Shown here: positions 1-64,000 of the stretch, piece after piece
How positions within the stretch are numbered: the first letter of the stretch is position 1
Layout of the letters: the number at the start of each line of letters is the position of its first letter
Assembly (NCBI RefSeq): GCF_004346035.1
Contig: NZ_SLZN01000009.1
Span: forward strand, 1-64,000
Direction: 5' to 3'
Source of the DNA: Acidomonas methanolica
GTDB taxonomy: Bacteria > Pseudomonadota > Alphaproteobacteria > Acetobacterales > Acetobacteraceae
Length of the DNA stretch: 64,000 bases
Translations under genes and position numbers: made by a program
Notes under the pieces: generated by a model
Seen by the model: only the letters and a program-made list of their open reading frames with translations
The model's database searches: none
What the model was told of the DNA's origin: nothing

Positions 1-126
1 TACGACCGCGGCGTCCCGTCGGCAGCCCATTCCAGACCATGGCCGGGTCAAACCACACCGTCAGGGAGCCGCGCTGCTTCAGCGCGGCATTATACAAACG
101 CCAGTTCGTCGTGCGGCAGATCGGGG

Positions 127-372
127 ATGGCGGCTTGCTCATCACATTCAGCTACCACCCTGGGTTCATTCCGTGAATCCAGGAACAAGCTATTTCCGCA
201 ACAAAGCCCTCTCGAATGGGAGGACACCCGCTGGACCAGCGGTGACGCGCTTCTGCCCCTCGGCACGCGCCAGCCCGACAGCGTCGCCATCCTCACCATC
301 CAGATCAAGGCGGGTGGGCCTTATCTGGTGGTGGAGAATGCGCTCGAGGACGTCGCTCTTGCCATGGCCTGA
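127..372 (+). pseudogene. 3' end of an unidentified gene, possibly frameshifted
   Basis: An open frame ends in TGA at 370-372 and is followed 6 bases later by a perfect hairpin (379-400), as expected for a real gene end. The readable part contains RWTSGDALLPLG and a beta-rich tail ending ALEDVALAMA. The RWT-G-ALLP pattern faintly recalls the C-terminal part of Hint-domain or surface-polysaccharide proteins of Acetobacteraceae, but this is a weak impression. Upstream, another frame (about 39-176) also looks protein-like before stopping at 174-176, so a frameshift is possible. The ATG at 127 may not be a true start because the gene probably begins before the window. Confidence 0.25.
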
Positions 373-378
373 TTCGGG

Positions 379-400
379 CGGGGAGGGCTTGCCCTCCCCG
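379..400. terminator. Perfect 10-bp hairpin between convergent genes
   Basis: CGGGGAGGGC (379-388) and GCCCTCCCCG (391-400) are perfect inverse complements around a TT loop. The hairpin lies between the plus-strand gene end at 372 and the minus-strand secB end at 410, so it probably serves as a terminator for both. There is no long T-run, only GTGTTT downstream. Confidence 0.6.
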
Positions 401-409
401 GAGCGTGTT

Positions 410-940
410 TCAGGCGTGGCCGGCGGGTTCCGGGAACTGGGCGGCGCGCTTGGCCTGCCAGAGCGCCACGAAATCGATGGGCGCCAGAACAACGGCGGGG
501 AAGCCGCCATCGCGCGTCACGTCGCTGATGATGCTGCGGACAAAGGGGAAAATCAGGCGCGGCACTTCGACGAGCAGCAGCGGCTCGATGATGTCCTGGG
601 GCGGATTATTGAGCGTGACGATGGCGGCATAGGTCAGGTCCGCGATGAACACGGTGCGGCCGGCCTGGGCTTCTCCCTGGATGCCAGTGCCTTCGACGGC
701 CTCGACGCGCGTCGTCAGGACGACCTCGAAGACCGGCTGGTTTTCCTCGAGTTGATCGACCTTCACGTCGATATTGACCGAGACCTGCGGCGCGTCGCGC
801 AGGGATTTGAAGATCGCCGCGCCAGCCGGCACCTCGAAGGAGAGATCCTTCGTGTATTGCAGGTTGATGGCAAGGGGAATGCCCTGCGGCGCGTCGGAAG
901 GCAGGGAGTCGTTGGCGGGGGGCGTGGTGGTCTCGGACAT
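410..940 (-). CDS. secB: SecB, protein-export chaperone
   Basis: SecB is a cytosolic tetrameric chaperone that keeps preproteins unfolded and passes them to SecA. The 176-residue product has a Pro/Thr-rich N-terminus, then the family stretch INLQYTKDLSFEVP, the conserved LTYAAIVTL strand and the LIFPFVRSIISDVTRDGGFP segment near the C-terminus. Length fits the alphaproteobacterial family. I chose the ATG at 938-940 because the sequence before it on the coding strand is GAGAGAAACC, a usable ribosome site, and because residues upstream do not resemble SecB. It diverges from the Tim44-like gene at 1123, a neighbourhood common in alphaproteobacteria. Confidence 0.93.
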   Translation of the reverse strand: MSETTTPPANDSLPSDAPQGIPLAINLQYTKDLSFEVPAGAAIFKSLRDAPQVSVNIDVKVDQLEENQPVFEVVLTTRVEAVEGTGIQGEAQAGRTVFIADLTYAAIVTLNNPPQDIIEPLLLVEVPRLIFPFVRSIISDVTRDGGFPAVVLAPIDFVALWQAKRAAQFPEPAGHA

Positions 941-1122
941 GGTTTCTCTCGGATCGAAGGCGTCGGGGCGGCCCGCGTGATGCGGACCGCGTCGCTGACT
1001 CGGCGGTAGCATGGCGCGGCCCATGCGCCAACCGTCGAAAACGGGGAGAGGCAGGATCAAACGGATTGTGTTATAGACAGGGGGCCCCAAAACAGGGGGC
1101 CTGATCGCAAGCTAGGGTTCTG

Positions 1123-1830
1123 ATGAAATTTCTTGACGCCATTCCCTATGACATCGTCGTGTTCGCGCTTGTGAGCGTCCTGCTCGGCTACAGGTTGTGG
1201 CGCGTGCTCGGACGACGGGTGGGTGTGTCCGAGGCGCCCGCGCCTCGCGTCGTGCCTGTCGCGCGGCCGGAGGCGATCGTCGCCGCGCCGGCGGCCGAGC
1301 CGGTGGCGACGCATGAGATTCCGGCGCCCGGAACGCGCGTGGGGCAGGTTCTGGCGACGATCGCGACCCTGGAGCCGGGTTTCGTGCCGGAGCGTTTTCT
1401 GCGCGGGGTGGAGACGGTCTTCCGCAGCGTGGTGCTGGCCTTCGCGACCGGGGATCGGGACAAGCTGCGCGCGACGCTGACTCCGGGGGCGTTCGAGGCG
1501 TTCGTCTCCGCGCTCGAGGCGCGTCAGGCGGCGGGCGAGGTCTTGCAGGTGGAGATCGTGGCCGTGCAGTCGCTGGCCATTCAGGACGCCGCCATCGAGA
1601 TGCCCGGAACGGGAACGCAGGACACGGGGCCGCGAACGGATGTGAAGCGGGGCATGATCGAGGTGCTGATCGTGTCGCGGCAGATCAGCCTGCTGCGCGA
1701 TCGGGACGCCCAGCCTCTGGTGGGGACCGAGGCCGTGACGGAATTCTCCGATCTCTGGCGTTTCGAGCGGGTGTTCGGCATGCAGACGGGTGGCGCATCC
1801 TGGCGGCTCGCGGCGACGCGCGCGGCTTGA
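1123..1830 (+). CDS. Tim44-like membrane-anchored adaptor (TimA type)
   Basis: The 235-residue protein opens with a hydrophobic segment (about residues 8-22, IPYDIVVFALVSVLLGYRLW) that should anchor it in the inner membrane. An Ala/Pro-rich linker follows, then a Tim44-like domain from about residue 75 with the typical LEPGFVPERFLRGVETVFRS start. Bacterial Tim44-like proteins are linked to membrane protein assembly or transport; the exact partner here is unknown. The gene lies 55 bp ahead of mltA on the same strand, a pairing often seen in alphaproteobacteria near secB. Family assignment is good; the specific role is inferred. Confidence 0.8.
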   Translation: MKFLDAIPYDIVVFALVSVLLGYRLWRVLGRRVGVSEAPAPRVVPVARPEAIVAAPAAEPVATHEIPAPGTRVGQVLATIATLEPGFVPERFLRGVETVFRSVVLAFATGDRDKLRATLTPGAFEAFVSALEARQAAGEVLQVEIVAVQSLAIQDAAIEMPGTGTQDTGPRTDVKRGMIEVLIVSRQISLLRDRDAQPLVGTEAVTEFSDLWRFERVFGMQTGGASWRLAATRAA

Positions 1831-1885
1831 GAGCGCCCGAGAGGCGGGTTCACGAAGGGCGCGGCTTGGAGTAGCGTCTGCGCCC

Positions 1886-3046
1886 ATGAAATTTGTGTGC
1901 TTGATGGCCCTCGGGGCTGTAGCCGGCCTGCTCGCCGGATGTGCCGAGCAGGCGGCGTCCACGCAGCGTGCCGCCTTTTCTTCGGTGTCCTTCGAAACAT
2001 TGACGGGGTGGGGTGACGAGACGCCCTCCGCGCTCGTCGCTCCCTTGCGGGAGGAATGCCGACGCATCGCGCGCATGCCGCCGGAAAGCGTGCTGGGCGG
2101 CGCGGGGGACGGCTCGATTCCCAATGGGCGTTACGCCGGGGATTGGGCGGGGGCCTGCGCCGCCCTGGAGGCTGTGGGCGAAGGGGACGAGGCGGCGCGG
2201 CGGTATTTCGAATCGTGGTTCGTCCCGTATGAGATTGGCGTTTCCGCCTTTTACACCGGCTATTATGAGGTGGAGGTCGCGGGCGCGCCGCAGCGCGGCG
2301 GCGCGTTCCAGACGCCTCTTTATGGTCGTCCGTCGGATCTGGTCCAGGCCCGCGCGACGGACGGGCGTGTCGTCAGCGGACATTGGGTGGACGGCGCGTT
2401 CAAACCCTATTTCAGCCGCGCGGAGATCGATGCCGGGGTTCTGGACGGCAAGGCGCCGGTTCTGGCGTGGCTGAAGAGTCCGGAAGACCTTTTCTTCCTG
2501 CAGGTTCAGGGCTCCGGGCGGATCGTCATGCCGGACGGGTCCGTCTTGCGCGTCGGGTATGACGGGCGAAACGGTCATGACTATGTGCCGATCGGCAAGG
2601 TGCTGGAGGAGCGTGGCGCGCTGGCGCCCGCGGATGTGACCATGCAGTCCATCCGTGCGTGGCTCGCGGCGCATCCGGATCAGACGCGGGAGGTTTTGGA
2701 GCGCAATCCGAATTACGTCTTCTTTCGGCGGCTGGACGGTCTTCTGCCCAGTGTCGGCGCGCCCGGCGCGCTGGGCGTCGGGCTGACGCCGGGGCGGTCG
2801 ATGGCGGTGGACCGGACGGTGCTGCCGCTCGGCGCGCCGCTCTGGGTCGAGACGACGATGCCGGAAGGAACAGGCGATGCGGGCGCGTGGCGGCATCTCG
2901 TTCTGGCGCAGGATATCGGCTCCGATATTCGCGGGGCCGGGCGGGGTGATCTCTTCACCGGCTGGGGCGCGCGGGCGGAGGACGTGGCGGGCAGGCTGCG
3001 CGCCAAAGGGCGGATGGTGGTGTTGCTGCCGCGGCCGCCCGCCTGA
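1886..3046 (+). CDS. mltA: MltA, membrane-bound lytic murein transglycosylase A
   Basis: This lipoprotein cleaves the MurNAc-GlcNAc bond of peptidoglycan, forming 1,6-anhydro ends. The start at 1886 gives a lipoprotein signal MKFVCLMALGAVAGLLAGC with the lipobox Cys at residue 19; an in-frame extension to 1790 lacks this logic. The MltA/3D signatures are visible: FYTGYYEVEV, LQVQGSGRI, GYDGRNGHDYVPIGKVL, then the 3D-type barrel with LAQDIGSDIRGAGRGDLFTGWG, which carries the catalytic Asp residues. Length (386 aa) is normal. It ends 3 bases before the methyltransferase gene, so the two are probably cotranscribed. Confidence 0.92.
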   Translation: MKFVCLMALGAVAGLLAGCAEQAASTQRAAFSSVSFETLTGWGDETPSALVAPLREECRRIARMPPESVLGGAGDGSIPNGRYAGDWAGACAALEAVGEGDEAARRYFESWFVPYEIGVSAFYTGYYEVEVAGAPQRGGAFQTPLYGRPSDLVQARATDGRVVSGHWVDGAFKPYFSRAEIDAGVLDGKAPVLAWLKSPEDLFFLQVQGSGRIVMPDGSVLRVGYDGRNGHDYVPIGKVLEERGALAPADVTMQSIRAWLAAHPDQTREVLERNPNYVFFRRLDGLLPSVGAPGALGVGLTPGRSMAVDRTVLPLGAPLWVETTMPEGTGDAGAWRHLVLAQDIGSDIRGAGRGDLFTGWGARAEDVAGRLRAKGRMVVLLPRPPA

Positions 3047-3048
3047 TC

Positions 3049-3879
3049 ATGGCCGCGACGATCCGCTCGCGGCGGGAGCATCTGGGGCGGCATGAATTGG
3101 TGCGCGGCGACGCGCTGGGCGTCATGCGGCGCATGGCGGCGGAGAGCGTGGACGTGGTCGTGACGTCGCCGCCCTATAATCTCGGGTTGTCCTATCGCAG
3201 TTATCGCGACGCCTTGAGCGAGGACGCCTATCTGGAGTGGATGGAGCGCATCGGGGCGCAGGTGGCGCGGGTGATGCGGCCGGGGGCGTCGTTCTTTCTC
3301 AATATCGCGGGGTCCTCGGCGGAGCCCTGGCTGCCCTTCGAATTGATGGTCCGGCTGCGGCGGCTGTTCGTGTTGCAAAATCATATCACCTGGATCAAGT
3401 CCGTGGCGATCGGCGATGTGACGCACGGGCATTTCAAGCCGGTCAATTCCTCGCGCTACGTCAATCGCAATCATGAGCACGTGTTTCACCTCACGCTGAA
3501 GGGAGACGTGAAGCTCCAGCGGCTGGCGGCCGGCGTGCCGTTCACCGACAAATCCAACATTGCCCGGCGGGGACATGAGCAGGATCGCCGCTGCCGGGGG
3601 GATACGTGGTTCATCCCCTACGAGACCGTGCGGACGCGCGAGCAGAAATTCCATCATCCCGCGACCTTTCCCGTCGCCTTGCCGCTGGCCTGCCTCACTT
3701 TGCACGGTGTTTCCTCCGGGAGCGTGGTGCTGGACCCGTTCATGGGAACCGGGACGACGCTGCTGGCGGCGGAAGCCGTCGGCGCGCGCGGGATCGGGAT
3801 CGAGAGCGACACATCCTATGTCGCGATCGCGCGGGAGCGGCTGCGGGAGGTCATGAATCGACCAGACCGATCAGAGTGA
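3049..3879 (+). CDS. Solitary DNA methyltransferase, beta-class layout
   Basis: A 276-residue S-adenosylmethionine-dependent DNA methyltransferase. The catalytic motif IV TSPPYN is at residues 39-44 and the AdoMet-binding motif I DPFMGTGTT at residues 229-237, so the order is catalytic motif first, as in beta-class enzymes. S-P-P-Y rather than D-P-P-Y favours N4-cytosine methylation, though N6-adenine cannot be excluded. The middle (about 120-200) should contain the target-recognition region. No restriction endonuclease gene is adjacent; it sits right behind mltA. The ATG at 3049 is 2 bases after the mltA stop. Its target sequence cannot be read from the gene. Confidence 0.88.
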   Translation: MAATIRSRREHLGRHELVRGDALGVMRRMAAESVDVVVTSPPYNLGLSYRSYRDALSEDAYLEWMERIGAQVARVMRPGASFFLNIAGSSAEPWLPFELMVRLRRLFVLQNHITWIKSVAIGDVTHGHFKPVNSSRYVNRNHEHVFHLTLKGDVKLQRLAAGVPFTDKSNIARRGHEQDRRCRGDTWFIPYETVRTREQKFHHPATFPVALPLACLTLHGVSSGSVVLDPFMGTGTTLLAAEAVGARGIGIESDTSYVAIARERLREVMNRPDRSE

Positions 3880-3961
3880 TTGGCAGAAACAGTTAGACAT
3901 GTGAGGCCCGGCTCCAGACTTTCAAGAGCCATTCATTTCATTTTCAGGAGTAAAGCGGCAC

Positions 3962-5413
3962 GTGTCCTCGATCGTAACGAAAGCCCTTGCAGGCGTGGTG
4001 CTGCTGGGAGGCGTGGCCTATGGCGGCACGCTCGCGTGGCTCATGCATTTCGATCATGAGGGCGTGCCGCAATTGCCCGCCGGAAGTCCGACACGGAGCG
4101 ATCCGGTGGCCATGAGCGCGTTCGCCGTCTTCCAGAAATCCCGGTGCGATTACTGTCATGTGCCCGGAACGCCACTCCCCTTCTATGCGACTCTGCCCAT
4201 CGCGCATCAGCTCATGCAGCACGACGTGCGCCAGGCTCTGCGCCATTTTCGCTTCGATCCCGTGCTGGCGGCGTTCAGGGCGGGCAAGCCGCCCTCGGTC
4301 GAGCAGTTGTCGCGGATCGAGGAGGTGGTCGAGCAGAACCGCATGCCGCCGTGGTCCATGCTGCTGATGCATCCTGACGCCTATATGACAGAGGCGGCTC
4401 GCGAGGCGGTGCTGAACTGGGTGCATGAGGAGCGGCGGCGTTATTATGCGACGACGGGCGTGGCCGCGCGCTTCGCCGCCGAGCCGATCCAGCCGATTCC
4501 CGAGAGCCTTCCCGTCAATTGGGAGAAGGCGGCGCTGGGGCGCGATCTATTCTTCGACAAGCGGCTGTCCGGGAACGGGCAACTCAACTGCGCGAGCTGT
4601 CACGGGCTGAATACGGGCGGGGTGGACAATCTCAGGACGGCGACCGGCATCAACGGGCAGAAAGGCCCGATCAACGTTCCGAGCGTCTATGACGCGGCGT
4701 TCAATATCGCGCAGTTCTGGAACGGGCGGGCGAAGGATCTGGCCGCTCAGGCGGCGGGGCCGGTGACCAATCCGGTCGAGATGGGCTCGCATGACTGGGA
4801 TCAGGTGGCTGCGACCATCCGGGCCGTGCCGGATTACGCCACGCGCTTCGAGGCGCTCTATGGCCTCGAGGGCGTGACGGAGGGCACGGTCACGAATGCG
4901 ATCGCCGAATATGAGCGGACGCTGATCACGCCGGACAGCCGGTTCGATCTGTATCTGAAGGGCGACGACTCAGCGCTCGACGCTCAGGAAAAGCGCGGCT
5001 ACGAGCGCTTCAAGGCGATCGGATGTGCGGGCTGTCATAACGGCGTCGCCGTTGGCGGGGGAGCGTATGAGATCATGGGGCTTGAAGGGGCGTATTTCAA
5101 AGATCGTGGCGATGCGCTGACCCAGGCCGATCTCGGCCGGACGACCGTCACGCAGGAGGCAGCGGACGACGAGCGGTTCAAAGTCCCCAATCTGCGGAAC
5201 GTCGCTCTGACCTGGCCCTATTTTCATGACGGCAGCCAGAAGACGTTGGAAGACGCCGTGCGCAATATGGCGCGCTACCAGACGCCGGATCACGACATCA
5301 CGAATCAGGATGTGGCCGACATCGTCGCTTTCCTCAAGACGCTGACCGGCAAATATCAGGGCGTGCCGCTGACCGAGGTTCCCGCCGAGCCGCCCTTGCG
5401 TCCCGCGCAGTGA
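3962..5413 (+). CDS. Triheme cytochrome c peroxidase (YhjA/quinol-peroxidase type)
   Basis: The 483-residue protein begins with a membrane anchor (about residues 8-28) and has three heme c motifs: CDYCH (62-66), CASCH (210-214) and CAGCH (355-359). The last two belong to the classic diheme MauG/CcpA peroxidase fold, while the N-terminal one matches the additional heme of E. coli YhjA and quinol peroxidases, which reduce periplasmic H2O2. The usual peroxidase stretches such as LFFDKRLSGNGQLNCASCH and RNVALTWPYFHDGS are present. The start is GTG at 3962, with AGGAG at 3944-3948; the 11-base spacing is long, but no better start keeps the membrane segment. Confidence 0.85.
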   Translation: MSSIVTKALAGVVLLGGVAYGGTLAWLMHFDHEGVPQLPAGSPTRSDPVAMSAFAVFQKSRCDYCHVPGTPLPFYATLPIAHQLMQHDVRQALRHFRFDPVLAAFRAGKPPSVEQLSRIEEVVEQNRMPPWSMLLMHPDAYMTEAAREAVLNWVHEERRRYYATTGVAARFAAEPIQPIPESLPVNWEKAALGRDLFFDKRLSGNGQLNCASCHGLNTGGVDNLRTATGINGQKGPINVPSVYDAAFNIAQFWNGRAKDLAAQAAGPVTNPVEMGSHDWDQVAATIRAVPDYATRFEALYGLEGVTEGTVTNAIAEYERTLITPDSRFDLYLKGDDSALDAQEKRGYERFKAIGCAGCHNGVAVGGGAYEIMGLEGAYFKDRGDALTQADLGRTTVTQEAADDERFKVPNLRNVALTWPYFHDGSQKTLEDAVRNMARYQTPDHDITNQDVADIVAFLKTLTGKYQGVPLTEVPAEPPLRPAQ

Positions 5414-5483
5414 ACGAGCGGGAGGCAAGGAAGACTTCCTCCCGACCGTCCAATCCGCTCCGGGGGGCATTTCTTCCGTTGTT

Positions 5484-5524
5484 TCAGGGTCTGATCGCTT
5501 CAGCCTGAAGCGATCAGACCCTGA
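5484..5524. repeat. Perfect 41-bp palindrome, dispersed repeat copy 1
   Basis: Twenty bases at 5484-5503 are the exact reverse complement of 5505-5524 around one central C. The arm begins TCAGGGTCTGATCGCTTCAG. The same arm recurs at 12824-12842 and in altered form at 36633-36679. It lies in the 136-bp gap between the convergent peroxidase and rne genes, so it may also act as a two-way terminator, although no T-run flanks it. Confidence 0.85.
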
Positions 5525-5549
5525 GATGTCCGACGTGCGGGATGTCGGC

Positions 5550-8309
5550 TCAGCGCCGCCACCAGCCCACGCGCCGCTCGGCGGGAGCGACTTCGTCCAC
5601 GTCGATCGGGGTGATCGCGGGCGCTTCCTCACCTGCGGCCTCGGCGGCTGCTTCCGGTTCCGCTGCCGGAGCGGCGGCCTTGCGCGGACGACCGCGACGC
5701 CGGGGCTGGGCAGGCGCCTCGTCCGTGACCGTGGGGACGTCCGCTGTCGGGGTCGGCACGTCCTCCGCGGCGGTTTCCGCAACAGCCTTGCGCGGACGAC
5801 CGCGACGGGCGGGTTTGGGCGCCTGTTCCGCGACCGGCGTTTCGACCGCTGCGGTCTCGACGACCGGAACTTCGGCGACCGGGGCTACGGTCGCCATGCT
5901 TTCATCCTTGCGCGGACGGCCGCGACGACGGACAGGCGCTTTTTCTTCCACCATCACGGCGACAGGCGGTTCTTCGACCGGCGTCCTGGCGGCGGGTTCC
6001 GGCTCGACCGCCTCGACCGGAGCGGCCGGAGCCGCTTTCTTCTTCGCCCGGCCGGTCCGCTCGGCGCGGCTCGGTTCGAACAATTCCTGAGCGTTTTCCG
6101 CTTGTTCGATCACGTCGAAAATATCGAATCCCGCACCGGCAAACGGATCGGCCGGCGTCGGGCCCGTCCAGCCGCGCGGGGCGGGGCTGGAACGCCGCGT
6201 TTCGCGGCGCGGCTCCGCCTGAGGGGCCTCCTCCGGTCCGGTTTCGCTCTCATCGCGATTGGCCCGGCGGAAGCGGGTGCGGCGGCGGCCCGGAACGATA
6301 TTTTCCTCCGCAACGGCGTGCGGTTCGACGGTCGCCTCGTCGTCAGGCGTCGAGTCGCCGGTTTCGTCCACGCCGTCGGCGAACGCTTCCCCGCCATTCT
6401 GCTCGGGACGACGGTCGCGATCACGCCCGCGACGGCGGCGGCGACGGCGGCGACGGCCATTTTCCTCACGTGCCTCGCCCGACGTCTCATCCTGGGCAAC
6501 GGCCTCGTTCTCCCCGGCGTCGAGCGCCTCGGGCTCGTCCAATATCTCGACCGAAGGCTCGGACGGTCCGGCGAGCATCGCCGTGGGGATAGTGGTCTGA
6601 GGTACCGGGGCGGACTCGGTCTGTGGACGCAGACGCTCGATCTTCACCTCGGATGGCATCAGTGCGTCATCAGGCTTGAAGACCACGTGCATGCGGTGAC
6701 GCTGCTCGATCTCGCCCAGCCAGCCGCGCTTGTTGTTGAGGATGTAGAACGCGACGCCGGGCGCGGCCAGCACCTCGATCTCGGCCGCTTTCTGGCGCAC
6801 GCCCTCGTCGTCGATGGCGCGCAGCACATGCAGCGCCGCGCTCTCCGTGCCCCGGATGAAGCCGGTGCCCTGGCAATGCGGGCAGGGGGTGAGGACCGAT
6901 TCGGCCAGTGACGGGCGCAGGCGCTGGCGCGACATTTCCAGCAGGCCGAAATGCGAGATGGAGCCGACCTGGATGCGCGCGCGGTCGGAGCGGAGGGCGT
7001 CCTTCAGCCGCTTCTCGACCATGGTGTTGTGCTTGCGGCTCTCCATGTCGATGAAGTCGATCACGATGAGCCCGGCGAGATCGCGCAGGCGAAGCTGGCG
7101 CGCGACTTCCTCGGCGGCTTCCAGATTGGTGCGCAGCGCGGTCTCCTCGATATTGCGCTGGCTGGTCGAGCGGCCGGAATTCACGTCGATGGAGACGAGG
7201 GCCTCGGTCTGGTTGATGACCAGATATCCGCCCGATTTGAGCTGGGCGGTCGGCGAGAACATCGCATCGAGCATGCCCTCCACCTGATAGCGGGCAAAGA
7301 GGGACTGCGCCTGTTCGCGCCAGAGTTTCACGTGGTTGACGTTATGCGGCATCAGCAGGCGCATGAACTCGCGCGCGCTCTTCCAGGCGGGTTCGCCGTC
7401 GATGAGGATCTCCTCGATGTCCTTGCTGTAGAGATCACGGATGGCGCGCTTGATGAGGCTCGCCTCCTCGTAGATCAGCGCGGGCGCGACGGAGGACAGG
7501 GTGTGGCTGCGGATATCGTCCCAGAGTTGCAGGAGATATTCGCAGTCGCGGGTGATCTCCGGCCCCGGGCGCTGGGCGCCGGCGGTGCGGACGATCATCG
7601 CCATGCCGCGCGGAAGGTCCAGCGCGGAGATGATCTCGCGCAGGCGCTTGCGGTCGGACTCCGAAGTGATCTTGCGCGAGACGCCGCCGCCGCGCAGGGC
7701 ATTGGGCATCAGCACGCAATAGCGGCCGGCCAGCGAGATGTAGGTGGTGAGTGCTGCGCCCTTGTTGCCGCGCTCTTCCTTGACGACCTGCACCAGAAGG
7801 ATCTGGCGGCGGCGGATGACTTCCTGAATCTTGTAGGCACGCAGGAAGCGGGCCATGCGGCGGGCGGCGGCGGCTTCGTCGCCGGTGTCGTTCTCGCCGC
7901 CGACCATTTCGGGGAAAGACTGATCGGCGGAGTCCGCATCCGCGTCGCCCTCGGCGGCGGGCTCGTCATGCTCCGCGGGCTCGGCGCGTTCCGCGTCGGT
8001 GCGGGCCAGATCGTCGCGGGCGTCCTCTTCCTGAAGGGCGAGCAGCCTCTCGCGGTCGGCGACCGGGATCTGGAAATAATCCGGGTGGATTTCGCTGAAG
8101 GCGAGGAAGCCGTGGCGGTTGCCGCCATATTCCACGAAGGCGGCCTGGAGGCTCGGCTCGACGCGGATTACCTTGGCAAGATAGATATTGCCCTTGAGCT
8201 GTTTGCGCGCTGCGGTTTCGACGTCATATTCTTCGAGGCGATCACCGTCCATCACCACCACGCGGGTTTCTTCCGCGTGGGTGGTGTCGATCAACATACG
8301 CTTGGTCAT
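5550..8309 (-). CDS. rne: Ribonuclease E/G family endoribonuclease
   Basis: RNase E cuts AU-rich single-stranded RNA and scaffolds the degradosome. The 919-residue protein opens MTKRMLIDTTHAEETRV, followed by the S1-like domain (KGNIYLAKVIRVEPSLQAAFVEYGGNRHGFLAFSEIHPDYF), an acidic insert, the DNase-I-like region with VSIDVNSGRST and VIDFIDMESRKHN, and the zinc-link CPHCQGTG. The C-terminal 350 residues are Glu/Arg/Pro-rich disorder with an arginine-rich block and three RRGRPRK-like repeats. The ATG at 8307-8309 is chosen because the family starts there; upstream in-frame sequence is not conserved-looking. A long untranslated leader before rne is typical because of autoregulation. Confidence 0.93.
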   Translation of the reverse strand: MTKRMLIDTTHAEETRVVVMDGDRLEEYDVETAARKQLKGNIYLAKVIRVEPSLQAAFVEYGGNRHGFLAFSEIHPDYFQIPVADRERLLALQEEDARDDLARTDAERAEPAEHDEPAAEGDADADSADQSFPEMVGGENDTGDEAAAARRMARFLRAYKIQEVIRRRQILLVQVVKEERGNKGAALTTYISLAGRYCVLMPNALRGGGVSRKITSESDRKRLREIISALDLPRGMAMIVRTAGAQRPGPEITRDCEYLLQLWDDIRSHTLSSVAPALIYEEASLIKRAIRDLYSKDIEEILIDGEPAWKSAREFMRLLMPHNVNHVKLWREQAQSLFARYQVEGMLDAMFSPTAQLKSGGYLVINQTEALVSIDVNSGRSTSQRNIEETALRTNLEAAEEVARQLRLRDLAGLIVIDFIDMESRKHNTMVEKRLKDALRSDRARIQVGSISHFGLLEMSRQRLRPSLAESVLTPCPHCQGTGFIRGTESAALHVLRAIDDEGVRQKAAEIEVLAAPGVAFYILNNKRGWLGEIEQRHRMHVVFKPDDALMPSEVKIERLRPQTESAPVPQTTIPTAMLAGPSEPSVEILDEPEALDAGENEAVAQDETSGEAREENGRRRRRRRRRGRDRDRRPEQNGGEAFADGVDETGDSTPDDEATVEPHAVAEENIVPGRRRTRFRRANRDESETGPEEAPQAEPRRETRRSSPAPRGWTGPTPADPFAGAGFDIFDVIEQAENAQELFEPSRAERTGRAKKKAAPAAPVEAVEPEPAARTPVEEPPVAVMVEEKAPVRRRGRPRKDESMATVAPVAEVPVVETAAVETPVAEQAPKPARRGRPRKAVAETAAEDVPTPTADVPTVTDEAPAQPRRRGRPRKAAAPAAEPEAAAEAAGEEAPAITPIDVDEVAPAERRVGWWRR

Positions 8310-8985
8310 TAAAAAGGGAACTCCGGTCGGCCACGGTACCGGACGGGCGAAGGCGGCCGCGCCTGCGCGCGGGGGCCGGATGCCTGCAGGCCGTGGCGAA
8401 ACTGCTGAGAGATGTGGGAAAATGGGGCGCGGGCCGGAGACCGATCGCATCGCCGGGCGACAAGACAGGGCGAAGCCCCGCTTCCTGATCAATCCCGTTG
8501 GCGCGAGTGGCGAAAGGCATGAAGTCCCCAAGGTCGAAAACAAGCGGGGCGACGATAACCGGGGCGGAAATCCGCTTTCCCGCGCCCTCGGTTAGGGCTT
8601 GGTGAAAGGCGGAATCCTGCCGGAGACACGGCACGACGTCGCGCGGAGGATCGTCAACGGGACGTCCCGCCCGGCGTCCTTCGCTCTTGCAGGAAATCGA
8701 CCGTCTGGGTCTCTCGTCCCTGTAGGATGACGGAAAAGCTCCTTCGGCGCAAGAGGAGATGTTCGGCAGTTGTTTTTCGGGGTTGAATGTCCAGCCTCGT
8801 CCGATCCTGCTTGTCTGAAATCGAGGGTTTCCAAAGGGCGAGCCCTTTGGCGGGTGCCGGGCAGCGCCCGGCGGCGTAGAATCGGTTTTCAAACCGGGAC
8901 AGACTGACCAGACCCGGTTCGCCACGTTATGGCCATGATGATGCCGGAAAACATGCGTCGGTACACCGATCGCGGAGGGTGGAGG
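8310..8985. other. 676-bp divergent gap between rne and the amidase gene
   Basis: No convincing gene is present; short open frames on both strands lack sensible starts or protein-like composition. The left part is the likely promoter and leader of rne (minus strand). The right part carries a double palindrome at 8831-8872 and the short leader of the amidase gene. Confidence 0.5.
8831..8872. repeat. Tandem pair of GC-rich palindromes
   Basis: CCAAAGGGC (8831-8839) pairs with GCCCTTTGG (8842-8850) over a 2-base loop, and GCCGGGC (8856-8862) pairs with GCCCGGC (8866-8872) over AGC. From memory, similar double hairpins occur often in intergenic gaps of acetic acid bacteria, so this is probably a copy of a dispersed element, but only this copy is seen in the window. 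Confidence 0.6.
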
Positions 8986-9837
8986 ATGGAGAGGCATGGC
9001 TTGGGACGCCGTCTGGCGCTCGGCGGTGGCCTGACTCTGCTGGCGGGGCGGTCCGTGGCGGCTTTCGCGCATCAGGCAAAGCATCATGCGGCTCATCAGC
9101 ATCCGGTCCTGCATAAACCGGCCGTGTTGCGGCAGGCTCCGCCGCCCAAACCGGTCGTGATGCTCGATCCCGGTCACGGCGGGAAAGACCCCGGCGCGAT
9201 CGGGATCAGCGGTACGTATGAGAAGCATATCGCGGAGGCCGCCGCCGCCGAGTTGCGCCAACAGCTCCTTGCGACTGGCCGCTATCAGGTCGTGCTGACG
9301 CGGGATACGGACCGTTTCATCCCGCTGGAAGGGCGTGTCGAACTCGCCCATCGCCATAAGGCGGGGCTTTTTATTTCCATGCATGCCGATGCGCTGCATG
9401 ATCCGGGGGTGCGGGGGGCGAGCGTCTACACGCTTTCATCCGGCGCCTCGGACGCGCAGACCGCCGCGCTGGCGCGGACCGAGAACAGCGCGGATCGTTT
9501 CGCGGGGCCAGCCTTCCACGGCGTTTCGCCGGAGGTGCAGCAGATTCTTGCCAGCCTCGTGACGGAAGAGACCCGGCGGGGGTCGGCCCATATGGCGTCC
9601 AGCGTGGTGGAATCGTTCCGTCCGAAGATCAGGTTGCTGACCAACCCGGCGCGGCATGCCGCCTTCGTGGTCCTGAAATCCGCCGATATTCCGTCCGTGC
9701 TGGTCGAGATGGGGTTCATGTCCAATCGCCTGGACGAAGCCGCGCTGGGAAAACGGGCGCATCGCGCGGAAATCACCCTGGCGATGCGGAGCGCGGTGGA
9801 CAGTTATTTCGCCGGCATGGCGACGGCGGCGGGATAG
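8986..9837 (+). CDS. N-acetylmuramoyl-L-alanine amidase (Amidase_3, AmiC type)
   Basis: A zinc enzyme that cuts the bond between MurNAc and the stem peptide during cell separation. The fold is clear: MLDPGHGGKDPGAIG with the first zinc His, the Glu of the TYEKHIAEA stretch, GLFISMHADALHD with a second His, and VLVEMGFMSN near the C-terminus with the catalytic Glu. I chose the ATG at 8986 because GGAGGG at 8974-8979 lies 6 bases before it and because it yields a twin-Arg-containing signal (GRRLALGGGLTLLAGRSVAAFA), possibly Tat-dependent; an ATG at 8929 would add 19 residues. It is divergent from rne, an order found in many alphaproteobacteria. Confidence 0.9.
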   Translation: MERHGLGRRLALGGGLTLLAGRSVAAFAHQAKHHAAHQHPVLHKPAVLRQAPPPKPVVMLDPGHGGKDPGAIGISGTYEKHIAEAAAAELRQQLLATGRYQVVLTRDTDRFIPLEGRVELAHRHKAGLFISMHADALHDPGVRGASVYTLSSGASDAQTAALARTENSADRFAGPAFHGVSPEVQQILASLVTEETRRGSAHMASSVVESFRPKIRLLTNPARHAAFVVLKSADIPSVLVEMGFMSNRLDEAALGKRAHRAEITLAMRSAVDSYFAGMATAAG

Positions 9838-9857
9838 GGACGTCAGAAAACGGCTTC

Positions 9858-10475
9858 TCAGTAGTGGTCCAGAATGCCGTCCATGCCCAGGAAACCGGGA
9901 AGGGCGATGACGCGGTTCAGCCATGCGCGGAGATGAGCGAAAGGCGCGAGGTTGATCCGCCCCTCATGCGCCATGGCGAGATAGGGGAAGAGCGCACAAT
10001 CGGCGATGGTCGGGCGCGAGGTGGCGAACCAGTCCCGCCCCTCCAGATGCCGGTCGAGTCGCGGCAGAAGATCGGCCGCGATGGCGTGCGCGGCCGCAAG
10101 ATCGCCGGGACCGCCGCGCTTGACGATCGCGCGGGCGCGGGCGGGACCGTGCCAGAGTTCGTTGGTCGAGATCGACAGCCACGCGGCGATATGCGCCTGG
10201 GATTCGGCCTCTTCCGGCCACCAGTGGGTGAGGTCGAATTTCCTGGCGAGATAGATCAGGATGGCCGGAGATTCCCAGATCGCGATGCTGGCGTCCCGCA
10301 GCACCGGAACGTGCTGGAAGGGATTGAGCGCGGCGAAAGCGGCTGTCTTCTGCTCGCCGGCCTCGGTGTTGACCGGGATGAGGGTGAGTTCGATGCCGGT
10401 CAGGGCGGCGAAGAGGCGAATCTTGTGACAATTGCCGGATGTGGCGCGATCATAGAGTTTCATGGTGAATTTCAT
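9858..10475 (-). CDS. Glutathione S-transferase family protein
   Basis: A 205-residue soluble protein with an N-terminal thioredoxin-like domain (MKLYDRATSGNCHKIRL, then NPFQHVPVLRD with the cis-Pro, then WESPAILIYLARKF) and an all-helical C-terminal domain (RPTIADCALFPYLAMA). These are the normal GST landmarks: the NP-x-x-VPVL loop and the ES motif bind glutathione. The substrate cannot be told. The start is either 10475 or the ATG at 10461-10463 (MKLYDRAT); the second matches related proteins better. It is convergent with the amidase gene, with only 20 bases between stops. Confidence 0.88.
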   Translation of the reverse strand: MKFTMKLYDRATSGNCHKIRLFAALTGIELTLIPVNTEAGEQKTAAFAALNPFQHVPVLRDASIAIWESPAILIYLARKFDLTHWWPEEAESQAHIAAWLSISTNELWHGPARARAIVKRGGPGDLAAAHAIAADLLPRLDRHLEGRDWFATSRPTIADCALFPYLAMAHEGRINLAPFAHLRAWLNRVIALPGFLGMDGILDHY

Positions 10476-10533
10476 CCTGAAAATCCTAGGTCGAGACTAG
10501 CAACGGAGCGCGGGCTGCGATAGAGTGTCGCCC

Positions 10534-10641
10534 ATGTTTGCCTCGCCCGCCCTTTCGCGTCTCATAGGTTGCGCTTTCGCGCGCCTCGACGCCTGCGCGG
10601 GTCTCTCGCTTCCGGGCGCGCTTCGACTTATCGGCCCCTGA
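10534..10641 (+). CDS. Possible leucine leader peptide ahead of leuA
   Basis: A 35-codon frame runs from ATG 10534 to TGA 10639-10641, inside the 252-bp gap before leuA. Seven of its 35 codons are Leu (CTT or CTC), four of them among the last 13 codons. The ribosome site before it is weak. Its stop codon lies inside CCCCTGA, which can pair with either of two downstream segments, as described in the next entry. Ribosome stalling at Leu codons could therefore change the RNA fold. The idea rests on layout only; leader-peptide control of leuA is known in other proteobacteria. Confidence 0.35.
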   Translation: MFASPALSRLIGCAFARLDACAGLSLPGALRLIGP

Positions 10642-10709
10642 GCGCGATCAGGGCGGCCTGCGGGCCGCTGCGTTCAGGGGACTATGGATTTCAGGCATTC
10701 ATTCCATAG
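10635..10709 (+). promoter_or_regulatory. Candidate attenuator-like leader RNA of leuA
   Basis: CCCCTGA (10635-10641) can pair with TCAGGG at 10648-10653 or with TCAGGGG at 10674-10680. A perfect GCGGCC/GGCCGC hairpin (10653-10658 and 10663-10668) lies between these, overlapping the first partner by one base. A further inverted repeat, CTATGGA/TCCATAG (10682-10688 and 10703-10709), comes just before leuA. No U-run follows, so control of translation or Rho access is more likely than intrinsic termination. Confidence 0.4.
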
Positions 10710-10727
10710 CGAAAGCACGTCTTCAAC

Positions 10728-12299
10728 ATGAGCATCGACCATCCTTCCTTCGGGCGCATCTCCGAAGATCGCGTCATTATTTTTGACACCACGTTGCGTG
10801 ACGGCGAGCAGTCGCCCGGCTTTTCCATGAATCTGGACGAGAAGCTGCGCATGGCGCGCGCGCTGGAAGCGCTCGGCGTGGATATCATCGAGGCGGGCTT
10901 TCCCGTCGCCTCGCCCGGCGATTTCGAAAGTGTGAAGCGGATCGCCGAGACGGTGTCCGATGTCGTGGTCTGCGGCCTGGCCCGCAGCGGCGGCAGGAAG
11001 GACATCGAGGCGGCCGGCGAGGCCATCGCCCCGGCGCGGCGGCGGCGCATCCATAATTTCATCTCCACCTCGCCGCTCCATATGAAATACAAGCTGCGCA
11101 TGGAGCCGGAGACTGTTCTGGAGCTGATCGCCTCCGGCAATCAGGCGGCGCGGCGCTATACGGACGATGTGGAATGGTCGGCCGAGGATGGGTCGCGGAC
11201 CGAGCCCGACTTCCTCTGCCGCTGCGTGGAAGCCGCGATCCGGAACGGCGCCACGACCATCAACATACCCGATACGGTCGGCTATGCGACGCCGGAGGAG
11301 ATGCGCGCCATCTTCGTCATGCTGCGCGAGCGGGTGCCGGGGGCGGAGAAGGTGATCTTCTCGGCGCATAATCACAACGATCTGGGATTGGCCGTGGCCA
11401 ATACGCTGGCCTCCGTCGAGGGCGGCGCGCGGCAGATCGAATGCACGGTCAACGGCATCGGCGAACGGGCGGGGAATGCGGCGCTGGAGGAGATCGTCAT
11501 GGCGATCCGCACCCGGCGCGACCGCTATCCCTTCGATGACGGGATCGACACGCCGAAGCTGCTGGGCGTGTCGCGGATGCTGGCGATGATCACCGGCTTC
11601 GACGTGCAGCCGAACAAGGCGATCGTCGGGCGGAACGCCTTCGCGCATGAGAGCGGCATTCATCAGGACGGTGTGCTGAAGAACGCGCTGACCTACGAGA
11701 TCATGACGCCGGAATCGGTGGGATGGACGAAGTCGTCGCTGGTGCTGGGCAAGCATTCCGGCCGCGCGGCGTTCCGCGACAAGCTCGCGGCGATGGGATA
11801 CGCGCTGGAGGAGTCCGTCGTCCAGCAGGCGTTCGAGCGGTTCAAGGTGCTGGCCGATCACAAGAAGACGGTGTTCGATGACGATATCCGCGCACTGGTG
11901 GATGACGAGTCGCGCGACCACGAGCGGGTTCGCTTCGTCTCGCTGGATCTGATCGCGGGGTCGAAGCGTCCTGCCGAGGCGACGTTGGAACTGGCGGTGG
12001 ACGGCGTCACGCGCGCGGCCACGGTCGAGGGGAACGGGCCTGTGGATGCGGCGTTCCGCGCCATTCAGGCAGTCTTCCCGCATGAGGCGACCCTGGCGCT
12101 ATTCACGATCGGGGCGGTGACGGAAGGAACGGACGCGCAGGCGCGCACGACGGTCCGTCTGGAGGAAGGCGGGAAGCTGGTGGACGGGCAGGGAGCGGAT
12201 GCGGACACGGTGGTCTCGGCGGTGCGTGCCTATGTCCATGCGCTGAACAAGCTGCTGGTCAAGCGTGTCCGCTCGGAGCCGGAAGCGCTGATCGCGTAA
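10728..12299 (+). CDS. leuA: 2-isopropylmalate synthase
   Basis: Catalyses the first committed step of leucine synthesis: acetyl-CoA plus 2-ketoisovalerate to 2-isopropylmalate. The 523-residue protein shows the TIM-barrel signature [17 protein letters not shown], the metal-binding HNHNDLG, and [18 protein letters not shown]. The C-terminal third (about 390-520) is the LeuA allosteric dimer domain that binds leucine as feedback inhibitor. Length matches the long, regulated form. The ATG at 10728 gives [28 protein letters not shown]; no strong ribosome site is visible, only GAAAG about 9 bases upstream. The upstream leader region suggests leucine-responsive control. Confidence 0.95.
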
Positions 12300-12314
12300 G
12301 GGCGTCCGCTTCGT

Positions 12315-12340
12315 CCCGAGGAGAGGCCGTTCTCCTCGGG
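12315..12340. terminator. Hairpin terminator after leuA
   Basis: CCCGAGGAGA (12315-12324) and TCTCCTCGGG (12331-12340) form a perfect 10-bp stem with a 6-base loop, 16 bases after the leuA stop and before the convergent lipoprotein gene. It is followed by ATTCCTCC rather than a clean T-run. Confidence 0.6.
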
Positions 12341-12349
12341 ATTCCTCCC

Positions 12350-12808
12350 TCAATAGCCGTAATTGCCCGGCGGCGGCGGGGCGGGCTGGCAATTATAGCC
12401 CGGCTGGCACCCTTGCTGATAGCCGGGCCGCTGCTGATAGGTGGGCTGGGGATAGCCGTTGTTGTATCCGCCGTTCGGGGCGGGCGGGCGGCCATTTCCA
12501 TAATAGGCATTGCCGTTCGGATAGGGCGCGTTGCCGCTCGAGTAATAGCCGCCGCGGGCTGGCGTCGTGACCGCGCCGGTCGCCGCGCCGAGCACGCCGC
12601 CCGCGAGCGCGCCGATCGCCGCACCTCTGCCGCCGCCCGCGAGGGCGCCGATGGCCGCGCCCGTGCCGCCGCCGATCAGCGCGCCGGAGCCCGCGCGCGC
12701 GGTGGGGCTGTAGGCGCTGCCGCATCCGCTGAGTGTGAGCGCCGCCACGCCCAGCAAGGCCGGTGCGGTGAGGGAGAGGGTGTGTCTGAGAGAAGTGGAG
12801 GTGGTCAT
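12350..12808 (-). CDS. Glycine-zipper lipoprotein, 152 aa
   Basis: The N-terminus is a lipoprotein signal ending LTLSGC (Cys 29). Residues 39-80 form a glycine-zipper segment of repeated small residues (ALIGGGTGAAIGALAGG), which usually spans or packs into membranes. The rest is Gly/Asn/Tyr/Pro/Gln-rich and probably disordered. It was probably duplicated with the next gene upstream (12940-13203), whose signal and zipper are nearly the same. Proteins of this kind sit in the outer membrane of many proteobacteria, with no agreed function. The ATG at 12806-12808 is the only start that gives the complete signal. Confidence 0.8.
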   Translation of the reverse strand: MTTSTSLRHTLSLTAPALLGVAALTLSGCGSAYSPTARAGSGALIGGGTGAAIGALAGGGRGAAIGALAGGVLGAATGAVTTPARGGYYSSGNAPYPNGNAYYGNGRPPAPNGGYNNGYPQPTYQQRPGYQQGCQPGYNCQPAPPPPGNYGY

Positions 12809-12823
12809 GTTCGTGTTATCCGC

Positions 12824-12847
12824 CAGGGTCTGATCGCTTCAGGCTGA
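12824..12847. repeat. Dispersed palindrome, copy 2 (half site)
   Basis: The 19 bases CAGGGTCTGATCGCTTCAG at 12824-12842 are identical to the left arm of the 41-bp palindrome at 5484-5524. Here the second arm is lost and replaced by GGCTGACTCAGCC, itself a short palindrome. It lies 16 bases upstream of the glycine-zipper gene start (12808). Confidence 0.7.
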
Positions 12848-12872
12848 CTCAGCCCCTCAAACAATAACTTGA

Positions 12873-12909
12873 AGTCTTTCCGGCGAACACTGGTTCGGCC
12901 GGAAAGACT
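12873..12909. terminator. 12-bp hairpin between the two glycine-zipper genes
   Basis: AGTCTTTCCGGC (12873-12884) and GCCGGAAAGACT (12898-12909) pair perfectly around a 13-base loop. The core CTTTCCGGC/GCCGGAAAG recurs at 58519-58552 after dps. It lies just past the end of the upstream zipper gene and may end its transcript. Confidence 0.6.
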
Positions 12910-12939
12910 CGCGCGGAGCGCCTCAATAATCGCGGAGGC

Positions 12940-13203
12940 TCAATAACCGCGCGGGCGGTTGGGCGTCGTGGCGGCGCCGCCGGCCGCGCCGATCGCGCCG
13001 CCCGCGAGGCCGCCGATCAGCGCGCCCCTGCCGCCGCCCGCGAGGGCGCCGATGGCCGCGCCCGTGCCGCCGCCGATCAGTGCGCCGGAGCCCGCGCGCG
13101 CGCCGGGATCATAGGGGTTGCCGCAGCCGGCCAGGGCAAGCAGGCCGATCCCGCCGGCCGCGAGGGCCATGGGGCGCAGCACGGGGACGGAAATGCTCTT
13201 CAT
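12940..13203 (-). CDS. Glycine-zipper lipoprotein, 87 aa (paralogue)
   Basis: A short lipoprotein starting at the ATG at 13201-13203 with signal MKSISVPVLRPMALAAGGIG and lipobox LALAGC. The mature part has the segment ARAGSGALIGGGTGAAIGAL, shared residue for residue with the neighbouring 152-aa protein, followed by more zipper repeats and a short tail ending RPRGY. The shared stretch implies a tandem duplication, after which the downstream copy gained a Tyr/Gln-rich tail. An upstream in-frame start (13287) would bury the signal and is rejected. Function unknown. Confidence 0.8.
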   Translation of the reverse strand: MKSISVPVLRPMALAAGGIGLLALAGCGNPYDPGARAGSGALIGGGTGAAIGALAGGGRGALIGGLAGGAIGAAGGAATTPNRPRGY

Positions 13204-14621
<1,418 letters not shown>

Positions 14622-14655
14622 ACCGTCGCGACGCGAGCGGGAGGCTCGGCCGGAG

Positions 14656-15579
14656 ATGCTGTCGATCCAGGCGCGTCAGGCGCTCGCCAAGCTGTTTCTG
14701 CCGTTCTTCTTTCTGCTTGCCAGCGCGTTTCTCGTCCTCGGCGTGGCGCGCCGTCCGCTTGTCGATCATGTGCGTCTGGAGATCGAGGACGTGCTGGCGC
14801 CGGCCTATGCGCTGATGGCCCAGCCGGGCGAGAAGCTGCGTCACGTCTGGGATGATGTGCGGGCATTCGCCCGGTTAGGCTCTGAGAACGTGCGCCTGCG
14901 GCAGGAGAACGAGAAGCTGCGGCGCTGGTATGACGTGGCCGTAGCGCTCGCGAACGAGAACGCGCAACTCAAGGCGAATCTGCACTGGATTCCGGAGAAT
15001 GCGCCGCGCTTCGTGAGCGGCCACACGATCCGGGACGCGGGAGGGTTATATGGGCGCGCGATCCTGCTGGCGGCGGGAGCGGGGCAGGATATCCATGTGG
15101 GTGATGTGGCGCTGGACGCGAAGGGGCTGATCGGACGGGTGACGGAGGTCGGCTCGCGGACATCGCGCATCCTGCTCGTCACGGATCAGGCGAGCCGCCT
15201 TCCGGTCATGCTGGAATCGTCGCACGGCACGGCGATCATGGCCGGGGACGGCAGCGCGACGCCGCGCCTGTTGTTCTATGCGCAGAACAATCACCCTCTG
15301 GAAGGTGAGCGCGTCTTCACCAGCGAGCAGTTGCCTCCCGCGGGAGAAGCCGCCGATGAATTTTCCGGCCTGCCCGGCGGTCTGCCGGTGGGCGTGGTGC
15401 ATTACGTGCGGGCGGGCGAGCCGGTCGTGGTGCCTGACGGAGACGTGGAGCATCCGGATATCGTGAGGGTGTTCGATTACGGGCATACCAGCACGCAGGG
15501 GCCGGAAGCGCCGGGACGGATGAAACGTGCGCCGGCCGCCGGAGCACCGTTCCCTCTCGTTCCCGGGCGGCCGGGATAG
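14656..15579 (+). CDS. mreC: MreC, rod-shape-determining scaffold
   Basis: MreC is a bitopic periplasmic protein that joins MreB/MreD to PBP2 and activates wall elongation. The 307-residue product has one membrane helix (about residues 14-31), a coiled coil (LGSENVRLRQENEKLRRW and following) and the beta-barrel domain with GLIGRVTEVGSRTSRILLVTD and RLPVMLESS. GGGAGG lies 11 bases before the ATG. The C-terminal tail after the barrel is Pro/Arg-rich and unstructured. Its TAG ends exactly one base before the mreD start, so the two are coupled. Confidence 0.94.
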   Translation: MLSIQARQALAKLFLPFFFLLASAFLVLGVARRPLVDHVRLEIEDVLAPAYALMAQPGEKLRHVWDDVRAFARLGSENVRLRQENEKLRRWYDVAVALANENAQLKANLHWIPENAPRFVSGHTIRDAGGLYGRAILLAAGAGQDIHVGDVALDAKGLIGRVTEVGSRTSRILLVTDQASRLPVMLESSHGTAIMAGDGSATPRLLFYAQNNHPLEGERVFTSEQLPPAGEAADEFSGLPGGLPVGVVHYVRAGEPVVVPDGDVEHPDIVRVFDYGHTSTQGPEAPGRMKRAPAAGAPFPLVPGRPG

Positions 15580-16158
15580 ATGAGGACGGGAATGCGACTC
15601 GATCTGCCTCCACCGTCGAGCCAGCCGGGAATCGAGCCGCGCGCAAGCCTGCGGCGGCGACTCGATGTGGCGCTGCGGCTGGCTCTGCCATGGGTCTCGC
15701 TCCTCGTCTGCGTCTTTCTGCTCTCCGCGTTTTCCAGCCTGCCGGGGGAATCGGCGCTTCTGTTCGGAATCTGTCTGGGCAGCGTCTATTTCTGGTCCGC
15801 GCATCTGCCGGAATCCATGCCGTCCTGGGCGGTTTTTCTCGTGGGACTCGAGGCCGATCTCATCAGCTTCGGGCCGCCAGGGACGATTCTGATCGCGCTT
15901 CTGGTGGTTCACGGCGTGGCGCACACCTGGCGATATGGTCTGAGCCGAATTAATTTTTTGCCCGGCTGGGGCCTGTTCGCGGCGCTCTGTATTATTCTCT
16001 CATTATTTCAATGGGTTGTGGCCTGCGTCGGCGCGCTGCGATTTATTCCGCCAATGAGTGCCCTCTTTCAGGCGGGGCTGAGTATCGGTATCTATCCCAC
16101 ATTGAGCGCCCTGTTCGTGAGGGTGCACCGTGCGATCGTCAATCCGGACCGAGCCTGA
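15580..16158 (+). CDS. mreD: MreD, rod-shape-determining membrane protein
   Basis: A 192-residue multi-pass inner-membrane protein in the invariant position between mreC and the PBP2 gene. Four to five hydrophobic stretches are visible (from about residues 38, 60, 80, 100 and 130). The segments FGPPGTILIALLVVHG and GLSIGIYPTLSALF fit MreD, which is poorly conserved. The N-terminal 30 residues are cytosolic and Pro/Arg-rich. Identification relies mostly on position and topology. The ATG follows the mreC stop directly. Confidence 0.85.
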   Translation: MRTGMRLDLPPPSSQPGIEPRASLRRRLDVALRLALPWVSLLVCVFLLSAFSSLPGESALLFGICLGSVYFWSAHLPESMPSWAVFLVGLEADLISFGPPGTILIALLVVHGVAHTWRYGLSRINFLPGWGLFAALCIILSLFQWVVACVGALRFIPPMSALFQAGLSIGIYPTLSALFVRVHRAIVNPDRA

Positions 16159-16267
16159 AGGTCAGTATCTTGCTCTTGAGCATCCGCCATGAAACGGTTT
16201 GCCTGCCCGGTCATGTCCCGCATGGGGGGCGGGAATCGCGTGAGTTCGCCATTGCGTGCCCCGCTTC

Positions 16268-18184
16268 ATGAAGCTGCCTTTTCCCAGGAAGCCGCGACCG
16301 CTTCAGCGGCTGATGCCGCGCAAGGACGTCGTCGTGCCGACTCGCGGGGTTTTCACCCGCCGCGCGCTTTTTGTCCTTGCGGCCCAGGCCGGGGTGCTCG
16401 GTCTGCTGGGGCGGCGGCTGTATGATCTGCAGGTCGTCGATGGCGGCCATCTCAAGGCGCTCGCGGAGCGCAACCGCGTCAGCAGGCGGATGCTGGCGCC
16501 CCCGCGCGGGATCATCACCGACCGCTTCGGCGTGCAACTCGCGGAAAACAAGGTCAACTGGCGCGCCCTGCTCCTGCCGGAAGAGACGACCGACCCGGCC
16601 GCCGTCATCAGGAAATTCGGGCAGATCATCCCGCTGGACGAGCGTGATCAGGCACGAATCGAGCGGGACATGCGGCATGTCCGGAAATTCGTGCCGGTCG
16701 CGCTCAAGGATTTCCTGAGCTGGGACGATATGGCGCGGATCGAGCTGAATGCGCCGGGCCTGCCGGGTGTGTTCGTCGATGTCGGGTCCACGCGCGCCTA
16801 TCCGCTCGGGCCGCAGCTTGCGCATGTCGTGGGGTATGTCGCGCCGCCGAACGAGAAGGATCTCGCGGCCTCGGCCATGATGGCGCTGCCGGGGATGCGC
16901 GCCGGGCGGGCGGGGATCGAGCAGACGCAGGATGCGTTGCTGCGCGGGGAGCCGGGTTCGGTCGAGATGGAGGTCAACTCGCGGGGCCGCGTGCTGGGCG
17001 AGATCAACCGCCAGGAGGGGCGGCAGGGCGACGAGTTGTCCCTGACCATCGATGCCGGGCTTCAGCAGATGGTGCTGGGCCGCATCGCGGACCAGGCGGC
17101 GAGCGCCGTGGTGATGGATTGCCGCAATGGCGAGGTGCTCGCCATGGTCAGCACGCCGTCCTTCGATCCGACACTGTTCGATTCCGGTGTCAGCCGCGAG
17201 CAATGGACGGAATGGGCGAATGACGTCCGCACGCCGCTCATCAACAAGGCCGTGGCGGGCGTTTACCCGCCGGGTTCGACGTTCAAACCGGCCGTGGCGC
17301 TGGCGGGACTCAAATCCGGCATGGTCACGCCGGAGGATCGGTTCAACTGTCCCGGTTATTACGACATGGGCGGCGTTCGGTTCCATTGCTGGTCGAAATA
17401 CGGGCATGGCAACCTCACCATGCGCCAGGCGCTGAAATATTCCTGCGACGTGTATTTCTATCAGCTCGCGCGCAAGATCGGCATGGACCCGATCAAGGCG
17501 ATGGGGAACGGTTTCGGTCTCGGTACGAAGCTGGACATCGAGCTGACCCATGTGCGCTCGGGCGTCATTCCCACGCCGGAATGGCGGCGCACGCACGGGC
17601 ATCACTGGAACGGCGGCGACACGGTGAATGCCGGGATCGGCCAGGGATTCGTTCAGGTGACGCCGCTGGAACTCGCGACCTACGTGTCCCGCATCGCATC
17701 GGGCCGGAATGTCGAGCCGCATCTCGTGCGGCGGGTGAATGACAGGTTCTCGGACCAGACCGATGTGACGGCCGCGCCCGCGCTTGAGATCGAGCCGGCG
17801 CATCTGGACGTGATCCGGGGCGGGATGTTCGATGTCGTCAACGCGCCGCACGGCACGGCTCCGAAGGCGCGGCTGGACATTCCGGGCGTGCAGATGGCGG
17901 GCAAGACCGGCTCGGCGCAGGTGCGGCACATCTCGCGCGCGCTGCGCGAGAGCGGGCATTTCAATTCCATGTCGCTTCCCTGGGAGGAACGGCCTCACGC
18001 GCTGTTCATCTGTTTCGCGCCGTTCGACGCGCCGCGCTACGCGCTCGCCGTGGTGATCGAGCACGGCAATGCGGGCGCGGACGCGGCGGCTCCGCTGGCG
18101 CGCGACATCATGACGGACACGCTCAACCGCGATCCGGTCAATCATCTGCACGATCCCGGCCAGACGGTCGCAGAAAACTTCTAG
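16268..18184 (+). CDS. mrdA: Penicillin-binding protein 2, elongasome transpeptidase
   Basis: PBP2 is the D,D-transpeptidase of lateral wall growth and partners RodA. After a short basic cytosolic tail comes a membrane helix (ALFVLAAQAGVLGLLGRRLYDLQV), the pedestal domain, then the transpeptidase with S-x-x-K as STFK (Ser 337), S-x-N as SCD, and K-T-G as GKTGSAQV. The SCD variant at the second motif is usual for PBP2. Length (638 aa) is normal. The ATG at 16268 is preferred over the in-frame GTG at 16256; neither has a strong ribosome site. Fourth gene of the mre/mrd operon. Confidence 0.95.
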   Translation: MKLPFPRKPRPLQRLMPRKDVVVPTRGVFTRRALFVLAAQAGVLGLLGRRLYDLQVVDGGHLKALAERNRVSRRMLAPPRGIITDRFGVQLAENKVNWRALLLPEETTDPAAVIRKFGQIIPLDERDQARIERDMRHVRKFVPVALKDFLSWDDMARIELNAPGLPGVFVDVGSTRAYPLGPQLAHVVGYVAPPNEKDLAASAMMALPGMRAGRAGIEQTQDALLRGEPGSVEMEVNSRGRVLGEINRQEGRQGDELSLTIDAGLQQMVLGRIADQAASAVVMDCRNGEVLAMVSTPSFDPTLFDSGVSREQWTEWANDVRTPLINKAVAGVYPPGSTFKPAVALAGLKSGMVTPEDRFNCPGYYDMGGVRFHCWSKYGHGNLTMRQALKYSCDVYFYQLARKIGMDPIKAMGNGFGLGTKLDIELTHVRSGVIPTPEWRRTHGHHWNGGDTVNAGIGQGFVQVTPLELATYVSRIASGRNVEPHLVRRVNDRFSDQTDVTAAPALEIEPAHLDVIRGGMFDVVNAPHGTAPKARLDIPGVQMAGKTGSAQVRHISRALRESGHFNSMSLPWEERPHALFICFAPFDAPRYALAVVIEHGNAGADAAAPLARDIMTDTLNRDPVNHLHDPGQTVAENF

Positions 18185-18230
18185 CCCGAAATTTCTGGCG
18201 TCAGAATTCCTTACGGGAGTATCGGGAGGC

Positions 18231-19385
18231 ATGCGCTTCCAGAAACGTCTCTGGCGGGCGGAGCCGAGCTTCCGTCTGCTGTCCAAACTGTTGCGGATCA
18301 ACTGGCTGTACGTCCTGCTGATCTGCGCGCTTGCCGCTGTCGGCTATGTCGCGCTCTATTCCGCGGGCGGAGGGTCGGCGCGGCCGTTCGCCGCGCCGAT
18401 GGCGCTGCGCTTCGGCTTCGGGCTCATCATGATGGCGGTCGTTGCGCTGATCAGTCCCCGCGTTCTGAAGCTGGCCTCCGTGCCGATCTATCTGGGCGCG
18501 GTGGCGCTTCTGGTCCTCGTGCTGAGGATCGGGCATGTCGGCAAGGGAGCGGAACGCTGGATCGTGCTGGGGGGGCTCCAGTTCCAGCCTTCGGAGACGG
18601 CGAAGATCGCCCTGGTCCTGGCGCTGGCCGCCTGGTTCTCCCGCGTCGACCCCGCCAAGCTGGGCAATCCCCTGCGGCTGGCGGTTCCGGCGCTTCTGGT
18701 GCTGATTCCGGTGGTGCTGGTGCTCAAGGAGCCCAATCTGGGAACGGCTGTCATCATCGGCGTTCTGGGCGCGACGCTGTTCTTCGTGGCGGGGATGCGG
18801 CTCTGGCAGATCGCCGTTCTCGTGGCGCCGGTGCCGTTTCTCGGCTCGTTCGTCTATGCGCATCTCCATGATTACCAGAAGGCGCGCATCGACACCTTCA
18901 TGCATCCCGAGCACGATCCGCTCGGCGCGGGATACAACATCATCCAGTCCAAGATCGCCCTTGGCTCGGGCGGGATGTGGGGGGAAGGCTATCTGCACGG
19001 CACGCAGGGGCAGTTGAATTTCCTGCCGGAGAAACAGACGGATTTCATCTTCACCATGATCGGCGAGGAATGGGGATATGTCGGCGCGATCGCGGTCATG
19101 ATCCTGCTGGGACTGATGATCACGGGCGGCATGATGATCGCCATGATGAGCCGCAACCAGTTCGGGCGGTTGCTGGCGCTCGGGATCTCGGTCGATCTCT
19201 TTCTGTATTGCGCCGTCAACCTCTCCATGGTCATGGGCGTGATCCCCGTGGGGGGCGTGCCGTTGCCGCTGATTTCCTATGGCGGCTCGGCCATGCTCAC
19301 CATGATGTTCGGGTTCGGGCTGCTGCTTTCGACCTGGGTGCATCGCAACGAGCGCGACGGTGACGAGGCGGCGCCCACGCCGTGA
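18231..19385 (+). CDS. mrdB: RodA, SEDS peptidoglycan glycosyltransferase
   Basis: RodA polymerises lipid II glycan strands during elongation with PBP2. The 384-residue protein has about ten membrane helices and the SEDS landmarks: WIVLGGLQFQPSE, LKEPNLGTAVIIG with the essential Asp position taken from the P-D/N-LG family motif, GYNIIQSKIALGSGG, LNFLPEKQTDFIFTMIGEEWG, and VGGVPLPLISYGGSAM. At the LK-P-x-LGT motif this protein has E-P-N where many RodA proteins have Q-P-D, so the Asp is replaced by Asn, which is worth checking. The gene overlaps the next one by GTGA at 19382-19385. Confidence 0.93.
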   Translation: MRFQKRLWRAEPSFRLLSKLLRINWLYVLLICALAAVGYVALYSAGGGSARPFAAPMALRFGFGLIMMAVVALISPRVLKLASVPIYLGAVALLVLVLRIGHVGKGAERWIVLGGLQFQPSETAKIALVLALAAWFSRVDPAKLGNPLRLAVPALLVLIPVVLVLKEPNLGTAVIIGVLGATLFFVAGMRLWQIAVLVAPVPFLGSFVYAHLHDYQKARIDTFMHPEHDPLGAGYNIIQSKIALGSGGMWGEGYLHGTQGQLNFLPEKQTDFIFTMIGEEWGYVGAIAVMILLGLMITGGMMIAMMSRNQFGRLLALGISVDLFLYCAVNLSMVMGVIPVGGVPLPLISYGGSAMLTMMFGFGLLLSTWVHRNERDGDEAAPTP

Positions 19386-19780
19386 GCGGGGCGCGGGCGC
19401 CCACGCCGCGCCTCGCGCAAGCCTATCGGGCGACGCTCTATGCCGCGCCGGGGCTGCGTGTGCGGATCGGGCGGCGTCCGCAGGGCTGGCCGTTGCCGGG
19501 GCGTGAGATCGTGTTGCTGGGGGCGTGCAATCCGGGCGGCCGATTGTTGCCGCCCGGGGTCAATGCGCGGCGGATGGCGGCGTTGCGACGGTGCCTGCAT
19601 GACGTGGCGTGGCGGGAAGGAGAGGGGCGGCTGGGGCATTGGGCCGAACCGTTCCTCGCCGCCGCGATGCCGTTGGCGCGGGCGAAATCCCTGGCGCGGC
19701 GCTTCGGGCAGAATGCGGTCGTGGTGCTGCGGCGGGGGCAGGTCGCGCGACTCGTCTGGCTGTCGGCAACGAATTTTTAA
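19382..19780 (+). CDS. DUF3293 domain protein
   Basis: A 132-residue soluble protein starting with GTG inside the mrdB stop (GTGA overlap), so translation is coupled. It carries the DUF3293 pattern: a hydrophobic strand leading into LLGACNPGGRLLPPGVNARRMAALR (NP...N...L), then a second half ending QNAVVVLRRGQVARLVWL. The molecular role of the family is unknown. Arg-rich and highly GC-rich, like its neighbours. It closes the mre/mrd operon. Confidence 0.75.
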   Translation: MSGARAPTPRLAQAYRATLYAAPGLRVRIGRRPQGWPLPGREIVLLGACNPGGRLLPPGVNARRMAALRRCLHDVAWREGEGRLGHWAEPFLAAAMPLARAKSLARRFGQNAVVVLRRGQVARLVWLSATNF

Positions 19781-19798
19781 TCGTTTCCGTGTGAAGAG

Positions 19799-19957
19799 TT
19801 GCTCAGAGTTCGATGCGGTGTCCTGGGCGGAGACGGGCGCGGAACCTATCGCGATCCCCATACCGGAACGCTGCTGGAGCCGTTCGGCCGCGCCTATATG
19901 TATTCGAGCCTGGTGGCGCACGGATTGGCCGAGCCGGGGGAAACGGTCGGGAATTAG
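19799..19957 (+). pseudogene. Unidentified short coding remnant
   Basis: A frame of about 52 codons, open from a TTG at 19799 to TAG 19955-19957, reads GDGRGTYRDPHTGTLLEP and then AYMYSSLVAHGLAEPGETVG, which looks like protein and not like random GC-rich translation. There is no good start codon, so it may be the 3' remnant of a lost gene between the DUF3293 gene and fabD. I do not recognise the family. Confidence 0.3.
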
Positions 19958-20103
19958 CGTGGCAGGACTCGCCTGGAGTCAATGGTTTCCGAGGGACCGG
20001 ACTGCATGCCGGAACACGGTCGGCGCGTCGCGGTATTTGACAAGCGGGGCTGGGCTCGCCATCACCTTGCGACCTTATTTTGTGGCAGACAGGGTTTGAG
20101 GTC

Positions 20104-21078
20104 ATGACGGTTCATGCGTTCGTGTTTCCCGGGCAAGGGAGCCAGTCCGTCGGCATGGGGCTGGCGCTGAACGACGCGTTCGGAGCGGCGCGCGAGGTGT
20201 TCCAGGAGGTGGACGACGCGTTGGGTCAGAAGCTTTCGGCGCTGATGTTTCAGGGCGACGCCGGAGAATTGACGCGCACCGAAAACGCCCAGCCCGCGCT
20301 CATGGCCGTCTCCATGGCGGTGTTGCGGGTGCTGGAGCGTGAGGGTGGCTTTCGCGTGCAGGACAAGGCCGCGTTGGTGGCCGGGCATTCGCTCGGCGAA
20401 TACTCCGCCCTGGCGGCGGCGGGATCGCTTGGCATCGCGCAGACGGCCCGGTTGCTGCGCCTGCGCGGCCAGGCGATGCAGAAGGCGGTGCCGGCGGGGG
20501 AAGGCGGCATGGCGGCGCTGATCGGCGTCGAGAGCGACCAGGCGCGTGCGATCTGCGAGGAGGCGGCGATTCTTCGGGTGGAGGGGCAGCCTGACCGGCA
20601 TGAGGTGATCGAGGTCGCCAACGACAATGGCGGCGGTCAGATCGTGATTTCCGGCACGACGGCCGCCATTGCGAGGGCCGTGGCGATCGCGAAGGAGAAG
20701 GGCGTGAAGCGGGCGGTCGTGCTGCCGGTCTCGGCGCCGTTCCATTGTTCCCTGATGGCGCCGGCGGCGGAGGCGATGGGCGAGGCGCTGGAACGGTCGG
20801 AGATCGCGCGCCCCGTCGTGCCTGTCGTGGCCAATGTGACCGCGGCGAAGGTGTCGGACCCGGCGGAGATCCGCGGCCTGCTGGTAAAACAGGTGACGGG
20901 CACGGTGCGCTGGCGCGAGAGCGTGCTGGCCATGGCTGCGATGGGGGTCGAGAGTGTGATCGAGCTGGGGGCGGGGAAGGTTCTTTCCGGCCTTGTGAAG
21001 CGCATCGACGGATCGCTGGCGGTTGCCAATGCGGGCGCGCCGGACGAGGTCGAGGGCGTGCTGAAGCTGCTGTCTTGA
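20104..21078 (+). CDS. fabD: Malonyl-CoA:ACP transacylase
   Basis: Loads malonyl groups onto acyl carrier protein for fatty acid synthesis. The 324-residue protein has the start MTVHAFVFPGQGSQSVGMG, the nucleophile motif VAGHSLGEYSALAAAG with the active Ser, the Arg-containing RLLRLRGQAMQKAVP, and the catalytic His in PVSAPFHCSLMAPA. TTGAGG lies 3 bases ahead of the ATG at 20104; an in-frame start at 20080 is rejected because the family starts at MTVHAF. First gene of fabD-fabG-acpP-fabF. Confidence 0.96.
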   Translation: MTVHAFVFPGQGSQSVGMGLALNDAFGAAREVFQEVDDALGQKLSALMFQGDAGELTRTENAQPALMAVSMAVLRVLEREGGFRVQDKAALVAGHSLGEYSALAAAGSLGIAQTARLLRLRGQAMQKAVPAGEGGMAALIGVESDQARAICEEAAILRVEGQPDRHEVIEVANDNGGGQIVISGTTAAIARAVAIAKEKGVKRAVVLPVSAPFHCSLMAPAAEAMGEALERSEIARPVVPVVANVTAAKVSDPAEIRGLLVKQVTGTVRWRESVLAMAAMGVESVIELGAGKVLSGLVKRIDGSLAVANAGAPDEVEGVLKLLS

Positions 21079-21123
21079 GATCGGTGTCGGGCGCAGGACT
21101 ATTTTTGGGAAAGATACGGGATC

Positions 21124-21864
21124 ATGTTCAGCCTTGAGGGCAAGACGGCGCTGGTGACGGGCGCCTCCGGAGGAATCGGAGCGGCTGTGGCGCGGGCGCT
21201 GCACGAGCGGGGCGCGGCCGTCGTGCTTTCGGGCACGCGGGAAGAGGCGTTGCGCGCGCTGGCGGCGGCGCTGGGGGAGCGGGCGTTCATCTGCGCCGCC
21301 AATCTTTCTGACGCCGGAGAGGCGGACGCGCTGGTCGGACGGGCGGAGGCGGTCGCGGGCGCGCCGCTGGACATCCTCGTCAACAATGCGGGGCTGACGC
21401 GCGACAATCTGGCGATCCGGATGAAGGACGCCGAATGGTCGCAGGTCCTGACGGTCGATCTGGAGTCGCCGTTCCGCCTGTGCCGTGCGGCGCTCAAGGG
21501 GATGTTGCGGCGGCGCGCGGGCCGAATCGTGAATATCGCCTCCATCGTCGGGACGACGGGCAATCCCGGGCAGGCCAATTACTGCGCCGCCAAGGCGGGC
21601 ATGACGGGCATGAGCAAGGCGCTCGCCCAGGAGGTCGGCTCGCGCGGCATCACGGTCAACGTCGTCGCGCCGGGTTTCGTCGAGACGCCGATGACGGACG
21701 CGCTGCCGGACGTCCAGCGCGAGAAGCTGTTGGGAGCGATTCCGCTCGGGCGCATGGGGCGTCCGGAAGACATCGCGGCGGCGGTGGTCTATCTCGCATC
21801 CGACGAGGCGGGGTGGGTCACGGGAAGCACGGTTCACGTCAATGGTGGCATGGCCATGAACTGA
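21124..21864 (+). CDS. fabG: 3-oxoacyl-ACP reductase
   Basis: NADPH-dependent short-chain dehydrogenase that reduces the beta-keto group in fatty acid elongation. The 246-residue product has the Rossmann TGASGGIGAAVARAL, LVNNAGLTRDNLAIRM, the catalytic Ser in NIASIVGTTGNPGQ, Tyr and Lys in YCAAKAG, and GFVETPMTDALP with the C-terminal VTGSTVHVNGGMAM. These stretches are typical of true FabG. It follows fabD by 45 bp. Confidence 0.96.
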   Translation: MFSLEGKTALVTGASGGIGAAVARALHERGAAVVLSGTREEALRALAAALGERAFICAANLSDAGEADALVGRAEAVAGAPLDILVNNAGLTRDNLAIRMKDAEWSQVLTVDLESPFRLCRAALKGMLRRRAGRIVNIASIVGTTGNPGQANYCAAKAGMTGMSKALAQEVGSRGITVNVVAPGFVETPMTDALPDVQREKLLGAIPLGRMGRPEDIAAAVVYLASDEAGWVTGSTVHVNGGMAMN

Positions 21865-22055
21865 ATATGGTAAAACCGTGCACGTACTTGGCGGAGCGGG
21901 GAAAAGCGTGCTAATCGCCGCCAGCTTCGTCCGGAGTGTGGTTTTCGCGCAGGCGGGCGGGTGTGTTCCGGTCGGGACACCCGGCTCGAGCAGCCAGACG
22001 GGTCCATTTCGTTTTTTAAACGCCCGGGCTCCGGGCAGACAGGAAGCCAGAAGAG

Positions 22056-22295
22056 ATGAGCGAAATCGCCGATAAGGTTAAGAAGATCGTTGTCGAACAC
22101 CTCGGTGTGGACGAAAGCAAGGTGACGCCGGATGCGTCCTTCATCGACGACCTCGGTGCGGACAGCCTGGATACGGTCGAACTGGTCATGGCTTTCGAAG
22201 AAGCGTTCAGCGTCGAGATTCCCGAGGATGCGGCCGAGAAGATCACGACCGTCAAGGACGCGATCGACTACATCGAGAAGCAGAAGGCGGCCTGA
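22056..22295 (+). CDS. acpP: Acyl carrier protein
   Basis: A 79-residue acidic carrier whose Ser in [12 protein letters not shown] receives the 4'-phosphopantetheine arm. It starts [20 protein letters not shown] and ends KAA, a normal length. GAAGAG precedes the ATG. It sits 191 bp behind fabG, a wide gap for this cluster, which may hold its own promoter because ACP is needed in excess. The hairpin at 22414-22434 before fabF could also set the ratio. Confidence 0.97.
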
Positions 22296-22413
22296 GACCG
22301 TTTTCCAGGTTCGCAGTGGGAACGCCGGATGGTGTCCGGTGGACCCGCGCAGATCCGCGGTTTCGGCGAGGCCGGAGCCGGCGGTGTGACTGAAAGATTC
22401 TGGACCGGCCCGA

Positions 22414-22434
22414 TATCCCGCGTATGGCGGGATA
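22414..22434 (+). promoter_or_regulatory. Intercistronic hairpin between acpP and fabF
   Basis: TATCCCGC (22414-22421) pairs perfectly with GCGGGATA (22427-22434) over a 5-base loop, followed by a T-rich stretch AGGTCTGGTTTTCGTTTT. It may partly end or stabilise the acpP transcript. Confidence 0.45.
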
Positions 22435-22468
22435 AGGTCTGGTTTTCGTTTTGGAGCTGTGCCCGCCC

Positions 22469-23752
22469 ATGATGGCAAACATATCGGCAATGAAGGAGAG
22501 GCGCGTCGTCGTCACCGGTATGGGCCTCGTCACGCCGCTTGGCGTTGGCGTGGATGTCACGTGGCAGCGCCTTGTCGAGGGGCGAAGCGGAATCCGGCGC
22601 ATCTCCTGCTTCGATCCCTCCGACCTGCCGGCGCAGGTGGCGGGCGAAGTGCCCGAGGGTCCGACCGCGGAGGGCGGTTTCACGCTGAGCGACTGGGTGC
22701 CCCCCAAGGAACAGAAGAAGATGGATCGTTTCATCCATCTCGGTCTGGCGGCGGCGATTCAGGCGGTCGAGGATTCGGGATGGACGCCCGAGACGGAAGA
22801 GGATCGTTGCGCCACGGGCGTCATGATCGGTTCGGGCATCGGCGGATTGCAGACGATCTACGACGCGTCGCTGACCGTGGCGGAAGGGCGCGCGCGCCGT
22901 CTTTCGCCGTTCTTCATCCCGTCGGCGCTCATCAATCTGGTGTCGGGCCATGTCTCGATCCGTTACGGTTTCAAAGGGCCGAACCATTCGGCGGTGACGG
23001 CCTGCGCGACCGGCGTGCATGCGATCGGCGACGCGACGCGGCTCATCATGCTCGGCGACGCCGACGTCATGGTGGCCGGCGGCGCCGAGGCGGCGGTCTG
23101 CCCGCTCGGCATCGCCGGTTTCGCGGCGGCGCGCGCGCTGTCCACCGGGTTCAACGAGACGCCGGAAAGAGCGTCCCGTCCGTGGGATCGCGAGCGCGAC
23201 GGCTTCGTGATGGGCGAGGGCTCGGGCATCGTGGTGCTCGAGGAATATGAGCACGCCAAAAAACGTGGCGCGAAGATTTACGGCGAGATCATCGGTTATG
23301 GCCTCTCGGGCGACGCGCATCACATCACCGCGCCTGCCGAGGGACATGACGGCGCGTTCCGTGCGATGAAGGCGGCGCTGAAGAGCGCCGGGCTGACGCC
23401 GGACGATATCGACTATGTCAACGCGCATGGCACCTCGACCATGGCCGACGATCTCGAACTCGACGCCGTGGAGCGGCTCTTCGGCGATGCCGGGCGGAAG
23501 CTGGCGATGTCCTCGACCAAATCGGCGATCGGCCATCTTCTGGGAGCGGCGGGATCGGTGGAGGCGATGTTCTCGCTGCTCGCGATCCGCGACAACGTGG
23601 CGCCGCCGACCCTCAATCTCGACAATCCGGCGCGGGAAAGCGTGATCGATCGTGTGGCGCTCGAAGCGCAGCGGCGGGACATCAAGGTGGCGCTGTCCAA
23701 CAGCTTCGGCTTCGGCGGCACCAATGCCAGCCTGATCGTGCGCGGGGTCTGA
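22469..23752 (+). CDS. fabF: 3-oxoacyl-ACP synthase II
   Basis: Condenses malonyl-ACP with acyl-ACP in elongation. The protein has the KAS signatures: RRVVVTGMGLVTPLG, the nucleophile Cys in NHSAVTACATGVHAIGDA, the His in NAHGTSTMADDLEL, and the second His in KSAIGHLLGAAGSVEA with the closing NSFGFGGTNASL. The start is uncertain: ATGs at 22469 and 22490 (MKERRVV) are both possible and none has a clean ribosome site; 22469 has GGAG 12-13 bases before it. It is followed 55 bp later by mltG, as in many bacteria. Confidence 0.95.
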   Translation: MMANISAMKERRVVVTGMGLVTPLGVGVDVTWQRLVEGRSGIRRISCFDPSDLPAQVAGEVPEGPTAEGGFTLSDWVPPKEQKKMDRFIHLGLAAAIQAVEDSGWTPETEEDRCATGVMIGSGIGGLQTIYDASLTVAEGRARRLSPFFIPSALINLVSGHVSIRYGFKGPNHSAVTACATGVHAIGDATRLIMLGDADVMVAGGAEAAVCPLGIAGFAAARALSTGFNETPERASRPWDRERDGFVMGEGSGIVVLEEYEHAKKRGAKIYGEIIGYGLSGDAHHITAPAEGHDGAFRAMKAALKSAGLTPDDIDYVNAHGTSTMADDLELDAVERLFGDAGRKLAMSSTKSAIGHLLGAAGSVEAMFSLLAIRDNVAPPTLNLDNPARESVIDRVALEAQRRDIKVALSNSFGFGGTNASLIVRGV

Positions 23753-23807
23753 GACGCCGCCGGACGCGAAACTCTCGTCTGGCCGCCAAATTGCGCGCTG
23801 GGTAGGG

Positions 23808-24767
23808 GTGATCTTCTGCCTGCTCCTCCTCGGAACAGGCGCGCTGGTCGGCGGCGGATGGTGGATCTGGCAACGCCCGGGGCCGTTGGAGGCCGGGCGG
23901 GATGTGGTCGTGCCTCACGGCGACACCCTGACGGTCTGGCATGATCTTGCGGCAGCCGGCGTTGTGCAGGATGACGATCTGGCGCGCATGGTCTTTCGCG
24001 CCACCATATGGCTGACCCGGCGGGACGGCGCGCTTCATGCCGCCGAACTCGCTTTCCCGGCGCATGTTTCCCTGGCAAAAGTGGTGTGGGTGCTGCGGCA
24101 TGCGCCGCCGGTCCAGCATCATCTCACCATTCCGGAAGGCTGGACGGCCTGGCGGGTTGCGGCGCAGTTGAAGGCGACCGACACGTTGACGGGAGAGACG
24201 CCGCCGATTCCCGAAGGAAGCGTCCTGCCTCAGACGATCGCCTTTCTGCGGGGAACGCCGCGTGCGACCGTGGTCCGGCGGTTGCAACATATGATGGATG
24301 GCGCCTTGGCGCGAGTCTGGGCCGGACGGGATGCCTCACTGACTTTGCCCGATGCCCATGCGCTGCTGGTGCTGGCGTCGATCGTGGAGCGGGAGACCGG
24401 ACGTCCGGCGGAGCGGCCGCAGGTCGCGCGGGTGTTCCTCAACCGCCTGGCGCAGGGGATGCGGCTGCAATCGGACCCGACGGTCATCTATGATCTCAGC
24501 GAGGGAACGGGCGCGATCGATCACCCGCTGACGCGCGCCGAACTGGACGAGTCAGGACCGGAGAACACCTATCGCATCGCCGGATTGCCACCCGCGCCGA
24601 TCTGTTCGCCGGGTCTGGCGACGCTGGAGGCCGTCGCGCATCCTGCGTCCGGAGACGCGCTCTATTTCGTCGCGACGGGAACGGGGGGACATCGTTTCGC
24701 GGCCACGCTGGACGAGCATAATCGCAATGTCGCGGCCTATCGGAAATCGGGGAAGGACGGTCGATGA
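23808..24767 (+). CDS. mltG: MltG, endolytic murein transglycosylase
   Basis: A membrane-anchored endolytic transglycosylase that probably ends glycan strands during synthesis. It starts with one membrane helix (IFCLLLLGTGALVGGGWW), then the YceG/MltG domain with VVVPHGDTLTVWHDLAAAGVV, LTIPEGWTAWRVAAQL, the catalytic region ASIVERETGRPAERPQVARVFLNRL, MRLQSDPTVIYDL, and NTYRIAGLPPAPICSPG. The first available start is GTG at 23808, with a poor ribosome site. The 319-residue length is typical. Its stop overlaps the next gene by ATGA. Confidence 0.92.
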   Translation: MIFCLLLLGTGALVGGGWWIWQRPGPLEAGRDVVVPHGDTLTVWHDLAAAGVVQDDDLARMVFRATIWLTRRDGALHAAELAFPAHVSLAKVVWVLRHAPPVQHHLTIPEGWTAWRVAAQLKATDTLTGETPPIPEGSVLPQTIAFLRGTPRATVVRRLQHMMDGALARVWAGRDASLTLPDAHALLVLASIVERETGRPAERPQVARVFLNRLAQGMRLQSDPTVIYDLSEGTGAIDHPLTRAELDESGPENTYRIAGLPPAPICSPGLATLEAVAHPASGDALYFVATGTGGHRFAATLDEHNRNVAAYRKSGKDGR

Positions 24768-25156
24768 GCGGGATCATTCGGATCGCGGCGGCGGTGATCC
24801 GCGATGTGGAAGGGCGTGTCCTGCTCGTCCGCAAGCGCGGGACGGCGGCGTTCATGCAGCCGGGCGGCAAGATCGACGCGGGCGAAAGTGCCGAGGCGGC
24901 GCTGCGGCGGGAATTGCGCGAGGAACTGGGAGTCGAGGTCGCGCCGGACGGGCTGGCGTTGCTGGGCGAGGTGTCCGCGCCCGCCGCGAACGAGCCGGAC
25001 ATGACGGTTGTGGCCGTGCTGTATCGCGCCGTCATCACGGGATCGCCCGCCGCGCGCGCGGAGATCGCGGAACTGCGCTGGGTAAGGCCGGATGAGCCGG
25101 ATATGGTGCTGCTCGCCCCCCTGACGCGGGATCACGTGCTTCCGGCCTGCCGCTGA
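24764..25156 (+). CDS. NUDIX hydrolase, 130 aa
   Basis: Nudix enzymes hydrolyse nucleoside diphosphates linked to another group, often as house-cleaning. The full Nudix box is visible: GGKIDAGESAEAALRRELRE then ELG (about residues 37-59), with all the metal-binding Glu residues. The fold starts with a beta strand IIRIAAAVIRDVEGRVLLVRKR. The substrate cannot be told. It overlaps mltG by four bases (ATGA) and so is translationally coupled. Confidence 0.9.
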   Translation: MSGIIRIAAAVIRDVEGRVLLVRKRGTAAFMQPGGKIDAGESAEAALRRELREELGVEVAPDGLALLGEVSAPAANEPDMTVVAVLYRAVITGSPAARAEIAELRWVRPDEPDMVLLAPLTRDHVLPACR

Positions 25157-25304
25157 CGCGGCGGGCGCGATTTCTCGCGTCGCGTTCATGGAATCTTAAC
25201 CGGAAGGGAGGTAAGTCCTCATTCCGCGTGGGAGGCGGACGTTGAAATGCGAAGGGAGCGGGCGCATATCTCCGGCGGCAAAAGGACTGCAAGCAGGAGA
25301 TTTC

Positions 25305-27170
25305 ATGACTGAAGAAACGTCGCGGCCCGCCGCTCCGGTGGAGGGGGAACAGCATGAATTCAGCGCCGAGGTCGGGCGGCTGCTCGATCTGGTGGTTCAT
25401 GCGCTCTATTCCGAACGTGAGATTTTTCTGCGCGAACTGGTGGCCAACGCCGCCGACGCCTCCGACAAGCGGCGCTTCGAGGCGCTGACCGATGCGGCGA
25501 AGACATTGCCGCCGGATGCCTCGATTCGCATTCATCCGGACAAGGAGGCACGGCTGCTGACGATCAGCGACAGCGGCGCGGGGATGAGCAAGGAGGAACT
25601 GGCGAAGAATCTCGGCACCATCGCGCGCTCCGGCACCCGGGCCTTCGGCGAGAAGCTGAATGCGGCCAAGCCGGAAGACCGGCCGAGCCTGATCGGGCAG
25701 TTCGGCGTCGGCTTCTATGCCGCGTTCATGGTGGCGGATCGTGTTGACGTCGTGTCGCGCCAGCCGGGCTCCGAGGAGGCGTGGCGCTGGTCGTCGGACG
25801 GAAAGGGGGCCTACACGCTCTCACCCGCGACGCGCGAGGCGCCGGGGACGGACATCATCCTGCATGTGAAAGCCGATGCGGACGAGTTCCTCGATGCGTG
25901 GCGGTTGCGCTCGATCGTGCGGAAATGGGCGGATCATGTGTCCTGGCCGATCGTTCTGCGCGAGGGCGAGGAGGACAAGCCCGCCAATGAGGGAACGGCG
26001 CTCTGGCGCAAGCCGAAATCGGATATTTCCGCCGAGAACTATACGGAGTTCTACCGCCGCGTCTCGCATCAGTTCGACGAGCCGTGGGCCACGCTGCACT
26101 GGTCCGCGGAAGGCACGACGGAGTTCACCGCACTGCTCTTCATCCCGAGCGCGCGGCCCTTCGATTTCATGGAACAGTCGCGCGAGAGCAAGGTGCATCT
26201 GCATGTCCGCCGGATGTTCATCACCGACGATGCGGAGTTGCTCCCGGCGTGGCTGCGCTTCGTGCAGGGCGTGGTCGATACCGAGGATCTGCCGCTGAAT
26301 GTCTCGCGCGAGATGCTGCAATCCACGCCGGTTCTGGCGCGCATTCGCAAGGCGGTGACGCGCCGCGTCGTCAACGAGATCAGGAACCGCGCCAGGGATG
26401 CCGAGAACGCGGCGGGATTCGCGACGTTCTGGGAGAATTTCGGCCCTATCGTGAAAGAGGGGATCTGGGAGGACAGCGAATATCGTCAGGAACTGACCGG
26501 TCTCGCGCGCTTCCATTCCACCCATGGCGACGATCCGGTGACGCTGGACGAGTATGTCGCCCGCATGAAGCCGGAGCAGGAGGCGATCTATTATCTCACT
26601 GGCGACAATCCGGGGGCTCTGGCCAATTCACCGCAGCTCGAAGGATATCGGGCGCGGGGGATCGAGGTGCTTCTGTTGTCCGATCCGGTGGATGGATTCT
26701 GGCCGGACCGGCTGCATTCCTATCAGGACAAGCCGCTGAAGGCGGCGGCGCAGGCGCATGCGGATCTGGAGAAATTCGAAACTCCGGCGCAGGATGGCGA
26801 GGCGGCGGATGTGTCGGCGCTGCTCCCCGCGTTGAAAGACGCGCTGGGCGAAACTGTCAAAGAGGTGCGGGCGTCGGCGCGTCTGGTGGGGAGTGCGGTC
26901 GTGCTCGCCAATGACGGCGGTCCGGACCCGATGATGCGGCGTCTCATGCAGCGCTCCGGCCAGTCCCTGCCGCAGGATCTGCCGGTGCTGGAGATCAATC
27001 CGCGTCACGCGCTGATCCGCGATCTGGCGGGGAAGCTGGCGGCGGGTCAGGACATTTCCGTTTACGCGCAATTGCTGCTCGATGTGGCGCGGATTCAGGA
27101 GGGCGACGCTCTGCCGGATGCGGCGGGTTTCGCCCGGCGGCTGACCACCCTGTTGGCGGGTCAGGGTTGA
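25305..27170 (+). CDS. htpG: HtpG, Hsp90-family chaperone
   Basis: An ATP-dependent dimeric chaperone of the cytosol. The 621-residue protein has the GHKL ATPase landmarks: [20 protein letters not shown] (Glu and Asn; many homologues read SNASDA), [30 protein letters not shown], and later [11 protein letters not shown] with the middle-domain Arg. The C-terminal domain ends [23 protein letters not shown] lies 6 bases before the ATG at 25305, and the shorter start matches family starts; the in-frame ATG at 25242 is rejected. Two genes downstream rpoH is encoded, the sigma factor that would be expected to control htpG. Confidence 0.94.
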
Positions 27171-27222
27171 TCGCTTCCGGCGGGGAGGGGGTTTCGGCCT
27201 CCACCCGTTTGGGGGCATGGGC

Positions 27223-28314
27223 CTATTGCCGCACTGCGGCGTGCGCGATGTGTGATGAGATGGGGGGCAGGTTGCCGGGCCCGATATCGCGCGGTCCGGT
27301 GTCGAGTTCCTCGCCGCTGAAGAACATCATGCCCTGGCGGAAGGCAAAGAGCACCTTGCGGTGCCGGAAGAAATCGCGGCCGAGCAGGTTGTAGTTCACC
27401 GTCTCGACATTCACGCCGAACGGTCCGCCGTGCCACGAACCGATCTGGGCTTTACGGTAGCGATGGCGATAACCGAGGATCATTCTGCCGTCGAGTGTAT
27501 TGGTGCGGTCGCCCTCGTCGAGATCGACGCGACGCAATCCGTCTGCCGTTGCGTCTTTCTCGGAGAGGACGGACAGGTTGGAGCTTGGCTCGACATGCAT
27601 CCCGATGGGCGCGCCATCCAGCGTCACAGTGACCATGTTATCGACTCCGGTGCGTCCGGCAATCAGTGGTGCGCGAAATGAATGGGGGCCGGTGGTCCGG
27701 GAAAGGTCGCGGCATTCTGGCGTGTCGGGCGGCATGAAGAGCGTGAGGCGCCGGGCCGGGATGTCGAGCAGGACGTCGTAATTTCCCAACATGTCGAAGC
27801 CGAGAATGGCCAGTGCGCCCATGGTGACGCCCGGCTTGTCGTTGAATGTGCCCAACTTCATCGCCTCGACATTCTCGGCATGACCCTGAGCCATGCGCAG
27901 TTCATGAATATGGGTGAGACGGGTCGTCTCCATGGTGCCGAGGGTGAGCGCGCCGACATAGCCGTCGTCGGGAAGCTCCAGGAACTCATCATTGCCGTCG
28001 AAGACGCCGATCATGTCCTCGGACGGGCTGAGAAAGGCGGCACCCTCCTCGTCGTCGATCCGGACGGGTACGGTCGGCGCGCCGTTGCGGTTCAGCAATT
28101 CAGAGGCGAGAACATGCCGTAGGCAGGCGGCGGGGAGATTGGTTTCGGCTTCGACGTCAAAGGGAAAGGGCGGCGGCACGAAGGACGGGGGTTTGCCGTG
28201 AGCGTCGAGCGGTGCGGCGATATGACGGATACCTTCATGGATTTCCGGCTGGCATCCCGCCAGAAGCAGGAAGGCGAGCAGCCCGCCGCCGGTTTTGCGC
28301 GGAAAGAGAGTCAT
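27223..28314 (-). CDS. Lipoprotein with two retropepsin-like domains lacking catalytic Asp
   Basis: A 363-residue lipoprotein (lipobox LLLAGC, Cys 21) with two repeats of the retropepsin/aspartyl-protease-like fold. Each repeat ends with the typical strand: LGFDMLGNYDVLLDIPARRL (171-190) in the first and NLLGRDFFRHRKVLFAF in the second. Where such proteins carry a catalytic D-T-G, this one has LSPSE (95-99) in repeat one and VEPSS (241-245) in repeat two, so it is probably not a protease. It may bind or scaffold peptides outside the membrane; function unknown. It overlaps the small gene upstream by ATGA. Confidence 0.65.
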   Translation of the reverse strand: MTLFPRKTGGGLLAFLLLAGCQPEIHEGIRHIAAPLDAHGKPPSFVPPPFPFDVEAETNLPAACLRHVLASELLNRNGAPTVPVRIDDEEGAAFLSPSEDMIGVFDGNDEFLELPDDGYVGALTLGTMETTRLTHIHELRMAQGHAENVEAMKLGTFNDKPGVTMGALAILGFDMLGNYDVLLDIPARRLTLFMPPDTPECRDLSRTTGPHSFRAPLIAGRTGVDNMVTVTLDGAPIGMHVEPSSNLSVLSEKDATADGLRRVDLDEGDRTNTLDGRMILGYRHRYRKAQIGSWHGGPFGVNVETVNYNLLGRDFFRHRKVLFAFRQGMMFFSGEELDTGPRDIGPGNLPPISSHIAHAAVRQ

Positions 28315-28538
28315 GACGCGGCAAGCGGCGGGCAGTTTCGCGAAGGAAGCTGAACCGCGCCGGCCAGTGGCGCTGTCGCGAGGGAGACCAGACGTCCGGG
28401 CGCTCTGTCAGTTCGACCGTGGGAAGGGCCGGTTCCGAGATTGTCTCCGCCGGAGTCGAGAGGAAGGTCGGCCGGGTCGGCCCCGGTGATGGTGGGCGCG
28501 CATGCTGCGAAAAGGAGCGGGGCGGGCAAGGGGCGCAT
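28311..28538 (-). CDS. Small putative lipoprotein, 75 aa
   Basis: The frame starts at 28538 (MRPLPAPLLFAAC, a very short possible lipobox) and its TGA overlaps the ATG of the double-retropepsin lipoprotein in an ATGA, which suggests a coupled gene pair. GGAA lies about 8 bases ahead of the start. The remaining sequence is Pro/Gly/Thr-rich with no family I recognise. A longer in-frame start at 28625 exists. It might be non-coding leader; the overlap is the best evidence. Confidence 0.35.
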   Translation of the reverse strand: MRPLPAPLLFAACAPTITGADPADLPLDSGGDNLGTGPSHGRTDRAPGRLVSLATAPLAGAVQLPSRNCPPLAAS

Positions 28539-28820
28539 GGGCGGTTCCGGCTGGTAGAGATGCGCCGCGGAGTCTGGCGTATGAGAGCGCTCTCGGGAAG
28601 GGGGAGGAAAGCGCGACGAGGACAAGTGCCTGCCGAAACGGGAAACGGTGAAGATGCCGTTTATATCGTTTTCGATAAAGATTCATAACAATAGTGAATA
28701 AGACTTGTCACAGTGACGTGAGAGCGTCTGCTCGGCGTTGTATTTCATTTGGTTGCTGAAATCGTTTGCATTAAATGCGCGAAAGGGACTGACCCTGCTA
28801 AGAAACGAGATTAGGACAGC

Positions 28821-31373
28821 ATGTCAGACGAAGAATGCGTGGGCAAAGAATGTGTGAGTGACTCCTGCTTCACATCGCGGGTAGTCCGACGATGGCGCCG
28901 GGGCGGATTGAGGGGGAATCGTGCTCTGCTGCTGACCTCCGCGCTCGTCCTGCCGGGGGTGATCATGATCGGCGGAGCGGATGCGGCGACGCATCGTCAT
29001 CCGGTCAAGGCCCGGCATGCGTCGCATGCCAACACCATGCTGGCCCAGTCTGCCTCTCCTTCGCCTGCTGCGCCCGTCGCGTCATCCGCACAGACCGCGC
29101 AGATGCAGGCGCCCACAAAGACTCAGCCCGTGTTGCCGGCGCCGCAGAGCGAGACGATCGATGTCATCGGCATCACGCCGCTGATGGGCACTGGTATCAG
29201 CCGCGAAAAGGTTCCGTCCTCGGTACAGGTTCTGACGGACAAGGATCTGCTTCGCTACGGTCATCCTGATCTGATTCAGGCCATGGACGGGCAACTCGCG
29301 GGCGTGAACATGGATTCCGCGTCGGGCAATCCCTACCAGCCGACCATGATCATGAACGGCTTCGAGGCTTCACCTCTTCAAGGCACGCCGCAGGGTATCG
29401 CGGTGTATATGAACGGCGTTCGCTTCAACCAGGCGTTCGGCGATACGGTGAACTGGGATATGATCCCGACGATCGCGATCAAGAAGATGGAAGTCCAGAC
29501 CGCAAACCCGGTCTATGGTCTGAACGCCCTCGGCGGCTCCGTCAATATGCGCATGAAGGACGGCTTCAATACGGGCAATCTGGTCGAGGCCGATCTGTCC
29601 GGCGGTCAGTACGGGCAGATTCAGGCGAATGGTCAGTTCAGCCACAAATGGCGCGATTGGTCGGTGTATGTCGCGGCGCGCGAGGAGCATCAGGAGGGTT
29701 GGCGCGATCTCCAGAGCACCGATATTCAGAATCTGTATTCCGATCTCGGCTACAAACATGGCAACAAGGAATTCCACGCCAATCTCGTGATGGCCAATTC
29801 GACGCTGAACGGTCCGGGAACCTCGCCGATCCAGTTGCTCCAGGCCGATCCCGCGGCTCAGTTCACCGCGCCCAATGCCATCGGTAACAAATACCTGATG
29901 TTCGATCTCAAGCAGGGGATCGATATAACGCCGACATTGCATTTCCAGGCTTTGGAATATTATTCCTATTTCCAGCAGCTTGTGTCGAACGGCAATGCGC
30001 CGAACGATTCTCCGTGCAATGACGGAACAGGTCTGCTCTGTCAAAGTCCGGGTAACTATTCGACAAGCCGGAACGGCGCGACGATTCCTGCCTATCTCGG
30101 CAGCAATCCTTATTCCTATAACGAGCTTGATGATCAGACGACCAACACGAATAGCTACGGCGCGACGTTTCAGGAAATATCGACGCACAAGCTGTTCGGT
30201 CTCAAGAATAATGAAGTTGCTGGTTTCAGCTTCAACGGCTCGCAGACGATGTTCTCGGCCACAAGCTATATCGGTGGCGTGACGCCGCTGACACGCTCCT
30301 TCATCGGTCCCGGCGTCGTGCTCGACGAGTCGGGCAATGTCCCTGTTCGCGTCGGCATACAGAATAATTATTACGGTATTTATGGTTCCGATACGCTCAG
30401 TCTCACGGACCGGCTCTCGCTCACCGTGGCGGGCCGCATCAATATCGCGGACGTCAATCTGTCCGACAAGATGGGCGGGGATTTGACGGGCAATCACCAT
30501 TACACGCATTTCAACCCGTCGGCGGGTCTGACCTATCGGTTCACGAACTGGCTCTCGGGTTTCGCCAGCTTCGCCGAAAACAACCGCGCGCCGACTCCGG
30601 CGGAGTTGTCATGCGCCAGTCCGCAGGATTCGTGCAGCCTTGCGAATTTCTTCGTTGGAGATCCGAATCTGCGTCAGGTCATCACGCATACCTATGAAAT
30701 CGGCTTGCGTGGTCATGTGAATATCGGTCGCGGAGCGCTCGTTTACGAAGGCAGCATCTACCGCACCAATGCGCAGGACGACATCGCCTTCATCAACAGC
30801 GTCACGCTCAATCGCGCCTTCTTCCAGAACGTGGGCGACACGCGGCGCCAGGGGGCGAAGCTGCACCTCGCCTACAATACGGATTGGTGGACCGTCTATC
30901 TGAACTATACGTTCAACGACGCCACGTACCGCACAACCTACGTGGAGTCCGGCGGCAGCAATCCGCAGGCCGATGCCAACGGCAATCTGACCATACGGCC
31001 GGGTGATCGTCTCGCGGGCATTCCCAAGGACAAGCTGACCGGGGGCGCCGATTTCCGCCTGACGCCCAAATTGACGTTCGGCGCCAATTTCGTGCTGCAA
31101 TCGGGGCAGTATCTCTATGGCGACGAGGCGAATCTGACGCCGGAACTGCCGGGCTTCTTCACGGTCAACCTGCATGGTACGTATCAGATTACGAAGAATT
31201 TGCAGTTCTTTGCCCAGGTCAGCAATATCGGCAATCGCCGTTACTATACGTATGGCACATTCTCGCCTGCGAACTCGGTCTATCTGTGGCAAGTGCCGAA
31301 TGCGACCAATCCGCGCGCCTACAGCCCTGCCATGCCGATCAGCGGCTATGGCGGATTGCGGTTGACGTTCTGA
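28821..31373 (+). CDS. TonB-dependent outer-membrane receptor
   Basis: An 850-residue outer-membrane barrel of the siderophore/metal or nutrient receptor type. A long basic N-terminus with signal helix (about 32-55) precedes a His/Ala/Pro-rich linker. The plug domain starts at VPSSVQVLTDKDLLRYG and contains PVYGLNALGGSVNMRMKDGF, and many barrel strands follow (TYRFTNWLSGFASFAENNRAPTPAE, HTYEIGLRGH), ending with an aromatic Phe (GGLRLTF), as expected for BAM-dependent barrels. AGGA sits 4 bases before the ATG at 28821. The substrate is not obvious. It runs head-on into a TonB-like gene with 28 bp overlap. Confidence 0.9.
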   Translation: MSDEECVGKECVSDSCFTSRVVRRWRRGGLRGNRALLLTSALVLPGVIMIGGADAATHRHPVKARHASHANTMLAQSASPSPAAPVASSAQTAQMQAPTKTQPVLPAPQSETIDVIGITPLMGTGISREKVPSSVQVLTDKDLLRYGHPDLIQAMDGQLAGVNMDSASGNPYQPTMIMNGFEASPLQGTPQGIAVYMNGVRFNQAFGDTVNWDMIPTIAIKKMEVQTANPVYGLNALGGSVNMRMKDGFNTGNLVEADLSGGQYGQIQANGQFSHKWRDWSVYVAAREEHQEGWRDLQSTDIQNLYSDLGYKHGNKEFHANLVMANSTLNGPGTSPIQLLQADPAAQFTAPNAIGNKYLMFDLKQGIDITPTLHFQALEYYSYFQQLVSNGNAPNDSPCNDGTGLLCQSPGNYSTSRNGATIPAYLGSNPYSYNELDDQTTNTNSYGATFQEISTHKLFGLKNNEVAGFSFNGSQTMFSATSYIGGVTPLTRSFIGPGVVLDESGNVPVRVGIQNNYYGIYGSDTLSLTDRLSLTVAGRINIADVNLSDKMGGDLTGNHHYTHFNPSAGLTYRFTNWLSGFASFAENNRAPTPAELSCASPQDSCSLANFFVGDPNLRQVITHTYEIGLRGHVNIGRGALVYEGSIYRTNAQDDIAFINSVTLNRAFFQNVGDTRRQGAKLHLAYNTDWWTVYLNYTFNDATYRTTYVESGGSNPQADANGNLTIRPGDRLAGIPKDKLTGGADFRLTPKLTFGANFVLQSGQYLYGDEANLTPELPGFFTVNLHGTYQITKNLQFFAQVSNIGNRRYYTYGTFSPANSVYLWQVPNATNPRAYSPAMPISGYGGLRLTF

Positions 31374-31888
31374 AGTCGCGACGGGAAGGGGCCGGTTCCC
31401 GGCCCCAACGTGTAATTGACATGCAGCTGATAGGAATGGCCTATCGGCTGCCCGTTGCGCTGGGCGGGAAAATAGCTGGCGACCCGGGCGAAATTCAGAG
31501 CCGCCTGATCGAGCGTAAACCCTCCGCTGCGGGTGACATGACAGGCGGAAGATCGTCCCTCGGCGTCGATCCAGCACTTGATCGTCACCTTGCCCTCAAG
31601 ATTTTCCCGCCGGGCGATCTCCGGATAAGGAAGCCGCGGCGACACGAGCATGTTGAGTCTCGGCCCGTGCGTGACGCCGACGACATAATGTTGCGCCGGT
31701 CGCTGATGGAGAAAGGTCACGCCGAGTGTAAGCTCGAAAACCGCCAGACAGACGATGCCGCCGATGAAGAACGGGCGGCTCGACCAGTCCGGCTTGCTTC
31801 GAGGGAGCGGGGATGGAAGAGGAACGGACTCATGCGGTTCCGCCGGCTCGCTCACGGAATGGTCTTGCGCTCTGTCAGTGCCCCGCAA
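31346..31888 (-). CDS. Short TonB-like energy transducer
   Basis: The 180-residue protein has a cytosolic N-terminus of about 38 residues, one membrane helix (PFFIGGIVCLAVFELTLGVTF) and a TonB C-terminal domain (RLPYPEIARRENLEGKVTIKCWIDAEGRSSACHVTRSGGFTLDQAALNFAR). The usual Pro-rich periplasmic spacer is almost absent, only about 25 residues lie between helix and domain, so it may not span the periplasm as TonB does. It starts inside the end of rpoH (14-bp overlap), so it is probably cotranscribed with it, and it is convergent with the TonB-dependent receptor, its likely partner. Confidence 0.75.
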   Translation of the reverse strand: MRGTDRAQDHSVSEPAEPHESVPLPSPLPRSKPDWSSRPFFIGGIVCLAVFELTLGVTFLHQRPAQHYVVGVTHGPRLNMLVSPRLPYPEIARRENLEGKVTIKCWIDAEGRSSACHVTRSGGFTLDQAALNFARVASYFPAQRNGQPIGHSYQLHVNYTLGPGTGPFPSRLQNVNRNPP

Positions 31889-32774
31889 CTTCCGTGCCTT
31901 TGCGGCGGCGTTCGGCGACTTCGGCCGCCATGGCTTTCTGGAGCTTCTCGAAAGCGCGGGCCTCGATCTGGCGGACGCGCTCGCGTGAGATGCCGTAGTG
32001 GTGGGACAGCTCCTCCAGCGTGGTGGGGTCTTCCTTGAGGCGGCGCTCCATCAGGATATGGCGCTCGCGCTCGTTCAGTCCCTTCATCGCCTCGGTCAGC
32101 AGCGCCTGACGGCCGCTGAGTTCCTCCGATTCGGCAAGGCTCTCTTCCTGGTTCTCGTGGTCGTCCACCAGCCAGTCCTGCCACTCGCCTTCGCCGTCCA
32201 GCCGCAGCGGGGCGTTCAGACTGTGGTCGGGGGCGGCGAGGCGGCGATTCATCGAGACGACGTCGGCCTCGGGCACGCCGAGGTCGGTGGCGATCTTGTT
32301 CACCTGCTCGGGCTTGAGATCGCCGTCGTCGATGGCCTGCATCTGGCCTTTCAGGCGGCGCAGGTTGAAGAACAGCTTCTTCTGCGCGGCGGTGGTGCCC
32401 ATTTTCACCAACGACCAGCTGTGCAGGATATATTCCTGCATCGCGGCGCGAATCCACCACATGGCGTATGTCGCCAGCCGGAAGCCGCGATCGGGGTCGA
32501 AGCGGCGCACGGCCTGCATCATGCCGATATTGCCTTCGCTGATGAGTTCGCTGACCGGCAGGCCGTAGCCGCGATAGCCCATGGCGATCTTGGCGACGAG
32601 GCGCAGATGCGAAGTGACGAGCTTGTGCGCGGCTTCGGTATCGTGATCGCGACGCCAACGCTGGGCGAGTTCGACCTCCTCCTCCGGAGTGAGAAGGGGG
32701 AACTTGCGGATTTCCTGCAAGTAACGGGTGAGATTGCTCTCGGGCCCTACTGAAATGACAGCGGAAGAGGCCAT
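31875..32774 (-). CDS. rpoH: RpoH, heat-shock sigma factor
   Basis: Sigma-32 directs RNA polymerase to heat-shock promoters such as that of htpG. The 299-residue protein has region 2 (LRLVAKIAMGYRGYGLPVSELISEGNIGMMQAVRRFDPDRGFRLATYAMWWIRAAMQEYIL), the RpoH box-like QKKLFFNLRRLKG, and region 4 (LNERERHILMERRL and HHYGISRERVRQIE). The ATG at 32772-32774 is chosen by family start; the longer in-frame extension is rejected. It lies downstream of rluD, a usual alphaproteobacterial order. Confidence 0.96.
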   Translation of the reverse strand: MASSAVISVGPESNLTRYLQEIRKFPLLTPEEEVELAQRWRRDHDTEAAHKLVTSHLRLVAKIAMGYRGYGLPVSELISEGNIGMMQAVRRFDPDRGFRLATYAMWWIRAAMQEYILHSWSLVKMGTTAAQKKLFFNLRRLKGQMQAIDDGDLKPEQVNKIATDLGVPEADVVSMNRRLAAPDHSLNAPLRLDGEGEWQDWLVDDHENQEESLAESEELSGRQALLTEAMKGLNERERHILMERRLKEDPTTLEELSHHYGISRERVRQIEARAFEKLQKAMAAEVAERRRKGTEVAGH

Positions 32775-32989
32775 AGGCGCGTGCTCCTTTCGCCCGGGAG
32801 GACTGGCGGGCGCCAGTGCCAGTCTTAACTGGGTGGCAGGGCAAAGGTTCCGCCGGAGCCCCGGGTGACGCTGGGAGGGATTCTCGTCCCCGCCGGCCCC
32901 CCTCACCACGAGCGAGGACAGACGGGACATCCGTTCCGGCGGTGCGTCAACTCGTCGGAGTAGGTAAGGGAAACATGGAGCGCTGATTT

Positions 32990-33023
32990 TGTCAATAAAT
33001 CAGACTATATTAATCCGGATTAA
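32990..33023 (-). promoter_or_regulatory. Palindrome and TTGACA ahead of rpoH
   Basis: On the minus strand, TTGACA (32995-32990) lies about 216 bases before the rpoH start. A perfect 14-bp palindrome TTAATCCGGATTAA (33010-33023) sits just upstream of it, overlapping the rluD stop. This is an AT-rich patch in GC-rich DNA and could be a promoter with an operator. No good -10 was found. Confidence 0.35.
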
Positions 33024-34039
33024 TCTTCCCGTTGCAACGCGGTTAGAAGCGCGCGGAAATCGGCGGGCGGTTCGCTCGTGAACAGCAGCGCTTCGCCGGT
33101 CCGTGGGTGAGTGAAGCCCAGGCGGGCAGCATGAAGCGCCTGACGGGGAAAGTCCAGCGCCGCCGCGCGGGCGATCGCCGGGAGGGCGCGCGCGGCTGCC
33201 GGAATGCGGCGCAGGTAGACCGGATCGCCGAGCAGTGGATGGCCTGCATGGGAGAGATGCACCCGAATCTGGTGCGTGCGCCCGGTGGCGAGACGGCATT
33301 CGACCAGCGAGACGGCATGATGCAGCAGGTCGAGTCGTCGGACGCGGGTGAGCGCGTGTTTGCCGGTCGGGCCGGTGACGACCGCCATGCGCTTGCGGTC
33401 GCGCCTGTCTCGCCCGATGGGCCCGTCGAACTCGGTCTCGGCCGGGAGCACGCCCCAGGCGAGGGCAAGATAGGCGCGGTCGATGGTGCGCGCGGCGAAG
33501 GCGTTCGACAGCGCTTGATGAGCCAGCGGAGTCTTGGCCGCGACCATGAGGCCCGACGTATCCTTGTCCAGCCGGTGGACGATGCCGGGACGCTTCTCGC
33601 CGCCGATTCCTTCCAGATCCTCGCCGCAGTGGCCGAGCAGGGCGTTGACCAATGTGCCGCTCTCGTTGCCGGGGGCGGGATGGACGACGAGGCCGGCCGG
33701 TTTGTCGATGACGATGAGATCGCGATCCTCGAAGAGAATGGGCAGGTCGTGATGCTCCGCCTCTGGTCGGGCGGGCGCGGCGGGGGGAACGGTGAGCGCG
33801 AACGCCATGCCCGTTCGCGCGACATGGGCCGGTTCGCGCAGGAGCACGCCGCTACAGGTGAGGTGGCCGCCCTCGATCAGCGCCTTGATGCGGGAGCGCG
33901 AGAGGCCGGGCAGCGTCTCCGCCAGCAGCCGGTCGATGCGTTGGCCGGATTGCGCGTCGCTGACCGTGAGGCTGTGATGTTCGCCGCTTTCCGGCCGCGG
34001 GGGCGGCACGGAGGGCGACAAGGGGCTGGCGTCGTTCAT
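33020..34039 (-). CDS. RluD-family 23S rRNA pseudouridine synthase
   Basis: The 339-residue protein has an S4-like N-terminal domain (QRIDRLLAETLPGLSRSRIKALIEGGHL) and the RluA-family catalytic core with the signature HRLDKDTSGLMVAAKT (catalytic Asp), VIDKPAGLVVHP and RTHQIRVHLSHAGHPLLGDPVY. RluD makes pseudouridines in helix 69 of 23S rRNA; the S4 domain and position before rpoH point to RluD rather than RluC, but the exact site is inferred. It diverges from the small membrane protein gene at 34081. Confidence 0.9.
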   Translation of the reverse strand: MNDASPLSPSVPPPRPESGEHHSLTVSDAQSGQRIDRLLAETLPGLSRSRIKALIEGGHLTCSGVLLREPAHVARTGMAFALTVPPAAPARPEAEHHDLPILFEDRDLIVIDKPAGLVVHPAPGNESGTLVNALLGHCGEDLEGIGGEKRPGIVHRLDKDTSGLMVAAKTPLAHQALSNAFAARTIDRAYLALAWGVLPAETEFDGPIGRDRRDRKRMAVVTGPTGKHALTRVRRLDLLHHAVSLVECRLATGRTHQIRVHLSHAGHPLLGDPVYLRRIPAAARALPAIARAAALDFPRQALHAARLGFTHPRTGEALLFTSEPPADFRALLTALQRED

Positions 34040-34080
34040 GACGGTGCTGTAGCGCAGGAGGGGGGGACGGGAGAAGCACG

Positions 34081-34443
34081 ATGATGGCTGGGGCGATGCA
34101 GGACAAAACGGGGCGGCGTGTGGTGTCGCGGGGGTTGATGGCGGCGGTGATCGTCATGGGCGCGATGATCGTCGTCGGCATGATCGCGCTGACGGGAGTC
34201 GTGACGTGGCGCGTGACGCATCGCACGATCTTCGGCCCGACTCCGGAGGCGATTGCCGCCTTGCCTGTTGGGGGAGAGACCATCACCCATTTCGTCGCCC
34301 CGGAGGGAACGCGGATCAAAAGCGTGACACCGCGCGGGGATGGAACGGTCATCGTCCGGTTGCGCGGCAGTGACGGAGAGCAGCTGCTGGTCTGGGATCC
34401 CGCGCGTGGGCGTGTGATCGCGCGGTTCGAACTCGGGGAATGA
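34081..34443 (+). CDS. Small single-helix membrane protein (DUF6476-like)
   Basis: A 120-residue protein with a basic N-terminus, one membrane helix (about 20-45) and a short C-terminal beta-rich region with ETITHFVAPEGTRIKSVTP and LLVWDPARGRVIARFEL. It resembles the small alphaproteobacterial DUF6476 proteins found next to rluD, but I assign this from memory of the pattern. It diverges from rluD with only 41 bp between starts. Function unknown. Confidence 0.6.
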   Translation: MMAGAMQDKTGRRVVSRGLMAAVIVMGAMIVVGMIALTGVVTWRVTHRTIFGPTPEAIAALPVGGETITHFVAPEGTRIKSVTPRGDGTVIVRLRGSDGEQLLVWDPARGRVIARFELGE

Positions 34444-34469
34444 CGCAAAGCGGCCGACGGGCGGTCGCG

Positions 34470-34766
34470 TCAGCTCTGGAGGATGGCGGCGAGCAGGCCG
34501 GGGAAGCGGGCGTCGATCTCCGCCCGGCGAAGGAAGTTGAGATGTTGGACGCCCTGTATCTCGGTGCGGACCAGCCCGGCCTCGCGCAAGACCTGGAAAT
34601 GGTGCGACATGCTGGATTTCGGGCGGTCACCGAGCAGAGCGGCGCAGTTCGCATATTCAACTCTTGAGAGAGTTTGGACGACTTCAAGGCGAATCGGATC
34701 GGCGAGGGCGCGCAGGACCGTCATCAGATCCGGCGCATCGGGCGCGGAATGGTCGAAAGACGGCAT
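34470..34766 (-). CDS. ArsR-family transcriptional regulator
   Basis: A 98-residue winged-helix repressor with the ArsR pattern: LMTVLRALADPIRLEVVQTL, CAALLG, and the recognition helix KSSMSHHFQVLREAGLVRTE. No ArsR metal-binding Cys pair (ELCVCDL) is visible; a single Cys (41) sits in helix 3, so it may sense oxidants or electrophiles. It is divergent from an Old Yellow Enzyme gene, and a symmetric operator candidate lies between them, so it probably represses that gene and itself. The ATG at 34764-34766 is preferred by family length. Confidence 0.85.
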   Translation of the reverse strand: MPSFDHSAPDAPDLMTVLRALADPIRLEVVQTLSRVEYANCAALLGDRPKSSMSHHFQVLREAGLVRTEIQGVQHLNFLRRAEIDARFPGLLAAILQS

Positions 34767-34846
34767 CAGGACGGGCAACTCCGGGTTGAAAGTATTTTGC
34801 TCATTTAAGACGTCGGGGAGATTGAAACCAGCGTCTTTGCATATAA

Positions 34847-34870
34847 ATTGTTCGATGAAAGGCGAACAAT
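34847..34870. promoter_or_regulatory. Candidate ArsR operator
   Basis: ATTGTTCG (34847-34854) and CGAACAAT (34863-34870) form a perfect 8-bp inverted repeat with an 8-base spacer. It lies between the divergent regulator (start 34766) and the oxidoreductase gene (start 34905), in an AT-rich patch that should hold the promoters. Confidence 0.55.
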
Positions 34871-34904
34871 AAATCTTCGCCGGGTCCGGAAGAGGAAGAT
34901 AAGC

Positions 34905-35978
34905 ATGCCGAGTTTGTTCGATCCGATCCGTGTCGGCAGCATTGAAGCGCGGAATCGCGTGTTCATGGCCCCGCTGACGCGGGCGCGCGCCACGCGGGAG
35001 CATGTGCCGACCCCGATCATGGCCGAATATTATGGCCAACGCGCTGGCGCCGGCCTCATCATCAGCGAAGCGACGGGCATCAGTCGAGAAGGGTTGGGCT
35101 GGCCGTTCGCGCCGGGGATCTGGAGCGATGAACAGGTCGAAGCGTGGAAGCCGGTGACGGATGCTGTCCATGCGAGGGGTGGAAAGATCGTCTGCCAACT
35201 CTGGCATATGGGGCGGATGGTGCATTCCAGTGTGACCGGGCAGCAACCCGTCGCGCCCTCGGCCATCGCCGCGCCGGGGCAGGCGCATACCTATGAGGGC
35301 AAGAAAGACTATGAAGTGCCGCGCCCGCTGGAGATCAGCGAGATTCCGCGCCTTCTCGACACGTATGAGCGGGCGGCGCGCAATGCCGTGGCAGCGGGCT
35401 TCGACGGCGTGCAGATTCATGCCGCCAATGGTTATCTGATCGACGAATTCCTGCGTGACAGCGCCAATCATCGTGACGACGCCTATGGCGGCGCGCCCCA
35501 GAACCGCGTGCGGCTGCTGCGTGAGGTTACTGAACGTGTGGCGGGAACCATCGGCGCGGAACGGACGGCTGTGCGGCTTTCTCCGAATGGCAACTCACAG
35601 GGGGCGATCGACAGCGATCCGCTGACGGTGTTCCTGCCCGCGGCGAAAATCCTCGACGTTTTGAAGATCGCCTTTCTCGAATTGCGGGAGCTGGGGGCGG
35701 ACGGGACGTTCGGCAAGACCGACCAGCCGAAATTGTCCCCGTACATTCGCGAGGTCTTCACCGGGCCGCTGGTGCTGAACCAGGATTACTCGCCTGAAGA
35801 TGCCGCGTGGGCGCTGGAAAGCGGGGCGGCGGACGCCATTGCTTTCGGGCGGAAATTTATCAGCAATCCGGATTTGGTACACCGGCTGCGCGGGCGGCTC
35901 GCTCTTGCGCCGGACGATATGAAGACCTGGTACAGCCAGGAGCCGGAGGGTTACGTGGATTATCCGGCGGCGAGATAA
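34905..35978 (+). CDS. Old Yellow Enzyme family alkene reductase
   Basis: An FMN enzyme that reduces activated C=C bonds, such as those in quinones, enones and N-ethylmaleimide, with NAD(P)H. The 357-residue TIM barrel shows MPSLFDPIRVGSIEARNRVFMAPLTRARA, GICQLWHMGRM-type strand (KIVCQLWHMGRM), FDGVQIHAANGYLIDEFLRD, and GGAPQNRVRLLREV, the classic OYE stretches, with AIAFGRKFISNPDLVHRL at the C-terminus. AGAGGA precedes the ATG at 34905 by 8 bases; an in-frame ATG at 34848 is rejected since it lies within the operator candidate. Probably induced by electrophiles through the divergent ArsR regulator. Confidence 0.92.
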   Translation: MPSLFDPIRVGSIEARNRVFMAPLTRARATREHVPTPIMAEYYGQRAGAGLIISEATGISREGLGWPFAPGIWSDEQVEAWKPVTDAVHARGGKIVCQLWHMGRMVHSSVTGQQPVAPSAIAAPGQAHTYEGKKDYEVPRPLEISEIPRLLDTYERAARNAVAAGFDGVQIHAANGYLIDEFLRDSANHRDDAYGGAPQNRVRLLREVTERVAGTIGAERTAVRLSPNGNSQGAIDSDPLTVFLPAAKILDVLKIAFLELRELGADGTFGKTDQPKLSPYIREVFTGPLVLNQDYSPEDAAWALESGAADAIAFGRKFISNPDLVHRLRGRLALAPDDMKTWYSQEPEGYVDYPAAR

Positions 35979-36149
35979 AACAGGGTATGCCGCACATCGT
36001 TTCCCCTCAGTGAGATATGATCTTACGTTTTCCGGGAGTGGATTTGTGGTCGCTCTCGGTAAAGCGTTACATTGAGACTGAAGAAAAATAGTGATGTTGC
36101 GTGCCGGACTTACGGCTTTCCAGAAGGGCCGATCAGAGTAGACGGAAAC

Positions 36150-36563
36150 TCACGTCAAAACTGCCATGGTGACACGCTTTTCCGTTCGTCCGTCATGTTC
36201 GGCCCTCCTTGACGGTGCTGGTGATGTGGGCGAAAGCCCGTCGATCATCTCGGCATTGATGTCGATCAGCGGTTTGAGCGACGAGTTCGTATTCATGGCT
36301 TGGTTACTCTGAACGAGAACCCATGTGCCGAGTTTGATGACGTCGTTGCGCAGAGTTTCCGGCAAGGGATTGTCCCGGTTCCCGGCTGCACGGAGCAACA
36401 GAGACCACAGCCTGTAGTTCAAGGCGAGGGCCTGACGCCGCGAGGTTCCGCTCGAAGCGCCTTCCAGTTGTTCATTGATTCGGCGGAAAGCGAATAATTC
36501 AGTCTCACGAGGCGAAAGCCCTGAGCCGTCTTGGTTCTGGTAGTATGACGCACCATAAAACAT
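36150..36563 (-). CDS. flaF: FlaF, flagellin secretion/assembly regulator
   Basis: FlaF is an alphaproteobacterial helper of flagellin; in Caulobacter it helps flagellin secretion. The 137-residue product begins MFYGASYYQNQ and contains SPRETELFAFRRINEQLEGA and ALNYRLWSLLLRAAG and then LPETLRNDVIKLGTWV, which match FlaF. AGGAGAT lies just before the ATG. The C-terminal 25 residues are basic and extra. It follows the flagellin gene on the same strand with a 140-bp gap holding a palindromic repeat. No flbT is beside it. Confidence 0.88.
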   Translation of the reverse strand: MFYGASYYQNQDGSGLSPRETELFAFRRINEQLEGASSGTSRRQALALNYRLWSLLLRAAGNRDNPLPETLRNDVIKLGTWVLVQSNQAMNTNSSLKPLIDINAEMIDGLSPTSPAPSRRAEHDGRTEKRVTMAVLT

Positions 36564-36632
36564 CAGTTTATCTCCTGTTTGACAGTTTCAATTTCAGTCC
36601 AGTTTCACGGCGCGTCATTGGAGTCTTTGTTT

Positions 36633-36679
36633 GAGAGGTTGCTTCAGGCGTGTTCAACCTGAAGCGAGTAGACCCCTCG
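36633..36679. repeat. Dispersed palindrome, copy 3 (diverged)
   Basis: GAGGTTGCTTCAGG (36635-36648) and CCTGAAGCGA (36658-36667) pair over nine bases, and the right side continues GTAGACCCC. It matches the arm CTGAAGCGATCAGACCCTGA of the 41-bp palindrome at 5484-5524 with a few changes. It lies in the gap between flagellin and flaF. Confidence 0.6.
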
Positions 36680-36703
36680 ATGAGATATTTTGCTTGACGA
36701 AGT

Positions 36704-38242
36704 TTAGCCCCGGAAAAGACTGAGGATTGAAGAGGACTGCGAGTTCGCGATCGAAAGGGATTGAATCGCGAGTTGCTGTTTGGTCTGCAAGGCCGTCAAC
36801 TTCGCGCTTTCCGCCGCCAGATCGGCATCCGTCAGCGCACCCACGCCGCTCGTGAGAGCGTTGGAAAGGCTGCTGGTGGCGCCGCTCAGAACGGAGAGCT
36901 GGTTGGCTGAGGAACCCAACGTGCTGGCGATGGTATTCATCTTGGAGATGGCCGCCTGCACGGCCAGCAACGCGACATTCGCGCCGGTCGCCTCGCTTGC
37001 CGTCCCGGCATAGGTGGTGCCAGTGGACGTCGCCGCCGTGAAGACGCCCGCCGTATTTGAAGCGTCGAGATTATTCCCGGCAATCGTCAACGCGCCGGCG
37101 GCCGACTGGCTCACGCCGAAACCCGCACTCTGCATGGCCGTGATCATGTTGGTCGCGGCGTCACTGCCGGCCGCGCCGGTGCCCACGTTCACGAGGGTGA
37201 GGCTCGTCTCTTTCGTCGCATTCCCGTTCGCATCCGTTGCGGTGACGACGGAATAGTTGAAATTGCCGTTATCATCTTTCGAGACGGTGATCTTCGCGCC
37301 GTTGGTCGCATGATACATCAGGTCGCCATTGGCGCTGACGGTCGCGGCTCCGACGCCGGTCAGGCTGCCATCCGCGTTGACGGTCAGGGTGGTCGCCCCC
37401 GTAAGGGTGGCCAACTGGCTGGCAAGGACCTGCGTGCCGCCCGTCCCCGAGCCGCCGCTCGTTTCAGACGTCAGGGCAGCCGTGCCGGCCGAGGTGTAAT
37501 TCGTGGCGATGAAGACCGATTCGATCGCGGGATTCGAGGCCGATGCGCTGGCTGCCGACGTCCACGCCGTGTTGTTGAGCGTGATGGAGGCGCCGTCTCC
37601 GGCTCCGACGGTTGTCGAGCCTTCCGTCAGGGCGTCCTGGAAGCTTATGGCGCTTGCCGAACCGGAGGTGGGGGTCGCGGAAAACGAAAGCTGAAGTCCC
37701 GCCTGATTGACGTTGAGGCCCGACAAGCCGAGACCGGCGGCCGTCGCGTTGAAGCCGGATTGGGTGAAGAGCGTGCCATTGACGTCCTGAGCGGCGGAAA
37801 CCGACGTATAGGAGACGCCAGCCCCCAATGTGCCGCCGACCAGATTGACGCCCTGGAAAGTGGCGCCCGAGGCGATCGCGTTGATCTGTGTCGCGGCTTG
37901 CGTGAGCGCCGCGTTCATCGTGCTTGCGTTATAGCCTGTGGTTTCGGCGCTGGTTACGGTTTCCGACAGCGAGGAGAGGATGCCGCTGATGGAGGTCATC
38001 GCCTGCGAAGCCGTGGCGACGACCTGGGAGGCGAAGTTCAGGCCGGACTGGACGCCGGACAGCGCGCCGATCTGCGAGTTCATCGTCTGGGCGATGGCGT
38101 ACACCGCCGGATTGTCGGAGGCGCTGGATACGTCCTTGCCGGTAGAGACGCGGCTTTCGGTCTGGTTGAGAGCCGCGGTCGTCTGATCGAGGCTCTGGAG
38201 GGCCGCCATGGCGGCGTTGTTGGTGTTGATCGAGAGTGACAT
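36704..38242 (-). CDS. Flagellin
   Basis: The 512-residue filament protein has the conserved D0/D1 ends: N-terminus MSLSINTNNAAMAALQSLDQ with NQTESRVSTGKDVSSASDNPA, and C-terminus ending ALQTKQQLAIQSLSIANSQS and SSILSLFRG. The middle (about 140-430) is a variable, Thr/Ser/Ala/Gly-rich surface domain. GGAG precedes the ATG. It is preceded by a TPR-glycosyltransferase gene (83-bp gap) and followed by flaF. The many Ser/Thr residues make it a likely O-glycosylation substrate. No sigma-28 or sigma-54 promoter was recognised with confidence. Confidence 0.94.
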   Translation of the reverse strand: MSLSINTNNAAMAALQSLDQTTAALNQTESRVSTGKDVSSASDNPAVYAIAQTMNSQIGALSGVQSGLNFASQVVATASQAMTSISGILSSLSETVTSAETTGYNASTMNAALTQAATQINAIASGATFQGVNLVGGTLGAGVSYTSVSAAQDVNGTLFTQSGFNATAAGLGLSGLNVNQAGLQLSFSATPTSGSASAISFQDALTEGSTTVGAGDGASITLNNTAWTSAASASASNPAIESVFIATNYTSAGTAALTSETSGGSGTGGTQVLASQLATLTGATTLTVNADGSLTGVGAATVSANGDLMYHATNGAKITVSKDDNGNFNYSVVTATDANGNATKETSLTLVNVGTGAAGSDAATNMITAMQSAGFGVSQSAAGALTIAGNNLDASNTAGVFTAATSTGTTYAGTASEATGANVALLAVQAAISKMNTIASTLGSSANQLSVLSGATSSLSNALTSGVGALTDADLAAESAKLTALQTKQQLAIQSLSIANSQSSSILSLFRG

Positions 38243-38325
38243 TGGATTTTTCTCCGGTTTCGCGAATTTTTTCGCAGCGCCAGATCACCACGGGAGTGGT
38301 TAACAGATTCTCAAGACGACAAAAT

Positions 38326-40059
38326 TTATTTTGCCGCCATTTCCATGCGGTCGAACCGCATGCACCGATACGTGTTCGACCAGCGGAAAAGCCGGGCGCG
38401 AAGCTGTTCCGCGACATCGTTCCAGTCTCCCGGAGAGGTCTGCCGGAAAATATGCATCGTGGGGTACCAGGGGGTGTCGGACCGTTTTTCCAGCCAGCGC
38501 CAGCACCCGTCGGACCGTGAGATCATCCACACGGGCAGGCCCAACCCTCCTGCCAGATGGACGATGGATGTATCCACGGCGATGAGCAGGTCGATGCCGA
38601 AGAGCCGCGCCGCCGTGTCGGCGAAATCGCCAATGCCGTCCGTCACATCGACGACTGGCAGGCCGGATGTCCCGATCTGTTGTTTCGCATCGCCCAGTTG
38701 AAAGCTGCAGAACCGGAGTCCCTCCACGGAGAAGAGCGGGCGGAGGGACTCCAGCGGCATGGAGCGACGGCGATCGACGAGGTGGGCGCGTGGTTGGTGC
38801 TTGCGGGCTTCTCCCGCCCAGACGAGGCCCACGACGAGATCCGGCGTCTGGCTCTCTTGTGTCATATGCCGCCTGACTGCACCGCCCTGACGCTCGATTT
38901 CCTTTTCCCCGACGAACAGATAGGGGGCTGACGGGATGGTGTCGGGGGTCAGGCCGAGGCGATAGGGCAGGCTCGCCATCGGCAGATGGTAATCCAGGCG
39001 CAAGTCGGGCGGCAGTATGGTCATGACGCGCGCCACGCCTCGCACGCTTTCGAAAAGCCGCACGAGCGGGAAGCCGACCTGTACCGTTACGCGAGCGCCG
39101 CGCCGGTTCAACTCCTCCGCAAAACGGATGAACTGGAGCGAATCGCCAAATCCCTGCTCGCCATGCAGCAGAATGGATTTTCCGTGCAGATCCTCGCCTT
39201 GCCAGAGCGGCGCCGACAGGTCGGTCCGCATCACCTGGCAATCCTGCCAGCGATATTCGTAGTCTTTCCAGCCTTCCGCGAAATTCCCCGCTTTCAACAG
39301 GGCGGTCGATCGCGAGAAGCGCGTCCGTGGTTCGGTGGGCAGGATGTCCAGCGCGCGGTCGAACGCCGCGACGGCGTCCTCGCTGCGATCGAGGTTGAGC
39401 AGGGCATGGCCGAGATTATGATAGGCCACGCGACTTGCCGGCGAAAGCAGCGTCGCCGTCTCCGCCTCCAGCCGCGCATCCTCGAAACGGCCGCATCCGG
39501 CAAGGGCGGAACTGTAATCGGTATGATAATTCGCGTTGGTCATGTCGGCCGAGCAGGCGTCGCGCAGATGGATGCAGGCTTGCTCGGGTTCCCCCAGAAT
39601 GACCAGACAGCAGCCGAGGCGATGCAGAATGACGCCGTCCGCCGGATTGAGCGCGCGCGCATGCTCGTAATAGGCTCTGGCGCGCTCATGCAGCCCGTCG
39701 CTCTCGAAAGAATTCGCCAGAAGAAAATAGGCCATGGCGGAATGGGGAACGGCCGACGCCGCGAGATCGCGTTGCCGGTGGGCTTCGGGGTGGCGTTTGA
39801 GGCGGCGCAAGCAGATCGCGAGCAGGATGCGGTGCACGAACTGGCCGCCGAGACGGACGCAGCGGTTCAGGGGCGCCAAGGCGCACGCAACGCGTCCCAG
39901 ATTCATTTCACATTCGCCGAGCAACGCCAGGGCGGTGAGGTGGTCCGGCTCGCGCGCCAGCACGGACAGCGCCGCGCGCCGCGCGCCGGGCCAGTCCTGA
40001 CGCTTCATCGCGTCCATGAGCGTCTCGGGGGCAGGGGAGGAAGACGGGACGGTGGCCAT
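38326..40059 (-). CDS. TPR-glycosyltransferase, likely flagellin glycosyltransferase
   Basis: A 577-residue protein. The N-terminal 270 residues are TPR repeats (for example AVAAFDRALDILPTEPRTRF); the C-terminal 300 residues are a GT-B-type glycosyltransferase with LLHGEQGFGDSLQFIRFAEE, VVGLVWAGEARKH, and VDTSIVHLAGGLGLPVWMI then the WYPTMHIFRQ loop. This TPR plus glycosyltransferase layout beside flagellin matches FlmG of Caulobacter, which glycosylates flagellin after binding it through TPRs. AAGGAG lies ahead of the ATG. The donor sugar is unknown and no pseudaminic or legionaminic acid genes are in the window. Confidence 0.7.
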   Translation of the reverse strand: MATVPSSSPAPETLMDAMKRQDWPGARRAALSVLAREPDHLTALALLGECEMNLGRVACALAPLNRCVRLGGQFVHRILLAICLRRLKRHPEAHRQRDLAASAVPHSAMAYFLLANSFESDGLHERARAYYEHARALNPADGVILHRLGCCLVILGEPEQACIHLRDACSADMTNANYHTDYSSALAGCGRFEDARLEAETATLLSPASRVAYHNLGHALLNLDRSEDAVAAFDRALDILPTEPRTRFSRSTALLKAGNFAEGWKDYEYRWQDCQVMRTDLSAPLWQGEDLHGKSILLHGEQGFGDSLQFIRFAEELNRRGARVTVQVGFPLVRLFESVRGVARVMTILPPDLRLDYHLPMASLPYRLGLTPDTIPSAPYLFVGEKEIERQGGAVRRHMTQESQTPDLVVGLVWAGEARKHQPRAHLVDRRRSMPLESLRPLFSVEGLRFCSFQLGDAKQQIGTSGLPVVDVTDGIGDFADTAARLFGIDLLIAVDTSIVHLAGGLGLPVWMISRSDGCWRWLEKRSDTPWYPTMHIFRQTSPGDWNDVAEQLRARLFRWSNTYRCMRFDRMEMAAK

Positions 40060-40105
40060 GGCGAAACTCCTTTCGCTTATGGCTATCGCCGCAATCCTTA
40101 ATTTT

Positions 40106-41785
40106 TCATTTCCGTGGCGCGGATTTTTGGTCGTTCGGGGGAGGCTCGGCCAGAAGAGGTTCGGCGAGCGTCGGATAGAGCTTGATCAATCCCAGCAACG
40201 TGCCGTTGGTCCAGCCGAAGCCGATCTGCATGGGATATTCGCCGCCTCCCGGGCCGCCGACCGGGCTGACATCCGGCGAGACGACATCGTATTTCTCCAG
40301 AAACACCCCGGATGTCCGCCACGTCCCGACGACGCGGCGCATCCATCGCTCGGCGATCATCCGCGCCAGATCGTCCTTGCCGTATCGGACCAGTCCGCGC
40401 ACGGCCATCCATTCCAGCGGCGCCCAGCCATTGGGCGAATCCCATTGCTGGCCCGTGTGCTGCGTCGTGGCGACGATTCCGCCGGGGGCGCTCAATCGGG
40501 CGCGCGAGGTCCGCTCCAGGCGATCGGCCTGCTCCTGGCTGGCCAGGTGAAGGAAGAGCGGCATGAACGTCGCCGCCGAGAGCACGCCGGTGGTTGCGCC
40601 TTTCGTCCAGTCATAATCGCTCCAAGCGCCGAGCCGGGGATCGAACATGAGGCGGTCGATGGCGGCGAGCCGCGTCCGGGCGCGCGCCGTCCATGCCGCC
40701 GATTCCGCTCCGTCGGTGGCGCGGGAGATCGTTTGTTCGAGATGTGCGAGCAGGGCGTTGAGATCGATGGGCAGAAGGTCGGTCGTGTGGATCGTGACGA
40801 GGCTGTGCCCGTCCGCGAGCCAGCGGCTGCTGAAGTCCCAGCCCGATTCCGCCGCCGCCCGGAGATCGCGATAGACCTCGCCGGGAGGGCGGCCCGATCG
40901 CGCGGCGGTGGCGATGTCCTCGGGGTAGCTCTCGTCGCGCGGCGTGTCGAGATCGTCCCAGTAGCGGTTCAGCACGGTGCCGTCGGCGAGGCGCACCACA
41001 TGGCGATGCGCCTGGCCGGGCGCGAGGCGCTCCGCCCCTTCCATCCAGTAGGCATATTCGCGCTTCATTTCGGGCAGGAAACGGCGAAGGGTCTGCGGTC
41101 CCTCATGCCTGGCCAGCAATTCGACCATCAGTGCGAAAAAGGGTGGCTGCGAGCGGCTGAGATAATAGGTGCGCGTCCCGTTCGGAACGTGTCCGTAACG
41201 GTCGATCAGCGACGCCATGTCCCGCACCATGTCCTCGACGAGATCCATATGGCCGCTCTCGGCCAGGCCGATCATGGTGAAGTAGGAATCCCAATAATAA
41301 AGTTCCGTAAACCGGCCGCCGGGGACCACATAGGGGTAGGGCAGCGGCAGAAGGGAGGAATAGGGGACGGGTTTGTCGGGGCCGCGCGTCAGGACGCGCC
41401 ACATGCCGTCGATATAGTCCGGAACCGTTTCGTTCCGCGAGACACGATAGATGACGCCCGCCGGGGGGTGGAAGGTGAAGTGCCGGCGCACGAAATCGGC
41501 GAGGACGAAGCCGGGCCGGGCCTTTTCCGCGCGCCAGAGGCGGAGGAGCGCCTCGGGCGCGCGGTCGGGCGTCGCGTCCGCCACGGATTTGAAATCGGGA
41601 AAGAGATGCGCGTCACCGATCGCCGCGAACAGCCCGTCCAGCGCGATGGAGGGAGGGCGGAGATCCTGCGGCGCGACCATCTGGCGCGCCATGGCCGGCG
41701 GCGTGAACGGGACCGGCGGCCGGGCGGCGGCGGGACTCGCCGTCAGGACTGCGGCGATCAGAAGCGCCCCTGTCTCTCTCCTCAT
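40106..41785 (-). CDS. treA: Periplasmic trehalase (GH37)
   Basis: Hydrolyses alpha,alpha-trehalose to two glucoses in the periplasm. The 559-residue protein begins with a Sec signal (MRRETGALLIAAVLTASPAAA) and has both GH37 signatures: PGGRFTELYYWDSYFTMIG (first) and QWDSPNGWAPLEWMAV (second). DGLFAAIGDAHLFPDFKSVADATP is the usual N-terminal region. AAGGAA lies before the ATG. A 46-bp gap separates it from the TPR-glycosyltransferase gene downstream, so read-through is possible. It diverges from tldD. Confidence 0.93.
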   Translation of the reverse strand: MRRETGALLIAAVLTASPAAARPPVPFTPPAMARQMVAPQDLRPPSIALDGLFAAIGDAHLFPDFKSVADATPDRAPEALLRLWRAEKARPGFVLADFVRRHFTFHPPAGVIYRVSRNETVPDYIDGMWRVLTRGPDKPVPYSSLLPLPYPYVVPGGRFTELYYWDSYFTMIGLAESGHMDLVEDMVRDMASLIDRYGHVPNGTRTYYLSRSQPPFFALMVELLARHEGPQTLRRFLPEMKREYAYWMEGAERLAPGQAHRHVVRLADGTVLNRYWDDLDTPRDESYPEDIATAARSGRPPGEVYRDLRAAAESGWDFSSRWLADGHSLVTIHTTDLLPIDLNALLAHLEQTISRATDGAESAAWTARARTRLAAIDRLMFDPRLGAWSDYDWTKGATTGVLSAATFMPLFLHLASQEQADRLERTSRARLSAPGGIVATTQHTGQQWDSPNGWAPLEWMAVRGLVRYGKDDLARMIAERWMRRVVGTWRTSGVFLEKYDVVSPDVSPVGGPGGGEYPMQIGFGWTNGTLLGLIKLYPTLAEPLLAEPPPNDQKSAPRK

Positions 41786-41842
41786 CTCTGTTCCTTTTCC
41801 GCCGTCGCTTGGTCGCCCCCGTCCGCCGCCTGTGGCGGAAGC

Positions 41843-41881
41843 GCGAGAGGCCGAGAGACGTTTCGCGCAACGGCCTCTCGC
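41843..41881. promoter_or_regulatory. 11-bp inverted repeat in the treA-tldD divergent gap
   Basis: GCGAGAGGCCG (41843-41853) and CGGCCTCTCGC (41871-41881) are perfect inverse complements over 17 bases, in the 157-bp gap between the divergent starts. It could be an operator or a leader hairpin. Confidence 0.4.
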
Positions 41882-41942
41882 AATCGCGCGGGGAAAGCGC
41901 CATGTTGGACGAAGTCCCGTTCAGGAAAAGTGTTCCCGCCCC

Positions 41943-43412
41943 ATGAGTTCCCGTTTCGCCGCCGATCGCGCCCCCCTTTCCGCCCTTGCCGCCACCGAGA
42001 CGGTGTTCTTCAGTGGCGCGCAGGCCCGGCTGACGCGGGACGAGGCGGCGACTCTGGTGCGGGAGTCGCTGGAGGGGACGGATGACGGCGAATTGTTTCT
42101 GGAATATCGGGAAAGCGAATCGCTGACCCTAGATGAAGGGGTGATCCGGTCCGCCAATTTCGACACGAGTTCGGGCTTTGGACTTCGCGCCGTTCTGGGA
42201 ACGGAGACAGGATTCGCGCATTCGGATGACATCAGCCGTCCGGCGCTCAGGCGGGCGGGCGATGCGGTCGGTCAGGTCCGGCAGGGGCGTTCGGGCACGC
42301 TTGCCGCGCCGCCCGCGGCCACCAACCGCCGCCTCTACGCCGAGAACGATCCGCGCGAGGGAACCGACTTCGCCCGCCGCGCCGCGCTGCTTTCGGAGAT
42401 CGACGCCTATGCCCGCGCGCTCGATCCCCGGATCGTGCAGGTCAGCGCCTCGCTGTCCTCCGAATGGCAGGCGGTGCGCATCCTGCGGCGCGAAGGTGAG
42501 GACGTGGCGGATCTGCGTCCTCTGGTGCGGCTGAACATCTCGGTGGTGGTCGAGCAGGACGGGCGGCGCGAGAGCGGCGGACGGGGATTGGGCGGCCGCT
42601 ACGACGTGCGGCGTCTGATGGAGGCCGAGACATGGAAGGCGGCGGCGGACGAGGCGTTGCGCCGGGCGCTGGTCTCGCTGGACGCGGCGCCCGCGCCGGC
42701 GGGCGAGATGGACGTGGTGCTCGGGCCGGGCTGGCCGGGAATTCTGCTGCATGAGGCGGTCGGGCACGGGCTCGAAGGCGATTTCAACCGCAAGGGCACG
42801 TCCTGCTTCGCCGAGATGCTCGGTCAGCGTGTCGCCGCGCCCGGCGTAACGGTGATCGATGACGGCACCCTTCCCGAGGCGCGCGGCTCGCTGACCATCG
42901 ACGACGAGGGCACGCCGAGCGGGCGCACCGTGATGATCGAGGACGGCATCTTGCGCGGTTTCATCCAGGACCGGCTGAATGCCCGGCTCACCGGCGTCGC
43001 CCCGACCGGGAACGGCCGTCGTCAGTCCTATGCCCATGCCCCGATGCCGCGCATGACCAACACCCTGATGCTGGGCGGCGATGTCACGACGGAGGAGATG
43101 ATCCGCTCGACGCGGCGCGGGATTTACGCCGTGGATTTCGGCGGCGGACAGGTGGACATCACCTCGGGCAAGTTCGTCTTCGCCATGTCCGAGGCCTATC
43201 TGATCGAGGACGGGAAGGTGACGCGCCCGGTGAAGGGGGCGACGCTGATCGGCTCCGGTGCGGAGGCGATGCGGCGGATTTCCATGATCGGCGCGGATAT
43301 GGAACTCGATCCCGGGATCGGCACGTGCGGCAAGGCGGGGCAGGGCGTGCCGGTCGGCGTCGGTCAGCCGACGCTGAAGCTCTCCGGCCTTACCGTGGGC
43401 GGGACGGGCTGA
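41943..43412 (+). CDS. tldD: TldD metalloprotease subunit
   Basis: TldD is the zinc-protease half of the TldD/TldE complex, which trims unfolded or modified peptides. The 489-residue protein has the HEAVGHGLEGDFN motif (zinc ligands and catalytic Glu) and the family stretches SGFGLRAVLGTETGFAHSDD, SLDAAPAPAGEMDVVLGPGW, NTLMLGGDVTTEEMI and GTCGKAGQGVPVGVGQPTL. No tldE/pmbA is adjacent, as is usual. The ATG at 41943 fits the family start; longer in-frame sequence upstream is antisense to treA and is rejected. Confidence 0.94.
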   Translation: MSSRFAADRAPLSALAATETVFFSGAQARLTRDEAATLVRESLEGTDDGELFLEYRESESLTLDEGVIRSANFDTSSGFGLRAVLGTETGFAHSDDISRPALRRAGDAVGQVRQGRSGTLAAPPAATNRRLYAENDPREGTDFARRAALLSEIDAYARALDPRIVQVSASLSSEWQAVRILRREGEDVADLRPLVRLNISVVVEQDGRRESGGRGLGGRYDVRRLMEAETWKAAADEALRRALVSLDAAPAPAGEMDVVLGPGWPGILLHEAVGHGLEGDFNRKGTSCFAEMLGQRVAAPGVTVIDDGTLPEARGSLTIDDEGTPSGRTVMIEDGILRGFIQDRLNARLTGVAPTGNGRRQSYAHAPMPRMTNTLMLGGDVTTEEMIRSTRRGIYAVDFGGGQVDITSGKFVFAMSEAYLIEDGKVTRPVKGATLIGSGAEAMRRISMIGADMELDPGIGTCGKAGQGVPVGVGQPTLKLSGLTVGGTG

Positions 43413-43413
43413 G

Positions 43414-43635
43414 ATGAGCCACAACTACGCCAAGCCCGCTTCCCCCGAGGCGCGACTCGCCCGGTTGATCGCGCGGATTCCGGACGGGTGGGGCGTGCAG
43501 ATCGAACGGCCGCCGGGCGGCGGCTGGAGCGTGGGCCTCGAACACCCGGAGGAGGGCGTGACATGGGGAACGCCTCAGCCGACGCTTCAGGCGGCTTTGG
43601 AAGACGTATGGCGGCTCGTGGGGCCTCCTGCCTGA
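43414..43635 (+). CDS. Conserved-looking hypothetical protein, 73 aa
   Basis: A short protein starting 2 bases after the tldD stop, so probably in the same transcript. It reads as a genuine small domain: a helix (SPEARLARLIARIP), then three strands (GWGVQIERPPGGGWSVGLEH, GVTWGTPQP) and a last helix (TLQAALEDVWRLVG). It has no signal peptide and no motif I recognise. Function unknown; position suggests a link with tldD or the cyclase that follows by 5 bases. Confidence 0.65.
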   Translation: MSHNYAKPASPEARLARLIARIPDGWGVQIERPPGGGWSVGLEHPEEGVTWGTPQPTLQAALEDVWRLVGPPA

Positions 43636-43640
43636 CCGTG

Positions 43641-44471
43641 ATGCGGTTTCTCCGCTGCCTGATCGTTCTGGCGATCCTTCCGGCGCATGCGGTCGCCCTG
43701 CCCGTTGAAACGGCCCGCGTGCTGCATGTCTATCCGCATGATCCCTCGGCCTTCACCGAGGGGCTGCTGATTCATGACGGTCGTCTCTATGAAAGCACGG
43801 GGTATGAAGGCGCGTCCTTCATCCGTGAGGAAGATCTCCGCACCGGGCGGGTCCTGCGCAGTGTCCAGCTTCCGCCCGATCTCTTCGGCGAGGGCATCGT
43901 GGCCGTGGGAGATGAAATCCTCAGCGTCACCTGGCGCAACGGCGTTGGCTTTCGCTGGAGCCTGCCGGACCTGCGTCGTCTTGGCCGTTTCCAGTATCCC
44001 GGCGAAGGCTGGGGCATGACCTATGACGGTCGCCGGATTATCCTGTCGGACGGCACGCCCGTCCTGCGGTTTCTCGATCCGGGCGATCTGCATGTGGTCC
44101 GGAGGCTGACCGTCACGGCGGATGGCGTTCCGCTGCGGAACATCAACGAGCTTGAAATGATGAAGGGCGAGGTGCTGGCCAATATCTGGCTCACGAACGA
44201 GATCGCCCGCATCGACCCCGCGACGGGCAAGGTCATCGGATGGATCGACCTGACGCCGCTGGTTCGCCGGGTCGGCGCGCGCGACGTGGACGCCGTCCTG
44301 AACGGGATCGCCTATGACGCGGCGAATGACCGGCTTTACGTGACCGGCAAGGACTGGCCGCTGCTGTTTGAAATAATGCTCAGTTCGCAGATTTCCGGTG
44401 CGCGGCGTGAAGCCCCTCCACCAGATACCACAGCGCCATCACCTGAAGCGGGAATCCGGCGGCGAGCATGA
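43641..44471 (+). CDS. Glutaminyl-peptide cyclotransferase (bacterial/plant type)
   Basis: Converts N-terminal glutamine of exported proteins to pyroglutamate. The 276-residue product starts with a signal (MRFLRCLIVLAILPAHAVA) and shows the five-bladed propeller motifs: VYPHDPSAFTEGLLIHDGRLYESTGYEG, EGWGMTYDGRRIILSDGTP, NINELEMMKGEVLANIW and VLNGIAYDAANDRLYVTGKDW. The normal protein end is near LLFEIML. Here the frame runs about 30 further residues into DNA antisense to the next gene (44380 on), which may be a lost stop codon. No clear ribosome site. Confidence 0.88.
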   Translation: MRFLRCLIVLAILPAHAVALPVETARVLHVYPHDPSAFTEGLLIHDGRLYESTGYEGASFIREEDLRTGRVLRSVQLPPDLFGEGIVAVGDEILSVTWRNGVGFRWSLPDLRRLGRFQYPGEGWGMTYDGRRIILSDGTPVLRFLDPGDLHVVRRLTVTADGVPLRNINELEMMKGEVLANIWLTNEIARIDPATGKVIGWIDLTPLVRRVGARDVDAVLNGIAYDAANDRLYVTGKDWPLLFEIMLSSQISGARREAPPPDTTAPSPEAGIRRRA

Positions 44472-45015
44472 CGAAGCCGGCATAATGCTGATCGTCCAGC
44501 GGCGGCAGATTCCACAGGCAGATGAGGTTGAGATACGGCGCGTAGAGGACGTTGCCCGCCGTCATCCAGATGACCGCCACCACCATCATCGGCAGATTGG
44601 CCAGCGTGAGATAGGCCGCCAGCCAGAGATCGTTCCTGATATGGCGCGTCCAGGGCATGACCTGCGCCCAGAGGAGCAGGCCGGAGAGCAGTTCCAGCCC
44701 CCCGATCGGGAGGGAGAAGAGGGCGTTGGCCAGGCCGCGCGACAGGATTTGCGGCATGCTGACCAGAATGCTCAGGCCGCCGAACACGGTCAGCGCGACC
44801 AGCGGATCATAGAGCCAGGACGAAGCGGGCGCGCGCCGCGCCGACGCTCCGGCGGCGAGAAGGAAGAGCGGCGGCGCGATCTGGTTCAGGGCCATCAGCG
44901 CCGCCGTATAGCTGACCATCGACGCCAGCGTGCTGGACAATTCCCACAGCGCGCCTCCGGTCGCGGCGAGTGCGCCCGACAGCGCCGCCAGACGAAGCAC
45001 GGTTGAAATCCTCAC
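44380..45015 (-). CDS. Cytochrome c oxidase assembly factor, CtaG (caa3) family
   Basis: A 211-residue membrane protein with six or seven helices. The CtaG_caa3 pattern is visible: NQIAPPLFLLAAG near the N-terminus, then LPIGGLELLSGLLLWAQVMPWTRH and LTLANLPMMVVAVIWMTAG, and LPPLDDQHYAGFVMLAAG at the C-terminal end. This family helps copper insertion into heme-copper oxidases. It overlaps the SCO stop by ATGA (45012-45015). It is the last gene of the oxidase operon; its 3' end overlaps the cyclase gene end by 92 bases. Confidence 0.85.
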   Translation of the reverse strand: MRISTVLRLAALSGALAATGGALWELSSTLASMVSYTAALMALNQIAPPLFLLAAGASARRAPASSWLYDPLVALTVFGGLSILVSMPQILSRGLANALFSLPIGGLELLSGLLLWAQVMPWTRHIRNDLWLAAYLTLANLPMMVVAVIWMTAGNVLYAPYLNLICLWNLPPLDDQHYAGFVMLAAGFPLQVMALWYLVEGLHAAHRKSAN

Positions 45016-45644
45016 TTCGCGCCCGGTTTGCCCATGTCGAGAACGTGACGAATATCCTGCGCGATCCCGAACGGATTATTGAGTTGCGTCGGCCCGTACA
45101 GCGCATGGACCATGCCGTTCGGCCCGACGAGGGTCAGCACGGAACTATGATCTATCATCCCGTTCATGGGTTCTTTCATGACCGTCACATGCCAGTCCCG
45201 CGTGACCTTGTCTATCTCCGGCTGCGTTCCGGTCAGGCCGATGGGCACGGGCGAGAAATGGGAGAGGAAGGTCCGCAGGGCGGGGCCGTCGTCATGCTGC
45301 GGGTCGAGCGTGACGAACAGAACCTTCACCCGCCCGCGATCCGCCCCCAGCTCCGCGAAGACCGGCCTGAGCGCCGCGAGCGTCATCGGGCAGACATCGG
45401 GGCAGTGGACATAGCCGAAATAGACCAGCACCGCCTGGCCTCTCAACGAGGAGAGCAGGAACGGCTGCCCTCTGTCATCCTGCAAATCGAGGGGGGGCGC
45501 CGAATGAGGGCGGACGGGGGTTCCCTCGAAGCTGTAGGCGCCCTCCCGACCCGCATAGAGCCATAGCCCTCCTCCGAGGAGAAGGGCCACGGCCAGCGCG
45601 CGGCCCACCGAGCGGAGGGCCTTGGCGCTCACCACGCCACCCAT
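45012..45644 (-). CDS. SCO1/SenC copper chaperone
   Basis: A 210-residue membrane-anchored thioredoxin-like protein that delivers copper to the CuA site of oxidase subunit II. The copper motif CPDVCP (YFGYVHCPDVCPMTLA) and the distal His (MIDHSSVLTLV) are present. One helix near the N-terminus (VGRALAVALLLGGGLWLYAG) anchors it. The start at 45644 (MGGVVSAKALR) overlaps the end of the subunit I gene by 16 bp; a GTG at 45632 is possible. Its stop overlaps the CtaG gene by four bases. Confidence 0.9.
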   Translation of the reverse strand: MGGVVSAKALRSVGRALAVALLLGGGLWLYAGREGAYSFEGTPVRPHSAPPLDLQDDRGQPFLLSSLRGQAVLVYFGYVHCPDVCPMTLAALRPVFAELGADRGRVKVLFVTLDPQHDDGPALRTFLSHFSPVPIGLTGTQPEIDKVTRDWHVTVMKEPMNGMIDHSSVLTLVGPNGMVHALYGPTQLNNPFGIAQDIRHVLDMGKPGAK

Positions 45645-47362
45645 CCCGGAGAGAGGGTCATATGACGCAGGAAGGACCAGAAGATCGGCACATAGGACAG
45701 CGCGCAGATGAGCGTCGCCACGCCGGTCCAGAACCATACGGGCTCCATGGCCCGTGCCAGGGAGGAGGTGTGCTCGGACGGAACCGCCGGGCGCTCGAGG
45801 CTGTAGCTTTCCGACCGTCCGAACGCGCGGGCGAACGGGATGGCCGGCGCCTCGATCTTCCGCCCGAAGAGCAGCGAGCCGAAGAACACGATGTAGAAGC
45901 AGATCATCGCGAGCCAGAGGATCACGCCGCCGATTCCGATCAGCGCCATGGGAATATGCGCCGCGCCGTAGAGCGTGTGGAACGCTTCATGCGGCAGGGC
46001 GGACACCCAGGCGCGGCGCGGGACGCCGTAGAGACCGGCCGTCTGCATCCCGATGCCGAAGGTGCTCATGCCGATGAACCACAGCCATGCCGCGGCCAGC
46101 GCCAGCCTGCGGCTGATCAGCGCGCGCCCGGTGAGATGCGGGATCAGCCAGAACGCCATGCCCATGAAGGTCATCGCGACGACGCTTCCCACGGTCATAT
46201 GGAAATGGCCCGGAATGAAGGTGGTGTTATGCACCACCGCATCGAGCTGCCACGAACCGTTGACCATCCCGGAGGCGCCGCCGATCACGAATGTCAGCAT
46301 GGACAGGACTTGCGCCGCGACGCTCGGGTTGCCCCAGGGAAGCGCTTTGAACCATCCGAGAATACCTTTCCCGCCACGCTTGCGTCCGGCGAACTCCAGC
46401 GTCAGCCCCATGGTGAATGCCGTGATCAGGCTGGGGAACGCCACCGACATGGTCAGCACCACGAGAATGCCGCGCCAGATCGGCGAGAAGCCGGGATCGG
46501 CGAACTGGTGATGCGACCCGACCGGCAGGGAGAAGATCAGCATCAGCACGAAGGTCAGGCGGCCCATGGCGTCCGAGGCGAGGCGGCCGCCGAGCTGGTT
46601 CGCGAGCAGGCCGTACCACGACACATAGGCAGGCATCAGCCAGAAATAGACGATCGGATGACCCGTCAGCCAGTAGAGCGTGCGGCTGATGGCCGGATCG
46701 ACCGTATGGATCAGGCCCAGCGACCAGGGGTCCATCTGGATCACGAGTTCCGTCATGATCCCGATCGTCGAGACGTCCCACATGAGCATCGTGATGAGGG
46801 CCATGTAGGTGACCAGCGGAGTCACCTCGCCGGGGCGCTGTTTCTTCCAGGCACTGCGCATCTGGAGCAGGATTGGCAGCGGCAGGGTGCTGCCCAGCCC
46901 GAGCGCGGTGAGGCCGAAATAGAAGAGCGGGCTGCCCTTCAGCGGCGGATAGAAGGTCCAGAGCACGTTCGAGCTGTTGTCGAACATGGCCGCGAGAACG
47001 AGTCCCGTGCCGATCAGCATGATCACGAAGCTGCCGCGCCAGAGAGTCATGTTCGGCGTGATGCCGAGTTCGCGCGCGGGCAGGTAGACGAGCAGGCCGC
47101 AGATGACGAAGAAGGTGAAGACGTAGCCGTTCATCACCCCGTGGATCGTCAGGCCCTGATAATAGCTCTGGAAAAACGGACGCAGGGCCGGATAGAGATT
47201 GTGGCCGCTATAGTTCAGCGCCTGCAACGGCCCGATCCCGGCTCCCAGCAGCAGGGCCGAAAAACCGACGACCAGGAAGGCGAGCATCATGCGCCGTTCC
47301 GCGGCGAGAACGTCGGGCCTCGGAACGGCCACGGCTGCCGGAGTGGAAAGATGGGCGCTCAT
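45629..47362 (-). CDS. ba3-like heme-copper oxidase subunit I
   Basis: The 577-residue protein has about 13 membrane helices and is a B-family oxidase (ba3 or Sox-like), not the A-family aa3. Heme and copper ligands are visible: YYQGLTIHGVMNGY (low-spin heme His), GHPIVYFWLMPAYVSWYG (CuB His with the cross-linked Tyr), GSHHQFADPGFSP (two His of CuB), and HNTTFIPGHFHMTVG (heme His pair). These enzymes reduce oxygen with high affinity. It overlaps subunit II by ATGA and leads into SCO with 16 bp overlap. Confidence 0.94.
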   Translation of the reverse strand: MSAHLSTPAAVAVPRPDVLAAERRMMLAFLVVGFSALLLGAGIGPLQALNYSGHNLYPALRPFFQSYYQGLTIHGVMNGYVFTFFVICGLLVYLPARELGITPNMTLWRGSFVIMLIGTGLVLAAMFDNSSNVLWTFYPPLKGSPLFYFGLTALGLGSTLPLPILLQMRSAWKKQRPGEVTPLVTYMALITMLMWDVSTIGIMTELVIQMDPWSLGLIHTVDPAISRTLYWLTGHPIVYFWLMPAYVSWYGLLANQLGGRLASDAMGRLTFVLMLIFSLPVGSHHQFADPGFSPIWRGILVVLTMSVAFPSLITAFTMGLTLEFAGRKRGGKGILGWFKALPWGNPSVAAQVLSMLTFVIGGASGMVNGSWQLDAVVHNTTFIPGHFHMTVGSVVAMTFMGMAFWLIPHLTGRALISRRLALAAAWLWFIGMSTFGIGMQTAGLYGVPRRAWVSALPHEAFHTLYGAAHIPMALIGIGGVILWLAMICFYIVFFGSLLFGRKIEAPAIPFARAFGRSESYSLERPAVPSEHTSSLARAMEPVWFWTGVATLICALSYVPIFWSFLRHMTLSPGWVAW

Positions 47363-47904
47363 TGGGCTGCCTCCGCTTCAGGCCGGGCAGGGTCCACGAT
47401 GATGGGCGACGCCATCGCGTGGTGCATCAGCCCGCAATATTCGTTACAGATGATGTAATATGTCCCGGGCTTGCGGAACACGTGCGACACGAGGCCGATC
47501 TCGCCGGGCACGGCCGTGAGGTTGATGTCCGTCCCCTGCACCTCGAAGCCATGAAGCACATCGGCGCTCGTCACCCGGAACGTGATCTTCGCACCCTGCT
47601 TCACATGAATCGGCCCGGGAGCCCAGCGCCACATGCGGGCCACCAGCGACACGGTGTAGGCGTTCGGCCCGGTCTCGACCGCCACGCCTTCCGGCTGCGC
47701 CTGATCCGTGGTCATTTGCCCGATAACGGGGGTTTGCCCGCCCGATTTCGTGACCAGGTTATAGTCGATCACCACGTAGAGCATGGCGATGATGGTCAAC
47801 ACCGTCAGCAGAATCAGGACGATGAACACCCAGATGCGCTCTTGCCGTTCGCCCGCTTCGTAGAAGCGGCGCTCGGACGGCGTCATGGACGAAAGATCCG
47901 ACAT
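47359..47904 (-). CDS. ba3-like oxidase subunit II (CuA domain)
   Basis: A 181-residue protein with one membrane helix (RIWVFIVLILLTVLTIIAMLYVV) and a C-terminal cupredoxin. The CuA ligands are present: the His in VLHGFEVQGT and the cluster CNEYCGLMHHAM (two Cys, Glu, His, Met). This is the site that accepts electrons from cytochrome c. GGAGGAGAG lies before the ATG. It overlaps subunit I by four bases (ATGA). Confidence 0.93.
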   Translation of the reverse strand: MSDLSSMTPSERRFYEAGERQERIWVFIVLILLTVLTIIAMLYVVIDYNLVTKSGGQTPVIGQMTTDQAQPEGVAVETGPNAYTVSLVARMWRWAPGPIHVKQGAKITFRVTSADVLHGFEVQGTDINLTAVPGEIGLVSHVFRKPGTYYIICNEYCGLMHHAMASPIIVDPARPEAEAAQ

Positions 47905-47919
47905 TATCTCTCCTCCCCC

Positions 47920-48063
47920 TCACGCGCGATGCAGGAAAATGAGCGACACCACGCTCCACGCGAATATGACGTAGGCCAGCAGAATGCCGCCGATCACCCA
48001 CGTTCCGACGGGGCGCGCGGCCCTCTCGTCCTCGGCCGCAAAAGGCCCGTTCTCATTGCTCAT
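47920..48063 (-). CDS. 47-residue one-helix oxidase subunit (IIa-like)
   Basis: A short frame from the ATG at 48061-48063 to TGA at 47920-47922. The product has a polar N-terminus (MSNENGPFAAEDERAARPVG) and one helix (TWVIGGILLAYVIFAWSVVS) ending LIFLHRA. ba3-type oxidases carry a single-helix subunit IIa, and this gene sits just upstream of subunit II, so that is its likely role. Too short for common gene cut-offs and easily missed. Confidence 0.7.
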   Translation of the reverse strand: MSNENGPFAAEDERAARPVGTWVIGGILLAYVIFAWSVVSLIFLHRA

Positions 48064-48109
48064 AACAATACCTCGTCATGCATCACTGGCGCTCTCATCG
48101 GGGCCTTCT

Positions 48110-48802
48110 TCACTGGGGCTTCGCTGCGGCGAAGCCGAGCGTGTGGATATAGGCGGCCAGAGCCCGGATCTCGTCCGGCGTGAGAGACTTGGCCTCCATC
48201 AGCATGAGGGCGCTGTCCGGATCTCGTTTCGCTCCCGTATGCCAGATCGAAAGTTGCTCGATCATATAAGCCTGGGACTGCCCGGCGAGTGCCGGAAACA
48301 TCTTTCCGAGCCCGGCGCCGGTCGGCCCGTGGCATCCGGCGCATGCCATCACCCGCTGGGCCGGCTTGCCCTTTTTGTACAGCGCCTCGCCCTGGCTCAC
48401 GAGAGCCGGAGCGGGGGCGATCGACGAATCATAGGCCGGTGCCGGCAGCGACGCGTAATAGGCGGCGACGTTCGCCCGCTGCTCCGGCGTCAGGGCGGCC
48501 GCGAATTCCTTCATGAAGACATTCGCCCGCACGCCGCTGGCGAAATAGCCGAGCTGCTTCTCCAAATAGGAGGCCGGCAGTCCCGCAAGACGCGGAATGC
48601 CGCCGATCGCCTGGCCGGAGCCGTCCGCCATATGGCACGAAGCGCAGACGGGATGTCCCGGCCTGACACCCTGTTCAGCAATGATCTTGCCCGCCGCTAC
48701 GTCTCCGTCCGCCCGAGCGGAGCCCGGGAGGCCGGCCCCCGCAGCGCAACAGAGCAGCAAGGCAGTCCATGCTTTTGCCTTTCCCGTTATTTTTTGTCGC
48801 AT
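48110..48802 (-). CDS. Diheme cytochrome c4-like protein
   Basis: A 230-residue periplasmic protein with signal (TAWTALLLCCAAGAGLPGSARA-like) and two tandem cytochrome c domains: CASCH in HPVCASCHMADGSGQAIGG and CAGCH in VMACAGCHGPTGAGLGKMFP. Cytochrome c4 proteins carry electrons to oxidases. The start at 48802 is set by GGAGCG upstream and by the signal length. First gene of the oxidase operon on the minus strand, so it is the likely donor to CuA. Confidence 0.88.
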   Translation of the reverse strand: MRQKITGKAKAWTALLLCCAAGAGLPGSARADGDVAAGKIIAEQGVRPGHPVCASCHMADGSGQAIGGIPRLAGLPASYLEKQLGYFASGVRANVFMKEFAAALTPEQRANVAAYYASLPAPAYDSSIAPAPALVSQGEALYKKGKPAQRVMACAGCHGPTGAGLGKMFPALAGQSQAYMIEQLSIWHTGAKRDPDSALMLMEAKSLTPDEIRALAAYIHTLGFAAAKPQ

Positions 48803-49009
48803 GACGCTCCCGAACACCCTCTCTTCCGTCATCCACGGAATTTCAAATACTTCAACCGACGGACTGCGATCAGCCGGAAGAGGCCCTCCGAGCCTCATAT
48901 GACCGGAAGGATATGCCTCTCCGTCGACTGCTGGCCACAATTTCTCGCCTTACCGGAAAAGCGCTTGTCGGCCGGCGAGGTATGACTTGATATAATTCAT
49001 TTTTCCCCT

Positions 49010-49060
49010 GAAGGAAGGCGCTTTGCAACTATTGGTAGCACGTGCTGCGCCTATTCCTTC
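49010..49060. promoter_or_regulatory. Imperfect inverted repeat in the oxidase/dehydrogenase gap
   Basis: GAAGGAAGGCGC (49010-49021) pairs with GCGCCTATTCCTTC (49047-49060) with a two-base bulge, over 25 bases. Long and AT-flanked, it could be an operator for a dimeric regulator or a leader hairpin. Confidence 0.35.
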
Positions 49061-49223
49061 GATAACTTTTTGGCGAGATGAAGTAACGAAGAACATGGTC
49101 ATTTGGATATGATGCTATCATGCTTTTGCTATGCCTCATCGAGAAAGTTTCATCACACAAGAAACTTGTAAGTCACAATAACGTTATCTTGCATGTTGTG
49201 TCCATCTAGCAAAGGTGAGGTGC

Positions 49224-49252
49224 TTGACACAAAACTTTGAGCGCCTGCTAAT
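49224..49252 (+). promoter_or_regulatory. Sigma-70-like promoter for the PQQ alcohol dehydrogenase
   Basis: TTGACA (49224-49229), a 17-base spacer and GCTAAT (49247-49252) match -35 and -10 boxes. A start near 49259 would leave a leader of about 100 bases before the ATG at 49358. Confidence 0.55.
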
Positions 49253-49357
49253 CCGTTCCCGTGTCGTCCGGAAGCCACAGGTCCCGGCCTCGCATTTAGT
49301 CCGCTTCCGGCTGCTCTCGATCCGACGCGCCGGGGCTCATCTGGAGCATAAGAAAGA

Positions 49358-51118
49358 ATGTCGATTCCCAGATTCGCCGGGAAATCAGCCCGGCCCTCTC
49401 GCCAAGCAGGGCTTTCCGTTCGAAGCCTGATGCTGGGATGCCTCGCCGGCGTGAGCTTCGCCGCGACCTCGACCGCCATGGCTCAGCCCGCCGAACCCTA
49501 CAAGCCGGTTACGACGCAAGACCTCCTGCACGCAGCACAGAGCGACGACTGGCTCATGGTGCGCCACGACTACAATTCGAGCGACTATTCGCCCCTCAAG
49601 CAGATCACGACCAAGAACGTCACGGATCTCAAGCCCGTCTGGGATTTTGAGACGGGTCTGAAGAGCGGTCATGAATCCCCCGCCATCGTCAATGGCGACT
49701 ATATGTTCATCACCGGGCCGAGGGATGTGCTTTTCGCCTTCCAGGCCTCGACCGGAAAGCTGCTCTGGAAATATGAGCATGATCTTTCCCATGTCGGCCT
49801 CAAGACGGTTTGCTGCGACGTGGTCAATCGCGGCGTGGCCCTTTACGGTGACGCCGTCTACATGGCGACGCTCGACAACTACGTCGTCGCGCTGGACGCC
49901 AAGACGGGCAAGGTGCTGTGGAAGAACCAGCTCGAGGTGCCGGATCTCGGCTATGCGATGACGCTGGCGCCGCTCGTGGTGAACGGCAAGGTCATCGTCG
50001 GTGAATCCGGTGGCGAATATGGCGCGCGCGCCTTCATTCAGGCTCTGGATGCGAAGACCGGCAGCAAGGTGTGGCGCTTCAACACCATTCCGGCGCCGGA
50101 CGAGCCCGGCGGCGACACCTGGCCGAAGGGCGCCTACAAGACCGGCGGCGGCGCCGCCTGGCTGACGGGCAGCTATGATCCGGCGACCAACTCCCTGATC
50201 TGGGGCGTGGGCAATCCCGGTCCGTGGCTCGCCAAGCTCCGTCCCGGCAACAATCTCTATACGGACAGCGTGCTTTCGCTCGATCCCGATACGGGCAAGC
50301 TGAAGTGGTACTATCAGTACACCACGCATGACACCTGGGATTATGACGGCACCAACGAGCCCGTGCTGACGGACATCACCTACAAGGGCAAGACCTACAA
50401 GGCGCTGGTGAGCGCCAGCCGCAACGGCTGGTTCTATGCGATCAACCGCAATGACGGCAAATTGATCTACGCCGTGCCCTTCGCTCACGCCACGTCGGTC
50501 AAGGGGTTTGACGCGCAGGGCCACAACATCACCGATCCCGCGCTGTATCCGGATATCGACAAGGAAATCTTCACCTGCCCGAGCTTCCTCGGCGGCAAGA
50601 ACTGGTGGCCGATTTCTGTCGATCCGCAGACGAAATACGCCTATGTGCCGACGTTCTACAGCTGCATGACCATGAAGGGGACCTCGGTCGCCTATCGTGC
50701 GGGGCTGCCGTTCCTGGGCGAAACCTTCCTCGTCAAGCATGATCCGGAGCATCCGGATAACTGGGGCGCGGTGCAGGCGATCAATCTGTCCACCGGCAAG
50801 CAGGCATGGGTTTTCCCGTCCGAGCTGCCCTGGAACGGTGGCATGCTGACCACGGCCGGCGGTCTCCTCTTCTCCGGAAGCGCGGACGGCTATCTCTATG
50901 CCTTCAACGCGAAGACCGGAAAGGTGCTCTGGAAGAGCCCGCAACTTTCTTCCGGCGTCGTGGCGCCGCCGAGCACGTTCAAAGTTGGTGACAAGCAATA
51001 CGTGGCCATTTACGCTGGTTGGGGTGGAGGCACTCCGATCTGGGGCGGTGAAGCCGCGAAAGAACCTCGCGTCCGGCACATTCCGCTGGGTGGCCACCTC
51101 TACGTCTTTGCTTTGTGA
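49358..51118 (+). CDS. PQQ-dependent alcohol dehydrogenase with lanthanide signature
   Basis: A 586-residue periplasmic quinoprotein that oxidises alcohols and passes electrons to a cytochrome c. It has the vicinal disulfide CC (152-153), metal ligands Glu 220 (GESGGE) and Asn 286 (GVGNPGPW), and the catalytic segment HDTWDYDGTNE with Asp 328 plus the extra Asp 330. That D-x-D is the mark of lanthanide-dependent XoxF/PedH enzymes; Ca-dependent MxaF/ExaA have Ala or Ser at the second position. It lacks a fused cytochrome c domain, unlike acetic acid bacterial AdhA. It is more distant from XoxF than the second enzyme. The signal follows a basic N-terminus (to about residue 42). Confidence 0.88.
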   Translation: MSIPRFAGKSARPSRQAGLSVRSLMLGCLAGVSFAATSTAMAQPAEPYKPVTTQDLLHAAQSDDWLMVRHDYNSSDYSPLKQITTKNVTDLKPVWDFETGLKSGHESPAIVNGDYMFITGPRDVLFAFQASTGKLLWKYEHDLSHVGLKTVCCDVVNRGVALYGDAVYMATLDNYVVALDAKTGKVLWKNQLEVPDLGYAMTLAPLVVNGKVIVGESGGEYGARAFIQALDAKTGSKVWRFNTIPAPDEPGGDTWPKGAYKTGGGAAWLTGSYDPATNSLIWGVGNPGPWLAKLRPGNNLYTDSVLSLDPDTGKLKWYYQYTTHDTWDYDGTNEPVLTDITYKGKTYKALVSASRNGWFYAINRNDGKLIYAVPFAHATSVKGFDAQGHNITDPALYPDIDKEIFTCPSFLGGKNWWPISVDPQTKYAYVPTFYSCMTMKGTSVAYRAGLPFLGETFLVKHDPEHPDNWGAVQAINLSTGKQAWVFPSELPWNGGMLTTAGGLLFSGSADGYLYAFNAKTGKVLWKSPQLSSGVVAPPSTFKVGDKQYVAIYAGWGGGTPIWGGEAAKEPRVRHIPLGGHLYVFAL

Positions 51119-51131
51119 AAGAAAAAATGAC

Positions 51132-52277
51132 ATGGCTGAAAAGACTATTCGTTATGGTCTTCTCGCCCTGACGGCTCTGGGAGGCTTCGCGGCCTCCCAG
51201 TCCAATGCGTCGGCGGCGATGTCCTTCTGCGTCGACAAGAGCAGCCCCTCTCACGCCATGGATGAGCGTGTTGCGAAGGCTGTAGCCGGCAGCGAAAACA
51301 TGACCACCCGGCTTTATCAGTTCGACGGCAGCGCGGACGGGGATGATGACGGGTACGACGCCAGCAACTTCAAGAAGCTCGCGGCGGAGAAGTGCAGCCT
51401 CGTGCTCGGCTTCCCGGTCGATACGTCCGCCAAGGAACCGGCGATTCCCGAAGGGACGCATGCTTCTCTTCCCTATGCACGCACCGGCTTCGTGCTGGTG
51501 ACGCCGCGCGGCAGCGAGGCGCGTGCGCTGAGTGATCTGCCCCGCGGGTCGGAAGTGGCCGTGACCAATCTCACGGCGCCGAATCTCTATTTCGAGAAGC
51601 ACCCGAATGTGCGTGCCAGCGTGTATCCGACGGATGCCGAGGCGATGAACGATCTCGTGGCGCACAAGGTGCCGGCGGCGATGATCTGGCAGGCCAGCGC
51701 GGTGAACTTCCTCGCCGCCAAAGGGCAGGACAGGAACTACTGTATCCATGCGCTGAACGAACCGCATGCCCAGTGGAACGTCGTCGCCCTCTATGGCGCG
51801 TCAGGCGCGCAGGCCGCGCAGGCGTTCAATGCCGCCGTGACCACTCTGCGGCATTCGGGCAAGCTCGCAAGCGTCGTGGCGCCTTATGCCGAGACACCGA
51901 AGAGCGGCTTCATCCTTGCGGCCGATGAGACGTCCTCCAAGCCGGCCCTCTTCACGGAGGACCAGGCCAAGGCAGGCGCAAAGGAATACGCCGATAATTG
52001 CTCGCAGTGCCATGGCGACGATCTCAGCGGCATGGCGGGGCCGGCGTTGAAAGGTCCGAATTTCGCCTCGGCCAAGGCGAATTTTCATGTGAGCGACATC
52101 TACGCGATCGTCTCCAAGAACATGCCCGCGACCAACCCGGGCAGCCTGACGACCGATCAGTACGTGAACATCATGGCCTTCCTGCTCCAGCAAAACGGGA
52201 TGCCCGCAGGCTCCACCAAGTTGACGGCGGATATTGCCACGAAGTCGCAGGTGCCGCTGATCTATAGCGGCAAGTAA
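51132..52277 (+). CDS. Fusion of a XoxJ-like binding domain and a cytochrome c
   Basis: The 381-residue protein starts at ATG 51132, 13 bases after the dehydrogenase stop. After a signal (about 1-29), residues 30-265 form a periplasmic binding-protein (SBP_bac_3/XoxJ-like) domain: MSFCVDKSSPSHAMDERVAKA, CSLVLGFPVDTS, GFVLVTPRG. Residues 270-381 form a class I cytochrome c with CSQCH (290-294) and a likely Met ligand at 331 (SKNMPATNPGSLT). In known xox and mxa clusters these are two separate proteins, J and G. Joining them suggests that the activator or partner and the electron acceptor act as one unit for the adjacent dehydrogenase. A strong terminator follows. Confidence 0.8.
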   Translation: MAEKTIRYGLLALTALGGFAASQSNASAAMSFCVDKSSPSHAMDERVAKAVAGSENMTTRLYQFDGSADGDDDGYDASNFKKLAAEKCSLVLGFPVDTSAKEPAIPEGTHASLPYARTGFVLVTPRGSEARALSDLPRGSEVAVTNLTAPNLYFEKHPNVRASVYPTDAEAMNDLVAHKVPAAMIWQASAVNFLAAKGQDRNYCIHALNEPHAQWNVVALYGASGAQAAQAFNAAVTTLRHSGKLASVVAPYAETPKSGFILAADETSSKPALFTEDQAKAGAKEYADNCSQCHGDDLSGMAGPALKGPNFASAKANFHVSDIYAIVSKNMPATNPGSLTTDQYVNIMAFLLQQNGMPAGSTKLTADIATKSQVPLIYSGK

Positions 52278-52296
52278 CCTTCGCCTTTTACGAAGA

Positions 52297-52332
52297 CCCC
52301 TGCCGGGCAGACCGCCGGGCAGGGGTTTTTTT
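52297..52332 (+). terminator. Intrinsic terminator after the fusion gene
   Basis: CCCCTGCC (52297-52304) pairs with GGCAGGGG (52318-52325) and is followed directly by seven T (52326-52332). It ends the PQQ alcohol dehydrogenase operon and separates it from the xoxF unit. Confidence 0.9.
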
Positions 52333-52410
52333 ATGTCCGCCACCCGTGATGCGACTGATACCAATTCGGCTGATCCTCGCGGCGATCCATGACGATGCCT
52401 CGCGCGCGGG

Positions 52411-52793
52411 CTACTGTGCGATCTCTGCGCATGGCGTCATGAAGAATACGGCGTCCGTCTCTTCTGTGCCCGTATGAGCGAGAGCATGTGCGATCGCGAT
52501 ATCCGCTTCCTGACGGTTCGTCCTCGGCGTCCTTGCCGGAATTCCGATGCGCAGGAGGTTTTAAAAGGATTTCCCCGTGATCGCGTCCAGCCTATCGACG
52601 AGCATGCCGCTACCGCCCCGTTTACGCGAGTGGAGCCCGGTCACAAACATCTGGCCATGCTCGCGCCCCATCTGGTTGTCGAACCGGGTCTTGCGAGCCC
52701 TATGACGACATGGTCGCCATCTGCTGCCGCGCATGGCAGCAGTTCGTCGAGCAGCCGCACCGACAAAAAGGAGGTGGTAAGCAGGCGCCCTGA
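52411..52793 (+). pseudogene. Decayed IS630-family transposase
   Basis: Pieces of one transposase are spread over three frames. Frame 1 (52411-52575) reads DLCAWRHEEYGVRL and then TVRPRRPCRNSDAQEVLKGFP, the hinge before the DDE domain. Frame 2 (from 52604) reads MPLPPRLREWSPVTNIW and IWLSNRVL, matching the PPYSPELNPVENIW end. Frame 3 (52701-52793) reads YDDMVAICCRAWQQFVEQPHR, the C-terminus. About 130 residues of the catalytic core are missing, and the NPVE Glu is replaced by Thr, so it is dead. No terminal repeats were found. Confidence 0.75.
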
Positions 52794-53374
52794 GGCGGGC
52801 TGCGCAACTGCGTGCGTGTCGGCGGCCCTTCACTCCTGCCGGGTCGCGCCACGCCGCAGAGCGCTTGCCGGCAGTCGAACAGGCTGGCGCCGGGACAGCG
52901 CGCTTCGCATCACTCACGTTACGTTATGAGAAAAGTGCAGATATATTTATTAATTGATATGGGTGACGAAGCGATGTCGAATGAGCGCCGTGAAGACCTC
53001 AATCGCGAGTCGGATTCGCCATCTTTTACTTTGGTGGTGAATCCCATCATTAATATAATGATGTTGTTAATCGACAGAAAAATAATGACACATAACGCGT
53101 GAGTGGCTCTGTCGAATACGCTCATGGGTAAATATCGCATTTTTGTGTGATCAAGGGTCACGCATATGTGCGGGGGTATACTCCAGGGAAGTTTGTGAGT
53201 CAGCCTGATTAACTCATTGTTTTTACGTATTTTAAGGGATATTTCCCTCGGAAATCCACCTATTGATTTATCACGTGAATTGCGTGACCAGTGGCTGGCC
53301 GGGTCGAGCCGGTGCCCATGGGAAACACGAGTTCGACCGATCCGGACAGAAAAATGTTTCGGAGTAAAGTTCAA
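52794..53374. other. Long AT-rich xoxF promoter region
   Basis: Between the transposase remnant and xoxF there are 580 bases without a firm gene. From about 52920 on, base composition shifts to AT-rich. Small palindromes include AGGGATATTTCCCT near 53234 and TCACG/CGTGA near 53271-53287. The latter half probably carries the xoxF promoter and leader. One small frame (52926-53102) is listed separately. Confidence 0.5.
52926..53102 (+). CDS. Possible small protein, 58 aa
   Basis: The frame from ATG 52926 to a TGA at 53100-53102 encodes MRKVQIYLLIDMGDEAM, an acidic stretch (SNERREDLNRESDS) and a hydrophobic tail (LVVNPIINIMMLLIDRKIM). It is AT-rich and unlike its neighbours in codon use. It might be a small membrane-linked protein near xoxF, or simply AT-rich leader DNA. 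No ribosome site is visible. I do not recognise it. Confidence 0.2.
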   Translation: MRKVQIYLLIDMGDEAMSNERREDLNRESDSPSFTLVVNPIINIMMLLIDRKIMTHNA

Positions 53375-55204
53375 ATGGACACAAAAAGAAATACTTGCCA
53401 CAGCAAGTCAATGCTGGTCGCGGCAAGTAGCCTGGCCGCCCTTCTCCTCGTGAGCGGCAGCGTGCGCACGAGCCATGCGGCTGACGTCTCTCTGGCTGGC
53501 ATGCAGGAGAATGGCGACAATTGGAACATGCCGACAGGCACGTACAATAATTGGCGTCACAGCTCGCTGAGCCAGATCAACGCCTCGAATGTGAAGAACC
53601 TTCAGGTTGCCTGGACGATGTCCACGGGAACCCTTCGCGGGCTTGAGGGACAGCCGCTGGTCATCGGCAATATGATGTACTACGAGACGTCATATCCGAA
53701 CTACGTCTACGCCGTGGATCTCGATCATCCCGATCAGATCGCATGGAAGTTCATGCCGCCCCCGAATGAGGACGCGCCGCCTGTCGCATGTTGTGACGTT
53801 GTCAATCGCGGTCCGGCCTATGCGGACGGCATCGTCATCGCGAATGCGCTCGACGGCATCGTCTATGCGTTGGATGCGAAGACCGGCGAAGTGAAGTGGA
53901 CGGCGAAGAATGCTGATCCCAAGGTCGGCTCCACGATGACCGATGCGCCGATGATCGTCGGTGACAAAGTCATCGTCGGTGTGTCCGGCGGCGAGTTCGG
54001 TGTGCGCGGCTATCTCACGGCCTATGATCTGCACAGCGGCCAGGAAATCTGGCGCGCTTACAGCGAAGGACCGGACAGCGACCTCAAGTTCGATCCGGAA
54101 AAGACGCTCAACGGTGCGACGGGCAGCCCGGTCGGCGCGGATTCGAGCCTGAAGACCTGGAGCGGCGATCAGTGGAAGGCCGGCGGCGGCGCCACCTGGG
54201 GCTGGTATTCTTACGATCCCAAGCTGAACCTCGTCTATTACGGGATCGGCAACCCGGGCACCTGGAACCCGACGCAGCGCCCCGGCGACAATGCGTGGTC
54301 GATGTCGATCGTTGCGCGTGACGCGGATACGGGCGTTGCGAAATGGGTCTATCAGATGACTCCGCATGACGGCTGGGACTATGACGGCGTCAATGAATCG
54401 CTGCTGATCGATGCCGAGGAAAACGGGAGAAAGGTTCCCGCGCTCATCCATTTCGATCGCAACGGTTTCGCCTATCTGCTGAATCGCGAGAATGGCCACC
54501 CGATCCGGATCAGCAAGTATGATTCGTCGGTGAACTGGGCGACGGGCATCGACCCGAAGACCTGGCGTCCGGTCGTCGATCCAACGAAGATGACGACGCA
54601 GGACAAGAACGTTACCGGCATCTGCCCGTCCTCGCAGGGCGACAAGGACGAGCAGCCGATCTCGTATGATCCGAAGACCCGGCTCGTCTATGCGCCGCTG
54701 AACCATCTGTGCATGAGCTACCAGGCCTTCGCCGTCAAATACATGGCGGGCTTCCCCTTTGTCGGCGCCATCGTGAACATGGAACCTGGACCGGGCGGCA
54801 ATCGCGGTCGTTTCATCGCGTTTGATCCCCAGACCGGCAAGACGAAGTGGGAGATCAAGGACACGTTCCAGGATTGGAGCGGCGCCCTGACCACCGATGG
54901 CGGGCTTGCCTTCTACGGCACGCTGGACGGAAAGCTGCGTGCGGTGGACGTCAAGACGGGCAAAATTCTGTACGAGTTCAAGTGCCCGTCCGGCATCATC
55001 GGCAATCCGATCACCTATATGCACAACGGCCGTCAATACGTCGCGGTGCTGTCCGGTGTCGGCGGTTGGGCGGCCATCGGCATGGCCAACAACCTGCACA
55101 AGAGCACCGATGGTCTGGGTGGCGCAGGTCTGACGGCCGCGTTGCCGAACTATACGAACCTCGGCGGAACGCTGATGGTTTTTGCCCTGCCGCAGAAGGC
55201 GTGA
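53375..55204 (+). CDS. xoxF: XoxF-type lanthanide-dependent methanol dehydrogenase
   Basis: A 609-residue periplasmic quinoprotein that oxidises methanol to formaldehyde (or formate) with PQQ and a lanthanide. After the signal (MDTKRNTCHSKSMLVAASSL and on) the mature protein has ENGDNWNMPTGTYNNWRHSS, the vicinal CC (139-140), Glu 207 (GVSGGEFG), Asn 293 (GIGNPGTW) and HDGWDYDGVNE with catalytic Asp 335 and the lanthanide Asp 337. These fit XoxF well, and the gene is followed by xoxJ and a cytochrome, the usual xox order. The ATG at 53375 has GGAG 10 bases upstream; starts at 53354 and 53291 are less likely. Confidence 0.93.
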   Translation: MDTKRNTCHSKSMLVAASSLAALLLVSGSVRTSHAADVSLAGMQENGDNWNMPTGTYNNWRHSSLSQINASNVKNLQVAWTMSTGTLRGLEGQPLVIGNMMYYETSYPNYVYAVDLDHPDQIAWKFMPPPNEDAPPVACCDVVNRGPAYADGIVIANALDGIVYALDAKTGEVKWTAKNADPKVGSTMTDAPMIVGDKVIVGVSGGEFGVRGYLTAYDLHSGQEIWRAYSEGPDSDLKFDPEKTLNGATGSPVGADSSLKTWSGDQWKAGGGATWGWYSYDPKLNLVYYGIGNPGTWNPTQRPGDNAWSMSIVARDADTGVAKWVYQMTPHDGWDYDGVNESLLIDAEENGRKVPALIHFDRNGFAYLLNRENGHPIRISKYDSSVNWATGIDPKTWRPVVDPTKMTTQDKNVTGICPSSQGDKDEQPISYDPKTRLVYAPLNHLCMSYQAFAVKYMAGFPFVGAIVNMEPGPGGNRGRFIAFDPQTGKTKWEIKDTFQDWSGALTTDGGLAFYGTLDGKLRAVDVKTGKILYEFKCPSGIIGNPITYMHNGRQYVAVLSGVGGWAAIGMANNLHKSTDGLGGAGLTAALPNYTNLGGTLMVFALPQKA

Positions 55205-55209
55205 CCGAT

Positions 55210-55247
55210 CGCGCCTCTCCTGACGCTTCGGCGTCACGAGGGGCGCG
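55210..55247 (+). promoter_or_regulatory. Long hairpin between xoxF and xoxJ
   Basis: The stem (CGCGCC...TGACGC, 55210-55226) pairs with GCGTCA...GGCGCG (55231-55247) around a TTCG tetraloop, with two mismatches in 17 pairs. With no T-run behind it, it may protect xoxF mRNA and reduce read-through, giving more XoxF than XoxJ and cytochrome. Confidence 0.55.
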
Positions 55248-55278
55248 TTCCCGTCGTAATTCATTTCGGAGGTGTATC

Positions 55279-56181
55279 ATGCGCCCGCGTTTTTTTTCAA
55301 GGCTTTTGCTTCTGGGCACCGCGCTGATCGGCGTCGGGACGGCAGGCTCCGCCTATGCCGCCCGGGCGGTCAGCACGAAAGCCGGAAGCACGCCGGAGAT
55401 CGGTGTGGCGCCGGGGGAGGATTCGGCCGCGCTGCGTGTCTGCGCGGATCCGAATTATCTCCCTTTCTCCAACAAGGCTGGCGAGGGATTTGAAAACAAG
55501 ATTGCGGAAATCGTCGCGAAGGCGATGGGACGAAAGCTCGTTTATTATTGGTTGAGCGAACGCGGACCCGGCGGATATCCCAACTTTCTGGCCGATGCAT
55601 TGGACGTGGGGAAATGCGATGTGGTGATGAGCCTTCCCGCGGGTGATCCCGAGGAGGGTGGCACGGACCCATATTATGAATCGGCATATGTGTTCATCTC
55701 GAAGAAAGCCGATACACGTGCCCAGGCGGTCACGGCCATGTCGTCGCCGGCCCTGCGTGCGATGAAGATCGGCGTGCAGGATGACACGACGCCCGTTTCC
55801 GCGATCCAGATGCTCGGTCTGGTGGATAATGCCGTGTCGTTCGATGTCGCGGACGATCCGAATGTCTCACCCAGAATACTTCTCGACGCCGTGAAGAGCG
55901 GCCAGGTGGATATCGTTGTCACATGGCAACCGGCGATCGGGGCGTTTCTGAAGGACTATCCCGATCTGACGATCCGGGAGGTGCCGCCCGAATTCTATGG
56001 GCCCGGCCTGCCTCAGGTCACATATGCCTACAAGATCGCCATGGGAGTCCGGAAAAAGGACACAGGACTTCGTGATGCGCTTAACACGGTCATCAACGGT
56101 CATAAACAGGAATTGAGCGATGCACTCGCCTCGTCCGGGGTACGCTTTTACAGCGGAAAGGGCGCGATTCCCTATAATTGA
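55279..56181 (+). CDS. xoxJ: XoxJ, periplasmic binding protein of the xox cluster
   Basis: A 300-residue periplasmic solute-binding-fold protein that is thought to activate or assist XoxF. It has a signal (FFSRLLLLGTALIGVGTAGSAYA), then the typical ALRVCADPNYLPFSNKAGEGFENKIAEIVAKAMGRKLVYYW and GKCDVVMSLPAGDP, and later YAYKIAMGVRKKD near the C-terminus. GGAGG lies 6 bases before the ATG at 55279. It is the free-standing version of the domain that is fused to cytochrome c at 51132-52277. Confidence 0.9.
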   Translation: MRPRFFSRLLLLGTALIGVGTAGSAYAARAVSTKAGSTPEIGVAPGEDSAALRVCADPNYLPFSNKAGEGFENKIAEIVAKAMGRKLVYYWLSERGPGGYPNFLADALDVGKCDVVMSLPAGDPEEGGTDPYYESAYVFISKKADTRAQAVTAMSSPALRAMKIGVQDDTTPVSAIQMLGLVDNAVSFDVADDPNVSPRILLDAVKSGQVDIVVTWQPAIGAFLKDYPDLTIREVPPEFYGPGLPQVTYAYKIAMGVRKKDTGLRDALNTVINGHKQELSDALASSGVRFYSGKGAIPYN

Positions 56182-56220
56182 CCGATGAATATTCTGGTCA
56201 AAAAAACGAAAGAACAGACC

Positions 56221-56958
56221 ATGACAAACGAGAAGAGATTCCTGATTTTGCCCGCTATCCTAGGCGCTGCGCTGATGACGGCCACTCCTGCCTCGGCCCA
56301 GTCGGGCGGGGAGGCGATCGCCAAAGGAAGCGACTGCTTTTCCTGCCATGCGGTGGATACGAAAGTGGTTGGTCCCGCCTTCAAGGATGTGGCCGCCAAA
56401 TTCGCCGGTGATGCATCGGCCGTCAACACGTTGGTCGACGCGATCGACAAGGGACATGTCGGGACATGGGGAAGTATTCCCATGCCGCCGCATCCCAGTC
56501 TCAGCGCGGATCAGACGAAGCAGATCGTCACCTGGATTCTGAGCCTGAAATCAGGTTCGGCTGCGTCCGGCGGGCAGGCGGCGCCCGAAGCCAGCAAGCA
56601 AGCCTATACCTATACGGTTGACGGGAAGAAGGTCACGGTCGGTTTTCCGATTTTTCAGGATGGAAGCACGACCAAAGTCACCAAGGCCGTTTTCCATGGC
56701 TTCGAGACATATAATTCCTACTGCTTCCGTTGCCACGGCGAGGATGCGGTGGGCGGTTCCTATGCGCCGAACCTCCGCAACTCTCTGAGCAACGGCATGA
56801 CGGAACAGGAATTCACCAGCGTCGCCATGGTCGGCCGCAAGGACAAGGGCATGCCAAGCTGGGCGGGTTTCTTCACTCCTGAGCAGATTCACGAGATCTA
56901 CGCTTATGTCAAAGCCCGCTCCGTCGGGGCGGTTGGCACAGGTACACCCCAGGAGTAA
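56221..56958 (+). CDS. Diheme XoxG-like cytochrome c
   Basis: The likely electron acceptor of XoxF. Counting from MTNEKR at 56221, a signal ends near ASAQ (27); domain one is a small cytochrome with CFSCH (39-43) and a Met at 88 (PMPPHPSL); a linker rich in Ala/Gly/Gln follows; domain two (130-235) has CFRCH (168-172) and a Met at 211 (KGMPSWAG), and resembles XoxG/cytochrome cL in its VFHGFETYNSYCFRCHGED. Usual XoxG has only one heme, so an extra c551-like domain has been added. An upstream in-frame ATG at 56185 is possible. Confidence 0.82.
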   Translation: MTNEKRFLILPAILGAALMTATPASAQSGGEAIAKGSDCFSCHAVDTKVVGPAFKDVAAKFAGDASAVNTLVDAIDKGHVGTWGSIPMPPHPSLSADQTKQIVTWILSLKSGSAASGGQAAPEASKQAYTYTVDGKKVTVGFPIFQDGSTTKVTKAVFHGFETYNSYCFRCHGEDAVGGSYAPNLRNSLSNGMTEQEFTSVAMVGRKDKGMPSWAGFFTPEQIHEIYAYVKARSVGAVGTGTPQE

Positions 56959-57017
56959 TGGGTTCCGTAACGATCAAATCCGTGCGATACTCACTCACAC
57001 TATAAGGGAGCCACATC

Positions 57018-57293
57018 TTGCCGCATTCGCCTGATGAAAAGAAGCGCGTTCTCGCGCGTGTCCGGCGTGTGCGGGGCCAGATCGACGCACTTGAACGCGC
57101 GCTTGAAGTTGGCAGCGAATGTGGCCCGGTCCTTCAGCAGATCGCCGCAGTTCGGGGAGCCATCAACGGGTTGATGGCGGGGGTATTGGAAAGCCACCTG
57201 CGGGAGGAGTTTCTTCATCTCACCAAGGATGTGTCTGAAACGGATTCCTCGATCAACGAGGTCGTTTCGCTCGTGCGCTCCTATTTCCGTTGA
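57018..57293 (+). CDS. frmR: FrmR-type formaldehyde-sensing repressor
   Basis: A 91-residue all-helical repressor of the CsoR/RcnR/FrmR family that releases DNA when formaldehyde crosslinks the N-terminal Pro 2 to Cys 35. Pro 2, Cys 35 and His 60 are present (MPHSPDEKKRVLARVRRVRGQ; GSECGPVLQQIAAVRGA; LESHLREEF). The start must be the TTG at 57018: it puts Pro at position 2, and AAGGGAG sits 7 bases before it. It lies 59 bp behind the xox genes. No frmA/frmB is next to it, so the xox cluster itself may be its target. Confidence 0.9.
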   Translation: MPHSPDEKKRVLARVRRVRGQIDALERALEVGSECGPVLQQIAAVRGAINGLMAGVLESHLREEFLHLTKDVSETDSSINEVVSLVRSYFR

Positions 57294-57384
57294 GCCTCTA
57301 GACGCGACGTCATCCGAAGGAGAATGTCGGCACCATATCCGGCTCCACGGGGTTACGGATATGGCGCTGCTTTCTTATTCTGTG

Positions 57385-57410
57385 GAGTACGTCCCCGGGT
57401 TTCTGTACTC
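57385..57410. promoter_or_regulatory. Inverted repeat upstream of galE
   Basis: GAGTAC (57385-57390) and GTACTC (57405-57410) flank a CCCCGGG core. Inverted arms around a G/C tract are typical of CsoR/RcnR/FrmR sites, so this could be a FrmR operator, though it does not match the E. coli site. Confidence 0.3.
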
Positions 57411-57440
57411 TCATCCTTCGGTCGACATAAGGAACGATTG

Positions 57441-58427
57441 ATGAGGTATTTGGTGACTGGCGGATGTGGCTTTGTTGGGAGCCATGCTGTTCTGGCGCTT
57501 CTGGACGCGGGGCATGAGGTGGTGGTGCTTGATGACCTGAGCACGGGGCATCGTGAGGCGCTTCCGCCCGGCGTTGAGTTTCACCAAGTTGACCTGATGG
57601 ACCGTGATGCCACGGCGGGTGTCGTTGCGCGTGGGGCGTGGGACGGCGTGCTGCATTTTGCGGCACTTTCCCTGGTAGGGGAGAGCATGGTGGAGCCACT
57701 GCGCTATTTCCGGCGCAACTACATGACAGCGCTCAATCTGATTGAGGCGTGTGTTGCGAGGGGCGTGGGCAGGCTGGTGTTTTCGTCGACGGCGGCGCTG
57801 TTCGGCGGGCCGGAGCGTTCGGAGCCGATCCCGGAGACGGCGCTGATCCAGCCCGGCTCGCCATATGGCGAGAGCAAGCACATGATCGAGCGTGTCCTGC
57901 ATTGGGCGGACGCGGTGCACGGGCTGCGCAGCGCATGCCTGCGGTATTTCAACGCGGCCGGGGCCGATCCCGGGGGGCGCGCCGGGGAGGACCATCGTCC
58001 GGAGACGCATCTGATTCCGCTGACGATTGATGCGGCGCTGGGGCGACGGCCTGCGCTCAAGCTGTTCGGGACCGACTATCCGACCCGGGATGGATCGTGC
58101 ATCCGTGACTACATTCATGTCACTGATCTTGCGGACGCGCATTTGCGGGCGCTGGATCAGATTCATGACCGGAGCGTGGTGTATAACATAGGGAACGGGG
58201 AGGGGTATTCGAACCTTGAGGTGATCAGCGCGGTGGAGCGTGTCAGCGGCCGAAAGGTGCCGTGGGAGGCGGCCGGCCGGCGGCAGGGAGACCCTGCGAA
58301 GCTGGTTGCGGATTCCGCGACGCTGCGGCGGGAGACGGGGTGGACGCCGCGTTTTGCCGAACTCGACAGGATCGTGGAGACCGCCTTGCTCTGGCGCGAG
58401 GCTCATCCGGACGGGTATGGTCGCTGA
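57441..58427 (+). CDS. galE: UDP-glucose 4-epimerase
   Basis: An NAD-dependent short-chain dehydrogenase that interconverts UDP-glucose and UDP-galactose. The 328-residue product has the Rossmann VTGGCGFVGSHAVLALL, LDDLSTGHREALP, the catalytic Ser in VFSSTAALFGGP, and Tyr/Lys in PYGESKHMIERV, plus YFNAAGADPGGRAGEDH, all typical GalE stretches. AAGGA precedes the ATG at 57441; an upstream in-frame ATG at 57324 is rejected. It probably feeds galactose to polysaccharide or lipopolysaccharide; a glycosyltransferase gene lies nearby. Confidence 0.94.
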   Translation: MRYLVTGGCGFVGSHAVLALLDAGHEVVVLDDLSTGHREALPPGVEFHQVDLMDRDATAGVVARGAWDGVLHFAALSLVGESMVEPLRYFRRNYMTALNLIEACVARGVGRLVFSSTAALFGGPERSEPIPETALIQPGSPYGESKHMIERVLHWADAVHGLRSACLRYFNAAGADPGGRAGEDHRPETHLIPLTIDAALGRRPALKLFGTDYPTRDGSCIRDYIHVTDLADAHLRALDQIHDRSVVYNIGNGEGYSNLEVISAVERVSGRKVPWEAAGRRQGDPAKLVADSATLRRETGWTPRFAELDRIVETALLWREAHPDGYGR

Positions 58428-58466
58428 CAGCCCGTCCATAATCAGGGCGGTCGAAAAAGTTTTTTG

Positions 58467-58486
58467 GTTCTTTTTTTAAAAAGAAC
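58467..58486. terminator. AT-rich terminator palindrome after galE
   Basis: GTTCTTTTT (58467-58475) pairs perfectly with AAAAAGAAC (58478-58486) over TT, preceded by a T6 tract. From memory, similar A/T palindromes often follow genes in acetic acid bacteria. Confidence 0.6.
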
Positions 58487-58518
58487 GACGATGTTCCAAG
58501 AGCACGTCACCCTTCCGG

Positions 58519-58552
58519 GCCTTTCCGGCAAAGCGCACTGCGCCGGAAAGGC
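58519..58552. terminator. 11-bp hairpin between galE and dps
   Basis: GCCTTTCCGGC (58519-58529) and GCCGGAAAGGC (58542-58552) are perfect complements around 12 bases, between convergent genes. The core matches the hairpin at 12873-12909. It probably ends the dps transcript on the minus strand. Confidence 0.6.
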
Positions 58553-58603
58553 TCCCATTTTTCTGGGAAGGGGCGCTTTGTGATCCCTTCCAGATGATGG
58601 GAT

Positions 58604-59152
58604 TTAGCGCTCGCCCTTGTTGTCGCCGTCGCGCAGCGTGCCGGTCGGCTCCTGAACGTGGGCTTCGAGGAACCACAGGTTTTTATCGAGGGCCCGCGAA
58701 ATGCCGGTGAACAGGTCGGCCGTGTCGGGGTCTCCGGCTTCGTCGGTGATGTCGATGGCCTCGCGCACGTTGTTGGCCACGACGGCGTAGCGATCGATGA
58801 GGGCTGCGATGTGATCGCCGATCTTGTAGATATCCGTCGGATAGGCTGTGCAACTCGACGCGCCCGCGACGGTCTGGATCGTGCCATAGGCCGTTCCGCC
58901 GAGTTGGACAGCGCGTTCGGCCACATCGTCGGTCGCCGTATCCAGCGCGTCCCGGAACCCGTCGAGCATCTCATGCACGCCGATGAATTGCGGCCCCTTG
59001 AGATTCCAGTGGGCCTGCTTGGTGATCAGAGCGAGGTCTATCAGATCGGCCAGTCTGGCGTTCAGAACTTCAATCGACACCTTCTTCGCGTTGTCCTGAA
59101 GACTGTTTCGCGTTTTGTGCAAGGCCTTGTCGAGGTTTTTGTTCGAGCTCAT
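58604..59152 (-). CDS. dps: Dps, DNA-protecting ferritin-like protein
   Basis: Dps forms a 12-subunit shell that stores iron, uses up H2O2 and coats DNA. The 182-residue protein has the ferroxidase site: KQAHWNLKGPQFIGVHEMLDGFRDALDTATDDVAERAVQLGG, with the His, Asp and Glu ligands, and a Lys-rich N-terminus (MSSNKNLDKALHKTRN) for DNA binding. The start at 59152 gives a normal length; the in-frame region above is antisense or intergenic. It is convergent with galE. Confidence 0.94.
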   Translation of the reverse strand: MSSNKNLDKALHKTRNSLQDNAKKVSIEVLNARLADLIDLALITKQAHWNLKGPQFIGVHEMLDGFRDALDTATDDVAERAVQLGGTAYGTIQTVAGASSCTAYPTDIYKIGDHIAALIDRYAVVANNVREAIDITDEAGDPDTADLFTGISRALDKNLWFLEAHVQEPTGTLRDGDNKGER

Positions 59153-59256
59153 GGGGGTCTCTTCTCCAGAATGGCTGCCATTCGGTGCAGGCGCCGGAAA
59201 AACCGCGCCGTCCGCTGCCATGTCAACGTCAGCACCAGGCTTTGGTTTCGAGCCGG

Positions 59257-61770
59257 TCAGAGCGGCACGGGCTCCAGTTCGGAGGGGGCGTGAAGATCGA
59301 AAAAGGGCGGGCGATCCACGGTAAAGAAGCGCGAATAGGCCGGGTCCTGACGAAAGATCGCGTTGTCTTTCCAACGATTTTGGATCGTCTGCGTTTCATC
59401 GAAAAAGCGCCATTCGTTTTCCGGGGTCTGATCGGATCCGCGCGAGAGCGATTCGTGATGGAACGCGACCGCATCGGCGCAAAACACGATCCGGTATCCG
59501 GCGCTGCGGATCTTGAGACACAGATCGACGTCATTATAGGCGACCTGCAATTCCTTTTCGTCAAATCCTCCGATTTCATGGAAAACGTCCGCCCGCATCA
59601 ACATGGCCGCGGCTGTCACCGCCGAGACTTCATGCGTCAGGCGGGCGCGGCCGATATAGCCGTAGTCTTCGGCCGAAAGCCCCAGATGCACATGCGCGGC
59701 CACGCCCGCCGGGCCGACCACGACGCCGGAATGCTGCACGATGCGTGTCGGATAGAGCAGCTTGGCGCCGACGGCCGCGATATCGGGCGCGGCTGTCGCC
59801 TCCCCCACCATGTATTTGAGCCAGTTGCTGTCCTCGACGAACACGTCATTATTCATGAACATGTAGAAGTCGGAGTTGGAATGTGCAACGGCGAGATTGT
59901 TCAGGCGTGAATAGTTGAAGGGCTCCTCGACGGTCAGCACGCGGACATTCGGGATCTTTCGTGCTTCCCCGATGAAGTCCCGCGCCTCTTCGGTGACGGA
60001 CCAGTTGTCGACGAAAAGAATTTCGAAGTGGTTGTAGTCGGTATTGTCGAGCAGGGCGTGCAGGCACCGTCTGGTCGTCTCTATCTGGTCCTTGAAGGGA
60101 ATAATGACGGTCACGCTGGGCTGCTTCGTCACTTTCCACAATACCCGATAGATCGACATATTGTTGATCGCCTCGACTTTCGCACGTGTTTTCATGCGCT
60201 TGAGATGGTCGGTGACGGCCCGGACACCGGCCTTGACCGCATATTGCTTGTTGGCGATCGAAACCGCAGTCGAGTTCGGCGTCATGCGCCAATGATACAG
60301 GATTTCGGGCACATGGACGATCTCGGAGGGGTTGAGACGTTCAGCGGCGCGGAGCATGAAATCATGGTCCTGAGCGCCGTCATACTCCGTTTTCAGATGC
60401 CCGATCGCGCGCATCGTCGCGGTGTCGATCATCGTCAGATGGCAAATATAGTTGCAGCCCAGAAGGTAGCGGTAATTGAAATCCGGTTTCAGGTTGGGAT
60501 CGAGGAAGTATCCGGCCTGGTCGATCTTGTCCTCGTCCGAGTAGAGCAGCTTGCCGCCGGTGCGTTCCGCCGCGCGTACCATGACTTCGATCGCCACGTC
60601 GAGCAGCAGATCGTCATGATCGAAAAAGACCGTGTATTTGCCCTGCGCCGCGTCCATGGCGACGTTCGTGGCGTTCGAGATGCCCTGATTCTCCGCCAGC
60701 GTGAGCGCTCTTATGCGTGGATCGGCCATGCAATAGCGTGTGATCCGCGCGGCGACGTCCCGGGATTTTCCGCCGTCATCGACGATGATGAGTTCCCAGT
60801 TCCGGTAGCTCTGACCGATCACGGACTCTATTGCCGCCTCGAAATCGCGCATGAGCGGCTTGTAGGTCGGGCAGAGGACCGAGACGAGCGGCTCGTCCGT
60901 CAACGGCGTCTCCAGCCGGGCCTTCACCAGCCGGGCGCGGAGATCCGCCTGATAATGGCGGGCCCAGATGTCATAGTTGCTCAGATTGTGGCTGGGCCGT
61001 GGAATGATGTCGCGAATGTCATTCCTGAGCTGCGTCAATTCCTTTTGCAGTCGGCCGATCGTGTCGGCGATGTCCACGAGCCGCGTTTCGAGCAGATCGT
61101 TCGCGATCGAGGTGACATAGGGGCTGCCGTCGACCTCCTTGCCGTCGGGGAGGATGAAGGCCCGGAACTGCCGGGGCGCGGAGCTGCGCAAGCGGGTCGG
61201 CAGGACGACTTCATAGCCGCAATTGGGATCGCAATCGAGCGCGGCGGCGACATCGCCGCGATAGCGATCGGCCCGAACCTGCGCGATCTGCGCGCCGTCC
61301 ACGGTTATTTTCAGGAGCACGCCGCCCCGGCGCGGCGTCTTGCGTGTGCTTTGGAGCGCCCATCCGCGCAGGACTCCCCGTTTGATGCCGTCAAGCACCG
61401 CTTCGTATCGGACGGGAATTTTACCGTCGAAAACCAGATGATCGACCCGCTCCGCCGCATTGGCCGGGTCAAGCGCAAGGAGGCTGGCGCGATTGCCGAG
61501 CCGAAACCCGATCCGGTGAGGTTCGCCGTCGAAAAACTGCTCCGGAATTTCGTATTCGAAGCCCAGGGGCAATCCTGTGAGACTAAGGACCTCGTCCACG
61601 TCAGGCCGGAGCCGATCGCAAAGGATCTGATCGATTTCCTGGTTGTCGATCAGGACATGCAGCTTCGCCGGCTGATGCGGAGGCAGACGATCGAAGGCCC
61701 ATCCCTTCGCCAGACCCATTTCGCAGACATCAAGCGCGCCGATAAACCGTGTCGCGTCCAGGGAAGACAT
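59257..61770 (-). CDS. Large two-domain family 2 glycosyltransferase
   Basis: An 837-residue protein with a beta-rich N-terminal region (residues 1-240, FIGALDVCEMGLAKGWAFDR), a short coiled coil (DTIGRLQKELTQLRNDIRD), and two GT2 domains. The first has PLVSVLCPTYKPLMRDFEAA, LIIVDDGGKSRD, FFDHDDLL and LYSDEDKIDQ; the second has SVTVIIPFKDQIETTRRCL, FVDNWSV and MNNDVFVEDSNWLKYMVGEA. It probably builds surface polysaccharide, such as a rhamnan or O-antigen backbone; the sugar is unknown. No membrane helix is visible. The ATG at 61768-61770 has a weak ribosome site. It diverges from pstC. Confidence 0.82.
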   Translation of the reverse strand: MSSLDATRFIGALDVCEMGLAKGWAFDRLPPHQPAKLHVLIDNQEIDQILCDRLRPDVDEVLSLTGLPLGFEYEIPEQFFDGEPHRIGFRLGNRASLLALDPANAAERVDHLVFDGKIPVRYEAVLDGIKRGVLRGWALQSTRKTPRRGGVLLKITVDGAQIAQVRADRYRGDVAAALDCDPNCGYEVVLPTRLRSSAPRQFRAFILPDGKEVDGSPYVTSIANDLLETRLVDIADTIGRLQKELTQLRNDIRDIIPRPSHNLSNYDIWARHYQADLRARLVKARLETPLTDEPLVSVLCPTYKPLMRDFEAAIESVIGQSYRNWELIIVDDGGKSRDVAARITRYCMADPRIRALTLAENQGISNATNVAMDAAQGKYTVFFDHDDLLLDVAIEVMVRAAERTGGKLLYSDEDKIDQAGYFLDPNLKPDFNYRYLLGCNYICHLTMIDTATMRAIGHLKTEYDGAQDHDFMLRAAERLNPSEIVHVPEILYHWRMTPNSTAVSIANKQYAVKAGVRAVTDHLKRMKTRAKVEAINNMSIYRVLWKVTKQPSVTVIIPFKDQIETTRRCLHALLDNTDYNHFEILFVDNWSVTEEARDFIGEARKIPNVRVLTVEEPFNYSRLNNLAVAHSNSDFYMFMNNDVFVEDSNWLKYMVGEATAAPDIAAVGAKLLYPTRIVQHSGVVVGPAGVAAHVHLGLSAEDYGYIGRARLTHEVSAVTAAAMLMRADVFHEIGGFDEKELQVAYNDVDLCLKIRSAGYRIVFCADAVAFHHESLSRGSDQTPENEWRFFDETQTIQNRWKDNAIFRQDPAYSRFFTVDRPPFFDLHAPSELEPVPL

Positions 61771-61873
61771 TATTCTATCGGTCCTTACCAGGGTCACAGG
61801 GGCCGGAATCATGGGCCGGTCCGCTACATTTCCTCAAGCGGTTACGCTTGACAATGGTCGTCCGCCGCCATGG

Positions 61874-61912
61874 CTGTCATCAAAGATTAATCGTGGACGC
61901 CGGACATATGAT
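61874..61912 (+). promoter_or_regulatory. Possible Pho box and -10 upstream of pstC
   Basis: CTGTCAT (61874-61880) equals a Pho-box half site and is followed by an A/T spacer; the second half site is poor (GATTAAT). A -10-like TATGAT lies at 61907-61912, about 70 bases before pstC. Phosphate control would be expected for pst genes. Confidence 0.3.
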
Positions 61913-61979
61913 ATTGTCTCGATACGGGGGCGAGGCTACAGCAGCGATGTTTGGCGGGTCCCTGAATTCAGAGAGGCAG

Positions 61980-62948
61980 ATGACAACCGTTTCGAGCGTT
62001 GCCGAGCCAGCCCCTGTGATGAAGGCGACGAAGCCTTCCTTCTGGCAGGGAGATCAGTTCTTCCGGCTGGTTGTCCTTGGCTGCGCGACGCTCGTTCTGC
62101 TCGTGCTGGGCGGCCTCGTGATCGCGATGGGCGTGGGCGGATTGCAAGCCTTCCGGGTCTTCGGCCTCGACTTCGTCATCTCGAATGTCTGGAACCCCGT
62201 CACCAATCAGTATGGCGCTCTGGCGCCGCTTTTCGGCACGATCGGGTCCACGCTGATCGCCGTGGCCATCGCGCTGCCTCTCGCCTTCGGTTCGGCTTTC
62301 TGGCTGACGGCGATCGCTCCGGCGGCGCTCGCCGAGGCCGTGGGAACCGCCATCCAGCTACTCGCCGCCGTGCCCTCGATCATCTTCGGCATGTGGGGTT
62401 TCTTCGTGGTGGTGCCGTTCATGGCCCAGCATCTGGAGCCCATCCTCCACCACAGCTTCGCTCATACGCCCGGCATTCGCTGGCTCGTTCATGGCGCGCC
62501 GTTCGGAACGGGCCTGCTGACGGGCGGGATCGTGCTGGCCGTGATGATCACGCCCTTCATCACCGCCGTGATGCGGGACGTGTTTCTGGTCGTGCCGCCG
62601 ATGCTCAAGGAAAGCGCCTACGGCCTTGGGGCCACGCGCTGGGAAGTCATACGCCGGGTGGTCGTTCCCTGGTCGCGCGCGGGGATGATCGGCAGCGTCG
62701 TGCTCGGGCTGGGGCGCGCGCTGGGCGAGACCATGGCCGTCACCTTCGTCATCGGCAACGCGAACACCATCGGCTGGTCGCTGTTCGAGCCGCGCAATAC
62801 CGTCGCGTCGCTGGTCGCGCTCGAATTCCCCGAAAGTCCCGCCGGAAGCCTCAAGCTGTCAGCGCTCCTCGCGCTGGGCTTTCTCCTCGTGCTGATCTCC
62901 TTCGGGACGCTCTCCGTCGCCCGCTGGTTCCTGCGGGAGAAGAGCTGA
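61980..62948 (+). CDS. pstC: Phosphate ABC transporter permease PstC
   Basis: One of two membrane subunits of the high-affinity phosphate importer. The 322-residue protein has six helices, the NxYGxxxxxxGT-type stretch (NQYGALAPLFGTIGSTLIAVAIALP), AVPSIIFGMWGFFVVVP, and the ABC permease coupling loop KESAYGLGATRWEVIRRVVVP followed by LGRALGETMAV. The start at 61980 (MTTVSSVAEPAPVMK) follows GAGAGGC. pstS is not found upstream; the binding-protein gene must lie elsewhere. Its stop shares a base with the pstA start. Confidence 0.94.
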   Translation: MTTVSSVAEPAPVMKATKPSFWQGDQFFRLVVLGCATLVLLVLGGLVIAMGVGGLQAFRVFGLDFVISNVWNPVTNQYGALAPLFGTIGSTLIAVAIALPLAFGSAFWLTAIAPAALAEAVGTAIQLLAAVPSIIFGMWGFFVVVPFMAQHLEPILHHSFAHTPGIRWLVHGAPFGTGLLTGGIVLAVMITPFITAVMRDVFLVVPPMLKESAYGLGATRWEVIRRVVVPWSRAGMIGSVVLGLGRALGETMAVTFVIGNANTIGWSLFEPRNTVASLVALEFPESPAGSLKLSALLALGFLLVLISFGTLSVARWFLREKS

Positions 62949-63817
62949 TGGGCGCGACCTCCGCGCCCGGCTGGCGCAAGAATCCACTCGCGACACGCCG
63001 CCGTGCGAGCGATCTTCTGGCGACGGGATTCGGCTATCTCGCGAGCGCCTTATTGGTCATCGCGCTCTGCTCCATTCTCTGGACTCTGCTCTCCCAGGGG
63101 GTGGCGGGCTTGTCCCTGGCCGCGATCATCCGGCCGATGGGGCCTCCGGGAAGCCATGGCGGCCTCGCCAATGCGATCGTCGGCAGCATCATCCAGACAA
63201 TCATGTCGCTGGTGATCGGCGCGCCCGTCGGGCTGGCCTGCGGGATCTACCTTGCGGAATATGGCGGCACGTCACGTTTCGCGGGGACGGTGCGGTTCGT
63301 GTCCGACGTGCTGCTTTCGGCTCCATCCATTCTGGTCGGCCTGTTCGTCTATCTCGTGCTCGTCGCGCCGTTCGGTCATTTCTCGGGGCTTGCCGGCGCG
63401 GTGTCGCTCGCCATCCTCGCCGTGCCCATCATCGTCCGGACGACCGAGGACATGCTGCGTCTCGTCCCGACGGCGATGCGCGAGGCCGGCGCCGCGCTCG
63501 GCGCGGAGAAATGGAAAGTCATTCTCATGATCTGCATGAGATCGGCGGGTCCGGGGGTGCTGACGGGCATTCTCCTCGCCCTCGCGCGGGTGAGCGGCGA
63601 GACGGCGCCGCTGCTCTTCACCTCGCTGGGCAACCAGAACTGGTCCTTCTCGCTGGACAAACCGATGGCGAGCCTCCCCATAGCCATCTATCAATATGCC
63701 GGAGCCTCGTACGAGGACTGGGTGGCGCTCGCCTGGACGGGCGCGCTGTTCATCACCTTCGGCGTTCTGGCCATCAATATCGTCGTCCGCTTCGGTTTCG
63801 GACGGCAGAAGAGTTGA
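62948..63817 (+). CDS. pstA: Phosphate ABC transporter permease PstA
   Basis: The second membrane subunit of the phosphate importer. The 289-residue protein has six helices and the family stretches GGLANAIVGSIIQTIMSLVIGAPVGLACGIYLAEY, LLSAPSILVGLFVYLVLV, RTTEDMLRLVPTAMREAGAALGAEKWKVI (coupling loop) and GILLALARVSGETAPLLFTSLG. The ATG shares a base with the pstC TGA (TGATG at 62946-62950). It is followed 16 bases later by pstB. Confidence 0.94.
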   Translation: MGATSAPGWRKNPLATRRRASDLLATGFGYLASALLVIALCSILWTLLSQGVAGLSLAAIIRPMGPPGSHGGLANAIVGSIIQTIMSLVIGAPVGLACGIYLAEYGGTSRFAGTVRFVSDVLLSAPSILVGLFVYLVLVAPFGHFSGLAGAVSLAILAVPIIVRTTEDMLRLVPTAMREAGAALGAEKWKVILMICMRSAGPGVLTGILLALARVSGETAPLLFTSLGNQNWSFSLDKPMASLPIAIYQYAGASYEDWVALAWTGALFITFGVLAINIVVRFGFGRQKS

Positions 63818-63833
63818 CGGGAAACGGCAGGAT

Positions 63834-64000
63834 ATGAGCGTGATCGCAAATACTTCGGGGACGATCGCGGCGGCTCCGGCCCCGTTTCCGGCGGCCGTCG
63901 CGCTGGAGGTGCGCAATCTCGATTTCTATTACGGCACCCACAAGGCGCTGAACGACATCAGCCTCGACTACCTCTCCCGTCGCGTCACCGCCATGATCGG
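63834..64000 (+). CDS. pstB: Phosphate ABC transporter ATPase PstB (cut at window end)
   Basis: The frame runs from ATG 63834 to the window edge with 55 complete codons. After an Ala/Pro-rich N-terminus, the PstB start is clear: ALEVRNLDFYYGTHKALNDI followed by SLDYLSRRVTAMIG, leading into the Walker A region, which lies beyond the window. AGGAT precedes the ATG. It is the third gene of pstC-pstA-pstB. Confidence 0.9.
   Translation, partial: MSVIANTSGTIAAAPAPFPAAVALEVRNLDFYYGTHKALNDISLDYLSRRVTAMI

Follow-up and report, generated by a model that had tools for sequence, protein, structure and literature searches.

The window analysed here, the whole 64,000-nucleotide stretch of DNA, lies on contig C9 of a 3.68-Mb genome. 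On one strand it carries a trehalase gene, the gene for a TPR-glycosyltransferase (TPR-GT; the enzyme under study), a flagellin gene and flaF, in that order. The features of the locus are as follows.

36150..36563, minus strand: flaF, flagellin secretion chaperone/regulator (PF07309, 90.3 bits)
36704..38242, minus strand: flagellin gene, 512 aa, with a long central domain; presumed acceptor (PF00669 and PF00700 above cut-off)
38243..38325, minus strand: 83-nt gap between the enzyme and flagellin genes (ORF coordinates, simple scan)
38326..40059, minus strand: TPR-glycosyltransferase gene, 577 aa (ORF and ribosome-binding site, Pfam, AlphaFold2, Foldseek/VIA)
38548..38577, minus strand: donor-site motif VDTSIVHLAG, residues 495-504, with D496, T497 and H501 (coordinates computed from the ORF)
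39130..39159, minus strand: EQGFGDSLQF, the glycine loop at residues 301-310 (position derived from the ORF)
40106..41785, minus strand: trehalase gene, separated from the enzyme gene by 46 nt on its upstream side (PF01204)

The enzyme ORF starts with an ATG at 40059, preceded by an AAGGAG ribosome-binding site. It lies just upstream of the flagellin gene, as the first-pass annotation had described, and the two genes share a strand and are separated by 83 nt. A simple scan of the minus strand of this gap, covering promoters of the sigma-70 type only, detected neither a promoter-like nor a terminator-like site, and a promoter in the gap was rejected on this basis. The trehalase gene was also rejected as a component of the system; none was seen at the corresponding place in two relatives (G575 and G022), and trehalase is probably unrelated to the enzyme. 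A TldD-like gene, named by eye, adjoins the enzyme gene in G575 (L261:4191-5663) and lies past the trehalase gene in the window (41451-43412). These gene orders suggest that the trehalase gene was inserted between the enzyme and TldD-like genes in the window lineage.

A Pfam search of the 577-aa enzyme returned TPR families with scores well over cut-off and no glycosyltransferase family over cut-off, with GT9 (PF01075) appearing sub-threshold at 11.5 bits versus 22 (E 0.18). The GT-B part was therefore decided from a structure model, which was calculated by AlphaFold2 from 42 aligned sequences and had a mean pLDDT of 95.0 and a pTM of 0.91. In this model, TPR helices occupy approximately residues 11-272, and a GT-B domain of two alpha/beta lobes occupies approximately residues 285-565. 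Model residues 288-564 superpose on the solved GT9 enzyme 3tov (VIA-align 2; Z 17.8, 254 residues, 3.1 Å rmsd), which is the only GT9 row among the 50 VIA-align 2 matches listed, there being no WaaC row among them. When the whole model was submitted to Foldseek, SPINDLY and OGT ranked first (best E 2.5e-15). The model confirms the predicted arrangement, with TPRs at the N terminus and a GT-B glycosyltransferase domain at the C terminus; the two domains proposed in the first-pass annotation are thus upheld, the TPRs by their Pfam scores and the GT-B domain by AlphaFold2, Foldseek and VIA. Within the glycine loop, residues E301, G303, G305 and D306 are invariant across the A1 alignment of the enzyme and its relatives, and are also kept in the FlmG set described below.

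This layout is shared with FlmG of Caulobacter crescentus, which at 596 aa is of similar length, likewise has an N-terminal TPR and a C-terminal GT-B domain, and lies in a flagellin/FlaF locus. According to the accessible portion of PMC7591256, FlmG is a TPR plus GT-B protein that is required for flagellin modification and depends on pseudaminic acid, its modification of flagellin has been shown experimentally, and it defines a class of cytoplasmic O-glycosyltransferases whose sugar is pseudaminic acid. The comparison set used here (the FlmG set) consists of 19 rows of ~600-aa TPR-GTs that are mostly encoded beside flagellin, FlaF and FlbT, one row coming from another family (G027); its assignment derives from protein length, flagellin/FlaF/FlbT neighbours and a PseH-like gene in G506, and not from the published C. 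crescentus FlmG itself. The Caulobacteraceae-like family was located by its similarity to an FljK query sequence, to which the flagellin of G506 is 92% identical. In G506 the FlmG-set gene has as neighbours FlaF, FlbT and an acetyltransferase resembling PseH, whose score of 90.1 bits falls just short of the cut-off of 93.1.

The window enzyme is 25-29% identical to members of the FlmG set. The A1 profile of the enzyme and its relatives (42 hand-picked rows, including 14 of the 15 orthologues, with G675 left out) and the FlmG profile (A3) align over 507 columns in hhalign with a probability of 100 and an E-value of 3e-76, and by this measure the enzyme is a remote full-length homologue of FlmG. 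The window protein scores 439.5 bits with the non-FlmG TPR-GT profile versus 114.8 bits with the FlmG profile, a comparison that leans one way as the window sequence is itself included in the non-FlmG profile. A quick maximum-likelihood tree was built from 92 of 237 non-redundant GT domains, comprising all 15 orthologues, 19 of the 20 members of the FlmG score group and others chosen partly at random. In this tree the 19 FlmG rows form one clade (99) and, together with one Rhodospirillaceae domain, separate from the remaining 72 rows with an SH-aLRT of 99; the 15 window orthologues form a separate clade (100) nested among Rhodospirillales TPR-GTs (94). Constraining FlmG and the window orthologues to a single clade costs 28.4 lnL units and is not rejected by the AU test (p 0.188). 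In view of this AU result, it is by its active site and its donor pathway, and not by clade, that the enzyme is set apart from FlmG here. A paralogue on contig C2 of the same genome (576 aa, L058:8068-9798) was also considered as the true FlmG and rejected: it does not appear in the list of the 45 best FlmG-query matches, and in the tree it joins generic TPR-GTs on a very long branch.

In the donor site, a joint alignment distinguishes the two groups. D496 and H501 are present in 14/14 orthologues and 28/28 other TPR-GTs versus none of the 19 FlmG rows, and T497 in 14/14 orthologues and 27/28 other TPR-GTs versus a single FlmG row. At the columns of residues 496, 497 and 501 the FlmG set has S/A/P/M, N (18/19) and N/A, respectively. 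R312, found in all 42 non-FlmG rows, is N, G or S in the FlmG set, and the W520-R521-W522 of the non-FlmG rows becomes W-T/P/A-x. When a GT-domain profile was searched against PDB sequences at E <= 10, four matches were obtained: three WaaC heptosyltransferases (weak, E 0.064-0.066) and one de novo design; the WaaC matches fall exactly on the donor motif (VDTGLSHL). We take it that WaaC contacts ADP-heptose through residues of this D-[ST]-x-x-x-H motif. Against a small GT9 profile built from five proteins of the relatives' genomes, the enzyme gave a match of 96.7% probability with an E-value of 3.7e-10, in which its VDTSIVHLA falls on NDSGLMHLA; FlmG reached 37.9% (E 3.4e-4) with the same profile. 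From these alignments, FlmG looks like a branch with an altered phosphate/nucleotide site, consistent with a CMP-linked donor, and the window enzyme keeps the donor site typical of NDP-sugar enzymes.

The altered donor site accompanies a nonulosonate pathway in a second family. In G037, the flagellin-side TPR-GT scores 191.7 bits with the FlmG profile versus 107.8 bits with the non-FlmG profile, lacks the D and H of the motif, and is encoded beside PseB, PseC and NeuB genes. A counter-example to a strict rule is provided by G025, where NeuB is present and a D-T-H type TPR-GT lies ~4 kb from flagellin. The G037 region (L064:6519-10511), which is outside the Caulobacteraceae, brings together an FlmG-type TPR-GT, flagellin, PseB, PseC and a NeuB match, and is apparently a self-contained flagellin-pseudaminylation locus. 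Sequence comparison found FlmG-like proteins in other genera and families, and FlmG-type enzymes outside Caulobacter are not new as such. An FlmG of Brevundimonas has reportedly been published already.

The first-pass annotation had held that the donor-sugar pathway must lie elsewhere and had called for a search for nonulosonate genes. This search returned no NeuB (PF03102) match in the window genome, which is rated 100% complete, nor in 23 genomes of the same family; NeuB was detected in 7 of the 40 genomes of the search and in 9 of 14 controls, Caulobacter included. In the window genome PF02348 matches a single protein, which proved to be KdsB (338.5 bits; cut-off 281); the Caulobacter-like G506 has four such matches. 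With NeuB missing and KdsB as the sole CMP-sugar synthetase, there is no known nonulosonate route in the window genome. The hldE gene for ADP-heptose is present in this genome (195.3 bits, cut-off 181.5) and in all 19 genomes examined, counting the window's own (one of the other 18 scores below cut-off); ADP-heptose should therefore be available, though such a universal gene does not tell the donors apart. Ordinary GT9 enzymes are represented in the window genome as well, by two strong matches. Maf (PF01973) was matched in none of nine genomes including the window's, a weak negative in that the controls were positive only in archaea and the bacterial controls were silent.

The enzyme is accordingly not filed as FlmG, because it carries another donor-site signature and its genome holds no known nonulosonate pathway. 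Of the original label "FlmG-type", the FlmG-like layout is borne out, as are the remote homology and the flagellin/FlaF locus; the donor motif, the donor pathway and the profile score are not those of the FlmG family.

The linkage of the enzyme to flagellin was followed through the family. The order TPR-GT, flagellin and FlaF on the same strand occurs in three further genera, represented by G022 (51% identity to the window enzyme), G575 (52%) and G009, in which the enzyme is a more distant paralogue (36% identity); Pfam was used to check FlaF of G022 and G009 and the flagellin of G009. Orthologues of the enzyme are 44-54% identical to the window protein. A close orthologue (E <= 1e-115) is present in 15 of 299 family genomes, a long flagellin (E <= 1e-70, or two gene pieces as in G626 and G774) in 16, and both in 11, and the two occur together in one genome in 7 of 102 genera. 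The one-sided Fisher test for this co-occurrence gives 1.6e-13 by genome and 7e-7 by genus, values that are uncorrected for kinship and that follow from cut-offs chosen once the tables had been seen. The enzyme gene lies less than 3 kb from the long flagellin in 5 of the 15 orthologue genomes (G000, G575, G022, G525 and G546). In G552 the orthologue lies ~2 kb after flgE-, flgK- and flgL-like genes, the flgL-like protein matching flagellin domains only, with the N-terminal one below cut-off. No flagellin was seen near the orthologue within the stretches read in seven of the 15 genomes (G006, G790, G627, G676, G582, G713 and G774); this reading of neighbourhoods left out G626 and G675, along with L268, L269 and part of L270. 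The long flagellin is absent from four of the 15 orthologue genomes. On account of these seven and four genomes, the link between enzyme and flagellin is recurrent, not strict. The TPR-GT superfamily is itself huge, which counts against the flagellin reading: 151 of 299 family genomes have a member matching at E <= 1e-62. Two other TPR-GTs of the window genome lie at non-flagellar loci. One genome of the same family, G014, contains 38 matches to the TPR-GT query at E <= 0.001.

A scan of named genomes found 65 loci encoding relatives of the enzyme, seven of which have flagellin, FlaF or FlbT in the flanks that were fetched. At four of the 65, all from Geomonas, non-FlmG (D-T-H) TPR-GTs lie directly upstream of flagellin, followed by FlbT and FlaF. 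At the Geomonas loci (L121:5073-12392, L123, L140 and L145) the TPR-GTs are a tandem pair of proteins, one with three GT domains and the other with two; in L121 a flgL-like gene is located on their other side. NeuB had no match in the Geomonas stretches fetched. Judging from the tree, TPR-GTs appear to adjoin flagellin on at least three separate branches, namely FlmG, the window clade and Geomonas, with G009 perhaps forming a fourth. The titles and abstract openings found in the literature on Acetobacteraceae, Gluconobacter/Gluconacetobacter, Azospirillum, TPR flagellin glycosyltransferases and flagellin heptose mention neither this enzyme nor a flagellin carrying heptose; for TPR-GTs beyond FlmG and Maf, the nearest remarks come from the accessible portion of PMC13317340.

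The flagellin of the window was initially described as having a Ser/Thr-rich variable domain. Ser and Thr together make up 27.9% of its middle part, 28.0% of its first 150 residues and 28.0% of its last 100, and the middle of the long flagellins of G714, G745 and G780, relatives without a close orthologue of the enzyme, contains 26-30% Ser+Thr. The ~28% Ser/Thr content is therefore real but not diagnostic, the conserved ends being equally rich; it is a property of these flagellins as whole proteins and is uninformative on glycosylation, and Ser/Thr richness was rejected as a sign of it. Two flagellin types are seen in the family: a short type of ~300 aa, often encoded beside FlbT and FlaF, and a long type of ~490-530 aa encoded beside FlaF, mostly with no FlbT match within the stretches read. 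A radical-SAM-like gene and a second gene, both named by eye, repeatedly adjoin the long flagellin in relatives (L260:8278-11000, L262:4161-6241 and L277:7763-10491).

Several known systems resemble the enzyme in part. The GT9 heptosyltransferases (WaaC; 3tov) share its GT-B fold and D-[ST]-x-x-x-H motif, although the window protein falls below the Pfam GT9 cut-off; the GT9 enzymes known to us act on LPS and are without TPRs. The GT41 enzymes (O-GlcNAc transferase, SPINDLY) also join a TPR superhelix to a GT-B domain and are the top Foldseek matches, but the likeness is one of fold only, with 10-16% identity in full-length Foldseek matches, and no GT41 family was matched in the enzyme by Pfam at E <= 1. 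The Maf flagellin glycosyltransferases parallel its proposed role in that they O-glycosylate flagellin in the cytoplasm ahead of export, but they are a separate family, and no Maf/MptE-like domain (PF01973) is among the Pfam families found in the enzyme at E <= 1. The TibC/AAH autotransporter heptosyltransferases, as described in the accessible portion of PMC4358343, are GT-B transferases that glycosylate protein, as proposed for the enzyme, with ADP-heptose as the donor of TibC; unlike the enzyme, they have autotransporter acceptors, and TibC is a dodecamer with a beta-barrel and an iron finger in place of TPRs.

Taken with the domain architecture and the locus, these data make the enzyme probably a cytoplasmic flagellin O-glycosyltransferase of the TPR plus GT-B kind that uses a nucleotide-diphosphate sugar and not a nonulosonate. 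Because the enzyme recurrently adjoins flagellin and flaF, flagellin is its likely acceptor, and to this extent the earlier proposal that the enzyme glycosylates the flagellin is retained; the part that is given up is an FlmG-type donor. We infer flagellin as the acceptor, the O-linkage, the donor class and the timing relative to FlaF as follows. The TPR superhelix would hold freshly synthesised flagellin in the cytoplasm ahead of its FlaF-dependent export; the GT-B domain would move a sugar from a nucleotide-diphosphate sugar to Ser or Thr residues of the filament-exposed central domain. The enzyme would thereby work like FlmG but from another branch of the same superfamily, with a donor that is predicted not to be pseudaminic, legionaminic or sialic acid. 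The leading single donor candidate is ADP-heptose, whose enzymes carry this motif and whose gene hldE is present in the genome, but it is put forward tentatively, as a minority bet; UDP-GlcNAc, UDP-Glc, dTDP-sugars and CMP-Kdo stay on the list of candidates.

The acceptor could instead be a glycolipid or some different protein, secreted or at the surface, with the adjacency to flagellin being incidental or historical. The seven of 15 genomes with no flagellin beside the orthologue in the stretches read fit such an acceptor, as do the two TPR-GTs at non-flagellar loci of the window genome; we nevertheless regard it as unlikely, given that the adjacency recurs in several genera, that the orthologue co-occurs with the long flagellin and that Geomonas provides a parallel. 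The CMP-Kdo option deserves separate mention: KdsB is present, and of the CMP-sugars CMP-Kdo is the only one for which a synthetase was found in the genome. According to the available portions of PMC11339370 and PMC7591256, Kdo can serve a Maf enzyme of Clostridium botulinum in E. coli, and the window enzyme might treat CMP-Kdo as a nonulosonate-like donor. Its donor motif, however, is that of the NDP-sugar family GT9 and not the altered motif of the CMP-Pse-using FlmG, which makes Kdo transfer improbable.

A true FlmG function, in which a nonulosonic acid (Pse/Leg-like) is transferred to flagellin by way of a pathway that was missed, is more improbable still. The shared architecture and kind of locus and the remote homology speak for it, and a joint clade of FlmG and the window orthologues survives the AU test (p 0.188). 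Against these stand the lack of NeuB in a 100%-complete genome and in 23 others of the family, the position of KdsB as sole CMP-sugar synthetase, a donor motif that differs from that of FlmG in 42/42 rows, and the company kept by FlmG-type proteins that have lost the motif, which have PseB/PseC/NeuB as neighbours in G037 and a PseH-like gene nearby in G506. Another possible role is that of a chaperone or assembly factor for flagellin with an inactive GT-B domain, as TPR proteins frequently serve as chaperones; the retention of all of the conserved residues E301, G303, G305, D306, D496 and H501 makes this the least probable reading of those considered here.

A wider and more speculative scheme extends the preferred reading of an NDP-sugar-using flagellin O-glycosyltransferase. 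Besides FlmG there may be a second, independent lineage of TPR flagellin O-glycosyltransferases, to which the enzyme would belong; this lineage would retain an ancestral GT9-type NDP-sugar site and transfer heptose from ADP-heptose, and would be represented in this family and by the tandem multi-domain versions of Geomonas. FlmG would then be a derived branch in which D-T-x-x-x-H was lost on the switch to CMP-nonulosonates. This scheme as a whole is doubtful.

The locus points to TPR-GTs adjoining flagellin also in bacteria without the known nonulosonate genes. The TPR plus GT-B architecture alone is accordingly poor ground for predicting "FlmG, pseudaminic acid". Residues D496, T497 and H501, as opposed to the S/N/N of FlmG, may separate two donor classes, and the choice of donor in the TPR-GT superfamily becomes directly testable.

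Follow-up and report, generated by a model that had tools for sequence, protein, structure and literature searches.

The 64,000-nucleotide window analyzed here (positions 1 to 64,000 of contig NZ_SLZN01000009.1 of Acidomonas methanolica; coordinates refer to this whole stretch) contains, at 51132..52277 on the forward strand, one ATG-initiated open reading frame encoding 381 amino acids without an internal stop. It starts 13 bases past the stop (51118) of a PQQ alcohol dehydrogenase gene (ADH1; 49358..51118, forward strand) and is followed by a hairpin (52292..52330, forward strand; RNA fold -31.1 kcal/mol, z -6.0): dehydrogenase and fusion make up a tight two-gene unit, an operon, closed by a strong terminator. 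Promoter matches in a scan were no more frequent than chance. The order of parts in the protein is signal peptide, type II binding-protein domain, flexible linker and c-type cytochrome. The linker (51906..51956, forward strand), recognized by low pLDDT at residues 259-267 and by linker lengths, is Ala/Pro-rich in homologues and spans 5-56 residues. An initial annotation, made from the letters alone, had seen in this 381-residue frame a binding domain joined to a cytochrome c right behind a PQQ alcohol dehydrogenase, and the intact reading frame bears this out. A frameshift or sequencing error, which that annotation raised for the region near 51940-51960, is ruled out: 41 homologues are fused in other genomes, and frame and codon-position composition are regular.

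The C-terminal part is a class I c-type cytochrome domain (51957..52274, forward strand). Residues 278-353 match PF13442 (6e-10) and PF00034 (6e-5), both above cut-offs; CSQCH occupies residues 290-294, just where it had first been noticed, and Met331 is the likely axial ligand. All 37 aligned family members keep both CxxCH and Met331. Weak similarity to XoxG/MoxG cytochrome cL is found in all 37 as well, and the domain is, like cytochrome cL, a single-haem class I cytochrome beside its dehydrogenase; unlike cytochrome cL, it falls far short of the cut-off of the MoxG (cL) model TIGR03872 (26.4 bits for the window protein vs 147.8).

The N-terminal domain (51204..51905, forward strand; residues about 25-258) is of another kind. 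Residues 1-265 of the window protein match nothing in Pfam or NCBIfam, and TIGR03871 and TIGR03870 do not match the window protein itself, which does not reach the curated MoxJ-like cut-off; of the two Pfam families that the initial annotation had expected, PF00034 is matched and PF00497 is not. Its relatives are more forthcoming: 31 of 37 aligned family members match the MoxJ-like model TIGR03871 weakly (best E 8e-8), and one fused homologue, L102, exceeds the PF00497 cut-off (27.6 vs 26.4 bits). An AlphaFold2 model of the fusion (pLDDT 85.5, linker 259-267 disordered) permits comparison by structure alignment (VIA-align): residues 25-258 align with family-3 (type II) binding proteins, among them MxaJ (5sv6; Z 16.3, 3.7 Å, 206 residues), XoxJ (6onp; Z 16.1, 3.1 Å, 191 residues and, at 22%, the highest identity among the matches listed) and 9ism_B (Z 14.9). 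This alignment of the predicted model rules out the absence of a binding-protein fold from residues 30-265; the domain originally delimited by those residues stands, with limits nearer 25-258. Ordinary amino-acid binding proteins score equally well against the model (top Z 18.7), so that fold alone is no proof of membership in the XoxJ/MxaJ family. What ties the domain to XoxJ and MxaJ is a Cys pair (C33 and C88) together with W186, found in 23 of 23 fused rows of the alignment and in 17-18 of 18 canonical MoxJ-like rows; the one amino-acid-binding row included as a control is without the Cys pair and the Trp, and has Asp where fused domains have Trp. Trp-x-Pro is completed by Pro in 20 of 23 fused rows, and by Ala in the window protein. 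Fold, Cys pair, Trp-x-Pro and a PQQ dehydrogenase neighbor are thus shared with XoxJ/MxaJ (5sv6, 6onp, 9ism), but the latter are stand-alone proteins, and in the J tree they form a separate and well-supported canonical clade outside of which the fused J domain falls. "XoxJ-like", as the domain was first described, is accurate for fold, Cys pair and Trp, and inaccurate for the clade: the domain is a divergent XoxJ/MxaJ relative that Pfam misses.

A further difference from the canonical J proteins is an acidic, Gly-rich loop (residues 65-76, DGSADGDDDGYD; 51324..51359, forward strand) which model and alignment place between strand 2 and helix 2 of the J domain and which, by homology, would lie at the rim of the cleft. 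Net acidity of at least 3 within an 8-residue stretch at the loop characterizes 38 of 43 measurable fused domains, among them that of a Caballeronia fusion of 27% identity; in canonical J proteins, and in the second group of fusions described below, the corresponding loop is short and on average basic. Is the GDDDG loop an EF-hand? Pfam EF-hand models do not match it, a PROSITE-type EF-hand pattern occurs in 0 of 37 family members, and that identity is accordingly unsupported. The notion that the loop binds Ca2+ or Ln3+, so that a single protein would serve a lanthanide-type alcohol dehydrogenase both as loader or sensor of the metal and as electron acceptor, is very improbable. It also seems unlikely that the J domain has kept a small-molecule ligand (PQQ, an alcohol or a metal ion) for delivery or sensing: the two-lobed fold is intact in the predicted model, and the conserved acidic loop at the putative cleft rim has a charge opposite to that of canonical J, but the failure of that loop to resemble an EF-hand by model or by pattern weighs against the idea, as does the replacement of the Asp that serves the amino-acid ligand in family-3 proteins by Trp, just as in MoxJ-like proteins.

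ADH1 (TIGR03075, 583 bits) has as its nearest solved relative PedH (6zcw, 405 bits), a lanthanide-dependent ethanol dehydrogenase; the best-scoring lanthanide methanol dehydrogenase is 4mae (346 bits). Its HDTWDYDG aligns with HDGWDFDG of PedH, which contains the metal-site residues, the extra Asp included, and its CCDVVNRG aligns with CCDVINRG. By the second Asp (DxD) and the adjacent cysteines ADH1 would be of the lanthanide type. The xox/mxa framing of the initial annotation is right in that the neighbor is a PQQ dehydrogenase and wrong in that ADH1, nearest PedH, is neither XoxF nor MxaF. In Pseudomonas, PedH is likewise accompanied by a cytochrome and a J-like protein in one cluster (PedH-PedF-PedG; PMC12997753); there, PedF and PedG come as two proteins, and a PedF model matches the window cytochrome weakly (16 bits). 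XoxF as the fusion's partner is ruled out by the affinity of ADH1 to PedH and by the presence of a genuine XoxF in the next cluster downstream (53291..56958, forward strand; assigned by Pfam, NCBIfam and nearest PDB entry). That cluster provides, within the same window, a contrast to the fusion: its XoxF (53291-55204; nearest PDB entry 6oc5, 724 bits) is followed by a J-like protein of its own, unfused (from about 55276 to 56181), and by a di-haem cytochrome (56185-56958). The gene that follows (57018-57293, forward strand) encodes the formaldehyde-responsive repressor FrmR, and the set may possibly serve methanol oxidation with formaldehyde sensing. The genome holds four TIGR03075 dehydrogenases above cut-off, and the PQQ synthesis gene pqqE.

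How widespread is this architecture? The window protein as sole query of genome contigs retrieved no match; an alignment query succeeded. A database scan, as had been proposed at the outset, was run by alignment over the genomes of 84,980 species and brought to light 41 homologues with both domains in one frame; they are about 37-61% identical and belong to other alpha- and gammaproteobacteria: Gluconacetobacter, Acetobacter nitrogenifigens and sacchari, Lichenicoccus, Rhodanobacter, Dyella, Pseudoxanthomonas, Solimonas, Nevskia, Mangrovitalea, Beijerinckia mobilis and uncultured relatives. In all 39 fused loci with enough upstream DNA, the gene directly upstream encodes a dehydrogenase of the same type as ADH1 (778-1012 bits, other PQQ dehydrogenases scoring roughly 90-420), so that the joining of a J-like domain to a c-type cytochrome, which the initial annotation had proposed for one locus, proves to be linked with one PQQ dehydrogenase clade. 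Fusions of lower similarity (27-29% identity over 90%) reside on replicons of the Burkholderiales (Burkholderia, Caballeronia, Paraburkholderia). The gene order in Caballeronia is pqqA, dehydrogenase, fusion, aldehyde dehydrogenase; its fusion is annotated only as a c-type cytochrome, which makes the J half invisible in the annotation.

A count independent of the fusion is obtained with the dehydrogenase as query. Among 299 genomes of the same family it finds 18 dehydrogenases: 11 accompanied by a fusion, six by split partners and one by a cytochrome only. At the same threshold such a dehydrogenase occurs in just 2 genomes of a sample of 398 from the phylum, one of them being the window's own, and both have the fusion. 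In the six split cases a J gene is immediately followed by a cytochrome gene, matching the domain order of the fusion. In the dehydrogenase tree (a quick search with SH-aLRT support only) the split cases group as a single clade inside the fused ones, a pattern that could come from a single fission or from repeated fusion. Three members of the dehydrogenase clade (L071, L072 and L073) have only a cytochrome adjacent, with a separate J-like gene on each locus; J may accordingly be dispensable, or supplied from elsewhere.

The canonical J proteins inspected do not share this propensity. TIGR03871 proteins were surveyed in 398 genomes; in none of the 30 high-scoring loci inspected does a CxxCH follow in the same frame, which rules out fusions among these canonical proteins. 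Four low-scoring loci (L150-L153), together with L094 (5592-6710), L095 (2452-3684) and L096 (10049-11335), present a second fusion. It resembles the first in having J and then cytochrome in one frame and, in L094-L096, in lying directly behind a PQQ dehydrogenase; it differs in its PedF-like cytochrome, in the other type of that dehydrogenase, and in J domains that form a separate clade in the J tree. On the strength of that separate clade, Proteobacteria most likely joined J to a cytochrome on at least two occasions, the Methylacidiphilum case of the literature apart. Might the joining be functionally neutral, neighboring genes having run together by chance to yield what still acts as a separate J and a separate cytochrome? 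The split gene pairs, J then cytochrome behind the dehydrogenase (L114-L119), and the persistence of both states are what such an origin would leave behind. Yet fusions outnumber split pairs and persist in alpha-, beta- and gammaproteobacteria alike, and the joining of J and cytochrome most likely happened a second time independently; neutrality is an improbable explanation.

The premise that J and G are separate proteins in xox and mxa clusters, from which the initial annotation set out, does not hold generally: cytochrome cGJ of Methylacidiphilum is a XoxG-XoxJ fusion and the reported electron acceptor of its XoxF (PMC6688271, PMC8498564, PMC5623727). Cytochrome cGJ (of Methylacidiphilum fumariolicum SolV and relatives) and the window fusion both combine, in a single polypeptide, a J-like part with a c-type cytochrome, and both are encoded beside a lanthanide-type PQQ dehydrogenase. 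To judge by its name and description (PMC6688271), cytochrome cGJ has G preceding a truncated J, is accompanied by an additional separate xoxJ and has XoxF as its partner; in the window fusion a full-length J precedes the cytochrome, the partner is PedH-like, and the two-gene unit contains no separate J gene, so that it does not fit the cGJ pattern. A literature search, not an exhaustive one, found no paper on fusions of the window's lineage. J-cytochrome fusion as such is, then, already known from what those reports describe of cGJ. The window fusion belongs to a new, widespread and separate lineage, distinct by its order (taking that of cGJ from its naming in the literature), its full-length J, its partner enzyme and its wide distribution.

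What J proteins do for PQQ dehydrogenases is still debated, with regulation, maturation and modulation of the contact with cytochrome all under consideration. We think it probable that the fusion serves the adjacent PedH-like dehydrogenase as its dedicated partner in the periplasm, a J plus G pair in one piece. Much as MxaJ binds MxaF, the J domain would recognize the dehydrogenase and assist in loading its cofactors; the tethered cytochrome would take electrons from reduced PQQ. This proposal of activation or docking through J and electron acceptance through the cytochrome draws on three precedents: in Methylorubrum grown in methanol medium with La, deletion of xoxG or of xoxJ has the same effect as loss of xoxF1 together with xoxF2 (PMC7391723); J proteins have been proposed to hold the apo-enzyme for insertion of PQQ and metal (PMC12997753); and a solved structure shows MxaF in complex with MxaJ (9ism, one of the structure-alignment matches above).

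The tether of activator to acceptor, and whatever benefit it may confer, deserve separate thought. A chaperone acts once per enzyme and an electron acceptor at every turnover; a tether is therefore not obviously needed for activation. Repeated docking, which an acceptor does need, would be helped by one, and it is conceivable, though we doubt it, that the J domain is "merely" a docking module that holds the cytochrome on the dehydrogenase and has no part in cofactor loading. Strict pairing with one dehydrogenase clade and a flexible linker are in keeping with such a module, and for Methylacidiphilum there has been speculation that the J part contributes to the binding of XoxG:J to the dehydrogenase (PMC6688271). 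On the other hand, relatives with the cytochrome alone imply that docking does not strictly depend on J, and stand-alone MxaJ binds MxaF (complex 9ism). The fused, split and J-less forms that accompany a single dehydrogenase clade constitute a comparison series by which activation can be separated from electron acceptance, the two functions that the partner reading assigns to one protein.

Where would the electrons go? The usual description of acetic acid bacteria has them depend on ubiquinol oxidases. Upstream of ADH1 and divergent from it lies an oxidase cassette (45012..48940, reverse strand; assigned by Pfam and by the arrangement in relatives) that encodes SCO1, a ba3-type COX1, COX2 and a di-haem cytochrome c. 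COX1 matches the Thermus ba3 oxidase (523 bits), and the motif CNEYCGLMHHAM of COX2 may be read as a CuA site, a reading that would make the enzyme a cytochrome c oxidase. All nine Gluconacetobacter/Acetobacter loci keep this cassette beside the dehydrogenase, and the other loci do not; nine genomes of these genera thus have a ba3-type cytochrome c oxidase cassette despite the customary picture. In Acidomonas methanolica, the fusion would hand its electrons to the neighboring di-haem cytochrome and thence to the ba3-type oxidase. Its placement beside such a cassette, in a relative of the acetic acid bacteria, suggests a complete periplasmic chain from alcohol to oxygen that bypasses quinone.

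Other combinations of the same parts came to light along the way. A related C-terminal cytochrome is joined to an N-terminal domain in proteins of about 400-430 amino acids (L098 7059-8267, L099 6321-7544, L013 622-1908, L016 1411-2646); that domain matched no family in the two that were scanned, L098 and L099, and a PQQ dehydrogenase adjoins both. In L158 (2456-4207) and L159 (2309-4105) a MoxJ-like domain is followed in one frame by ankyrin repeats (584-599 amino acids), and in an acidobacterial locus (L076 8364-9344) a multihaem domain of the NapC/NirT type is followed, also in one frame, by a related mono-haem cytochrome domain.
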